NCBI GenBank assembly: GCA_900318625.1
Contig: ONLG01000042.1
Location: 1 to 42,088, forward strand
Direction of reading: 5' to 3'
Source of the DNA: an uncultured Prevotella sp.
GTDB taxonomy: Bacteria; Bacteroidota; Bacteroidia; Bacteroidales; Bacteroidaceae
DNA: 42,088 bases
Position 1 is the stretch's first letter, and each line of letters opens with the position of its first letter. The position numbers and the translations under genes were made by a program. This document shows, in pieces, positions 1 to 42,088 of this stretch. The notes below the pieces were generated by a model. It was not told the origin of the DNA and did no database searches. It was given only the letters and a program-made list of their open reading frames with translations.

Positions 1-148
1 AACCCCTCCCCAAGGGTTGAAGGCTCAGGCGAACCTACCCCTAACCCCTCCCCAAGGGAGGAAGGCTCAGGCGAACCCACCCCTAACCCCTCCCCAAGGG
101 AGGGAGGCTCAGGCGAACCCACCCCTAACCCCTCCCCAAGGGAGGGGG
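1..148. repeat. 42-bp tandem repeat inside trmO
   Basis: Three consecutive 42-bp units start at 1, 43 and 85, with a partial fourth at 127-148. Each unit holds CCCCTCCCCAAGGGAGG followed by CTCAGGCGAACCCACCCCTA. Units differ at only a few bases. 42 is divisible by three, so changes in copy number keep the trmO frame. The core CCCTCCCCAAGGGAGGG is palindromic and resembles the intergenic G/C palindromes near 25105, 25755 and 32290. Confidence 0.9.
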
Positions 149-437
149 ATTTGGCAGTGTGTGGTGTTTCAGCACTTTTCTCTTGCTCTTTATGGGAACC
201 TCCTTGCCCCTTGTTGGCAGAGAATCCCCATATCAGCCAGAGGTGGGAGAAGTCTTCGAGTCCGCGCAGAGCCTCCTTCCTGTTGTATGGCGGCAGCAGT
301 TTGATGCGCCCTCGGAGGTGCTCGGAGAGTCCGCTTTGGCGCGGAACGCCGAACTTCGTGGCAAAAGGCGACTGGAAGACGGCTATCGGTTCTATGACGT
401 GCGCTCTGTCAGCGGATGATGTTTTCTCTCTTGCCAT
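1..437 (-). CDS. trmO: TrmO (TsaA-like) tRNA m6t6A37 methyltransferase, 5' part, with in-frame tandem repeat
   Basis: The start codon is the ATG at 435-437 and the frame stays open to the window edge (145 codons), so the 3' end is missing. TrmO uses S-adenosylmethionine to N6-methylate threonylcarbamoyladenosine 37 in tRNAs. The family is recognised from residues 17-76: an IEPIAVFQSPFATKFGVPRQ block, then RGRIKLLPPYN, then ALRGLEDFSHLWLIWGFS. In ordinary homologues a WSPTVRPPRLGGN-like block follows directly. Here about 20 polar residues come first, followed by a 14-residue unit SLGEGLGVGSPEPP repeated three times and entering a fourth copy at the edge. The repeat is the 42-bp DNA repeat read in frame. 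The start lies inside the end of the transporter gene at 392-1369 (46-bp overlap), which suggests co-transcription. The family call is secure; whether the enzyme is active cannot be judged without the rest. Confidence 0.85.
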   Translation of the reverse strand, partial: MAREKTSSADRAHVIEPIAVFQSPFATKFGVPRQSGLSEHLRGRIKLLPPYNRKEALRGLEDFSHLWLIWGFSANKGQGGSHKEQEKSAETPHTAKSPSLGEGLGVGSPEPPSLGEGLGVGSPEPSSLGEGLGVGSPEPSTLGEG

Positions 438-1369
438 ATCTCAATACTGTTTATAATGTTTTGCCAGAGAATGTAGCAGCCCGGTCCTACGGAGGACAAC
501 GGGTTCAGGTAGGCGTATGAAATCCAGATGGCGAAAGCCGTGTTCTTCTGTCCCAGAGCCTGTCCGGCGCACACCGTTGCCCCGAAGAAGTGGCCAATGT
601 AGCGGCCCACGCTGAACTGCACTATGCACAGCACCAGTCCGAGCAGTGCTATGGTGAAGAGGAAGCCCACGGTGGTGTCGGCGTTGCAGATGTTCTTCAC
701 CGTAGTGCCGGTGACTATGGCCAGCGAAGCGGCCCAGAGGTAGTAGCTCAAGTCCTTGACCGACACTATGCGTCGGTGCAGGCGGTGCATTGAATGTTTC
801 ACTATGAACGCCAGCAACATGGGCAACAGCAGCACCGTACACACCTCGTAGAGTATCTTAGAGAAAGCCTGGAGGAAGGTGATGTGGGCTGCCTTGTCGA
901 TGATGGGGAAGCAGATGGGTATGAGTGTGGCCGTGATGAAGTTGGAGAGGAACGTGTAGGTGGTCATCTCCTCGAGCGAGCCGCCCAGCTTCTGCGTCAC
1001 CACGGCAGCCGCCGCAGCCGCCGGGCCGATTATGCAGGTAAGTATGGCTTCGAGCAGAATGAGGTTGCGCCCCGTGATATGGAACGTCACGATGGCTCCG
1101 ACGATGATGGCGACGAACAATATTTGGAACAGTGCCACCCACCAGTGCCACGGCACGGGTCTGAGACGGCGGAAATCAACCTTGCAGAACGTCACGAAGA
1201 GGATGCAGAACATGAACAGTGGCAGTATGGCATCGAACACCGGGGCAAAGAACAGGGCTGCCGAGGCAAGCTGCGGAGTGTAGGCAAAGGTGAGGTAGAC
1301 GGCTGTTCCGAACGCCATTGCCACGGGAAGGGTCCAGTTTTTCAGAAATCTAACAAACGACATAAGCAT
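392..1369 (-). CDS. BASS-like (bile acid:sodium symporter superfamily) membrane transporter
   Basis: This 325-residue protein is almost entirely hydrophobic, with roughly nine or ten membrane helices and no signal peptide. It is probably an inner-membrane secondary transporter. Features typical of the bile-acid:sodium-symporter-like group in Bacteroidota are the GPAAAAAAVVTQKLGG stretch near residue 115 and the C-terminal GQKNTAFAIWISYAYLNPLS followed by a GPGCYILWQN block. The substrate cannot be told from sequence. The 3' end overlaps the start of trmO by 46 bp. The start at 1369 fits because hydrophobic sequence begins within ten residues. The superfamily assignment is fairly good; membership of the bile-acid branch itself is less sure. 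Confidence 0.7.
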   Translation of the reverse strand: MLMSFVRFLKNWTLPVAMAFGTAVYLTFAYTPQLASAALFFAPVFDAILPLFMFCILFVTFCKVDFRRLRPVPWHWWVALFQILFVAIIVGAIVTFHITGRNLILLEAILTCIIGPAAAAAAVVTQKLGGSLEEMTTYTFLSNFITATLIPICFPIIDKAAHITFLQAFSKILYEVCTVLLLPMLLAFIVKHSMHRLHRRIVSVKDLSYYLWAASLAIVTGTTVKNICNADTTVGFLFTIALLGLVLCIVQFSVGRYIGHFFGATVCAGQALGQKNTAFAIWISYAYLNPLSSVGPGCYILWQNIINSIEIWQERKHHPLTERTS

Positions 1370-1557
1370 CAGTTATCTGGCCGCGAAGGTAATAAATATA
1401 TTCAACTTCTGCAAACTCATGGCCGAAGAGGGGGTGGGGCAGGGGATGAAACCATGATAAGCACACTCGGGAAGCTGCCTTGGGCGGTCGGGAAAAAACT
1501 TTCAGGGCTGAATTAAAACTTTTTATCCGAGGATAAGTGGCATAAAGAAAAAAGTGA

Positions 1558-1565
1558 TATATTTG
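1558..1565 (+). promoter_or_regulatory. Bacteroidota -7 box upstream of the DUF4160 gene
   Basis: TATATTTG matches TAnnTTTG exactly and is followed by C. It lies 25 bp before the ATG at 1590. No clear -33 TTG was seen. Confidence 0.55.
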
Positions 1566-1589
1566 CAATATGATTGATACAGAAGAACT

Positions 1590-1823
1590 ATGCCAACACT
1601 GCTAATAGCTTTCGGACTGAGGTTCTATTTCTATCTGGACGAGCATGACCCCATTCATGTTCACATTGATTGTGCCGGACGAAAGGCAAAGATAGCCCTC
1701 GAGCCCGAGATAGAGGTGATATACAACAAAGGATTGAAAGAAAAGGAGCTGCGTAAGGCAGTGGATACTTGTATTATTTACCGAGAGGACTTCATGGCAG
1801 AGTGGCATAGGAGGTTTGACTAA
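1590..1823 (+). CDS. DUF4160 domain protein
   Basis: This small protein of 77 residues matches the DUF4160 pattern over its whole length: an N-terminal FGLRFYFYLDEHDPIHVHI block, then a short strand region (AKIALEPEIEV), a helix rich in KE, and a WHRRF end. The HDPIHVH segment is the family's signature. The family's biochemical function is unknown to me. DUF4160 genes very often sit next to DUF2442 genes, and the two together look like a toxin-antitoxin-type module, which is inference. The next gene starts 14 bp downstream and is DUF2442-like, so they form a two-gene operon. The start is the first ATG after the TAnnTTTG box. Confidence 0.85.
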   Translation: MPTLLIAFGLRFYFYLDEHDPIHVHIDCAGRKAKIALEPEIEVIYNKGLKEKELRKAVDTCIIYREDFMAEWHRRFD

Positions 1824-1837
1824 TAACTAATAGCTTT

Positions 1838-2254
1838 ATGGAGAGGATAAAGAACATCTGGTTTGACGGCGGTCGCATCAATATGCTGACGCGTAGCGGC
1901 CTCACATTCAGCCGTCCGCTTGAGGCTTTTCCTGAGCTGAAAGATGCCAGTACAGCCGAGCGTAATGACTATTCGGTGAGTGCCGACGGAGAGGACATTC
2001 GTTGGGAATGTCTTGATGCCGATATTCACGTGTCGAGTTTTTTTGTCAGCGGCGAGCCCGATTACGACAATCAGGTAGCCCGAATATTTGCTCGTTTCCC
2101 ATGGATTGATGCTTCGGAGGTTGCGAAAGCTATGGGCATAAGCAAGAGTCTGATGGATAAATACATATACGGGATGGCTGTTCCGCCCCCTCAACGGATG
2201 GAAAAGCTTAAGGAAACGCTCCATGCAATGGGGCGAGAGCTGGTTACGGCATGA
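1838..2254 (+). CDS. DUF2442-like protein with C-terminal helix-turn-helix
   Basis: The 138-residue protein has two parts. Residues 1-75 resemble DUF2442: a strand-rich domain with an R-x-FPELKDASTAERNDYSV-like segment and IRWECLDADIHV. This is followed by a linker and a helix-turn-helix-like C-terminus at about 90-138 (FPWIDASEVAKAMGISKSLM, then a KLKETLHAMGREL helix). It probably binds DNA and may control its own operon with the DUF4160 partner. It ends against a hairpin terminator shared with convergent nagB. Antitoxin or regulator is inferred only from pairing and the HTH. Confidence 0.7.
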   Translation: MERIKNIWFDGGRINMLTRSGLTFSRPLEAFPELKDASTAERNDYSVSADGEDIRWECLDADIHVSSFFVSGEPDYDNQVARIFARFPWIDASEVAKAMGISKSLMDKYIYGMAVPPPQRMEKLKETLHAMGRELVTA

Positions 2255-2267
2255 CCGTAAGGAAAAG

Positions 2268-2305
2268 AAGTTCCCCACAGTCGGCTTTCCGGCAGTGGGG
2301 AACTT
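2268..2305. terminator. Bidirectional terminator between the DUF2442 gene and nagB
   Basis: A perfect 11-bp stem, AAGTTCCCCAC / GTGGGGAACTT, encloses 16 nt. It lies between two convergent genes, so it can serve both strands. T-rich sequence follows on the plus strand. Confidence 0.8.
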
Positions 2306-2326
2306 ATTGTTTGTGGGAGTTGAAAC

Positions 2327-3118
2327 TTAGAGATTGTCTTTCTCAATGTCCTTGAAATACTTGTATGTGCTAACCTTCAGCTCGTCGGTGGCAGGCTCGT
2401 CGGCAACGATGATGCCGTGGCGGTGGGTCTGAAGGGCAGAGATGGTCCACTCGTGGGTAACGGCACCCTCTACGGCAGCTTTCAGTGCGCGTGCCTTGTG
2501 GTGTCCGTTGACGAGAATCATCACCTCGCGGGCATCCATCACGGTGCCTACTCCAACGGTGAGAGCCAGCTTGGGCACCTTGTTCACGTCGTTGTCGAAG
2601 AAGCGGCTGTTGGCAATGATGGTGTCGGTGGTGAGCGTTTTCACGCGAGTACGCGAGCTGAGCGACGAGTAAGGCTCGTTGAAGGCAATGTGTCCGTCGG
2701 GACCTATGCCTCCGAGAAAGAGGTCGATGCCTCCAGCCTCGGCTATCATCTCTTCGTAGTGAGCACATTCGGCCTCCAGGTCAGCGGCGTTACCGTTGAG
2801 GATATGAATGTTCTCTTTCGGGCAGTCGATATGGTCGAACAGGTTGCGGGCCATGAACGAGTGGTAGCTCTCGGGGTGCTCTTCGGGCAGTCCCACGTAT
2901 TCGTCCATGTTGAAAGTGAGTACGTTCTTAAACGAAACGCGCCCCTCGCGGTAGGCTTTCACCAGTTCGGCATACATTCCTTCGGGAGATGAACCGGTGG
3001 GAAGACCCAGCACAAAGGGCTTTTCGGGGGTGGGAGCGGCAGCGTTGATGCGCTCGATAACGTGATTGGCGGCCCAACGTGACATGGCCGCATAGTCAGG
3101 CTGAATGATTAGTCGCAT
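2327..3118 (-). CDS. nagB: Glucosamine-6-phosphate deaminase
   Basis: NagB converts glucosamine 6-phosphate to fructose 6-phosphate and ammonia, the last step of amino-sugar breakdown in the cytoplasm. The 263 residues match the E. coli enzyme in length (266) and numbering. Catalytic D72 is in FNMDEYVGL, and D141, H143 and E148 are in [14 protein letters not shown]. The phosphate-binding loop [12 protein letters not shown] is at 38-49. The gene has its own -7 box at 3153-3160 and is a single transcription unit ending at the shared terminator at 2268-2305. No other amino-sugar genes are adjacent. Confidence 0.97.
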
Positions 3119-3152
3119 GATGATTTTCGTGTTTTATGTTAATAAATCGATG

Positions 3153-3160
3153 CAAAAATA
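3153..3160 (-). promoter_or_regulatory. -7 box of nagB
   Basis: On the minus strand the sequence reads TATTTTTG, an exact TAnnTTTG match, 35 bp before the nagB start. It is back to back with the hflX promoter in the 154-bp divergent gap. Confidence 0.6.
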
Positions 3161-3235
3161 ATCTTTTTGTCCGAAAAAGGCCGTCTGCCTTAAATAAAAA
3201 ATAACGCAAAGCGGCATTTTTCAATCTCTATTTCA

Positions 3236-3243
3236 TATCTTTG
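3236..3243 (+). promoter_or_regulatory. -7 box of the hflX operon
   Basis: TATCTTTG matches TAnnTTTG exactly and is followed by C. It lies 29 bp upstream of the hflX ATG. Confidence 0.6.
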
Positions 3244-3272
3244 CAGCTAAACAGAATGTTCAGCAGACAATA

Positions 3273-4562
3273 ATGAAAGAATTTGTAATATCCGAAGTCA
3301 AGGCCGAGACAGCCGTGCTCGTGGGCCTTATCACCCAAGAGCAGGACGAGGCGAAGACAAAGGAGTATCTTGACGAGCTGGAGTTCCTGGCCGATACAGC
3401 CGGAGCAGTCACCGTGAGGCGGTTTACGCAGCGCGTGGGTGGCCCGAGCAGCGTGACATACGTGGGCAAGGGCAAGCTCGAGGAGATACGGCAATACATA
3501 CAAAGACAGGAAGACATAGCCGACGAGTGCAACCAGCGCGGAGAGGAACTGACCCCGGAGACGAGTCCCGTGGGTATGGTGATATTCGATGATGAGCTTT
3601 CGGCAAAGCAGATGCGCAACATCGAGAAGGAGCTGAAGGTGAAAATCCTTGACCGCACGAGCCTCATTCTCGACATCTTTGCCATGAGGGCCCAGACCGC
3701 CAATGCCAAGACACAGGTGGAACTGGCCCAGTACAGATATATGCTGCCGCGATTGCAACGCCTGTGGACTCACCTTGAACGTCAGGGTGGCGGCTCCGGC
3801 GGCGGTGGCGGAAAAGGTACGGTGGGTCTGCGCGGTCCCGGTGAGACACAGCTTGAGATGGACCGCCGAATCATCCTGAACCGAATAACGCTGCTCAAAC
3901 AGCGGCTCCTGGAGATTGACAAGCAGAAAACCACTCAGCGCAAGAACCGTGGCAGGCTGATAAGAGTGGCTTTGGTGGGATATACCAACGTGGGAAAGTC
4001 GACCATAATGAACCTGCTCTCGAAGAGCGAGGTGTTTGCAGAGAACAAGCTCTTTGCCACTCTGGACACCACGGTGAGGAAAGTGGTGGTCGACAACCTG
4101 CCGTTCCTGCTCGCCGACACGGTGGGCTTCATTCGCAAACTGCCCACCGACCTGGTGGATTCGTTCAAGTCAACACTCGACGAGGTGCGCGAAGCCGACC
4201 TGCTGCTGCACGTTGTCGACATCTCTCACCCTGATTTTGAGGAGCAGATAGCAGTGGTTGAGAAGACACTTGCCGACTTGGGCTGCGCTGAAAAGCCGTC
4301 GATGATAGTTTTCAACAAGATTGACAACTACAGCTGGACCGAGAAAGACCCCGACGACCTTACGCCGCCGACGCGCGAAAACATATCTCTGGCCGAACTC
4401 AAACGCACGTGGATGGCCAAGATGGGCGACCAGTGCCTGTTTATCTCGGCACGTGAGAAGACCAACATAGAGGAGTTCCGCACCATATTATATAAGAAAG
4501 TGCGCGAGATGCACGTGCAGAAATATCCATATAACGATTTTCTTTACCCAACAGAAGAATAA
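3273..4562 (+). CDS. hflX: Ribosome-associated GTPase HflX
   Basis: HflX is a GTPase that binds the 50S subunit and splits stalled ribosomes after stress. The 429 residues show the full family layout. The N-terminal HflX domain occupies 1-170, with GKGKLEEI and FDDELSAKQMRNIE. A glycine-rich linker with GGGSGGGGGKG follows, leading into GLRGPGETQLEMDRR. The GTPase domain runs from about 230: G1 GYTNVGKS (236-243), G2 TLDTT (263-267), G3 DTVG (282-285), G4 NKID (348-351). It is the first gene of a probable operon: the DUF4954 gene starts only 10 bp downstream. Confidence 0.96.
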   Translation: MKEFVISEVKAETAVLVGLITQEQDEAKTKEYLDELEFLADTAGAVTVRRFTQRVGGPSSVTYVGKGKLEEIRQYIQRQEDIADECNQRGEELTPETSPVGMVIFDDELSAKQMRNIEKELKVKILDRTSLILDIFAMRAQTANAKTQVELAQYRYMLPRLQRLWTHLERQGGGSGGGGGKGTVGLRGPGETQLEMDRRIILNRITLLKQRLLEIDKQKTTQRKNRGRLIRVALVGYTNVGKSTIMNLLSKSEVFAENKLFATLDTTVRKVVVDNLPFLLADTVGFIRKLPTDLVDSFKSTLDEVREADLLLHVVDISHPDFEEQIAVVEKTLADLGCAEKPSMIVFNKIDNYSWTEKDPDDLTPPTRENISLAELKRTWMAKMGDQCLFISAREKTNIEEFRTILYKKVREMHVQKYPYNDFLYPTEE

Positions 4563-4572
4563 ACTTACTTAT

Positions 4573-6426
4573 ATGAAACAGTACAGACAGCTGACCTCTG
4601 AAGAGGTTTTGATTTTGAAAGAGAACAGTTGCTGGGCCGAAGACTGGAGCCGCGTGGTTGTGGCAGACGGCTTCCTGCCCAACTTCTTCCATCGTGTGAT
4701 GTTCTATGGCGACATTCAGCTCGGAACATTCGACAAACAAGTGGAGGTGAGCAGCGGCTTCACAAAGCACGCAGGCATCAACGATGCCACGCTCAGAAAC
4801 GTCACAGTGGGCGACAACTGCCTGATTGAGAAAGTGGGAAACTTCATCAACAACTACACTATCGGTGCCGACTGCTACATCTCTAACATCTGTACGATGG
4901 AGACAACAGAGGGCGCCACCTATGGCGAAGGACATCTGGTGTCGGTGCTCAACGAGATGGGCGACGGCAATGTGATACTCTTCACCGAGCTCAACAGCCA
5001 GTTGGCAGCGTTCATGGTGAAGCATTTCAACGACCGTCAGCTCAAGGAAACCATCCACCGGATGGTGAAAGAGGATGTGAAACTGACCAACCCGGAGCGC
5101 GGAACGATAGGCAACGGGGTGAAGATAATCAATACCAAGGAGATCACCAACACCGTGGTGTGCGACGACTGTGAGATAAGTGGAGCCTCGCGGCTGAGCG
5201 ACTGCACCATAATGAGCTCGAAGGACGACAGCGTTTATATCGGAACGGGCGTTATCTGCGAAAATTCAATCATCTCGAACGGCTGCTCCATCACCAACAG
5301 CGTTAAGATGCAGGACTGCTTTGTGGGCGAAGCCTGCCAGATAACCAACGGTTTCACGGCTGAGGCCAGCATCTTCTTTGCCAACTCTTTCATGGCAAAC
5401 GGCGAGGCGTGTGCCGCCTTCTGCGGACCATTCTCGGCCAGCCACCACAAGTCGAGCCTGCTCATTGGAGGCGAGTTCTCGTTCTACAATGCCGGCTCGA
5501 ACACCAATTTCTCGAACCATGCCTACAAGATGGGACCCCTCCACTACGGAACCTTGGAGCGCGGAACAAAGACCGCCAGTGGCTCATACGTGCTCATGCC
5601 GGCTACCATCGGTGCTTTCTCGGTTTGTTTCGGCAAGCTGATGCACCATCCCGATACCCGCTGCCTGCCGTTTTCTTACCTCATGGCCTACGGCGACACC
5701 ATGTATCTCGTTCCCGGACGCAATATCACCACCGTGGGACTCTATCGTGACATCAAGAAATGGCCCAAGCGCGACAAGCGTGCAGCCTCGTCGCGAAAGA
5801 GTATCATCAATTTCGACTGGCTCTCGCCGTTCACCGTGGGCGAGATTGTAGAGGGAAAGAAAATCCTGGAGGCCCTTCAGCAGGCTTCGGGCGACAATGT
5901 GTCGAGCTACAACTACCACGAATACGTCATCAACGCGTCGTCGCTGCGAAAGGGTATCAAGTATTACGACATAGCATTGCGCATTTATATGGGTGCTGTC
6001 TTGAAGCGAGCTGTGAAAGGCGGCTGGCTGGGCGAACCGCAGTCAGAAGTAGGAAAGGGTAAGTGGAACGACCTTTCAGGACTCCTTCTGCCCGAAAGCG
6101 AGGAGCAGCGCATCATCGACGACATCAAGGACGGTACGCTGGAGACTATCCAGGAGGTCAACGAACGCTTCCGCGAAATCAACGATAACTTCCGCAAATA
6201 TCAGTGGACGTGGTCTTATAACATGATACTCGACTACTACGGACTCACCGAACTCACCGAGGAAAACCTGAAACAGATACACAGCGACTATGTGAAGGCG
6301 CGCCGCGCATGGATTGCCGAGATACGCAAGGATGCCGAAAAGGAATACGCCATGGGCGATGTTGAGGACGATACGTTCAATAATTTCGTCGAGCAACTTG
6401 ACCACGAGATTGACTATGAGGAGTAG
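4573..6426 (+). CDS. DUF4954 family protein with left-handed beta-helix repeats
   Basis: This 617-residue protein matches the DUF4954 family, common in Bacteroidota and without an assigned reaction that I know of. Residues about 50-290 contain hexapeptide-like turns ([53 protein letters not shown]), which indicate a left-handed beta-helix like that of sugar-nucleotide acyl- or nucleotidyltransferases. The C-terminal third (about 400-617) is helical, with [13 protein letters not shown] and a very acidic end. There is no signal peptide, so it is probably cytoplasmic. It lies 10 bp after hflX and 50 bp before the fumarase gene, so all three may be one operon. A role in sugar or sugar-nucleotide metabolism is inference from fold only. 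Confidence 0.75.
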
Positions 6427-6476
6427 AACAGCCCCTGGCAAGCACCAAAGACCAAAACTTTAAATCAGATATTATT

Positions 6477-8129
6477 ATGGCAAACAAACCAGAATTCAAG
6501 TATGCTCCTATGTTTCAGCTGGGAGAAGACACCACAGAGTATCGCCTGTTGAGCACCGAAGGTGTTTCGGTTGCAGAGTTTGAAGGCAAGGAAATTGTGA
6601 AAGTGAGCCCCGAGGCGCTCACGTTGCTGGCTCAGCAGGCTTTCCACGACGTGGAGTTCATGCTTCGCCGTGAGCACAACGAGCAGGTGGCAGCTATCCT
6701 GAACGACCCGGAGGCCAGCGACAACGACAAGTACGTGGCCTTGCAGTTCCTCCGCAATGCCGAGACAGCCTGCAAGGGAGTGCTGCCTTTCTGCCAGGAC
6801 ACGGGCACAGCCATCATCCACGGCGAGAAGGGACAGCAGGTGTGGACCGGCTTCGAGGACGAGGAGGCTCTCTCGCGCGGTGTCTACAACACCTTCACCG
6901 AGGACAACCTGCGCTACTCGCAGAACGCTCCGCTGACGATGTATGACGAAGTCAACACCCGTTGCAACCTGCCGGCGCAGATCGATATCGAAGCCACGGA
7001 GGGTGCGGAATACCGGTTCGTGATGGTGGCAAAGGGCGGTGGCTCGGCCAACAAGACCTATTTCTACCCCATGACCAAGGCTACCATCCAGAACGAAGGC
7101 ACATTGCTGCCCTTCCTCGTTGAGAAAATGAAGAGCCTCGGCACGGCAGCCTGCCCGCCATATCATATCGCATTCGTCATCGGAGGCACCTCGGCAGAGA
7201 AGAATCTGCTCACCGTGAAGCTGGCTTCGATAAAGTATTACGACTCGCTGCCTACCACAGGCGACGAAACAGGACGTGCTTTCCGCGACATAGACCTGGA
7301 GAACAAGCTCCTCGAAGAGGCTCACAAGATTGGTCTCGGAGCACAGTTCGGCGGCAAGGCACTGGCTCACGACATCCGCGTTGTGCGCCTGCCGCGTCAC
7401 GGTGCGTCGTGTCCTATTGGCATGGGAGTGAGCTGCTCGGCAGACCGCAACATCAAAGCGAAAATCAACCGCGACGGTATATGGCTCGAGAAGATGGACA
7501 GCAACCCCGCAGAACTTATCCCGGCAGAGTTTGCCAAGGCCGGCGAGGGTGCCAACGCTATTGTTATCGACCTCGACAAAGGCATTGATGCAGTCCGCAA
7601 GGAGCTTACAAAGTACCCCGTGAGCACCCGTGTGAACCTCAAGGGCACCATTATCGTTGCACGCGACATTGCCCATGCCAAGCTGAAAGCACGTTTGGAT
7701 GCTGGCGAGGATATGCCGCAGTACTTCAAAGACCATCCTATTCTCTATGCCGGACCGGCCAAGACTCCCGCCGGTTATCCCTGCGGCTCAATGGGTCCGA
7801 CCACTGCCAACCGCATGGATCCATACGTAGACGAGTTCCAGGACCACGGCGCAAGCCTCGTGATGATAGCAAAGGGCAACCGCTCGCAGGTGGTAACAGA
7901 TGCTTGCAAGAAGCATGGCGGTTTCTATCTGGGCACCATCGGAGGTGTGGCGGCAGTGCTCTCGCAGTCGAGCATCAAGTCTATTGAGTGCGTGGAATAT
8001 CCCGAGCTGGGCATGGAAGCAATCTGGCGCATCACCGTTGAGGACTTCCCGGCCTTTATCTTGGTCGACGACAAGGGCAACGACTTCTTCCAGCAGCTCA
8101 AGCCCTGGACCCCGACGTGTGGCAAATAG
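6477..8129 (+). CDS. fumA: Fumarate hydratase class I ([4Fe-4S])
   Basis: This enzyme interconverts fumarate and malate using a [4Fe-4S] cluster. The 550 residues match the length of E. coli FumA (548). The three expected cluster cysteines line up: C106 in [11 protein letters not shown]226 in GTAACPPYH and C320 in [11 protein letters not shown]. Other family blocks are [14 protein letters not shown] and [15 protein letters not shown]. In anaerobic Bacteroidota it serves the reductive branch making succinate from oxaloacetate, so fumarate is likely the product in vivo. It is the last gene of the hflX group and is followed by a strong hairpin terminator. The fumA symbol is by similarity; fumB would fit equally. 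Confidence 0.95.
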
Positions 8130-8177
8130 CCTTATAATATAATAAGGTGTAGCCTTATATCAGTACGATTACAATCA

Positions 8178-8216
8178 GAGCGCAGATGGACAGCATGTCC
8201 GTCTGTGCTTTTTTAT
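8178..8216 (+). terminator. Terminator after the fumarase gene
   Basis: A 13-bp stem (GCGCAGATGGACA / TGTCCGTCTGTGC, with two G-T pairs) and a three-base loop are followed by CTTTTTTATT. Confidence 0.85.
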
Positions 8217-8310
8217 TGGCTAAGAAGCTATAAATATGTGATTTATATGTGTTAATAAGATAAAGATATAAATCATTAGCACGTTAGTGCTTATTGTGAA
8301 CGAAAATGCC

Positions 8311-8318
8311 CACCTTTG
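8311..8318 (+). promoter_or_regulatory. Possible -7 box of the M6 protease gene
   Basis: CACCTTTG differs from TAnnTTTG only in the first base and is followed by CAG. It lies 38 bp before the ATG. No well-spaced -33 TTG is visible. Confidence 0.35.
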
Positions 8319-8356
8319 CAGACGGAAATAATTATAACCCAAACAATTAAGATACT

Positions 8357-10549
8357 ATGAGAAAACTATTTATGCTGCTGTCATTGCTCTTAATGGCTGT
8401 CTGCGCAAGTGCCGTACCGGCGAAGCGTGGCATCTGGGCAACCATCACACTTGCCGACGGCAGCCAAGTGCGCGCCACATTGGTAGGCGACGAACACCTG
8501 CACTTTATGATTGCCGAGGATGGCACGCGCTATGTCAGGTCGCAGCAGGGTGACTTCTATGTGAAGGCCGACATCGAAGCCATGACCCTCAACGCGGAAA
8601 AGCGCGTCATGAAGGCCAACCGCCACCGCAATACGCGCCTACGTAAGGCAATGAAAGCGCGCGCCGATTTTGCCACAAACCAGTTTGTTGGCGAGAAGAA
8701 GGGGCTTATCATCCTCGTAAACTTCCAGAATAAATCATTTGCAAGTGGCCATAATCAGGCTCTTTTCAATGACATAGCCAATGCGGAGAACTATACAGGC
8801 AATGGCTTCAAAGGCTCAGTGAGCGACTATTTCAGGGCACAGAGCGGCGGACAGTTCCTTCTGACGTTCGACGTGGTGGGGCCTGTGACGCTTTCAAAGG
8901 AATATAAGTACTACGGAGAGAACGATTCCGATGACAATGATATGCGCCCCGAAGAGATGGTTGTTGAGGCTTGCCAGCTCGTCGACGGTCAGGTTGACTT
9001 CTCAAAGTACGACTGGGATGGCGACGGAGAAGTTGACCAGGTGTTCATTCTCTATGCCGGACATGGTGAGGCCGACTATTACTATAAAGATACCGATGTG
9101 GTGTGGCCCCACGAGTGGGAGCTCTCTGCATCCGACAAAGTCCAGCCGATTACCCTCGACGGCGTGACCATCAACACCTACGCGTGCAGCAATGAGATTA
9201 ACCGCACCGGCGGACTCGACGGCATCAGCACTATCTGCCACGAGTTCAGCCACTGTCTGGGCTACCCCGACCTCTACGACACCCGCTACCAAGGCCACTT
9301 CGGAATGGGAGAGTTCGACCTTATGTGCTCAGGAACGAGCAACGACAACGGCTACACGCCCCCTGCCTACTCGGGATACGAGCGCTGGGTGGCCGGATGG
9401 CAGCAGCCAATAGAGCTTACGGAGTACACCGAAGTGAAGAAACTGAAGCCTATCACCGATGGCGGAGAGTTCTATGTTATCTACAACGACGGCAACAAGA
9501 ACGAGTACTACGTATTAGAGAACCGTCAGCAGACCGGCTACGACAAGTATATTCCGAGCCGCGGACTGATGATAACCCACGTTGACTACACCCCCGGGGC
9601 TTGGGAATACAACGTTGTGAACACTATGGGAAACTACTATGACGAAAATCAAAAGGTCGTAAGAAACGACCACCAGCGCCTGACCATCTTCCATGCCGAC
9701 AACGACGACGACTCACAGTATTGGATGCCCGGCGGCTACTACTCCGAACAGACCACATCCACCGACCTCTACCCAGCAAATGGCAACAATAAGCTGACCA
9801 ACAACTCCGCTCCTGCTGCCAAGCTATACAACAAAAACGCCGACGGCAGCAAGCTTATGAACAAGCCCATCACCAATATCACGCAGAACAGCGACGGCAC
9901 AGTAAGCTTCGTGTTCGGCGCTACCGAGTCCGACGACCCCGTGACAGGCGATGGCGAGTTTGTCAAGGTGACAAGAGACGACCAGATAGCCCCGGGCAAC
10001 GAGTATATCCTTGTGTGCGAGCAATACGCCAAGGCCCCCGGTGCCATCTATTCCGGCTGGCGCAGCTCCTACTTCCAGTGCGTAGACATCACGCTCGACG
10101 GCAACACTGCCAATCAGGGCGACGCACAGGTGTTCACGCTCGGCGGCTCATCTGCGGGCTACTCGCTGCGTATGGCCGACGGCAAGTACGTCAGTGCAAC
10201 CTCGGCCAAGAGCATAAAGTCATCTTCTACGGCAGAGGCAACATGGCTCATCACCCCCACCGACGACGGTTATGTGGTCGATGCAAAGTCAACTACCTAT
10301 GTTGGACGTATATGGTTCAACTACAACAGTGGCTTCACTCCACGCTTCACCAACTACACCAGCACCTCTGACCTAACCCCAGCCGTGCTCTATGTGAAGA
10401 ATACAGCTACCGGCATAGGCAGCATCAAGGCTGCTGGCAAAGCCGCCGCTTGGGGCATCTACTCGCTCGACGGTCGCTACCTTGGCACCGACCTCAGCCC
10501 ACTGGGTCACGGAATCTACATAGTCGACGGAAAGAAAGTTGCCAAATAG
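8357..10549 (+). CDS. Secreted M6-family metalloprotease
   Basis: This is a zinc-dependent protease of the immune-inhibitor-A-like M6 family, 730 residues. It begins with a clear signal peptide (MRKLFMLLSLLLMAVCASA). The catalytic domain is at about 110-420: the zinc site HEFSH is at 295-299, followed by CLGYPDLYD, and GEFDLMCSG is the Met-turn region. A GLIILVNF strand precedes it, as in other family members. The C-terminal part (about 560-685) looks like a beta-rich accessory domain. The protein ends in a short tail with YSLDGRYLG and GIYIVDGKKVAK, shared with two other secreted proteins in this window and common in Prevotella; it may be a surface-sorting tail. Expected location is outside the cell or on its surface. 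It is a single gene between two terminators. Substrates are not evident. Confidence 0.9.
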   Translation: MRKLFMLLSLLLMAVCASAVPAKRGIWATITLADGSQVRATLVGDEHLHFMIAEDGTRYVRSQQGDFYVKADIEAMTLNAEKRVMKANRHRNTRLRKAMKARADFATNQFVGEKKGLIILVNFQNKSFASGHNQALFNDIANAENYTGNGFKGSVSDYFRAQSGGQFLLTFDVVGPVTLSKEYKYYGENDSDDNDMRPEEMVVEACQLVDGQVDFSKYDWDGDGEVDQVFILYAGHGEADYYYKDTDVVWPHEWELSASDKVQPITLDGVTINTYACSNEINRTGGLDGISTICHEFSHCLGYPDLYDTRYQGHFGMGEFDLMCSGTSNDNGYTPPAYSGYERWVAGWQQPIELTEYTEVKKLKPITDGGEFYVIYNDGNKNEYYVLENRQQTGYDKYIPSRGLMITHVDYTPGAWEYNVVNTMGNYYDENQKVVRNDHQRLTIFHADNDDDSQYWMPGGYYSEQTTSTDLYPANGNNKLTNNSAPAAKLYNKNADGSKLMNKPITNITQNSDGTVSFVFGATESDDPVTGDGEFVKVTRDDQIAPGNEYILVCEQYAKAPGAIYSGWRSSYFQCVDITLDGNTANQGDAQVFTLGGSSAGYSLRMADGKYVSATSAKSIKSSSTAEATWLITPTDDGYVVDAKSTTYVGRIWFNYNSGFTPRFTNYTSTSDLTPAVLYVKNTATGIGSIKAAGKAAAWGIYSLDGRYLGTDLSPLGHGIYIVDGKKVAK

Positions 10550-10597
10550 CAACCCACCGGCAGCTCCAGGCGTTGTCTGAGGAGCCTGCAAACGAAT

Positions 10598-10643
10598 AAG
10601 GAGCAGCCTTGCTGATTGTGTTATGCAAGGTTGCTCCTTTCTA
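10598..10643. terminator. Bidirectional terminator between the M6 protease gene and clpB
   Basis: A 15-bp stem AAGGAGCAGCCTTGC / GCAAGGTTGCTCCTT (one G-T pair) encloses 12 nt. A T-rich run follows on the plus strand. It separates two convergent genes. Confidence 0.85.
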
Positions 10644-10654
10644 TTTTCTCTCCG

Positions 10655-10695
10655 CCGCTGTCCCATCTCCCCGTCTGGGGGAGGGCAGGAGAGGG
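10655..10695. repeat. Degenerate G/C-rich palindrome next to clpB
   Basis: CATCTCCCCGTCTGGGGGAG followed by GGCAGGAGAGGG sits between the terminator and the clpB stop codon. It resembles the CCCCCCAAGGGGGG family seen elsewhere in the window, but only loosely. Confidence 0.4.
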
Positions 10696-13332
10696 CTACT
10701 GGTTTATGAATGTCAGGCCGTCGCCAAACGAGTCGATAGTGATAGGCCGCTCACGGCTCACGTTTCCGGCAAGCAGTTGCTTCGACAGGTCGTTGAGCAC
10801 AAGGTGCTGTATGGCTCGTTTCACGGGTCGTGCGCCGAACTCCGGGTCGTAGCCTTCCTCGGCAAGATAGGCTATGGCGTGCGGCGTGGCTTCGAGAGTG
10901 AAGCCTTGCTGGGCAAGCATCTTCTTCACACCGTCGATTTGCAACCTCACTACCTGTGCTATCTCCTCCTTGTTCAGCGGCAGGAACATGATGGTCTCGT
11001 CGATACGGTTGAGGAACTCTGGCCGTATGGTCTGCTTCAGCATCTCCATGAGCTGCGCTTTCAGCGCGTCGGTCTTCTGCGCAGCCTTGTCGCCCGTGGA
11101 GGCAAAGGCAGCGGGGTCAGCACCCACACTCTGGCGTATCAGCTGGCTTCCAAGGTTCGACGTCATGATGATGATAGTGTTCTTGAAGTTGACGGTGCGT
11201 CCCTTGTTGTCGGTCAGCCTGCCGTCGTCGAGCACCTGAAGCAGGATGTTGAACACGTCGGGATGAGCCTTCTCAATCTCGTCGAACAGCACCACGCTGT
11301 ATGGCTTGCGCCTAACGGCCTCGGTGAGCTGGCCTCCCTCGTCGTAGCCCACGTAGCCCGGAGGTGCTCCGATGAGCCTCGACACGCTGAACTTCTCCTG
11401 ATATTCGCTCATGTCGATACGCGTCATCATGCTCTCGTCGTTGAAGAGGTACTCGGCCAGAGCCTTTGCCAGCTCCGTCTTGCCCACTCCGGTGGTTCCG
11501 AGGAAGATGAAAGATGCTATTGGTCGCTTCGGATCTTGCAGCCCGGCACGGCTGCGGCGCACTGCATTGCTCACGGCAGTGATGGCTTCGTCCTGTCCCA
11601 CTACGCGGCGGTGAAGCTCTTCCTCTAAGTGGAGCAGCTTCTCGCGCTCGCTCTGCAGCATCTTGGTCACGGGTATGCCCGTCCAGCGGCTCACCACTTC
11701 GGCTATGTCGTCGGCTGTCACCTCCATGCCGCCGCCTGTCGAGCCTTCGCAGGCTGCGTCTATCTGCTGCTGAAGGGCGTTGGCCTCGTCCTGCAAGTGC
11801 TGCAACTCGCCGTAGCGTATCTCTGCCACGCGCTGGTAGTTGCCTTCGCGTTCGGCACCGTCGGCCTCAAACTTCAGCTGTTCCATGCGTTCCTTGGTCT
11901 GTTGTAGCTTGTCGGCCAGCGACTTCTGGCCTTCCCACTGTGCGCGCATGGTCGTTTCCTTGTCGCGCAGGTCGGCAATCTCCTTGTCCAGCTGGCTCAG
12001 CTTCTCGCTGCTCTTGCCGTCTGCCGTGCCCTCCGAAGGCAGTTCGCGGCGTATGCTCTCGCGTTCAATCTCCAGCTGGCGGCGACGGCGGCTCACCTCG
12101 TCGAGTTCCTCGGGCACCGAGTCGCGCTCCATGCGCAGCTTGGCAGCCGCCTCGTCCATCAGGTCGATAGCCTTGTCGGGTAGGAAGCGGTCGCTGATGT
12201 AGCGTTCCGACAGCTGCACGGCGGCAATACAGGCATCGTCCTGTATGCGCACCTTGTGGTGGTTTTCGTAGCGCTCCTTCAGACCACGCAGTATGCTTAT
12301 GGCGCTGAGCTCGTCGGGTTCGTCTACCATCACTGTCTGGAAGCGGCGCTCCAGAGCCTTGTCCTTCTCAAAGTACTTCTGATACTCGTTCAGGGTGGTT
12401 GCGCCTATCGCCCGCAGCTCGCCACGGGCCAGTGCCGGCTTCAGAATGTTGGCGGCATCCATGGCTCCCTCTCCGCCACCGGCTCCCACGAGCGTGTGTA
12501 TCTCGTCGATGAACAGAATTATCTCGCCGTTGCTTTCCACCACTTCCTTCACAACGCTCTTGAGGCGCTCCTCAAACTCGCCCTTGTACTTGGCTCCGGC
12601 CAGCAGCGCACCCATGTCGAGCGAGAAGAGCTGCTTGTTCTTCAGGTTCTCGGGCACGTCGCCGCGCACTATGCGCTCGGCCAGCCCCTCGGCAATGGCC
12701 GTTTTGCCCGTGCCGGGCTCGCCAACGAGTATGGGATTGTTCTTGGTGCGGCGCGAGAGTATCTGCAACACGCGGCGTATCTCGTCGTCGCGGCCTATCA
12801 CGGGGTCGAGCTTGCCCGTGCGGGCCTGCTCGACGAGGTTCTTGGCATACTTCGCGAGGCTCTGGTAGTTGTCCTCGGCACTGCGGCTGTCAACCTTGCC
12901 GCCCCGCCGCAGCTCGCTTATGGCCTGCAGCAGTGCCTGCTCGGTGGCTCCGGCATCCTTCAGTATGCGGCTTGCGGTGCTGCTCACGCGAAGCAGGGCC
13001 AGCAGCAGCGGCTCGATGCTCACGAACTCGTCGCCCATCTTCTGCGAAATGGCTTCGGCCTCGAGCACCACCTTGTTGCTCGTTGCCGAGAGATATGGCT
13101 CTCCGCCTTGGACGCGGGGCAGGTGCTGCATGTCGCTGCGCACCAGGGTGTCGACCTGTTGTGGGTTGATGCCGAGCTTCTGGAAGAGGAACTTCACCAC
13201 GTCGGGGGCCTTCTCGCTGATGCCTGCAAGCAAGTGCACAGGCTCAATGCTCTGTTGGCCGTTCTGCTGGGCTATGTCGGCGGCAGCCTGAACAGCCTGC
13301 TGTGCTTTGATAGTCAGTTTGTCGAATGTCAT
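10696..13332 (-). CDS. clpB: ATP-dependent disaggregase ClpB
   Basis: ClpB is a hexameric AAA+ chaperone that, with DnaK, pulls polypeptides out of aggregates in the cytoplasm. The 878 residues are close to the usual 860. The N-terminal Clp repeat domain is at 1-145. AAA-1 has Walker A GEPGTGKT (204-211) and Walker B ILFIDEIH (272-279). The coiled-coil middle domain is at about 400-525. AAA-2 has Walker A GTTGVGKT (612-619). It ends with a ClpB-type C-terminal domain containing [18 protein letters not shown]. The start is supported by an unusually good ribosome-binding site for this phylum, AAAGGAGAA just upstream of the ATG. It is a single gene. Confidence 0.97.
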
Positions 13333-13507
13333 AATTGGTTCTCCTTTCTATTATCTTTTGTTTGTTGTTTTCCGTAAACTATCGCTCAAATCCTGTGCCT
13401 ACGCCCTGCGAACTGCCGTTTTGTCGCAAGGTGGTGACATTCTGGCATCCGCCTTGCTGATAAACAGGCAATGGTGAATGGCAATGATTATGCTTATGGG
13501 CACTAAT

Positions 13508-13592
13508 TGGGGCCTATAGGTCTAATAAGACTTATGTGACTTATAGGTCTTATAGGCCCTATGGGAAAGTAATATGACTCATATTACTTTCT
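13508..13592. repeat. Partial copy of the composite intergenic repeat
   Basis: It carries CTATAGG/ACTTATAGGTCTTATAGG-type units, followed by TAATATGACTCATATTA, a palindrome. Both modules occur in the fuller copies at 24929-25131 and 32350-32560, but the ATGAATAATGAAC and CCCCCCAAGGGGGG modules are absent here. Confidence 0.7.
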
Positions 13593-13610
13593 TGCCAGGC
13601 TGCAATCAAA

Positions 13611-13647
13611 AAGCCGGTAAGCAGCTGTGGTGCGTGCTTACCGGCTT
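13611..13647 (-). terminator. Terminator of the C10 protease operon
   Basis: A perfect 13-bp stem AAGCCGGTAAGCA / TGCTTACCGGCTT encloses 11 nt. On the minus strand it is followed by TTTTT. It lies just past the stop codon of the small gene at 13657. Confidence 0.85.
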
Positions 13648-13656
13648 GGTTGTTGG

Positions 13657-13848
13657 TTATTCGTCCCAGACGCTACTGATGCGAGGCAGGGCGAGGGAGT
13701 TGTCTGGTTCGTCGCCGTTGTCGTAGAGTGTGCTTTGTCGAGCTCCCCCCACGGTAGGCGGTTTGGCTGAGCTGGCTCCAGGCCCCATCAGCGACTCTGT
13801 TTCTGTTGTGATTTTCTTTATCTGTGGATGCTTGTATGTTGCTTTCAT
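13657..13848 (-). CDS. Small hypothetical protein downstream of the C10 protease
   Basis: 63 residues, starting MKATYKHPQIKKITTETESL. This type of opening (short basic start, predicted strand, then TETESLM) is common in small unassigned Prevotella proteins. There is no signal peptide or membrane helix; the middle is rich in Gly, Pro and Ser and the C-terminus is acidic. It starts only 7 bp after the protease stop codon and is followed by the operon terminator, so it is probably co-transcribed. A partner or inhibitor role for the protease is possible but rests on position alone. Confidence 0.55.
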   Translation of the reverse strand: MKATYKHPQIKKITTETESLMGPGASSAKPPTVGGARQSTLYDNGDEPDNSLALPRISSVWDE

Positions 13849-13855
13849 GGCTGTG

Positions 13856-16800
13856 TTATTTTACGATTTTCTTACCATTTATGATGTAAATGCCCTTCGG
13901 CAGGTTCTGTGTGGTCGTGCCGTCGCTGGCGTTGCTGGTCTGTCCAACCTTCATTCCGCTGAGGTTGAAGATAGCCGAAGGCTGCGTGGTGTTGACATTT
14001 GGCAGCGCAATGGCTGTCGGCGTGTCGTCGGCGATATATATGCTGAGCTGTCGTGCGGCATTGGCTGCGTCGTTCTTGCCTACGAAGTATGCGCGGAAAG
14101 GCTTGGCCTCGCCGTCTGTCAGGAGGAAGGCGGTGCCCTCGGAGTTCATCAGATAGGCAGAGGTGAGCTGCTTTGCGATGGTCGTGCCCTTGAAGACGTA
14201 GTTCGCCGAGCCCGTGGCTGCAATGGCTTCGCTGAGGATGGTGACATTGTTTGCGCGGAACGACAGTTCCTTGCCCACGAGGTTCCACTCTTCACCCCAT
14301 CTGTCGTAGGGCACGGCGATGATGTATGGGCGGTTGGCTTCTATCGAAGAGGCATAGCCGAAGACCACCGTGCCGTCCTGGTCGCGGGCGAAGTCCATCA
14401 CCCAGAGGTTCTTGTCTTTCTCGCCGTCGGCCTTGAACCAGTCGAGCTTGCGGCTGTCCTGGTAGATGCCGTCGTTCACATCGAAGGGCAATACCATCGT
14501 TTCCCATCCGCCTGTGCCGTTGGTTCCGATGGTGTTTGTGCGCTTGTAGCAGGCAGACTGGGCTGTGAAGGTCTTGGGAACGTAGAAGGCGTACTGGTCG
14601 TCGAGGTTGATAGTGCCGGCTGTTTCGCCGCATACGATGTTGCCGGTGAGAGCCGAAGGCACGTCGCTGGCAGAGTCGAAGTAGTACAGCACGTTGGGAT
14701 TCTGGTTTGGCTCGATGCTCTCGATGCCAGTCAGTCCGGCGAAATCAACAGCCACTACATCGTCGGCAATGGTGATGCTACTGCCCGCCTTTGTCGCAGA
14801 GGATGTGCCGTCGGCTTTGTAGACGGTCACTCCGGGCTCAAGAAGGTAGAAGGAGCTGATACCGCCGTTGAGCGCAGGATAGTCGTTAGTATTGTATATG
14901 AGCTGCAGGACATAGTATCTGTTCCCCCCATGATTGTTGAATTTGAAGTCGATTGTTGTCGATTCGTTGGCTGCAAGGCTCAGTTTGGGCATCTTGTAGT
15001 CTACCGACTTGTAGCCGCTATACTGTGTGTCGCTTGCCATAAGGAACACAATGATGTCGCCGCTGAACGCAGTCGAGCCGGTGTTTGTTATGACAATCGA
15101 GCCACTGATGTCGTTTCCGTAGATAGTCGTGCCGTCGGCAGAAAGGTTGTTGAGGGTGAAGCTGCTGACATTCAGGTTCTTTTCGCTGCTGGCTTCGGTG
15201 ATGGTGACCGTGCTCTGGGCCAGCACGTTGGTGCCGTCTTCGTCGGTGCATATCCACACGTTGTACGTTCCGGAAGTCTTCGGAGTGAACGCCATGTCGA
15301 TGGTCTGGCTTCTGCCGGGTTTCATGGCGAGGCCCGTTCTCGACATAAATTCGCCTTTCGTGCTGCTTGTGCTGGCAAAGCAGTACAGTACGCCGTTGTA
15401 CTCGTCGCCGTTGTTGGTTATGCTCACTTTCACCGGCTGCTCAACTTTAACCATCTTAGCGCCTGGGAAGGTGATGGAAGTGATGTTGATGCTTTCTGTT
15501 CCACTGTAGTAGATGTTGTCGTCGTTGATTGCCAGGCTGGTGCCTTGGCGCGTGGCGGTCAGCGCGAGGTGGTCGTCGGTGTCGCAGAGATACCATTCGG
15601 TGCTTCCCTGAGGCTTGTAGATGGGGAAGATGTCGTAGGTGCCGTCTTCGGGGAAGGCCGAATAGCTTAAGCTGAAGCTTATGTCGGGAAATATTCCGTC
15701 CCTTCCGAACTGAAAATCGTAGCCTTTGTTCTTGAGAAGTACAATGTTGTTGTTGCTGTCGATGTAGCCGATGCCCAGATCCGAGTACATATTTTTGGTC
15801 GATATGTTAGCGAAGGTGTAGTGTATGTTTCCGTTCTCAACGTTGTTGGGCTGTGCACAGAGTTCGGGCACATGGAATGTGGTGGAGGTTGTGGCCGGAC
15901 GTGCTCCTACCAATGCAGCCTGCTCTATGGAGTAGCCGTCGCTGCTGCTGCTGGCACCAATGCCGGTGGTGTTGTTTGGGTTGAGGATAGAGAGCAGGAA
16001 GTATCCGTTGCTCTGTCCGCTCCAGCCCCAGTTCACATGGAACAGCTCGTCGCCGTCGAAGCCATCGATAACGAAGGCGTGGCCACCCTTGCTTGAGCTA
16101 CCGCCATAGACTACGGGGCGGTTGGCCTGCAACTCGTCGTAGATGCGCTTTTCCCAGCTCTCAATGTCGTAGCTGTTGCGGTAGATGAGCTTCGTTGAGG
16201 CATCGTAGCCAAAGTGTTGCTTCAGGGCGTAGGCCATTTGTTCGGGTGCTGCGCCCGAACCGCCGTTATTCCCGATATTATAGTCCATGTGCAACGCACT
16301 GCCGACATAGGCCATGAGCTGCGCCACGGCTGTGCCTTGTGCTTCGGTATAGCCTTTGGAGTAGTCGTCAATCATGTCGTTCCAGTTGATTGGCGACCCG
16401 GCGGGGTATGAAGGTACGCTGATTGAGACCGATTGGGTGGTGTAGGCATCGGTGGCTTTCAGCAGCGTAGTTGTGCTTGCGGCACGGTGGTGGTACATCA
16501 TCTGCGCCATAGCGGTGGCTACGCAGCCTGTAACGGTCTTTTCGCCGCTCTGATGGTCAGGGCACAGGTTGTTGTAGGGAGTGCCCTGATCCCAGATTGT
16601 GGTGAGCATAGGTGCCACCGAGTGCGATGTTGCTTGTGATGCCTTGCGGCTTTTGGCCTTTCTGACAGTCACCTTGTCGGCTTGCGAGTCGAGGGCTTCA
16701 ATCTGGTCGGCATAGGTTTGCAGCCATGCACGCATGTTGTCGGGCATGTTGCTCTCGTCGAAAGTGCCGCTGTCTGAGTAGCCCAGGATAGCCGGTGTGC

Positions 16801-17056
16801 GGTCGTCGCCCGACACCACCACGAAGCCACCGCCTTGGCCGTTGGCAAAAATGTAGTAGCTGGCGGCCTGCGACTGTGCCGGTGCGCCCTTGCGTGGTGC
16901 GCGGTAGGCCGTGTTGAGATTGGTTTTCAGGGCTATTCCCTTGCTTGCGAGGAAAGCCTGAGCTGCCTGCAGTGCCTTTGTGCGGTCTACAGGAGCTGCC
17001 CATAGCTGCACTAAACTTATGCTCAGAAGCAGCAAAGTAGTGAAGATTTTTTTCAT
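13856..17056 (-). CDS. Secreted C10-family (streptopain-like) cysteine protease
   Basis: This 1066-residue protein belongs to the C10 family that includes streptococcal SpeB and Prevotella interpain. A signal peptide (1-20, ending LWAA) is followed by a Spi-type inhibitory prodomain at about 22-125, with YYIFANGQGGGFVVVSGDD. The catalytic domain has C178 in TVTGCVATAMAQMMYHH and H326 in GGHAFVIDGFDGDE, followed by FHVNWGWSGQSNGYF, the usual Trp-rich block. The rest is a long series of beta-sandwich-like domains. The C-terminus carries IFNLSGMKVG and GIYIINGKKIVK, like the M6 protease. It is probably exported and processed by loss of the prodomain. No TAnnTTTG box was found just upstream. Confidence 0.93.
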   Translation of the reverse strand: MKKIFTTLLLLSISLVQLWAAPVDRTKALQAAQAFLASKGIALKTNLNTAYRAPRKGAPAQSQAASYYIFANGQGGGFVVVSGDDRTPAILGYSDSGTFDESNMPDNMRAWLQTYADQIEALDSQADKVTVRKAKSRKASQATSHSVAPMLTTIWDQGTPYNNLCPDHQSGEKTVTGCVATAMAQMMYHHRAASTTTLLKATDAYTTQSVSISVPSYPAGSPINWNDMIDDYSKGYTEAQGTAVAQLMAYVGSALHMDYNIGNNGGSGAAPEQMAYALKQHFGYDASTKLIYRNSYDIESWEKRIYDELQANRPVVYGGSSSKGGHAFVIDGFDGDELFHVNWGWSGQSNGYFLLSILNPNNTTGIGASSSSDGYSIEQAALVGARPATTSTTFHVPELCAQPNNVENGNIHYTFANISTKNMYSDLGIGYIDSNNNIVLLKNKGYDFQFGRDGIFPDISFSLSYSAFPEDGTYDIFPIYKPQGSTEWYLCDTDDHLALTATRQGTSLAINDDNIYYSGTESINITSITFPGAKMVKVEQPVKVSITNNGDEYNGVLYCFASTSSTKGEFMSRTGLAMKPGRSQTIDMAFTPKTSGTYNVWICTDEDGTNVLAQSTVTITEASSEKNLNVSSFTLNNLSADGTTIYGNDISGSIVITNTGSTAFSGDIIVFLMASDTQYSGYKSVDYKMPKLSLAANESTTIDFKFNNHGGNRYYVLQLIYNTNDYPALNGGISSFYLLEPGVTVYKADGTSSATKAGSSITIADDVVAVDFAGLTGIESIEPNQNPNVLYYFDSASDVPSALTGNIVCGETAGTINLDDQYAFYVPKTFTAQSACYKRTNTIGTNGTGGWETMVLPFDVNDGIYQDSRKLDWFKADGEKDKNLWVMDFARDQDGTVVFGYASSIEANRPYIIAVPYDRWGEEWNLVGKELSFRANNVTILSEAIAATGSANYVFKGTTIAKQLTSAYLMNSEGTAFLLTDGEAKPFRAYFVGKNDAANAARQLSIYIADDTPTAIALPNVNTTQPSAIFNLSGMKVGQTSNASDGTTTQNLPKGIYIINGKKIVK

Positions 17057-17128
17057 AATAGTATTTAATGGTGTTGTTTCGTTTTGTTTGTTAGGTGGTC
17101 GGGGTGAGAGGAAAGGGGTGAGAAGGAT

Positions 17129-17261
17129 GGGGGAAGGGGCAGGGGGGAAGGGGCAAGAGGATAGTTTTAGCCTGCTTGATTCCCCAAAAGACAGTTAGAG
17201 CTTTTGCGGGCTGCGGACACATGAACTATTCTCTTGCCCCTTCCCCCCTGCTCCTTCCCCC
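17129..17261. repeat. 39-bp inverted repeat spanning the ispH 3' end
   Basis: Arms at 17129-17167 and 17223-17261 pair over 39 bp with three mismatches. The arms read GGGGGAAGGGGCAGGGGGGA and onward to CAAGAGGATAGTTT. They enclose 55 bp that include the ispH stop codon (17195-17197). The right arm codes for the C-terminal tail of IspH. Confidence 0.85.
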
Positions 17262-18142
17262 TTGCTCTGTCCCTCTTCTATGGCGAGTATGCGGTCGCGA
17301 CATTCTTCCATGAGCCACTTTGGGGTGCTGGTGGCACCGCAGATGCCTATCGTCTGAACGCCCTCAATCCATTGTGGGGCTATCTCTCGGGCACTCTCGA
17401 TGTGGTAGCTGTTGGGGTTCACGCTGCGACATTCGTTGAAGAGCACCTTTCCGTTTGAACTCTTGCGGCCCGACACGAAGAGCACGAGGTCGTGTCGGGA
17501 TGCAAACTCGGCAATGTGGGGCATACGGTTTGCCACCTGTCGGCAGATGGTGTCGAAGCTTCGGAAGGTGGCTTTGGGCGAGATGTGCTCCTGGATGTAG
17601 GCAATGATGCGGTGGAAATCGTCCAAAGACATGGTTGTCTGAGAGTAAAGATAGATGTCGCGGTTGAAGTCCAGTCGCTTCACTTCCTCGAAATGCTCAA
17701 TCACTATGGCGTGGTTGTCGGTCTGGCCGACGAGTCCCAGCACCTCGGCATGGCCGTTCTTGCCGAATATAACGATCTGTGCGTCGGGGCAATCGTCGTA
17801 CTGCCGGCGTATTCTTCGCTGCAACTGAAGCACCACCGGGCACGTGGCATCTCCGTGCGCTCTCAGGAGCACCTTGGCATCGTGGAGCTCGGACATCTGG
17901 TCGTGATTGATGGTCACGAGTCCGCGTTGGGTGAGGCGTTCCACCTCCATTGAGTTGTGGACAATGTCGCCCAGACAGTAGAGCACGGCTCCGGAAGACT
18001 CCCTCTGTTCCCCCTCGGGGGGGAGAACGGACTGCCCCTCGTGGGTGTGGGCGTATTGATGCAACTCTTCTTCGGCTTTCTTTATGGCTGTGGTTACGCC
18101 GAAGCAGAAGCCGCTGCCCTCGTCAATCTCTACCTGAAACAT
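17195..18142 (-). CDS. ispH: 4-hydroxy-3-methylbut-2-enyl diphosphate reductase IspH, with unusual insertion, deletion and tail
   Basis: IspH is the [4Fe-4S] enzyme making IPP and DMAPP in the last step of the MEP pathway. All three cluster cysteines are present: C13 (GSGFCFGV), C101 (DATCPVV) and C200 (DTICRQVANR). H62, H96, H131 and E133 correspond to E. coli H41, H74, H124 and E126. Spacing is odd. C13-H62 is 49 residues instead of 29, because about 20 extra residues (YAHTHEGQSVLPPEGEQRES) lie before LYCLGDIVHN. H96-C101 is 5 instead of 22, so the helix and strand normally between AHG and DATCP are missing. The last 25 or so residues (GQSKGEGAGGKGQE...) come from an inverted-repeat arm. 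All changes keep the frame. It lies 7 bp after the DUF1573 gene. The family is certain; normal activity is doubtful. Confidence 0.92.
   Translation of the reverse strand: MFQVEIDEGSGFCFGVTTAIKKAEEELHQYAHTHEGQSVLPPEGEQRESSGAVLYCLGDIVHNSMEVERLTQRGLVTINHDQMSELHDAKVLLRAHGDATCPVVLQLQRRIRRQYDDCPDAQIVIFGKNGHAEVLGLVGQTDNHAIVIEHFEEVKRLDFNRDIYLYSQTTMSLDDFHRIIAYIQEHISPKATFRSFDTICRQVANRMPHIAEFASRHDLVLFVSGRKSSNGKVLFNECRSVNPNSYHIESAREIAPQWIEGVQTIGICGATSTPKWLMEECRDRILAIEEGQSKGEGAGGKGQENSSCVRSPQKL
17990..18055 (-). repeat. G/C palindromic element embedded in the ispH coding sequence
   Basis: On the minus strand, CTCCCCCCCGAGGGGGAACA followed by GAGGGAGTCTTCC resembles the intergenic element at 25106-25135 (CCCCCCTTGGGGGGACCGAG, then GGAGC). 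It encodes the extra 20 or so residues of IspH in frame. Boundaries are approximate. Confidence 0.7.
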
Positions 18143-18149
18143 AGTGGTC

Positions 18150-19226
18150 TTACTTTACGTTGATGTTTATCACCACCTTGGAGTTGTCTGGGTCGTTGGT
18201 GATCATTAGGATACGGGGCTGCGTGCGGGCCTTCTTCAGCTGGTTCTTATAGGCTGTGAGCTTCATCTTGGCGGTCTTTCCGGGTTCAATGCGGGTGTCG
18301 TCGAGCTTCACTTCGATGCCCGGAGTGAACATCTGCAGCGAGTTGATGCGCAGCGTACTCTGTCCCGCGTTGTGGATTATTATCTCTCCCTTCTTCTTTT
18401 TCTTGCTTCCGAACTCGCCCAAGTCGAACGAACGCGGTGTGAGTTGCAGGTGTGGAGCGCGGCCCAGCTCGCTTTCGGTGAGGTTCTGGCGTGCCGGAAG
18501 CAGCACCGTTGTGACGGGAATGACGTTCGATTCCGATACTTTGTCGCCGGGGAACTCGCCCAGATAGATGTTGGTTTGGGTGAGACCGAGGTTGTGTACG
18601 CCGTAGCTGTCGAGCGTGATGGTGGCTATTCCCGAGCGGCCCGGGGCTATCTTCTTAGGCGAAACGGTGGCTGACAGATAGGACGGGAGGTGCATCAGCA
18701 CTGGCTCCAGGGTCTTCTTGCTGTTGTTCAGGATGTGTATCTCCTGCACAGGACGGTCGCCTCGGTTCACGTTGTCGAACTCAATGTTGTCCTTATCCAC
18801 CTGAAGCTGGCCGAGCAGATGCTTGTATGACCCGTCGAAATCGCTCATGTCGCTCACCACTACGCCGCGCAGCTTGACGACGAAAGGCTCTTTTTGCCCG
18901 TCGACAAACACTCCCACGAGTTTCTCGAAGTGGCCCAGCTGCTTGGCGTCGTAGGTTGCCGAGACGATGAACTCCTTGCCGCGGCCTATGGTCTGGCGCG
19001 GAAACTTAGCCACGGTGCAGCCGCAGTTGGTGCGCACTTCATTGATTGTGATTTCGCTGCGGCTGCTGTTGCGCAGCTGGAAGTCGGCAGTGACGGGCTG
19101 GCGATACGTCACCCGGCCCAGGTCTACTATGGGATGTTTGGTCGTTATCTGCTGTGCTGTCGCGCTCAAGGTGAGCACGCTGAGTGCTGTTAGCGACAGC
19201 ACGCGTCGTAGGTTGATGGTTTTCAT
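18150..19226 (-). CDS. DUF1573 domain exported protein
   Basis: 358 residues with a signal peptide (about 1-24, ending LSATA). Residues 25-125 are a DUF1573 domain: HPIVDLGRVTYRQPVTADFQ, then NCGCTVAKFPRQTIGRGKEF, the conserved Cys-Gly-Cys segment. Two further immunoglobulin-like (MSP/ASPM-type) beta-sandwich regions follow, the last with FDLGEFGSKKKKKGEIIIHN. It is probably periplasmic or surface-attached; the function is unknown. It sits between the alpha-2-macroglobulin-like gene (58 bp upstream) and ispH (7 bp downstream), probably in one operon. Confidence 0.85.
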   Translation of the reverse strand: MKTINLRRVLSLTALSVLTLSATAQQITTKHPIVDLGRVTYRQPVTADFQLRNSSRSEITINEVRTNCGCTVAKFPRQTIGRGKEFIVSATYDAKQLGHFEKLVGVFVDGQKEPFVVKLRGVVVSDMSDFDGSYKHLLGQLQVDKDNIEFDNVNRGDRPVQEIHILNNSKKTLEPVLMHLPSYLSATVSPKKIAPGRSGIATITLDSYGVHNLGLTQTNIYLGEFPGDKVSESNVIPVTTVLLPARQNLTESELGRAPHLQLTPRSFDLGEFGSKKKKKGEIIIHNAGQSTLRINSLQMFTPGIEVKLDDTRIEPGKTAKMKLTAYKNQLKKARTQPRILMITNDPDNSKVVININVK

Positions 19227-19284
19227 GCGATGATTGATGTGAGCTCTGTCTTCTATAATATATATAAGGTGTGGCCGGGGGGCT

Positions 19285-22200
19285 TTATTTCACGTTGAAC
19301 TCTACCGCCTTGGCCCGTCCTGTGTACTCAGGAGCGTAGGCACACTGGGCTGTGCAGGTGCCGCTGAGGTAGGTTCCAGAGCGGTCTACGTAGTATTCGG
19401 CCTCCACTTTGTGGCGTCCCTTGCTCAGACGGTCGAAGTAGTAGGTGGTGGTATAGTCCTTCGGCGCAATGTAGCAGCCCCAGTGGTATCCGCTGAGCTG
19501 TGCTGCCGGCTCAAGGCAGGCAGCCCGTTTGTCGATAACCTGCACGAAGTCGTAGTCGCGGTCGGCTTCGATGGTGAGGCGCACACGTATCTTCTGGCCT
19601 ACGCTGAGAGCCATCTGTCCGCTCTCATAGGCTTTGCCGTCGGGCGTGAAGTACTCGCGCTTGACACGTAAGCCCGATGATGCCTGCTCAATGTCCGACA
19701 TTGGCTGCATGAACTGTGCATAAACGGCTCCCCAGCTGGTGTGGGGAGTGCTCTTCTCGGCAGTGAACACCGATGCCGTGGGGCTCTCGATGGCTGTCTT
19801 TACGTAGCCCAGTCCGGCTGTGGCGGTAGGCAGGTCGATGGCTTTTCCGTCGAGTTTCAGCACCGTCGGTGCTCCGTCGGCATCCAGAACGTCAATCTTA
19901 GAGTTGTCGGCAAAGGCATATATGGCGTTGATAGAGTTGAGCGGAGTGTCCCAAGCCTGCGTGCGCTTCGACTGCAAGAGCCACCGCTGCATATCCTCCA
20001 CTGTCTGATGGTCGCCGGGCACAAGCATCTTGAAGGCTTCTATGGCAGCCACTTCGGTGGGAATACGGTAGTCGAACCAGCTGTAACCAGCCTTGGGAGT
20101 GTCGAAGTAGCGGCCCATCTCCTCGGTGTAGACCGTGTATTCCTGTATGCTTTGCAGGTATTCGTTGGCTTTCTTGGTGTGTCCGTTGGCGGCAAGGATT
20201 ATTGCCGAGACAGCCTTTCCGTAGATACTGAACTCCTTTGTCTGCTTCGAGAGCAGGCCGACGAGGTAGTCTCGGTTTGCCTTGGCAGTGGGCGAGAGCT
20301 TCGGATTGCCTATTGCAAGCGAATAGAGATACTGCACTGCCAGTTCGCTGGGGCGCGGATTCTTGGTTCCTTTCTTCTGAGCTTCCTTCAGATACTTCAC
20401 CTCTTTGTCAATGAACAGGTGCATGAAGCCGAAGCCTTTGGTCATCATCTCCTCTGTGTCGGCCTGTTGTCCGGCCATGTTGTTGAGCCTTACGAGCGTT
20501 GTCAGTATCGAACCGGTCATCCAGGGGCTGCCTTCCATGCCCTTGCACCATGCCCACGAGCCGTCGGCAAGCTGCAACTGCTGGAGCTTCTTCACCGCAG
20601 CAGCGCACTTCTGGTTGAGCGTGTTGGTGTCGAAGAAGCGTATGAGGCTCTGCTTCTGGTCGTTTTCTTTCTCTGCATCGAGCATCCACGGGGTCTCGTT
20701 GAGCATCAGCTCCTTCAGCTGAGCGTTCTTCTGCAGGTTGCTGAGCAGCGTTGACTCGCCGCCCGTTTCGTGTTGCCACTGCTCTATGACGCGCTTTATC
20801 CGTGGCGACGAGCTGATGATGTTGCGTCCGATGGTGTTGGCATACAGTGCCGCAGCCAGACTCATGGCATTGTCGGCATCGGCATCGCCCACGAAGGGCA
20901 GTGCCTGAACCATGAACCATGCCGGATTATTGGTGTATTCCACTGTGAGCTTTAGCTTCGACGATGTTTCCGGGAAGAGCTTGGCCACGTCGATGGTCTT
21001 CACTCCGGCCTCGTGCTGCGTGAAGGGAACGGTGTTCAGCACCATTTCCTCGTCGGGCAGGATGGGCAGGTAGTGCTGTTCGCCGTCGCTGAAGCCGTCG
21101 CCGCTGGCCTTCATGCGCACGATGACGAGCTGCGGCAGCTCGGTGGCATCGACCGGGAAGCTCACCTGCGAGGTGCTCTGGGCTTCGATGGAGAATGGCA
21201 GGGTGGCGGTGTGGAGCACTTTCTCGGTTGTAGGCTCCAGAATTTCTATCTGTGCGGTGCCGCCGACAGCCTTCTCCGAAGTGTTCATCAGCCGGGCGGC
21301 AATCTGTGCCTTGTCGTGATGGCGGACGAAGCGCGGCATATTGGGCTGCACCATGACCGTCTTCGATGCCACGGCCTCGCCGTCGAGCCAGCCGTAGCGG
21401 ACTTCCTTGTCGTGGGCCAGACCCATGAAGCGCCACGTGGTGATGCTCTCGGGCAGTGTGAAGTTGATGACAACGCGCCCTTTGGCATCGGTGCTGAGCT
21501 GTGGAAGGAAGAAAGCGGTCTCGTTGAGGTTCTCGCGCACCTGGGCTGCGCCGCTCTCGGAGCCCTCTTCTTCCTCACCGGCAACGGGAATGGCTTTCTT
21601 TTCGAGCGTGACAGCACTCTCGTTGAGTTCCTCAACCACATAATAGTTGGCTGCCTGATAGTCCACCTCTCCTGCATGTTTAGCACTGCCTCTGACCATG
21701 ACAGCCCTCTTGCTGCCGGGCGCACTGCCCAGTGCAGCACGCAGCGGCATCAGTTCCTGACGTGGCGCACGGCAAAGCTCTTGATAGTAGTGGGATGCTA
21801 TGGTGCTGTATTCGGTGTCGTAGATGTCCTGTCCCTTGACCGGCACACAGTAACGTAGGGTGAGAGAGCCGATGGAAGTGCTTCCCCACGATGCGCTCGG
21901 CACGACTCTGTAGAGCGAAGGGCTGAAAAACCATTGGTGCCGGCTTATCTGGTCGAGCGATTTGTCATACAGTGTGGCCATGAGCTGGGCGTTGACGGGC
22001 TTTCCGTCGGGGGTGGTGACGAGGGCTGTCCACTGTTCCTGCTGTCCCGGAGTGAGCCTGTCGCGGAATGTCTGCCACGTCAGCTTGAGCTTCTTGTTGG
22101 GCAGCGGGCGCATGATGGTTGCCGAGTGGGTGTAGAGTCGCTGGTCTTTCACCCATGCAAAGGTGACGGTGATGCCGTCGCCATATTCCTCGCGATAGGT

Positions 22201-24807
22201 GTATTGCTTGGTGGTGAGGGCATTGCTCTGGCGTATGGTGCCGTGTTCGAGCTCTTTGTCTTCGGCGAAAATGGTGTAGAGGATGTACTGGTCTTCGTCG
22301 GAAGAGCCTATCTGGATGCGCACCGGCTTGCCGTCGGTGGGGAACGTGCTGCCCTCACAGTAGAACCAGTCGTGGGTTTCGCTTGCCGGACGCTTGTCGC
22401 TGAACGAGAATATCTCCACGTTCTGCCTCAGAGTGTCGCCCTCGCAATAAGCTACGAGCTTGTGTATGCCCGATTTGAAGGACTTTGCAAGCTTGATTTC
22501 GGTGTTCGCTTTCACGGTCTGCGTCTTGCCTCCGTCGAAGCTGTAGCTCACCATTCCGTCTATTTCGCTGCCCGAAGCGTTGTGGAGCGTGAAGCGGAAC
22601 GAGGTCAGCTTCTCGTCGAGTTGCTTCGAGGGAAGGTCGCACGAGAGCACTTTGTCCCTGGTGCCGAGGGGCACAGAGGTCTTTCCGCTCTGGCTTTCGC
22701 CGCCTTGGTCGGTGACGGTGGCATTGGCGGTGAAGGTGTAGAAGGCCGAGCTGCGGCTATTGTCGGGAAGCACCAAGGGCACACGCATCTTGAACTCGCC
22801 GTTCTGTCCGGTCACGGCCTCGCCGTTGCCCACGGTAGCCTTGGTGTCGTCGCTGTTCCGCCACCACCATAAGGCGCGGCTGCGGACTACCTCGTACTTC
22901 ACCGTTGCGCCCTGAACGGGTACGCCGGCATAGCTCTTGGCGCGTCCGGTGAGCTCAATGGTGTCGCCGGGGTGGTAGATGGCCTTGTAGTCGTCGAACT
23001 CCACGAAGAACGTGGGGCGCTTGTATTCCTCTACGCGCACCGATGCTGAGCCGCGCTGCCTGCCCACGGCCACGATGGTGAAGCGCCCGGTGAGTCCTGA
23101 CGTGGGCAGAAGGAAGTCGGTGGTGGCTGTGCCGAACTCGTCGGTGGTGGCCTTCTGTTCGCTCACAATCTTGTTGTTGGCATCGCGCAGTGCAAACTTG
23201 ATGCTCTCCCCGGCCACCACGCGGTGGCTGGTCTTGCCGGTCTGCTCGTAGACGATGGCTGCCACCCTCACGGTCTGGCCCGGACGGTAGATGCTGCGGT
23301 CGGTGAGCACGCTGACTTTCTCGGCATTGTTGAAGTTGTCATAGTAGCTGTATGAAGCCCATACCGACTGTGCTGGCAGCGCGTTGTCGTCGTCGGTGAA
23401 GAGGTATGCCCTCGATGGCTGGCGGTCGGTCCACTTGTATTTGGCCTCGCCCTTGCTGTCGGTGGTCAGGCTGACCTCAATATCGGGTTTGTTGTAGCCT
23501 TGGTAGGTGTAGATTCGCAGCTTTGCGCCTGCCACGGGGTGCCCGGTGGCTCCGTCGACGGCCACGTAGCGCATCTCCTTGCCTGGCAGCTGCTCGGCCA
23601 TAAGGAACAGACGGCTCACGTAGAGAATGTCGCGCTGGGGCCTGAAGCCCTCCTTGTCGCCCGTGGCCTCTATCAGATAGACTCCCGGTCGCAGCCCCGG
23701 CAGCTCCAGCGTGTCCTTGTATTCCTCGCGGTCGGTGCGCGGAGCGTATTGCTTGCTCACGGTGATGGGCTTCTCGTTGCCCACAATCAGTGGTAAAACC
23801 TTGCTGTAACCATCGTCCGAACCTACATTGAGCGCAGTCGTTCCGTCGGCGTTCAGCCGCCGCAGGGTGATGGTAAGGGCACCCGTGTTGCGCAGAGTGT
23901 TCGCCTCAACCTTGGTGGGCGTGTCGGGAAGCACCACTTCGCGCTTGGTCCACAGGTTGAAGCAGGGAGCCGTGAGCCGCTTCTGCGAGGTGCGCACTAC
24001 GTTCATGTTGCGCCATTCGGGCCATTTGGCTATGATTTCCTCACCGTATTGATACTTGGTTTCGGTCGCCTTGTTGTTCAGCGAGCTCATCTCCTGATAG
24101 CGCGCTATAGCTATGTCGGCCACTTCGGGCACGTCGGCGTAGGCTGCCATCAGCGAGTCGCAGCGTTGGAGCAGCCTGTTGCCAAACAGGTTGTTGTCGT
24201 CCTTAGCCATCTCAAGGTCGAGCACGCAGGCAGCACGGCGGTTGCCGTGGGCCAGATAGTAGTCGCGTATCTGCTTTTTGCAGCCCAGCTCGTTGCCGAT
24301 GACATGCAGCAGGTCGTGGCCGAACACCTCGCTGTCCTTTCCGGTCTCGACAAACGGCTGATAGTCGCTGTCGTGGTGCGCGGCCAGCGCGTCCATGTTG
24401 GCCAAGGCTTGGGCCAGGTAGTTCTTCGATGTCTGCTCGTGGTCGTCGCCAAGCGAGTTGTTATGTTCGTAGATGCGCCCCAGCACCACGCTCAGCACGG
24501 CCTTCAGGGCGGCATCCTTGCTGCCGAGACGGTCATGGAGGGCGGTCAGCCGGCGTATCTCAGGCTCTAAAGAGTCGGGTGAAATATCCACCGCAAGCGA
24601 GCTGTAGCGCAGCTCGGCAGCCAGCAGCTGGCCGTAGTCCTTGCGGCCAAGGGCCTTGTCGGCAATGCGGCGGAGCACTTTCTGCTCGGTCTTGGGCAGG
24701 TCCTTGTCCGAAGCTTCGTCAGCTTCCTTCCACATCTTGTTGTAGTTCTGGCTCATAAGCCACATAGGAACTAAACTCATAAGCAGCACAATGGCGTATC
24801 GTTTCAT
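19285..24807 (-). CDS. Alpha-2-macroglobulin family protein (no thioester)
   Basis: 1840 residues, the largest gene in the window, with a signal peptide (MKRYAIVLLMSLVPMWLMSQ). An N-terminal helical region (20-270) precedes the macroglobulin domains. The MG2-type segment with VLTDRSIYRPGQTVRVAA is near residue 500. The A2M core with FFLPQLSTDAKGRVVINFTL and ITTWRFMGLAHDKE is near 1120. An alpha-toroid-like helical region follows (about 1300-1600, with LADGSWAWCKGMEGSPWMTG). Where many bacterial homologues have a CxEQ thioester, this protein has DADADNAMSLAAALYANT (about 1300), so it cannot trap proteases by a thioester, like E. coli YfaS. Bacterial members are thought to protect the envelope from proteases. 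Its own -7 box is at 24834-24841. Confidence 0.9.
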   Translation of the reverse strand: MKRYAIVLLMSLVPMWLMSQNYNKMWKEADEASDKDLPKTEQKVLRRIADKALGRKDYGQLLAAELRYSSLAVDISPDSLEPEIRRLTALHDRLGSKDAALKAVLSVVLGRIYEHNNSLGDDHEQTSKNYLAQALANMDALAAHHDSDYQPFVETGKDSEVFGHDLLHVIGNELGCKKQIRDYYLAHGNRRAACVLDLEMAKDDNNLFGNRLLQRCDSLMAAYADVPEVADIAIARYQEMSSLNNKATETKYQYGEEIIAKWPEWRNMNVVRTSQKRLTAPCFNLWTKREVVLPDTPTKVEANTLRNTGALTITLRRLNADGTTALNVGSDDGYSKVLPLIVGNEKPITVSKQYAPRTDREEYKDTLELPGLRPGVYLIEATGDKEGFRPQRDILYVSRLFLMAEQLPGKEMRYVAVDGATGHPVAGAKLRIYTYQGYNKPDIEVSLTTDSKGEAKYKWTDRQPSRAYLFTDDDNALPAQSVWASYSYYDNFNNAEKVSVLTDRSIYRPGQTVRVAAIVYEQTGKTSHRVVAGESIKFALRDANNKIVSEQKATTDEFGTATTDFLLPTSGLTGRFTIVAVGRQRGSASVRVEEYKRPTFFVEFDDYKAIYHPGDTIELTGRAKSYAGVPVQGATVKYEVVRSRALWWWRNSDDTKATVGNGEAVTGQNGEFKMRVPLVLPDNSRSSAFYTFTANATVTDQGGESQSGKTSVPLGTRDKVLSCDLPSKQLDEKLTSFRFTLHNASGSEIDGMVSYSFDGGKTQTVKANTEIKLAKSFKSGIHKLVAYCEGDTLRQNVEIFSFSDKRPASETHDWFYCEGSTFPTDGKPVRIQIGSSDEDQYILYTIFAEDKELEHGTIRQSNALTTKQYTYREEYGDGITVTFAWVKDQRLYTHSATIMRPLPNKKLKLTWQTFRDRLTPGQQEQWTALVTTPDGKPVNAQLMATLYDKSLDQISRHQWFFSPSLYRVVPSASWGSTSIGSLTLRYCVPVKGQDIYDTEYSTIASHYYQELCRAPRQELMPLRAALGSAPGSKRAVMVRGSAKHAGEVDYQAANYYVVEELNESAVTLEKKAIPVAGEEEEGSESGAAQVRENLNETAFFLPQLSTDAKGRVVINFTLPESITTWRFMGLAHDKEVRYGWLDGEAVASKTVMVQPNMPRFVRHHDKAQIAARLMNTSEKAVGGTAQIEILEPTTEKVLHTATLPFSIEAQSTSQVSFPVDATELPQLVIVRMKASGDGFSDGEQHYLPILPDEEMVLNTVPFTQHEAGVKTIDVAKLFPETSSKLKLTVEYTNNPAWFMVQALPFVGDADADNAMSLAAALYANTIGRNIISSSPRIKRVIEQWQHETGGESTLLSNLQKNAQLKELMLNETPWMLDAEKENDQKQSLIRFFDTNTLNQKCAAAVKKLQQLQLADGSWAWCKGMEGSPWMTGSILTTLVRLNNMAGQQADTEEMMTKGFGFMHLFIDKEVKYLKEAQKKGTKNPRPSELAVQYLYSLAIGNPKLSPTAKANRDYLVGLLSKQTKEFSIYGKAVSAIILAANGHTKKANEYLQSIQEYTVYTEEMGRYFDTPKAGYSWFDYRIPTEVAAIEAFKMLVPGDHQTVEDMQRWLLQSKRTQAWDTPLNSINAIYAFADNSKIDVLDADGAPTVLKLDGKAIDLPTATAGLGYVKTAIESPTASVFTAEKSTPHTSWGAVYAQFMQPMSDIEQASSGLRVKREYFTPDGKAYESGQMALSVGQKIRVRLTIEADRDYDFVQVIDKRAACLEPAAQLSGYHWGCYIAPKDYTTTYYFDRLSKGRHKVEAEYYVDRSGTYLSGTCTAQCAYAPEYTGRAKAVEFNVK

Positions 24808-24833
24808 AGTCGGTCAGTTTGTGAATAATACTG

Positions 24834-24841
24834 CAAAAATA
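24834..24841 (-). promoter_or_regulatory. -7 box of the alpha-2-macroglobulin operon
   Basis: TATTTTTG on the minus strand, an exact TAnnTTTG match followed by CAG, 27 bp before the start codon. Confidence 0.6.
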
Positions 24842-24928
24842 AGGAAAAAAGCATCATCAGCCAACCTTTTTATATTTTTTAAAGGAAAGCCCAACTCTCT
24901 CGCTCACGCTCCTTTGGCTGCTGCCGCA

Positions 24929-25131
24929 AACCAATATGGCCCATATTGGTCGGTAATATGGGCCATATTGGTGAGTAATATGGGCCATATTGGTTAATGA
25001 ATAATGAACAATGAATAATGAACAAATACCTCCTGCCGTAAGGCTCTACTATAAGGCATATAAGTCCTATAAGTCCCATAAGACCTATAAGTCCTAAAGA
25101 TACTCATCCCCCCTTGGGGGGACCGAGGGAG
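24929..25131. repeat. Composite intergenic repeat, copy 1
   Basis: Modules in order: three palindromes centred on ATATGGGCCATAT (24930-24991); an A/T-rich module with two copies of ATGAATAATGAAC (24996-25023); AGGCTCTACTATAAGGCATA, then several CCTATAAG/CCCATAAGACCTATAAG units (25041-25098); AAAGATACT; then CCCCCCTTGGGGGG (25109-25122) and ACCGAGGGAGC. The same module order in the opposite orientation is found at 32350-32560. It fills most of the 478-bp gap between two divergent genes; no gene was recognised there. Confidence 0.85.
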
Positions 25132-25216
25132 CTTTTTTTGGGGGGATTGAGAGGGGCCTCCTTATCCCCCGCAGCATGCAAAATGTCATTTTTCTGCAAC
25201 TTCTTTTGCCAAAGAA

Positions 25217-25248
25217 TTGCGGGTAACAGTTTATTTTTAGTAAATTTG
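25217..25248 (+). promoter_or_regulatory. Promoter of bcp
   Basis: TTG (25217-25219) and TAAATTTG (25241-25248) are spaced 21 bp apart, matching the Bacteroidota -33/-7 pattern. The ATG is 37 bp downstream. Confidence 0.65.
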
Positions 25249-25285
25249 CAGACGTAGGAACGATTATTACTAACAATCCGTTACG

Positions 25286-25738
25286 ATGATAAACATTGGT
25301 GACATGGCTCCAGAAGTGCTGGGGCGCGACGAACAAGGACGCGAGCTGCGGCTCAGCGACTACCGAGGACGAAAGCTCGTGCTCTATTTCTATCCGAAGG
25401 ACATGACCTCTGGATGCACCGCACAGGCCTGCAACCTGCGCGACAACTACGACGAGCTGCGCTCGAAAGGCTACGAGGTGCTCGGCGTGAGCGTGCAGGA
25501 CGAGAAGTCGCACAACAAGTTCATCGAGAAAAACCAGCTTCCCTTCCACCTTATTGCCGACACAGACCACACTCTCGGCGATGCTTTCGGCACGTGGGGA
25601 GAGAAGTCTATGTACGGGCGGAAGTACTTTGGAACCCTCCGAACGACATTCGTCATCGACGAGGAAGGCCGCGTGGAGCGCATCATACTGCCAAAGCAGG
25701 TGAAGACAAAGGACCATGCAAGGCAGATAATGGAATAA
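25286..25738 (+). CDS. bcp: Thiol peroxidase Bcp (peroxiredoxin Q)
   Basis: Bcp reduces hydrogen peroxide and organic hydroperoxides with electrons from thioredoxin. The 150 residues have the family's length and the active-site block YFYPKDMTSGCTAQACNLRD: C44 is the peroxidatic cysteine and C49 the resolving one. Later blocks are GVSVQDEKSHNKFIEKNQLP and RTTFVIDEEGRVERI. It is cytoplasmic. It is a single gene with its own promoter, followed by a G/C palindrome that may end its transcript. Confidence 0.95.
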   Translation: MINIGDMAPEVLGRDEQGRELRLSDYRGRKLVLYFYPKDMTSGCTAQACNLRDNYDELRSKGYEVLGVSVQDEKSHNKFIEKNQLPFHLIADTDHTLGDAFGTWGEKSMYGRKYFGTLRTTFVIDEEGRVERIILPKQVKTKDHARQIME

Positions 25739-25741
25739 TAA

Positions 25742-25850
25742 GCCCACCCCACGGCCCCCCCTATCCCCCCCAAGGGGGGAAGAAGTACACTCATAGAAAG
25801 CAACAGCAAGATAATTATTCGTTATGCATTATTCATTAAACATTAGATAA
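25742..25850. repeat. G/C palindrome and ATTCATTA module downstream of bcp
   Basis: CCACGGCCCCCCCTATCCCC continues into CCCAAGGGGGGAAGAAG (palindrome near 25765-25782). Further on is TTATGCATTATTCATTAAAC, similar to the ATGAATAATGAAC module of the composite repeat. Neither codes for anything recognisable. Confidence 0.6.
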
Positions 25851-25913
25851 GTCCCCAAGACGCAGGCCGAGTGCCTGCAAAACATAATATAAACAAACTA
25901 AAACAAAACAATT

Positions 25914-26750
25914 ATGAAGAAAATCTTTACTCTTTTTGCAGCTGTAGCAGCTTTTGCAAGCGTTAATGCACAGTAGCTGTATTTGGTAGGTAGCATCAAC
26001 AACTGGGACATTTCCAACCCTATCGCAATGACTCTGGGCGCAGACGGAAAAACAAACACTTATGAGTTGAACTTGTCTGCAGCCCAAAACATATTTGTTT
26101 GCACTGCTGCTGCAAGTGATTGGACTGTGATGAATAGCGGTCTTCGCTATGCTATCACTCAGCAAAAGAATGTACCTATTACGCAATCTGGCAATTATCA
26201 GCTCATCACAGTGTCTGAAGGAAACTTCAATCTGAGCCCGGGCGAGTGGACCATCACTGTAAACGCTGAAACAATGGCTGCTACCTTTACTAAGAAAGGA
26301 AGCGTAGAAACTTTCTATCACGTTACTGGAGGTAGTGCTGAACTCTTCGGCAATACTTGGGGCGACGCTCTGACTGATGATAACAAGATGGTGAAGCAGG
26401 CCGACGGCACATACAAGAAGACCTACGACGGCGTTACTCTGACTGCCGGCGACATTATGTACAAGATTGTAAGGGATGGAGGCACTTATATTCCAGACGG
26501 AACGGGCAACGATAACATCCTTAACATCCCCGAGGATGGTACATACAATGTTGTATTCACCTACAATCCCGCTGGAGATCCTGACTTGGAAGGTCTGACT
26601 ACTACCGGCGAGGCTACCAGTACCACTGGTATCAGCCTGGTTAAGGTGTCTGACAGCGTTCCCACAGTATATTATAACCTGAAGGGACAGCGCGTCAATG
26701 CCGACACCAAGGGCATCCTGATTGCCGACGGCAAGAAGTTTATCCGATAA
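25914..26750 (+). pseudogene. Secreted carbohydrate-binding-like protein interrupted by an amber codon
   Basis: The frame opens at ATG 25914 with a typical signal peptide (MKKIFTLFAAVAAFASVNAQ). It meets TAG at 25974-25976 (codon 21) and then continues open for 258 codons to TAA at 26748-26750. The downstream part starts LYLVGSINNWD, the usual first strand of SusE/SusF- or CBM-like domains. A second similar domain (YHVTGGSAELFGNTWGDALT, about residues 135-225) resembles pullulanase X25-type modules. The C-terminus has VYYNLKGQRVN and GILIADGKKFIR, the tail shared with the two secreted proteases. A single change such as CAG to TAG would explain the break. It could be a fresh pseudogene, a sequencing error, or readthrough. 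A TTG at 25983 could start translation but would lack the signal peptide. Confidence 0.8.
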
Positions 26751-26758
26751 AACACACC

Positions 26759-26797
26759 TTTCAGCTGCGGTTCTCGCACTGCGGGCCGCGGCTGAAA
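26759..26797 (+). terminator. First hairpin after the amber-interrupted gene
   Basis: TTTCAGCTGCGG / CCGCGGCTGAAA pair over 12 bp (one G-T) with a 15-nt loop, without a strong T-run. It may aid the stronger hairpin just after it. Confidence 0.55.
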
Positions 26798-26798
26798 C

Positions 26799-26846
26799 AA
26801 CGACAAGAGGCTGCATCTTGGGGAGCAGCCTCTTGTCGTTTCTTTG
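26799..26846. terminator. Bidirectional terminator between the amber-interrupted gene and cmk
   Basis: A perfect 16-bp stem AACGACAAGAGGCTGC / GCAGCCTCTTGTCGTT has a 10-nt loop and is followed by TCTTTGTTTG. Convergent genes lie on both sides. Confidence 0.88.
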
Positions 26847-26859
26847 TTTGTAGGAGATT

Positions 26860-27558
26860 TTATTTTGTCACTTCTTCCACTCTTTCCATGAGCCACTGCT
26901 TCTGCTGGGCAATGGTCAGGTTGCTGTTGTCGAGCTCCAGGGCATCGTCGGCTTTGCGCAGGGGAGTCACTTCGCGGTGGGTGTCAATGTAGTCGCGCTG
27001 CTGCACGTTGTCGAGAATGGTCTGGAAGTCCACCTTGTCGCCCCGTGCAGTGAGTTCCTTGTAGCGTCGCTGTGCCCTCACTTCAGCCGATGCAGTGACG
27101 AAAATCTTGAGTTCGGCATTGGGAAACACCACCGTCCCTATGTCGCGTCCGTCCATGACGACTCCCCCTTTGGCTCCCATGGCTTGCTGCTGAGCCACCA
27201 TAGCCTCCCTGACAAAGGACAGGGCGGCAACCGTGCTCACTCGCGACGACACGTCCATCGAGCGTATCTGCTGTTCCACGAGCTGCCCGTTGAGGTAGGT
27301 GTCGGGCCTGCCGGTAGCCTCGTTCTGTGCGAACGTTATCTTTATCTGCGGCATGAGAGCCTGCAGCTGTGTGCTGTCGATGGTGCCGTCGGCATCGTTG
27401 AATAGTCCTTTCTGCATGGCAAACAGCGTTACGGCGCGGTACATGGCACCCGTGTCGACGTATATGTAGCCCAGGTCGCGTGCCAAGTCCTTGGCCATAG
27501 TGCTCTTGCCACACGACGAATAGCCGTCGATGGCGATGGTGATCTTCTTCTTTTCCAT
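26860..27558 (-). CDS. cmk: Cytidylate kinase
   Basis: Cmk phosphorylates CMP and dCMP with ATP. The P-loop is [18 protein letters not shown] near the N-terminus, followed by [14 protein letters not shown] (CMP-binding region) and [20 protein letters not shown] with the DGRDIGT motif. With the start at 27558 the protein has 232 residues and begins [12 protein letters not shown], the usual opening. An upstream in-frame start at 27600 would add 14 residues ([14 protein letters not shown]) that are not typical, so I prefer 27558. It lies 51 bp after porQ, an arrangement seen in other Bacteroidota. Confidence 0.95.
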
Positions 27559-27609
27559 ATATATTATTAAGGTGTTAGTTTCCTTCTTGAGCTCCTTCAC
27601 CCATTGCTT

Positions 27610-28596
27610 TTACAGCGTGAAGGCTACGTTCACGTTCAGCGAATGAGCCGAAACGTGCTGTTTGGCATACGACAAGTTCAGCTTGAAGCGTTCCAGATTT
27701 ATGCCGGCACCCAGCGTCAGGCCAGCAGCATGGCTCGACTCGCCGTCGTTTGTCACGATGTTCATTTCCTTGTTGGAACGGAAATTGTAGCCTGCGCCAA
27801 TCCATATCTGGCTTGAGAGCAACACGTCGGCTCCCAGACAGAGATGCTGAATGAACGGATAGTTGTAGTGGGTGAGGTCTACGAACGTTGCCGACAGGCG
27901 CACCGGCAGTCCCTTGAAGGTCTTGCTCACGCCGAGCTGCAGGTCGAACGGCATGGGGTCGTAGTCTTCCTCGAAGGCTTTAAGCTGTCCGCCGAGGTTG
28001 CGAGCCACTGCCGAGACCGACCATTCTCTGTCGGGATGGTAGTAGTTGAGGCCCAGGTCTACGCCGAAGCCCATCGAATTGTTCTTTCCAATGTATGCCA
28101 TCACCGCCTTGGCCGTTATTCCTCCCACGAGGTTTCGGGCCAGCTGGTAGGCAAACGTTGCGCTCACAGCCACCTCGGTAGGCGAGAACTCACCCGTCTG
28201 AACGTTGTTCTCGTCAACTTCGCGCATCTTTCCGTAGTTTATGAACTGTGCTCCTGCAGCCAGAGTAGCCTTCTCCTTGAACACCTTAGTGAAGTTGGCA
28301 CTACCCATGTTGATGCCTCCCGAGAGGTGGCTGTAGGCCAGTCCGATGGTCTTGTCGCTCACCGAGGCAGCCAGTGCGGGGTTCGAGAAGATGAGCGAGG
28401 CATCGTCTTCGATGACGGTAATGTTCTCGCCGCCGAGTGCCTTGGCGTGGGCACTCACCGGAATACGCAGAAAGTTGTATGCCGTCTGGCTGTCCTGGGC
28501 ATGGCATTGCGCCACGGCAACAAACAGAAACGTTGCCATTGCGACAGCCAAGCTATGTGTTTTGCTGATGATTTTCAAACTGGAATGAGTTTTCAC
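27610..28596 (-). CDS. porQ: Type IX secretion system protein PorQ
   Basis: PorQ is an outer-membrane beta-barrel of the PorV/PorP-like family that takes part in type IX secretion in Bacteroidota. The 328 residues include a signal peptide ending VAQCHAQ, then YNFLRIPVSAHAKALGGENI and DDASLIFSNPALAA, the characteristic N-terminal blocks. Regular amphipathic strands follow to the terminal LNVNVAFTL, ending in a hydrophobic residue as barrels do. The start is uncertain: the longest frame begins at GTG 28594-28596, only 4 bp after a perfect -7 box, while the next ATG (28537-28539) gives a shorter, less basic signal peptide. It lies upstream of cmk. Confidence 0.88.
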   Translation of the reverse strand: MKTHSSLKIISKTHSLAVAMATFLFVAVAQCHAQDSQTAYNFLRIPVSAHAKALGGENITVIEDDASLIFSNPALAASVSDKTIGLAYSHLSGGINMGSANFTKVFKEKATLAAGAQFINYGKMREVDENNVQTGEFSPTEVAVSATFAYQLARNLVGGITAKAVMAYIGKNNSMGFGVDLGLNYYHPDREWSVSAVARNLGGQLKAFEEDYDPMPFDLQLGVSKTFKGLPVRLSATFVDLTHYNYPFIQHLCLGADVLLSSQIWIGAGYNFRSNKEMNIVTNDGESSHAAGLTLGAGINLERFKLNLSYAKQHVSAHSLNVNVAFTL

Positions 28597-28600
28597 ACGA

Positions 28601-28608
28601 CAAAAGTA
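28601..28608 (-). promoter_or_regulatory. -7 box of porQ-cmk
   Basis: TACTTTTG on the minus strand matches TAnnTTTG exactly. It is only 4 bp from the GTG start of the longest porQ frame. Confidence 0.5.
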
Positions 28609-28694
28609 CTTATTTCCGCGGAATAAAACCTATCATGCAGGCAAAAAAGTAAATCTAAAAAACAAGTGGCTGTGGCTCTAAAAGCTGAAAAAGT

Positions 28695-28725
28695 TTTGCC
28701 GTTTACTTACTTAGTCGTACCTTTG
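28695..28725 (+). promoter_or_regulatory. Promoter of the tonB-like gene
   Basis: TTTTG (28694-28698) and TACCTTTG (28718-28725) are 19 bp apart, a good -33/-7 pair. It implies a leader of about 120 nt before the ATG at 28853. Confidence 0.65.
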
Positions 28726-28783
28726 AACCGTCAATTGCAGAAGTATGAAAGCTTATAGCATCGCTGCAAACGAATGTAGAACA

Positions 28784-28835
28784 GTCAAGTAAGCAGTGAG
28801 AGCCTGAGCCAAAGAGCCACGGGCAGTTGCTTGAC
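28784..28835 (+). promoter_or_regulatory. Hairpin in the 5' leader of the tonB-like gene
   Basis: GTCAAGTAA (28784-28792) pairs with TTGCTTGAC (28827-28835) over 9 bp with one G-T pair, enclosing 34 nt. It ends 17 nt before the start codon. It fits no riboswitch I recognise. Confidence 0.35.
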
Positions 28836-28852
28836 AGAGCCGTTTGAGATAC

Positions 28853-29602
28853 ATGACAACAGATAGTAGCAAGTCTTCAATCATCGTTCCATCATCCTAT
28901 CGCCGCAGCGTGGGCTTCTTTCTGGGGCTGGCCGTGGCGGTGGCACTGCTTGTCATGGCGCTCGAATACAACAGTGCGCCTGCCGATTACGACATCGACC
29001 TGAGCCTTCTGGAGCATCTCGACAAGGACGAAGAGATGATTCCCGTCATGGAACATCAGGACCTGCGGCCCACGGTGGTGGAGAAGGAACCCGAAAGCGA
29101 GCCTTCGGTGAGCGAGAAGCTCAAGGAGGTGGACGCGGCTAAGCTGCCCGAGGAGATGGACAAGGCCGACCTCGACACCAAGGAGGGCAAGACCGAGAAC
29201 ACCGCCACCCGTCCGCCGGAGGTGCCCGAAGCCTTGCCGCAAGACCTTACCAAGGTGCCGCCAGTGGTGCTCAACATCAACAGCGACCCCGCAAATATGC
29301 GCATAGTGCGCGATACGCCCAAGCCCGTCGACGGATGGATAGCCTTCATGAAGTGGATAACAGCCACACTGCGCTATCCCCCGGCTGCCAAGGCTGCCGG
29401 AAAGCAGGGCACGGTGATGGTGACTTTCATCGTTGAGCCCGACGGAAGCATAACCAACATCAAGGCCGAGAAGTCGCCCGACAGCCGTCTTGAGTCCGAA
29501 GCGCTGCGCGTGATAGGCATCATGCCGAAGTGGAAGGCCGGAGTGGAGAAGGGCAAGCCTGTCCGCGCAAAGATGGCCATGCCCATAGTGTTCAAGATAT
29601 AG
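28853..29602 (+). CDS. TonB-family energy transducer
   Basis: TonB-type proteins pass proton-motive energy from ExbB/ExbD to outer-membrane receptors. With the ATG at 28853 the protein has 249 residues; a TTG 9 bp earlier is less likely. A short cytoplasmic tail is followed by one membrane helix (about 20-42, GFFLGLAVAVALLVMALEY). A long acidic and Pro/Glu/Lys-rich periplasmic stretch follows (about 50-150). The TonB C-terminal domain (about 160-249) has LRYPPAAKAAGKQGTVMVTF, then IVEPDGSI and a VFKI end. The exbB/exbD genes are 4 kb downstream rather than adjacent. It is followed by a polyprenyl synthase gene 78 bp on. Confidence 0.88.
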   Translation: MTTDSSKSSIIVPSSYRRSVGFFLGLAVAVALLVMALEYNSAPADYDIDLSLLEHLDKDEEMIPVMEHQDLRPTVVEKEPESEPSVSEKLKEVDAAKLPEEMDKADLDTKEGKTENTATRPPEVPEALPQDLTKVPPVVLNINSDPANMRIVRDTPKPVDGWIAFMKWITATLRYPPAAKAAGKQGTVMVTFIVEPDGSITNIKAEKSPDSRLESEALRVIGIMPKWKAGVEKGKPVRAKMAMPIVFKI

Positions 29603-29680
29603 GCTGCTGCCACCCCCCCGTAAATCCCATATCGCCCAATGCCCCCCATAATAACCATCAAATAATAAACTCCCAATAAG

Positions 29681-30670
29681 ATGAAGACTTCAGCCGAAAT
29701 ACTCGGAATAGTGAACGACTACATAGAGCACTTGCCCTATGACCGTAAGCCCTACAGCCTGTATGAGCCAGTCAGATACGTGCTTTCCTTGGGCGGAAAA
29801 CGCATCCGCCCGGTGCTGATGATGCTCTCCTACGAGCTTTTTGCCGACGATAGTACGTCGATAATCGATGCTGCCGTGGCCCTGGAAACGTATCACAACT
29901 ACACCCTTCTGCACGACGACCTGATGGACAACGCGCCTATGCGTCGCGGAAAAGCTACCGTACACACTCGCTGGAACGCCAACACTGCCATCCTCTCGGG
30001 CGACACGATGCTCGTGATGGCCTACGAACGCATGGCCAAATGCAAGCCCGAGATGCTCAAACCCGTTATCGACCTCTTCACCGAAACGGCCCTGCAGATA
30101 GGCGAAGGACAGCAGTACGACATGGAGTTCGAGACCCGCGACGACGTCGTTGAGGCCGAATATATCGAGATGATACGCCTGAAGACCAGCGTGCTGCTGG
30201 CTTGCGCCACCAAGATGGGTGCGCTGCTGGCCGGTGCCACGCAGCAGCAGGCCGGACAGCTCTACCGTTTCGGCGAACTTCTGGGCCTGGCCTTCCAGCT
30301 GCAGGACGACTATCTCGACGTGTATGGCGACCCCAAGGTGTTCGGAAAGGCCATCGGAGGCGACATACTGTGCAACAAGAAGACCTATATGCTCATAAAC
30401 GCCATCAATACGGCTGACGAAGCGCAGCGCAAGGAGCTGGCTCACTGGCTCTCGCTCACCGAGAACAGCATCGACGAGGCCACGCGCAAGGACAAGGTTG
30501 CTGCCGTGACGCGACTCTACAACGAGATGGCTATCGACAAGATGGCTGAAAACAAAATCAACCAATACTTCGACGAGTGCCGCAAGGTGCTCGACCAGCT
30601 CGACGTAGACCCCCAGCGAAAGGCTGAACTCATAGCTTATACTAACCAGATGATGAAGCGAAACCGATAA
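29681..30670 (+). CDS. Polyprenyl (farnesyl/geranylgeranyl-type) diphosphate synthase
   Basis: A trans-prenyltransferase that condenses IPP with allylic diphosphates. The 329 residues show GGKRIRP (38-44), the first Asp-rich motif DDLMD (79-83, in LLHDDLMDNAPMRRG) and the second DDYLD (209-213). Residue 74, five before the first motif, is Tyr; a bulky residue there is typical of short-chain (C15 or C20) enzymes, though this does not settle the product. It uses the product of IspH, whose gene is elsewhere in the window. The next gene starts 4 bp after its stop codon. Confidence 0.9.
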   Translation: MKTSAEILGIVNDYIEHLPYDRKPYSLYEPVRYVLSLGGKRIRPVLMMLSYELFADDSTSIIDAAVALETYHNYTLLHDDLMDNAPMRRGKATVHTRWNANTAILSGDTMLVMAYERMAKCKPEMLKPVIDLFTETALQIGEGQQYDMEFETRDDVVEAEYIEMIRLKTSVLLACATKMGALLAGATQQQAGQLYRFGELLGLAFQLQDDYLDVYGDPKVFGKAIGGDILCNKKTYMLINAINTADEAQRKELAHWLSLTENSIDEATRKDKVAAVTRLYNEMAIDKMAENKINQYFDECRKVLDQLDVDPQRKAELIAYTNQMMKRNR

Positions 30671-30674
30671 GACC

Positions 30675-31373
30675 ATGCCCTACCGCCGACTGCCAAAGAC
30701 CGATGCCGCACGGCTGAAGGCCATGAAGACTCTGCTCGACAACAACGACATCTACACCGTGCGCAACCGATTCCTCGACTGGAAGCTGCTCGGCAGGGTG
30801 AAACCGCTCTACGAGCGCCTCTCAGCCGCTACCGAACAGTATCGCATCAATATGTCGGCACAGACGCGGAATGCCGGAAAGATAACCAAGGTTCAGCGCA
30901 AGGCAGCAATGTATGTGAGCCATTTTCTGCAGGTGCTGTTCCTCGCCGTGGAGCGCGGAGAGGTGAAACAGAAGTACCTGGAGCTGTATGGCCTTGAGCC
31001 GGAAGCCACTATCCTGCCCAACCTGAAGACCGTGGAGGGGCTGCTCAAGTGGGGACGCATGGTGATAGACGGTGAGAAAGCGCGCATCAAAGCAGGCGGA
31101 CGACCAATCTACAACCCCACGATAGGCATGGTATCGGCCAATTTCGAGATTTTCGTCGACGCATACCAGGCTCAGCAACGGCTGCAGGAACGCACCACTC
31201 GGGCATTAGAGGCAATAGCCAAGCTGCGTCCTGAGTGCGACGATGTGCTCCTCGAGCTGTGGAACGCCATAGAAAGCCACTTTGCCGACCAGCCGGCAGA
31301 GAGGCGGTTTGATGCCTGCCGCAAGTTCGGAGTGATTTATTACTATCGCCGCCACGAGCCGCATGAGTATTGA
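30675..31373 (+). CDS. Hypothetical protein, mostly helical
   Basis: 232 residues that I do not assign to a family. There is no signal peptide or membrane helix. It is basic and largely helical, with blocks QRKAAMYVSHFLQVLFLAVE, GRPIYNPTIGMVSANFEIFV and RFDACRKFGVIYYYRR. It starts 4 bp after the polyprenyl synthase gene, so it is surely in the same operon. The tight coupling and even codon use support a real gene; I have seen similar proteins only as unassigned Bacteroidota genes. Confidence 0.75.
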   Translation: MPYRRLPKTDAARLKAMKTLLDNNDIYTVRNRFLDWKLLGRVKPLYERLSAATEQYRINMSAQTRNAGKITKVQRKAAMYVSHFLQVLFLAVERGEVKQKYLELYGLEPEATILPNLKTVEGLLKWGRMVIDGEKARIKAGGRPIYNPTIGMVSANFEIFVDAYQAQQRLQERTTRALEAIAKLRPECDDVLLELWNAIESHFADQPAERRFDACRKFGVIYYYRRHEPHEY

Positions 31374-31487
31374 AAGGTTAGAAATTAACAGATTAAAAGA
31401 TTAAAACGTTGAAAGATTAAAAGGTTAAAGCGTTAGACTATTGAAAGGTTAAAGCGTTGAAAAGCTAAAGTTTTAAATGATTATCCC
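31374..31487. repeat. A/T-rich degenerate tandem repeat
   Basis: The 114-bp gap before the tatD-like gene is made of variants of GTTGAAAGGTTAAAGC (for example GAAAGGTTAAAGCGTT near 31443 and a similar copy earlier). All share GTTAAA/GATTAAA cores about 10 bp apart. It holds no gene. Confidence 0.6.
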
Positions 31488-32279
31488 ATGCTGATTGACA
31501 CCCATGCTCACCTCGACGGTGAGGAGTTCCGCGACGACTTAGACGATGTGATGGCGCGCGCTGCCGCCGCCGGAGTAGAGACAGTGCTGCTGCCAGCCAT
31601 CGACCTGGCATCTGCCGAGTCGGTGGTGGCTGTCTGCAAGCGTTTCCCCGGCAGGGCATATCCCATGATTGGCCTGCATCCCGAGGAGGTGAAGGCCGAC
31701 TGGCAGGCTGTTCTCGCCACGATGCACGAGCTGTTGCTCGCGCGTCGTGCTGCCGATGAGCATCCGTGGATAGCCATCGGCGAGGTGGGACTCGACTACT
31801 ACTGGAGTCGCGAGTTTGCCGACGAGCAGCTGCTGGCCTTCGAGGAACAGGTGAGGTGGTCGGTGGAGACGCGCCTGCCGCTGATGATCCACTGCCGCAA
31901 GGCGCAGAACGAGATGGTGACACTGCTCAAACGCTATCGCAGCGAGCTGCCGGGCGGAGTGTTCCACTGCTTCACGGGCAACGCGCTCGAAGCCGAACAG
32001 CTGTTGCAGTTCGACAACTTCATGCTCGGAATAGGCGGAGTGAGCACCTTCAAGAAGTCGCACCTGCCCGAGGTGCTGCCCCAGGTGGTTCCCCTGAGCC
32101 GCATCGTGCTTGAGACCGATGCCCCGTACATGGCTCCGGTGCCCCATCGCGGCAAGCGCAACGAGAGCGCCTTCGTGGTGGAAGTGGCTGACAAGCTTGC
32201 CCAAAGCTACGGCACTACACCCGACGAGGTGGCGCGCATCACTACCGACAACGCCAAGAGAATGTTCGGTTTGCCCTGA
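31488..32279 (+). CDS. TatD-family metal-dependent hydrolase
   Basis: A TIM-barrel metallohydrolase related to the DNase TatD. The 263 residues show the metal ligands in order: DTHAHLD with H6 and H8, the GEVGLDYYW block with Glu at about 94, MIHCRKA, FHCFTG, and LETDAPYMAPVPHRGKRNES near the end. Members act as 3'-5' exonucleases or D-aminoacyl-type esterases, so the substrate is uncertain. It is cytoplasmic. It lies downstream of the polyprenyl synthase operon and is followed by G/C palindromes. Confidence 0.92.
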   Translation: MLIDTHAHLDGEEFRDDLDDVMARAAAAGVETVLLPAIDLASAESVVAVCKRFPGRAYPMIGLHPEEVKADWQAVLATMHELLLARRAADEHPWIAIGEVGLDYYWSREFADEQLLAFEEQVRWSVETRLPLMIHCRKAQNEMVTLLKRYRSELPGGVFHCFTGNALEAEQLLQFDNFMLGIGGVSTFKKSHLPEVLPQVVPLSRIVLETDAPYMAPVPHRGKRNESAFVVEVADKLAQSYGTTPDEVARITTDNAKRMFGLP

Positions 32280-32349
32280 AGCCCCATTCAGTCCCCCCAA
32301 AGGGAGCCCCCCTCGGTCCCCCCCAAGGGGGGAAGAAAAGCCCCTCTCA
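32280..32349. repeat. G/C palindrome cluster after the tatD-like gene
   Basis: AGTCCCCCCAAAGGGAGCCC, then CCCTCGGTCCCCCCCAAGGG and GGGAAGAAAAGCCCC lie immediately after the stop codon. They are copies of the same palindrome family as at 25106 and 25755 and run directly into the composite repeat at 32350. Confidence 0.75.
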
Positions 32350-32560
32350 ATCCCCCCAAGGTGGGGGAGAGTATCTTTAGGACTTATAGGTCTTATGAGA
32401 CTTATAAGCCTTATATGCCTTATAGTAGAGCCTTTCGGCTCCCCCAAGGGGGGAAGAGGTATTTGTTCATTATTCATTGTTCATTATTCATTAACCAATA
32501 TGGCCCATATTGGTCGGTAATATGGCCCATATTGGTCGGTAATATGGCCCATATTACTTT
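32350..32560. repeat. Composite intergenic repeat, copy 2 (inverted relative to copy 1)
   Basis: In plus-strand order: CCCCCCAAGGTGGGGGAGAG, TATCTTTAGGACTTATAGG with several ACTTATAAG-type units (32372-32423), TATAGTAGAGCCTTTCGGCT, a CCCCCAAGGGGGG palindrome (32441-32453), TTCATTATTCATTGTTCATT (32466-32493), then three ATATGGCCCATAT-type palindromes (32494-32556). Reverse-complemented it matches 24929-25131 module for module; AGGCTCTACTATAAGGCATA is identical in both. Copy 2 also has a second C/G palindrome between modules. Confidence 0.85.
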
Positions 32561-32666
32561 GCTTTAAGCCCCCTACCTTGGGCTGGGGCGGACTGTAGAG
32601 TGAGTAATTGAACCTTAAAATAGTTTAAAAACTCGCGGCAAACGCTGTTTTTACGATATAATAGTC

Positions 32667-32674
32667 TATCTTTG
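32667..32674 (+). promoter_or_regulatory. -7 box upstream of tRNA-Ser
   Basis: TATCTTTG, an exact TAnnTTTG match followed by C, lies 12 bp before the tRNA. Confidence 0.55.
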
Positions 32675-32686
32675 CAAGGCAATTAA

Positions 32687-32774
32687 GGAGAGGTGCTCGA
32701 GTGGTTGAAGAGGCACGCCTGGAAAGCGTGTAACCGGCAAAACCGGTTCGCAGGTTCGAATCCTGTTCTCTCCG
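32687..32774 (+). tRNA. tRNA-Ser(GGA)
   Basis: 88 nt without an encoded CCA. The acceptor stem GGAGAGG pairs with TCTCTCC (one G-T). The anticodon stem is CACGC/GCGTG with loop CTGGAAA, giving anticodon GGA (reads UCC and UCU). A long variable arm (ACCGGCAAAACCGGT) fits a class II serine tRNA. The T-arm is GCAGG-TTCGAAT-CCTGT and the discriminator base is G. The last 15 bp recur at 32827-32841. Confidence 0.96.
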
Positions 32775-32826
32775 CGAAGCGTCTGAACATGGATTCAAAG
32801 CTTCGAGGCAAAGCCGAGAAGTCTTT

Positions 32827-32841
32827 TCCTGTTCTCTCCGC
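32827..32841 (+). repeat. Copy of the tRNA-Ser 3' end
   Basis: TCCTGTTCTCTCCGC repeats exactly the bases at 32761-32775, which cover the T-arm 3' strand, acceptor 3' strand and discriminator. The copies enclose 51 bp. Such a duplication is what integration at a tRNA gene leaves, but no integrase is present. Confidence 0.7.
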
Positions 32842-32895
32842 TCCTTTTTTTATTACCATCCGTTCTGCAAGTGCGGAACAACACGCAGATTATTT

Positions 32896-33867
32896 ATGAC
32901 AAAGAAGATAGCAAACAGCGTAGTGGTAGTAATTCTTCTACTTGCTTTTCTACAATCACCAGCAGCTTATTCAGCCTCGCAGTCGCTGAAAGAGAAAGAA
33001 GTGTCGGCTGTTGCTGCCGACAGGCCCGGTGCTCCCAAGCCGGCGGTAATCACCGACAAGCAGCGTGAGGCTGAGCAGCGACAGGACAATGCCGCCGATC
33101 CGGCTCAGCCGCAGCCTGCCGATGCCAAGGCAGCGCAGACCAAGCTGCCTACGGCTACCGACAGCATCACCGACGATATGCTGCCCGAAGAGGGCGACAC
33201 CACGTCGGTCTTTGCGCAGGGAAACACCGAGGGAGGGCTTCATCAGGCCCTGAAAAAGAAGTTCATCGAGGGCAATGCCGGCTTCATGTCGCTCGTTGCG
33301 CTGGCGCTGGTGCTGGGACTGGCTTTCTGCATCGAGCGTATAATCTTCCTCACACTGTCTGAGATCAACGTGAAACGCTTCATGGGCGACCTCAAGGAAG
33401 CCATTGCCGGCGGCGACATCGACAAGGCGCGCCAGCTGTGCGACTCCACGCGCGGACCCGTGGCAGCCCTTTGCCGCCATGCGCTGGAGCGTGTGGCCGA
33501 GCCGATTGACGTGATAGAGCGCGGCATAACATCTTACGGCACCATGCTTGCAGCCAATCTTGAGAAAGGTTGCTCGTGGATTACGCTCTTCATAGCCATG
33601 GCTCCGTCGCTCGGTTTCCTCGGAACGGTGATCGGTATGGTGATGGCGTTCGACCAGATACAGATGGCAGGCGACATCAGTCCTACCATTGTGGCATCGG
33701 GAATGAAGGTGGCACTCATCACAACCATCTTCGGCATCATCGTGGCACTGGTGTTGCAGGTGTTCTATAACTACATACTGACCCGCATCGAAAGCATAAC
33801 GGCACAGATGGAAGAGGCCGCCATAGGCGTTCTCGACAGTCTGTCGGAATACAAGCAGAAGCAATGA
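32896..33867 (+). CDS. ExbB/TolQ/MotA-family proton channel
   Basis: The 323-residue protein is the pentameric channel component that powers TonB-type transport. It begins with a hydrophobic segment like a signal peptide (about 6-26), then a long Ala/Asp/Gln/Pro-rich periplasmic region (to about 120), longer than in E. coli ExbB. The MotA_TolQ_ExbB domain (about 130-315) has three membrane segments: FMSLVALALVLGLAFCIERI, then a LFIAMAPSLGFLGTVIGMVM block typical of the family, then ALITTIFGIIVALVLQVFYN. The gene overlaps the next by 4 bp (ATGA), and three more genes follow in an operon. No promoter of the TAnnTTTG type was found, so transcription might continue from the tRNA. Confidence 0.9.
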   Translation: MTKKIANSVVVVILLLAFLQSPAAYSASQSLKEKEVSAVAADRPGAPKPAVITDKQREAEQRQDNAADPAQPQPADAKAAQTKLPTATDSITDDMLPEEGDTTSVFAQGNTEGGLHQALKKKFIEGNAGFMSLVALALVLGLAFCIERIIFLTLSEINVKRFMGDLKEAIAGGDIDKARQLCDSTRGPVAALCRHALERVAEPIDVIERGITSYGTMLAANLEKGCSWITLFIAMAPSLGFLGTVIGMVMAFDQIQMAGDISPTIVASGMKVALITTIFGIIVALVLQVFYNYILTRIESITAQMEEAAIGVLDSLSEYKQKQ

Positions 33868-34373
33868 GGCAAGGCAAACGGTCATATCAGTCGGCTGGCA
33901 AGCTGTCGCGCACGGTGCTCTACGCACTGTTGTCGCTCACGGCAGTGGTGTTCCTGCTGTTCTTCGCAGTAGGTTTCCAGATGCCTTATGTCGATAATCC
34001 GCGCTTCAACGCACCCTTGCTCACCGACGTGCTGCTCATTTTCGTGGCATTGCTGGCAGGTTGCAGCCTGGCGGCAGTGGTGTGGGCAGTGGTTGTGGCA
34101 GTCAGGCGCCGAGGGCGCAAGCCGCGTACCGAGAACGGCATCAACGTGACGAAGCTGTCGGTAGCCGTGTCTGCGGTGACGATAGTGCTGGCAGTGCTGT
34201 CGTTTGCCTTTGGTTCGGCTAAGCCAATAATCATCAATGCCAGCCGCTACGACACCGTTTTCTGGCTGAAAGCAGCCGATATGTTCGTTGTCAGCTCGCT
34301 GGTGCTGCTGCTGTTGGCAGTGGCGCTGATAGTGGCAGGGTATGTAAGGCAGGCATTGCTGTCGCGTAAGTAA
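33864..34373 (+). CDS. Hypothetical four-helix membrane protein in the exbB-exbD operon
   Basis: 169 residues with about four membrane helices: VLYALLSLTAVVFLLFFAVG, LLTDVLLIFVALLAGCSLAA, a third at about 95-112 and a fourth at about 135-163. There is a short basic loop (VRRRGRKPR) in the middle. It overlaps exbB by 4 bp and precedes the first exbD by 12 bp, so it is translated with them. I do not know its function; its position suggests it belongs to the ExbB/ExbD complex, which is inference. Confidence 0.75.
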   Translation: MRQGKRSYQSAGKLSRTVLYALLSLTAVVFLLFFAVGFQMPYVDNPRFNAPLLTDVLLIFVALLAGCSLAAVVWAVVVAVRRRGRKPRTENGINVTKLSVAVSAVTIVLAVLSFAFGSAKPIIINASRYDTVFWLKAADMFVVSSLVLLLLAVALIVAGYVRQALLSRK

Positions 34374-34385
34374 AACGGTAAGCCC

Positions 34386-34907
34386 ATGTTCCGCAAACGC
34401 AAGAGGATAGTTCCGCAGCTCAACACGTCGTCAACGGCTGACATTTCGTTCATGTTGTTGATACTGTTTCTTGTCACCACGTCGATGGACACCGACAAGG
34501 GGCTCACTCGCGAGCTGCCTCCCGTCACCCCCGACGACCATCAGCCAACCGAGATTGTCGAGGGAATGGTGCTCCGTCTGTCGCTTGATGGCGAGGGTAA
34601 GCTCACCTGCGACGACAAGCCGATGGCCGTAGGACAGCTGCGCAGCCGCATTGTTGACTTCGTGGGAAAGCGTGGCAAGCAGCACGTCATACAGTTGCAG
34701 TCCGACCGCAAGGCGCAGTATGATGCGTATTTCAAGGTGCAGAACGAGATAGTGGCTGCCTATCGCACGCTGCGCGACCGCCGTGCCGAGCAGCTCTACG
34801 GCTGCCGGCTGGACCAGTGCGGCCATAGCGAGCAGCAGCAGATAATCGACGAGATACCGCAGCGCGTGGCAGAGGTTTATCAGACAGAGAAAGGAGGACA
34901 GCAATGA
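34386..34907 (+). CDS. ExbD/TolR-family protein (first copy)
   Basis: 173 residues. An N-terminal basic stretch (MFRKRKRIVPQLNTSSTADI) leads into one membrane helix (SFMLLILFLVTTSMDTDKG). The Asp in STADISFMLL is the usual proton-carrying residue. The periplasmic domain (about 40-173) has LSLDGEGKLTCDDKPMAVGQ and VIQLQSDRKAQYDAYFKVQN, as in ExbD. It overlaps the second exbD by 4 bp (ATGA). Confidence 0.88.
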   Translation: MFRKRKRIVPQLNTSSTADISFMLLILFLVTTSMDTDKGLTRELPPVTPDDHQPTEIVEGMVLRLSLDGEGKLTCDDKPMAVGQLRSRIVDFVGKRGKQHVIQLQSDRKAQYDAYFKVQNEIVAAYRTLRDRRAEQLYGCRLDQCGHSEQQQIIDEIPQRVAEVYQTEKGGQQ

Positions 34908-35410
34908 GCCGCTTCAAGCAGACTGCACGCCAGGTGCCGGGACTCAACACGTCGTCGCTGCCCGACCTTATCTTCACTGTGCTGTTCTTCTTTATGATTG
35001 TTACGCACATGAGGAAGGTGACTCTGAAGGTGAAATACCAGACTCCGGCGGGCACGGAGCTTAGGAACCTGACCAAGAAATCGACAGTGAGCTATATATA
35101 TATAGGTGCTCCCATCAACGGAAATATGCTTCCCGATGGTGCCGCACAGGCCGCCGGGGAAGGTGCTGAGGGGCAGAAAAGCATCATACAGCTCAACGAC
35201 AAGATAGTCAGTGTGGGCGAGATAGCTCCCTATCTGGCTGCCGAACGCCGCTCGATGAGCGACGAAGACCTACAGCAGATGATGGTGTCGGTGAAGGCTG
35301 ACAGGCAAACCGACATGGGGTTGATTACCGACGTGAAGCAGGCGCTGCGCATTGCCAACGTGCTGAAGGTGAACTACTCGGCTGTCAGCGACAAGCGAAG
35401 CGACAGATAG
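34904..35410 (+). CDS. ExbD/TolR-family protein (second copy)
   Basis: 168 residues. The N-terminus SRFKQTARQVPGLNTSSLPDLI is followed by a membrane helix (FTVLFFFMIVTHM); the Asp in SLPDLIFTVLF is the expected proton-carrying residue. The periplasmic part has IQLNDKIVSVGEIAPYLAAE and VSVKADRQTDMGLITDVKQA. Two ExbD paralogues in tandem are common in Bacteroidota, where they may form heterodimers; this is inference. It overlaps the first exbD by 4 bp and is 47 bp before the Lrp gene. Confidence 0.88.
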   Translation: MSRFKQTARQVPGLNTSSLPDLIFTVLFFFMIVTHMRKVTLKVKYQTPAGTELRNLTKKSTVSYIYIGAPINGNMLPDGAAQAAGEGAEGQKSIIQLNDKIVSVGEIAPYLAAERRSMSDEDLQQMMVSVKADRQTDMGLITDVKQALRIANVLKVNYSAVSDKRSDR

Positions 35411-35457
35411 GTCGTTTCAGCTATTCTGATAACAAGAAAACATAAACAATCTGAAAT

Positions 35458-35961
35458 ATGGCACATAGATCATTAGACCAATTAGACAAGAAAATCCTGC
35501 GGCTCATAGCCGAGGATGCGCGTATTCCGTTCCTCGAGGTGGCACGTGAGTGCAACGTAAGCGGTGCGGCCATTCACCAGCGCATACAGAAGTTGACAAA
35601 CATGGGAGTACTCAAAGGCTCGCAGTTCATAATCGATCCCGAGAAGATAGGCTACGAAACGTGTGCCTATGTGGGGCTTTATCTGAAGAATCCCGAGGAC
35701 TTCGACAACGTGGTGGATGCTCTGAAGACCATTCCCGAGGTAGTGGAGTGTCACTATACCACGGGCGAATATGACTTGTTCATCAAGATTTACGCATACA
35801 ACAACCACCATCTGCTCAACATCATCCACGACAAGCTGCAGCCGCTGGGCCTCTCGCGCAGCGAGACCCTTATCTCGTTCAAGGCCATCATCGACCGTCC
35901 GCTGCCCATCGTGGAGCTTCCCATCGAGGAGGCTGAGGACGACGAGCAGGGGGAAAAATAG
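35458..35961 (+). CDS. Lrp/AsnC-family transcriptional regulator
   Basis: 167 residues. The N-terminal winged HTH (about 1-60) reads LDQLDKKILRLIAEDARIPF and LEVARECNVSGAAIHQRIQK. The AsnC ligand-binding (RAM) domain follows (about 65-145), with GLYLKNPEDFDNVVDALKTI, ECHYTTGEYDLFIKIYA and a highly acidic tail. Such proteins sense amino acids or related small molecules and bind DNA as multimers. The gene follows exbD closely, but may also have its own promoter; none was recognised. A strong terminator follows. Confidence 0.93.
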   Translation: MAHRSLDQLDKKILRLIAEDARIPFLEVARECNVSGAAIHQRIQKLTNMGVLKGSQFIIDPEKIGYETCAYVGLYLKNPEDFDNVVDALKTIPEVVECHYTTGEYDLFIKIYAYNNHHLLNIIHDKLQPLGLSRSETLISFKAIIDRPLPIVELPIEEAEDDEQGEK

Positions 35962-35985
35962 AAAGGGCTACCTTGTTTAAGCAAT

Positions 35986-36020
35986 AAGGCGGGTTTCTTC
36001 AATACGAAGAAATCCGCCTT
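35986..36020. terminator. Bidirectional terminator between the Lrp gene and the M15 peptidase gene
   Basis: A 14-bp stem AAGGCGGGTTTCTT / AAGAAATCCGCCTT (one G-T pair) with a 7-nt loop lies between convergent genes. Confidence 0.8.
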
Positions 36021-36057
36021 AATGCTGTTTGGTGCTCTTTGCTGCTACGCTTCTGCG

Positions 36058-36816
36058 CTACTGTTGCTCGATAAGCTCGAAGTGCTGGAAGTCCTTGCAC
36101 GACGTCCAGTCGCCTCCCCACTCGAAGCCGGCTTCCGTGAACAGTCGGAAACAGAGGTCGTTGTGGTCTATTTTGTATGGGAACTCCTTGGTGCGGTCGC
36201 AGTACTTGGCAGCCGTGGCAGGCTGAATGTAGCGCGTTCCGTCGGCGCGGTCCTTGTAGTAGGGGTTGTAGAGCGTGTTAATGTCTATGGCCAGGCCGCG
36301 TGCGTGCTTCGAGAGCTTCTTTGTTCCGGCTATGGCGCGGTAGCAGAAGCTCGACGAGTTGTTGTCGCGCATCTGCTTTTCGTCGTCAGCATCGTAGACA
36401 TCGGGCAGCACCATGCGCTGTATGGGATACTTGGCATCGAAGAGCTGGCGCAGTATGCGTGCCACGCGGTCGGCAATGAGCTTGTTGCAAATCATCTCGC
36501 CCACGTGTATCTTACCGTCGTAGTCCCAGTGCAGGGCGCGGATATGGCGCAGGTCGTCGCGTCCTATGTAGGGGTTGTCCTTGTAGGTCTTTCCCTGCAT
36601 ACGCTGCCATACGCCGTCGGGGATGGGCTCGGCAGCAAAGCATTTGTCTACTCCGCCGAAAGCTTTGACTGCTTTCATGCTGACAGTCTGGCCGGCCTGC
36701 CATTCAGTGAGTGCCGAGGCACTTGTGCTTACGGCCTTTTCCTGTGCCGAGCAGGCTGCAAATGCCGAGCAAAGAGTCAGGATGGCTGCCAGTGTCAATA
36801 GTTTCAGATGTTTCAT
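36058..36816 (-). CDS. M15-family (D-Ala-D-Ala carboxypeptidase-like) lipoprotein
   Basis: 252 residues. The lipoprotein signal ends SAFAACSA, with C22 as the lipidated cysteine. The C-terminal domain is Peptidase_M15_4: HARGLAID gives zinc ligands H171 and D178, and QHFE gives H245. Two other hallmarks are NNSSSFCYRAIAGTKKLSKH (about 152-171) and FEWGGDW (231-237). Members trim cell-wall peptides. It is probably anchored to a periplasm-facing membrane. It lies 31 bp after the beta-barrel gene, in the folA-PCMD-barrel group. Confidence 0.9.
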   Translation of the reverse strand: MKHLKLLTLAAILTLCSAFAACSAQEKAVSTSASALTEWQAGQTVSMKAVKAFGGVDKCFAAEPIPDGVWQRMQGKTYKDNPYIGRDDLRHIRALHWDYDGKIHVGEMICNKLIADRVARILRQLFDAKYPIQRMVLPDVYDADDEKQMRDNNSSSFCYRAIAGTKKLSKHARGLAIDINTLYNPYYKDRADGTRYIQPATAAKYCDRTKEFPYKIDHNDLCFRLFTEAGFEWGGDWTSCKDFQHFELIEQQ

Positions 36817-36847
36817 AATCGTAATGTGGCTATGTTCTTCTTCGCCA

Positions 36848-37606
36848 TCAGAACTTATAGAAAGCTCCGATGGTGCCGTAGATGGGGTAGAGGGTCTGCT
36901 CGACGGTCTTGAAATCTTTCTTGAAGATGCCCGTCAGACCCCAGTTCACGTCTGCCGACAGACCGATGTTGCGGTGCAGCTGCCAGTCCACGCCGGCGGC
37001 GATGCCCATTTGCAGGTTGCGCATATCCTCGCTGAAGTCGTAGGTAGCCCATTCGCCTTCCTTGTCGCCCATGTTGATGCGCGGGCCGGTGGGGTCGTTC
37101 TGCCTTATGTAGCCGTCGGCAGCAATGCCGTCGAACTTCTTGCTTACCAGCAGCGAGAAGTATGGGCCGGCCTTGAGAGTCACCTTGCGGCTCAGCGCGA
37201 GTGTGGCCTCGATGGGAAGGGTAAACATCCACTCTGTAACCTTCTGTTTCACGTGTCCGGTGAACAAACCTTCAATCTTGCTGTCGCCCTTTACCACTTC
37301 CATGCGGTATGCCTTTGTGGCGGCATCGGCGTTCATAGCCTTGTTCTCGAAGTGCAGACCAGTCATCAGTCCCCAGCGCTTGTCGAAGGCGAAAGCCACG
37401 TCGGCTCCGAACAGCAGCGATGGTGTGAGCCTGTAGGCTTCGATTTTGCGGATGGTGGCAGGCAGGCCGATGGGAGCCGTGCCTCCTATGCTGTAGCCTA
37501 TGCGGGCTTTCACGGCAATCTTCTTAGCCTGTGTGTCGTCGGTCTGGGCACTGACGGTAGCTGTCAGTGCGGTGCAAAGTATGATAAGTGTGATTATCTT
37601 TTTCAT
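36848..37606 (-). CDS. Outer-membrane beta-barrel protein
   Basis: 252 residues. The signal peptide is MKKIITLIILCTALTATVSAQ. The rest is made of alternating amphipathic strands (VKARIGYSIGG, PSLLFGADVAFAFD, GLMTGLHFENK, KVTLKAGPYFSLLVSK), ending YGTIGAFYKF with the terminal Phe typical of barrels. It fits the porin-family or OMP_b-brl group. It lies 14 bp after the PCMD lipoprotein gene; this pair often occurs together in Bacteroidota. The exact role is unknown. Confidence 0.82.
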   Translation of the reverse strand: MKKIITLIILCTALTATVSAQTDDTQAKKIAVKARIGYSIGGTAPIGLPATIRKIEAYRLTPSLLFGADVAFAFDKRWGLMTGLHFENKAMNADAATKAYRMEVVKGDSKIEGLFTGHVKQKVTEWMFTLPIEATLALSRKVTLKAGPYFSLLVSKKFDGIAADGYIRQNDPTGPRINMGDKEGEWATYDFSEDMRNLQMGIAAGVDWQLHRNIGLSADVNWGLTGIFKKDFKTVEQTLYPIYGTIGAFYKF

Positions 37607-37620
37607 AATAGTTACCTCCT

Positions 37621-38781
37621 TTATTCGTTATCGTTATCGTCTTCGAATATCACTTCCACCTCGTCGATGTAGAGCGTACTGCCTATGGCACCCTCGAAAG
37701 TGGCACCGTCTTTGCTCGACGAGAACACAAGAGTCATGTTGTAGCCCTGTGCGGCAAGCACTTCCGGGTCGGCATCGTCGCCCTCGAAGAACGCCTCGAA
37801 GCGTGTCCATTCGTCGGTGGCGGGCAGCGAAGTAACGATTGCCTTCTTAACTATATAGGGACTCGACAGCACATTGTCGCCGTAGAGGAATACGTCATTG
37901 TCATTCTCATCCTTGTTGCGGTAGAATACGGCGTAGATGCTGGCCTCGTCGACACGTCCCGGCACTTCTTTCATCTCGGCATTAGTGAACTTCGGACCGG
38001 GCTTGTACTTGTAATAGCCTGTGATGCGCACCGGCTCGCGGTCGATGGGTCGGCCAAACTGGGTAGCTTGCAGGGCATCTGTCAACACTTTCTCCACGAT
38101 GAAGCGGCCCATGAACAGGTTGCCTGCGGCGATGGGCTTATGCATCCATTCACCTAATGGACCTGCACTCTGAGTGTTGAGGCACACTCCGCGACCCTGG
38201 TAGCCGTCTTCGGTGGAGAAGGTGGGCTGCTGCTCGGGCTGAGAATTAGTCTTGGTCATTATGGCTCCGGGGTTTCCGGATGCCCAGATGTTAACGCGGT
38301 TGCCCTCGCTGTCAAGTTCAAAGAAGTCGTGGTAATTGTTATGGTTCAAGCCCGCTACGGTTTCATAGTTCTCGAAGCTGTATTTGTAGGTCGGCATGGT
38401 TGCTTCCTTGAAGGCCACGGAGTACTGCCGCTTCCATGCTCCGTCCTGTGAGGTGACGGTATAGGTCACGGGGCCGGACGTGAAGTCCTGTTCCGAGCCA
38501 TTGGCAGGCTCTATGGTTGCTCCCTTTGAGAGCGTGAAGAACACTGGTATGCGGTCGGGCAGCAACATAAGCGACTTCACAGAGAAGTTGATTTCCTTCT
38601 CCGCAGTAGAGATATTGTTCAGTTTCATCTGCGAAGGGTCGTAGAATATACTGGCATATTGGTCGCCTTCCACCCAGGCTCCCTCTATGTCGCACTCTTG
38701 GTCGAGTGCCTCCTCCTTGATGCACGATGTCAGCAGCAAGCCAGACAGGAGTGTGATTGATAGCAAAAATGTTTTTTTCAT
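37621..38781 (-). CDS. PCMD-domain lipoprotein
   Basis: 386 residues. The lipoprotein signal is MKKTFLLSITLLSGLLLTSC, with C20 lipidated. The middle (about 25-125) is an Ig-like domain, and the C-terminal half (about 140-386) is a PCMD (putative carbohydrate metabolism) domain with FENYETVAGLNHNNYHDFFE, NIWASGNPGA and TLYIDEVEVIFE. It probably sits on the outer surface. Together with the beta-barrel protein it may form a surface carbohydrate-binding unit, which is inference from the family name and pairing. Confidence 0.82.
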   Translation of the reverse strand: MKKTFLLSITLLSGLLLTSCIKEEALDQECDIEGAWVEGDQYASIFYDPSQMKLNNISTAEKEINFSVKSLMLLPDRIPVFFTLSKGATIEPANGSEQDFTSGPVTYTVTSQDGAWKRQYSVAFKEATMPTYKYSFENYETVAGLNHNNYHDFFELDSEGNRVNIWASGNPGAIMTKTNSQPEQQPTFSTEDGYQGRGVCLNTQSAGPLGEWMHKPIAAGNLFMGRFIVEKVLTDALQATQFGRPIDREPVRITGYYKYKPGPKFTNAEMKEVPGRVDEASIYAVFYRNKDENDNDVFLYGDNVLSSPYIVKKAIVTSLPATDEWTRFEAFFEGDDADPEVLAAQGYNMTLVFSSSKDGATFEGAIGSTLYIDEVEVIFEDDNDNE

Positions 38782-38868
38782 TTGTTGTTATGTTTTATAG
38801 TTCTTTTCCGTAGTTATGTGAAATGATGGTCGTCGACGTGGTTTAGGTTTCTCCGAAATGTGGGAGTG

Positions 38869-39357
38869 TCACTTCTTCAGCCGTTCCAGGTCTACAAATT
38901 TGTAGGCATGAGCGTGGCGCTCGTCGGCTTCGTGGCTCTCTTGATGCACCACTTTCCAGTCCGAATAGTCGGGAAAGAAGGCATCGGCCTGGGCTGGAGT
39001 ATCTTCGATAAGGGTCAGCGCAAGCCTGTCGGCCTTGTCGATGGTCTGGCGGTAGACACTCGCCCCACCTATTATATATATATGCTCGTCGCTGGCGCAG
39101 TGGGCAAGAGCTTCGTCGAATGAACGAAACACCTCGCAGCCTGGCAGCTCGCCTGAGGTATGCGACAGCACTATGTTGCGCCGGTTGGGCAGCGCACCCT
39201 TGGGCAGCGACTCAAATGTGCGCCGTCCCATGACTATGGTGTGGCCGGTGGTGAGCGCCTTGAACCTCTTGAGGTCGTTGGGAAGCCAGTAGAGCAGCTT
39301 GTTCTGATAGCCGATAGCTCTGTTCTGGGCTACCGCAGCAATGAGTGTTATTTCCAT
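38869..39357 (-). CDS. folA: Dihydrofolate reductase
   Basis: Reduces dihydrofolate to tetrahydrofolate with NADPH; it is the target of trimethoprim. The 162 residues match E. coli FolA in length (159). The N-terminus MEITLIAAVAQNRAIGYQNK, then LLYWLPNDLKRFK with Asp28, and TIVMGRRTFESL, IYIIGGASVYRQTID follow the expected order. It has a -7 box at 39412-39419. thyA, its usual partner, is on the same strand but 2.5 kb upstream, separated by two plus-strand genes. Confidence 0.96.
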   Translation of the reverse strand: MEITLIAAVAQNRAIGYQNKLLYWLPNDLKRFKALTTGHTIVMGRRTFESLPKGALPNRRNIVLSHTSGELPGCEVFRSFDEALAHCASDEHIYIIGGASVYRQTIDKADRLALTLIEDTPAQADAFFPDYSDWKVVHQESHEADERHAHAYKFVDLERLKK

Positions 39358-39666
39358 GTAATCGTGGGCTGTAACGGTTCAAGCCTTTTCCAAGGCATTG
39401 TTCACAAGGGGCAAAGATACAAAAATTAAGTTTAGAAAAGTTAAATACAGGATTTTTTCTTTTCAATCTGCTTCTTTGCAATGCTCTTTCGTGTAGTGGC
39501 AATGTGGTCAGACCCATCATGCAGCACTGTGGATTGATACCCGCTTCTCTCTGAACAGCCTGCTCCTTTTCGGCAAAATGTGAATAAATCTCCGAAATAA
39601 GTGTCAGTTCTGTCTTGCGTTTAATGCTTAATTTTACCGCGATAATTCAACAACAGACATTCAACC
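39358..39666. other. Divergent gap between folA and the DUF362 gene
   Basis: 309 bp. It contains the folA -7 box and an A/T-rich stretch (39419-39465). Nothing coding was recognised. A plus-strand TAATTTTA (39629-39636) could be the DUF362 -7 box but is imperfect. Confidence 0.5.
39412..39419 (-). promoter_or_regulatory. -7 box of folA
   Basis: TATCTTTG on the minus strand, an exact TAnnTTTG match, 55 bp before the start codon. Confidence 0.55.
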
Positions 39667-40617
39667 ATGAGAAAATTATTAGCTACAATCTGCATGATTG
39701 CCATGACAGCGGCAGGCATGGCACAGTCGGAAGTTTATTTCACCAAGGAGATTACCCCAAAAGCACTGGTCAAAATCTACAAGGCTGTGGGCCACGAGGC
39801 AAGCGGTAGGGTGGCAGTGAAGATTTCTACAGGCGAGGACGGTGGCAACAACTACCTGAAACCGACCCTCATCCGTAAGCTCGTAGAGGAGGTGAACGGA
39901 ACCATCGTGGAGTGTTGCACTGCCTATCCGGGCAAGCGCCTCACGCCGGAGGACCACTGGAACACCATCCATAAGCACGGGTTCGACAGCATTGCCGCCG
40001 TGGACATAATGGACGAGTACGGTATCATCAGGATACCCGTCAAGGACAAGAAGCACCTGAAGTATGACATCGTAGGCTCGCACCTGCCGAACTACGACTT
40101 CATGATTAACCTGGCTCACTTCAAGGGGCACGCTATGGGCGGCTTCGGAGGCGTGCTGAAGAACGCCAGCATAGGTGTGGCATCGACGGCAGGCAAGACC
40201 TACATCCATACGGCTGGCAAAGTGACCGAGCACACGCAGCTGTTCCAAAACCTGCCGGAGCAGGATCACTTCCTTGAGTCGATGGCAGCCGCCGCGCAGG
40301 GCGTTCACGAGTACTTCGATGGCGGCAAGCGAATACTCTATATCAATGTGATGAACAATCTGTCGGTGGATTGCGACTGCGACTCTCACCCCGCCGACCC
40401 GCAGATGAAGGATGTGGGCATACTGGCTTCGCTCGATCCCGTGGCTCTCGACAAGGCTTGTCTCGACCTCGTTTTCGGCCACACGGATGCTAAGGGCGAC
40501 GATTCAAAGCCGCTGCAGGAGCGCATCAACCGACAGCACGGCACTTACATCGTCGACTATGCCGAGCAGATTGGCCTCGGAACGAGGAAGTATAAGTTGG
40601 TGAATATCGACAAGTAG
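39667..40617 (+). CDS. DUF362 domain exported protein
   Basis: 316 residues with a signal peptide (MRKLLATICMIAMTAAGMAQ). The rest matches DUF362: VAVKISTGEDGGNNYLKP, IVECCTAYPGKR, NYDFMINLAHFKGHAMGGFG, GVLKNASIGVAS, DCDCDSHPADPQMKDVGILA, SLDPVALDKACLDLVF. Other DUF362 members often carry two [4Fe-4S] ferredoxin motifs, but none is visible here. Being exported is somewhat unusual. The function of the family is not known to me. It lies on the plus strand between folA and thyA, upstream of a TlpA-type gene with its own promoter. Confidence 0.87.
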   Translation: MRKLLATICMIAMTAAGMAQSEVYFTKEITPKALVKIYKAVGHEASGRVAVKISTGEDGGNNYLKPTLIRKLVEEVNGTIVECCTAYPGKRLTPEDHWNTIHKHGFDSIAAVDIMDEYGIIRIPVKDKKHLKYDIVGSHLPNYDFMINLAHFKGHAMGGFGGVLKNASIGVASTAGKTYIHTAGKVTEHTQLFQNLPEQDHFLESMAAAAQGVHEYFDGGKRILYINVMNNLSVDCDCDSHPADPQMKDVGILASLDPVALDKACLDLVFGHTDAKGDDSKPLQERINRQHGTYIVDYAEQIGLGTRKYKLVNIDK

Positions 40618-40681
40618 TAGGATAGACATTTTTAACACTTCTCCCAGGGGCTCCGTAAACTTTCTCCAGCAGCCCCGGAGT

Positions 40682-40746
40682 AATGTTACAGGATAGTTGT
40701 AACAGTGCTCCAGCTGCTCTGTAGCAATGTTACAGGATAGCTGGAG
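40682..40746. repeat. Direct and inverted repeats upstream of the TlpA gene
   Basis: AATGTTACAGGATAG occurs at 40682-40696 and 40726-40740. TGTTACA (40684-40690) pairs with TGTAACA (40698-40704). CTCCAGCT (40708-40715) pairs with AGCTGGAG (40739-40746). The elements overlap, so alternative hairpins are possible. Confidence 0.65.
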
Positions 40747-40819
40747 TAAAATTACCGGCATTATTCGGTTTGCAGACAGTGTGTCTGCTACTCTCTTGCT
40801 ATAGAAAAATGGTTGACGG

Positions 40820-40851
40820 TTTGGCAGTTTCGGCATCTATGCTTATCTTTG
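40820..40851 (+). promoter_or_regulatory. Promoter of the TlpA-like gene
   Basis: TTTG (40820-40823) and TATCTTTG (40844-40851) are spaced 20 bp apart, followed by CAG. It is the best match to the Bacteroidota -33/-7 pattern in the window, 32 bp before the ATG. Confidence 0.75.
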
Positions 40852-40883
40852 CAGGCAATATGATAACTAACTTATATTGAACC

Positions 40884-41705
40884 ATGAAGTCATTATTCTC
40901 AATCTTCTGTATGCTTGCCTTGACAGTGCTTACGGTGTCGGGGCAGGAAGCAGATACAACCATCGTTCTCAACTATGGGCCTATGCCGGTTGGCAATATC
41001 ACGGTCAGCAAGTCGTCTGCCACCTATCGGCAGGTGAAGGAGGCGGAGGCAGTGGTGGAAGGGCTCACCGACCAGAAAGCCAAAAACCGTGCCGTGGTGA
41101 GCTACGTGCTGAGCCATCCCGACAGCGAGGGCTCTGTGCTTCTGCTCAATCATGTGGCTGGGGTGTCAAATGGGCGGAAATGTCTTTCTGCTATATCCGA
41201 ACAGGCAAGGAGCGGATTGATGAAGCCCCTGTATGATGCTTTCAGCGATGGCTTCAAGGAGTTCGACTCGATGACGGCAAAGACTCGTGAGGCCATAGTC
41301 ATAGGCAAGGAGGCCAAGGATTTCACCCTTGAGGACTTTAGTGGCAAGATGCTCACGCTGTCGTCGCTTCGTGGCAAGTATGTGTTGCTCGACTTCTGGG
41401 GCTCGTGGTGTGGTGGCTGCATCCAGGCTTTCCCACACATCAAAGCGTTCTATGCCAGTCACCGCGACAAGGTGGAGGTGTTGGGAGTGGCTATCCACGA
41501 CAAGAAAGACAAGTGGAAAGCTGCCGCACAGGAGCATGAACTGCCTTGGAAGCTCGTGCTCGACACCGAGGGGAAGGGCAGCGTGGCGGAAGCATATGGC
41601 ATTGTGGCTGCTCCAACATACGTGCTGATAGACCCTGAGGGCAAGGTAGTTGAGTGGAGTATCGGCGAGATGGAGAGCATTGAAGAGCGCTTTGACGACA
41701 ACTGA
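40884..41705 (+). CDS. TlpA-family thiol-disulfide oxidoreductase
   Basis: 273 residues with a signal peptide (ending TVSGQ). The N-terminal half (about 25-135) is helical with no clear assignment. The thioredoxin-like domain is at about 140-270: GKEAKDFTLEDFSGKMLTLS, the active site WCGGC (C176 and C179), VLGVAIHDKKDKWKAAAQEH and YGIVAAPTYVLIDPEGKVVE. The PT in AAPTYVL is the conserved cis-Pro. Such proteins act in the periplasm, often reducing disulfides. An IdsA-like role is possible; the partner is unknown. Confidence 0.9.
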   Translation: MKSLFSIFCMLALTVLTVSGQEADTTIVLNYGPMPVGNITVSKSSATYRQVKEAEAVVEGLTDQKAKNRAVVSYVLSHPDSEGSVLLLNHVAGVSNGRKCLSAISEQARSGLMKPLYDAFSDGFKEFDSMTAKTREAIVIGKEAKDFTLEDFSGKMLTLSSLRGKYVLLDFWGSWCGGCIQAFPHIKAFYASHRDKVEVLGVAIHDKKDKWKAAAQEHELPWKLVLDTEGKGSVAEAYGIVAAPTYVLIDPEGKVVEWSIGEMESIEERFDDN

Positions 41706-41727
41706 CCGATTGCCCGACAACAATAAT

Positions 41728-41771
41728 ACAGCAAGACTTGCCGCTGTGTCTGCGCAAGCCTTGCTGTTATG
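41728..41771. terminator. Bidirectional terminator between the TlpA gene and thyA
   Basis: A 14-bp stem ACAGCAAGACTTGC / GCAAGCCTTGCTGT (one G-T pair) with a 12-nt loop is followed by TATGTTTT. Genes on both sides converge here. Confidence 0.82.
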
Positions 41772-41829
41772 TTTTCACTGACCGTCTGCACTCTGGCAGT
41801 TAGCCGTTGACGGTCATCCTCCAACTTAC

Positions 41830-42088
41830 CTATACGCTGACAGCAGCCTTGATGTGGGGATGCGGATTGTAGTCGGTGAGCTGGAAGTCTTCGTATTTGA
41901 AGTCGAAGATGCTCCTCACTTCCGGGTTTATCAGCATCTTTGGCAGTGGTCGCGGCTCTCGTGTGAGCTGTAGGCGGGCCTGCTCCAGGTGGTTCAGGTA
42001 GAGGTGGGTGTCGCCCGTGGTGTGTATGAACTCGCCAGCCTTGAGCCCCGTCACCTGCGCCATCATCATCAGCAGCAGGGCATAGGAC
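41830..42088 (-). CDS. thyA: Thymidylate synthase ThyA, C-terminal part
   Basis: Makes dTMP from dUMP with methylene-tetrahydrofolate. Only the last 85 or so codons lie in the window; the gene runs off the right edge. They read [20 protein letters not shown], then [27 protein letters not shown] and ending with [13 protein letters not shown], matching the E. coli C-terminus ([30 protein letters not shown]) position by position. His and Tyr of GDTHLY contact the dUMP ribose. The catalytic Cys is outside. It lies upstream of folA on the same strand, but 2.5 kb away. Confidence 0.95.

Follow-up and report, generated by a model that had tools for sequence, protein, structure and literature searches.

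Background

Palindromes embedded in proteins are on record for Rickettsiales and for certain REP-rich genomes (PMC2229807, PMC3733652). The Rickettsia palindromic elements (RPEs) lie between genes as well as in frame within conserved proteins (PMC2229807). In several species, open reading frames (ORFs) contain REPs and dimers of REPs, and CGTC repeats have been reported in Bacteroidetes (PMC3733652). As for the DUF559 domain, one such protein from Caulobacter is regarded as a repair enzyme of the Vsr-like type (PMC12907096), Legionella segments that carry a transposase together with DUF559 are hotspots of mutation and recombination (PMC12308824), and Vsr-family nuclease fusions have been catalogued (PMC3710099). 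A search of the open-access literature returned no text that contained both DUF559 and an inverted repeat and, among the texts listed, no report of a link between palindromes and DUF559.

The elements described here were found in and around a window of 42,088 nt, by which is meant the whole stretch of DNA analysed (contig ONLG01000042.1 of the uncultured Prevotella sp. assembly GCA_900318625.1). Their likeness to RPEs and to the protein-coding palindromes of Wolbachia is one of kind, judged by description: both reside in intergenic DNA and in frame in conserved proteins. RPEs are 105-146 bp long and no linked enzyme is described in the consulted part of the report (PMC2229807), whereas the Prevotella elements have arms of 30-40 nt, form doublets, and include units that contain DUF559. 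A first-pass annotation of the window, made from the sequence alone, had proposed that ispH carries an intergenic-type palindrome in frame, as one of a family of protein-embedded repeats comparable to RPEs but in Bacteroidota. Its observation was partly confirmed and its interpretation is supported; the DUF559 link lay beyond what that annotation could see. Features of the window are collected in Table 1.

Table 1. Positions of the ispH features and of the palindromic element copies in the window
Feature	Position	Strand	Evidence
ispH (LytB), 315 aa, insertion host	17195..18142	-	Pfam LYTB
In-frame insertion, IspH residues 28-52, 75 nt	17987..18061	-	Alignment; AlphaFold2 pLDDT <50 at residues 35-50
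Junction of 17-aa in-frame deletion, between G97 and D98	17851..17852	-	Comparison with 109/109 relatives
Class A element, right half of ispH insertion: hairpin plus repeated G-run arm	17992..18029	-	R1 22.3 bits; nhmmer; shuffles
Probable eroded inverted partner, left half of ispH doublet	18026..18061	-	Shuffle test
Intergenic class A copy used in the first-pass annotation	25101..25138	+	R1 E=3.1e-5; training set
Intergenic class A copy	25749..25786	-	R1 E=2.8e-5; training set
Intergenic class A copy	32301..32338	-	R1 E=5.7e-8; training set
Intergenic class A copy forming a tandem with that at 32301..32338	32338..32371	-	nhmmer E=4.9e-8; training set
Weak class A-like copy	32423..32460	-	R1 E=0.376
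Two exact class B copies (76-102, 118-144), array with 42-bp spacing	76..144	-	Exact pattern

The insertion in IspH

About 20 extra residues had been counted between the first cluster cysteine and the histidine of the VHN motif, and this count was borne out. The insertion replaces four residues of most relatives in the alignment, a net gain of 21, and the Cys-His spacing of 49 compares with 28 in 100 of 109 other IspH sequences and with 29 (two), 31 (one), 34 (one), 35 (four) and 37 (one, the maximum) in the others; the 109 sequences come from two overlapping samples and are not all independent. The long spacing is confined to the present protein among these 110 sequences, and the insertion is therefore no family trait. 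When the protein was aligned with 29 homologues of the genus, the segment HQYAHTHEGQSVLPPEGEQRESSGA, located between the first helix and LYCLGD, was found solely in the present IspH. Because different insertions, 3-9 residues long, also occur at this site in seven of the 109 relatives, the loop is regarded as permissive. In an AlphaFold2 model built with 33 sequences (mean pLDDT 76.9), the insertion sits between helix 14-33 and strand 54-57.

A segment of 17 residues (51 nt), which all 109 relatives have between RAHG and DATCP (105 by pattern, four by eye), is missing from the same protein; both flanking motifs are kept. This loss, together with low AlphaFold2 confidence at the junction (residues 95-99) and the state of the source genome (an 85%-complete draft in 87 contigs), could indicate that ispH has recently become a pseudogene or was joined wrongly in assembly, its insert then lying outside a working protein. 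That reading is judged rather unlikely, since all 315 codons read through without interruption, the protein shares 76-81% identity with 32 aligned relatives (33 rows used out of 45), and the cluster cysteines and the HN, HG and HAE motifs, to which we ascribe functional roles, are retained; a second ispH was looked for and none was found. With the 17 residues missing, ispH is possibly a decaying gene or one that encodes an unusual enzyme. Because the gene may be decaying, it is weak evidence that inserts are tolerated, and that argument is carried by MiaB, PrmC, RibD, LeuS and MetH rather than by ispH.

Two families of palindromic elements

Alignment of the palindromes gave a consensus, designated class A, that consists of a hairpin plus a repeated C/G-run arm, TCCTCCCCCCTTTGGGGGGATTGAGGGGGGCT, with a unit of about AAGCCCCCCTCAATCCCCCCAAAGGGGGGAAGAA; the units are often arranged as inverted doublets. 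C-run/G-run palindromes gave 17 overlapping matches with at most one mismatch in the window, against 1.14 expected. Across the 2.38-Mb genome, the class A pattern had 45 exact matches and the reversed pattern none. The class A model gave 52 genomic matches at E<=0.001 (150 of 552 candidates scored), most of which are training copies. A sister family, class B (CTCCCTTGGGGAGGG..GGGGTGGG), is represented in the genome by 58 exact copies versus none for reversed-pattern controls. Stop codons are absent from the class B consensus in all six frames and from that of class A in five of six, so that in-frame insertions of either can survive. Two tandem arrays of three class A copies in the same orientation were observed elsewhere in the source genome, beside argB or in a long open frame (L015 and L098).

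Among 150 genomes of the genus, class A was present in at least 47 in a scan of 45 candidates per genome, and class B was patchy, being found in 38 (source genome included) with 1 to 58 copies each. The end motif GCCYACC..GGTRGGC served to recover ten class B doublets, 92-150 nt long, all of them in loci of a single genome (G128), and the doublet in MiaB of that genome folds at z=-10.8. Target duplication was looked for in these ten through doublet length modulo 3 and the flanks; none was found, and the lengths vary. Two further analyses were set aside: 16 Rfam matches at E<=0.1 in six element loci were all below gathering scores, mostly of miRNA type, and were taken as chance, and a permutation of stem pairing returned 100% by construction, since the stems had been picked for perfect pairing.

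The claim that the ispH DNA matches the intergenic element held in profile-based searches and failed in plain BLAST. An nhmmer profile made from 34 other copies, with that of ispH excluded, matched 17999-18027 on the minus strand with E=0.013 in the 42-kb window, and the covariance model R1, made from 31 other copies and likewise without that of ispH, scored the insert at 22.3 bits, which corresponds to E=0.067 in a genome-wide scan that scored 150 of 552 candidates. A plain BLAST comparison of the insert with the genome yielded no significant match. The alignment score of the right half with the consensus was reached by 0/1000 dinucleotide shuffles, and that of the left half with the inverted consensus, spacer TCAAT included, by 8/1000. 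The left half aligned with the direct consensus had its score reached by 144/1000 shuffles, and nhmmer did not detect this half in the window. The single-strand fold of the insert is no better than that of shuffles (z=0.15), and for this reason, together with the missing BLAST match, the copy is judged to be eroded. Class A doublets in other genomes include some of about 75-80 nt and others that are longer; the ispH insert has 75 nt and is probably a decayed doublet of this class. For the doublet form, one shuffle test, that of the left half against the inverted consensus, provides the evidence, the comparison of the two halves with each other being weaker (51/1000).

It was also considered that the stretch is an ordinary GC-rich loop extension, produced by slippage or local duplication, and that its likeness to the palindromes arose by chance. 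The 3-9-residue inserts at the site in 7/109 relatives, the eroded match, the lack of a BLAST match and the ordinary fold would all suit such an origin, which is nevertheless very unlikely in view of the profile match, the low shuffle frequencies of the right and left halves (0/1000 and 8/1000), the position of the match in the sole long insertion of IspH, and the copies carried by nine other genes.

In-frame copies in other proteins

Class A or class B copies are in frame in miaB, prmC, ribD, comM, dsbD, wbqC, argC and the gene of a C1-like peptidase in the source genome, and an element joins a DUF559 domain to ispF in frame, which brings the number of genes besides ispH to nine. Four of the 52 class A matches at E<=0.001 lie in frame in Pfam-recognised genes (Peptidase_C1_2-like, argC, comM and wbqC). 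Within the loci examined, which represent a subset of the copies, class B is in frame in miaB, dsbD, ribD, prmC (three), argC and the DUF559-ispF junction. Gene context of class A was checked for 86 of 103 model matches, short and partial ones being omitted, and one of the 86 was without a locus; the 144 matches of the in-frame copy search count both strands and thus represent about half as many palindromes. All five class A gene copies show same-strand orientation, too few to count. Such copies also occur in frame in other Prevotella genomes, and class B inverted doublets of G128 were found in frame in MiaB, LeuS, MnmG and phosphomannose isomerase.

Homologues were compared for five of the ten genes (ispH, miaB, prmC, ribD and comM), and the element was absent from them in 5/5. 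The element-encoded residues are extra relative to the solved structures of MiaB (7mjv), PrmC (2b3t), RibD (9no2) and ComM (8rxd). Two MiaB sites are reciprocal between genomes: one is filled in the source genome and empty in G128, and the other shows the opposite state. The same repeat is thus intergenic and in frame in several proteins, with the insert absent from homologues wherever these were checked, as in elements of the RPE kind. A protein-embedded family in Bacteroidota, as first proposed, is accordingly supported by ispH and the nine genes, by the other Prevotella genomes and by the homologues. The annotation had named trmO as an earlier example in the window; this gene had to be dropped, as no TrmO was found there by motif search or by Pfam search of 42 of the 136 listed ORFs, the rest of which are mostly overlapping.

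Inverted palindromes around DUF559 genes

The DUF559 domain (PF04480) is fused or adjacent to several element copies and is present in 87 of the 150 genus genomes. In the source genome, each of the two DUF559 genes is flanked by class B arms on either side. Bracketing was measured by aligning the 350 bp to the left of DUF559 with the reverse complement of the 350 bp to the right, at a threshold score of >=16. The genus sample took the 30 DUF559 loci that scored highest in the genus search, with a single locus from each genome. In this sample, 26/30 loci were bracketed by inverted arms at this threshold and 24/30 at a score of >=20, and four (L323, L333, L341 and L342) were without clear arms. 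Neither control reached the threshold: 0/93 for ispH loci with full flanks (maximum 13) and 0/58 for outer windows of the same DUF559 loci (maximum 12.5). Contig ends cut loci L321, L351, L353, L355, L360, L366 and L374, leaving less than 90 bp on one side of L351, L360 and L374. The aligned arms are mostly palindromes of hairpin type.

Among named isolates, DUF559 occurs in 18/34 genomes, and 14/18 full-length loci, several of which share genomes, reach the threshold (e.g. Prevotella denticola and Hallella bergensis). A further 11 matches to DUF559, partial or weak, were counted separately; four of them, from two genes matched twice each, reach 16. A phylum-wide sample, which includes one source-genome locus (L365), gave values above threshold for 7/17 short-frame and 4/13 long-frame loci (11/30). 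On plasmids of other phyla, for which eight of 40 records were sampled, 4/8 DUF559 loci reach the threshold (Deinococcus, Pseudanabaena, Sphingomonas and one Picosynechococcus). The Pseudanabaena DUF559 gene (L428, NZ_AP017561.1) is bracketed by arms with CCCCCTAAATCCCCCAATTCTGGGGG, a class A-like design in another phylum. In viral contigs, nine pattern matches for DUF559 contained no relatives.

Class A flanks DUF559 in five loci, which were chosen for adjacency and do not give a rate (G023, G062, G065, G088 and G131), and in G065 it lies on both sides. DUF559 is present in 34/38 genomes with class B versus 53/112 without it (Fisher p=2.8e-6, shared ancestry ignored); DUF559 was not found in one genome with five class B copies (G100), which is 73% complete. 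In G051 (L382, 642-1195), a DUF559 gene lies within a unit of 554 bp whose class B ends are GCCCACC..GGTGGGC, and the sequence directly after this unit resembles the start of folD.

REPs, REPINs (BIMEs) and REPtrons likewise comprise short palindromes of high copy number, inverted dimers, copies in ORFs and a repeat-flanked enzyme gene (PMC3733652). Inverted dimers have their counterpart in the ten class B doublets and in the class A doublets of other genomes. It was therefore considered whether the Prevotella elements are usual REP/REPIN elements moved by a Y1 (RAYT-like) tyrosine transposase, with DUF559 incidental, for which the doublet architecture and residence in ORFs, as described for REPs (PMC3733652), and the presence of Y1_Tnp in 87/150 genus genomes can be cited. 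This appears highly improbable. By inspection, the GTAG/CGTC tag is absent from the class A consensus, the class B pattern and the class B doublet ends. The source genome has just one partial Y1_Tnp match (C41:79851-80066), some other genus genomes having full-length ones, and one genome with 35 class B copies (G019) has no Y1_Tnp. Neither class is associated with Y1_Tnp in the genus genomes, the domain being found in 24/38 with class B versus 63/112 without (p=0.57, shared ancestry ignored). Moreover, the gene flanked in Prevotella is DUF559, of the PD-(D/E)XK/Vsr-like type, not a Y1 transposase, and it also resides in frame in host proteins.

DUF559 domains inside host proteins

DUF559 interrupts host proteins in frame in LeuS (three loci), MetH (two), an ABC-F-like ATPase, a helicase, MazG and HsdR, and also in Ham1 of Prevotella sp. 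DNF00663. Arms above threshold were found in 4/10 of these cases (LeuS L370, MetH L357, helicase L336 and MazG L325) and were weak or absent in 6/10. In LeuS L370, 163 aa lie between the positions of residues 235 and 237 of the Thermus thermophilus LeuS structure (2v0c/1h3n). DUF559 also precedes IspF, guanylate kinase, RNase H, SpoU or ArgB in one frame, and such fusions are often made through element-encoded linkers, e.g. PLPSGGVGGG. An intein or other self-splicing insertion was considered and is not supported, as Pfam recognised only DUF559 and no splicing domain between the host domains in nine proteins, and no Rfam intron reached the gathering threshold in the window or in loci L241, L283, L015 and L098.

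Among solved proteins, the domain matches the endonuclease-like 3hrl (E=6e-18) and has a weak match to 3r3p (E=0.009), a mobile-intron protein that we take to be I-Bth0305I. With the Vsr/EDxHD homing endonucleases represented by 3r3p, the Prevotella units share this weak relationship and scattered insertion in conserved genes; they differ in that no intron or intein was recognised and in that they often have inverted-palindrome ends and many short derivatives. DUF559 could accordingly be a passenger, a homing-type endonuclease that invaded pre-existing palindromic doublets moved by another enzyme. The shared ends of arm-spacer-arm and arm-DUF559-arm units, the weak relationship to a mobile-intron protein, and the large excess of solo and doublet copies over the source genome's two DUF559 genes would fit this alternative. 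It is nonetheless thought unlikely: another arm-linked enzyme was not found, Y1_Tnp being the sole alternative examined, and the arms match each other within a DUF559 locus and differ between loci, which is the expectation if arms and gene travel together.

Proposed mechanism

The favoured explanation, which we hold to be fairly likely, is that ispH received, in a permissive loop and with the frame kept, a non-autonomous copy of a DUF559-linked palindromic mobile element, which has since decayed. The arm-DUF559-arm unit would be the autonomous form, whose Vsr-like endonuclease may move the arm-bounded DNA by cutting either that DNA or the target. Palindromes that occur singly or as doublets would be solo or internally deleted derivatives of this form. 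Insertions out of frame in genes would be lost by selection, and those in frame in loops would persist and erode, as in ispH. One family comprising an autonomous unit, deleted doublets and solo arms is the simplest account. We infer that DUF559 is the mobiliser; it may be cargo and not mover, in which case the arms could have another engine. The elements resemble IS-derived MITEs in being short and non-autonomous, with inverted ends and a relationship to longer gene-carrying units, and differ from them in that the gene between the arms is DUF559 and in that no target duplication was found.

More broadly, and with slightly more doubt than conviction, it is suggested that palindrome-bounded DUF559 units form a distinct class of mobile element that spans the phylum. 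In this class, a Vsr-fold endonuclease would move DNA that lies between short hairpin arms, and since these arms are open in almost every frame, the entire element with its enzyme could reside in frame in essential proteins, LeuS and MetH among them. The dispersed GC-rich Prevotella palindromes would be its miniature derivatives and the ispH insert a worn one, and the C-run palindromes beside cyanobacterial and Deinococcus DUF559 genes would perhaps be likewise. We know of no engine for the protein-embedded palindromes of Rickettsia. In the present case, palindromes reach housekeeping proteins of common Bacteroidota, and there is a directly testable candidate for their engine in the small Vsr-like endonuclease whose gene lies between palindromes of this design. 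If the proposal is true, it would provide a function for DUF559 and explain in-frame linkers of several proteins, and it would bear on how genes are annotated and which natural homologues are chosen.

Other repeats in the window

Tandem palindromic repeats of 22 bp around AATATGGGCCATATT were observed in intergenic DNA at 24929-25013 and 32493-32577, and similar stretches adjoin class A copies on other contigs. Tandem repeats of 9 bp, of the ATAAGNCCT type, adjoin palindromes at 13511-13562, 25055-25088 and 32372-32423; these are open in frame and encode YKTYKS-like peptides. A 44-bp direct repeat, with two copies that are 77% alike, is located at 40655-40742.
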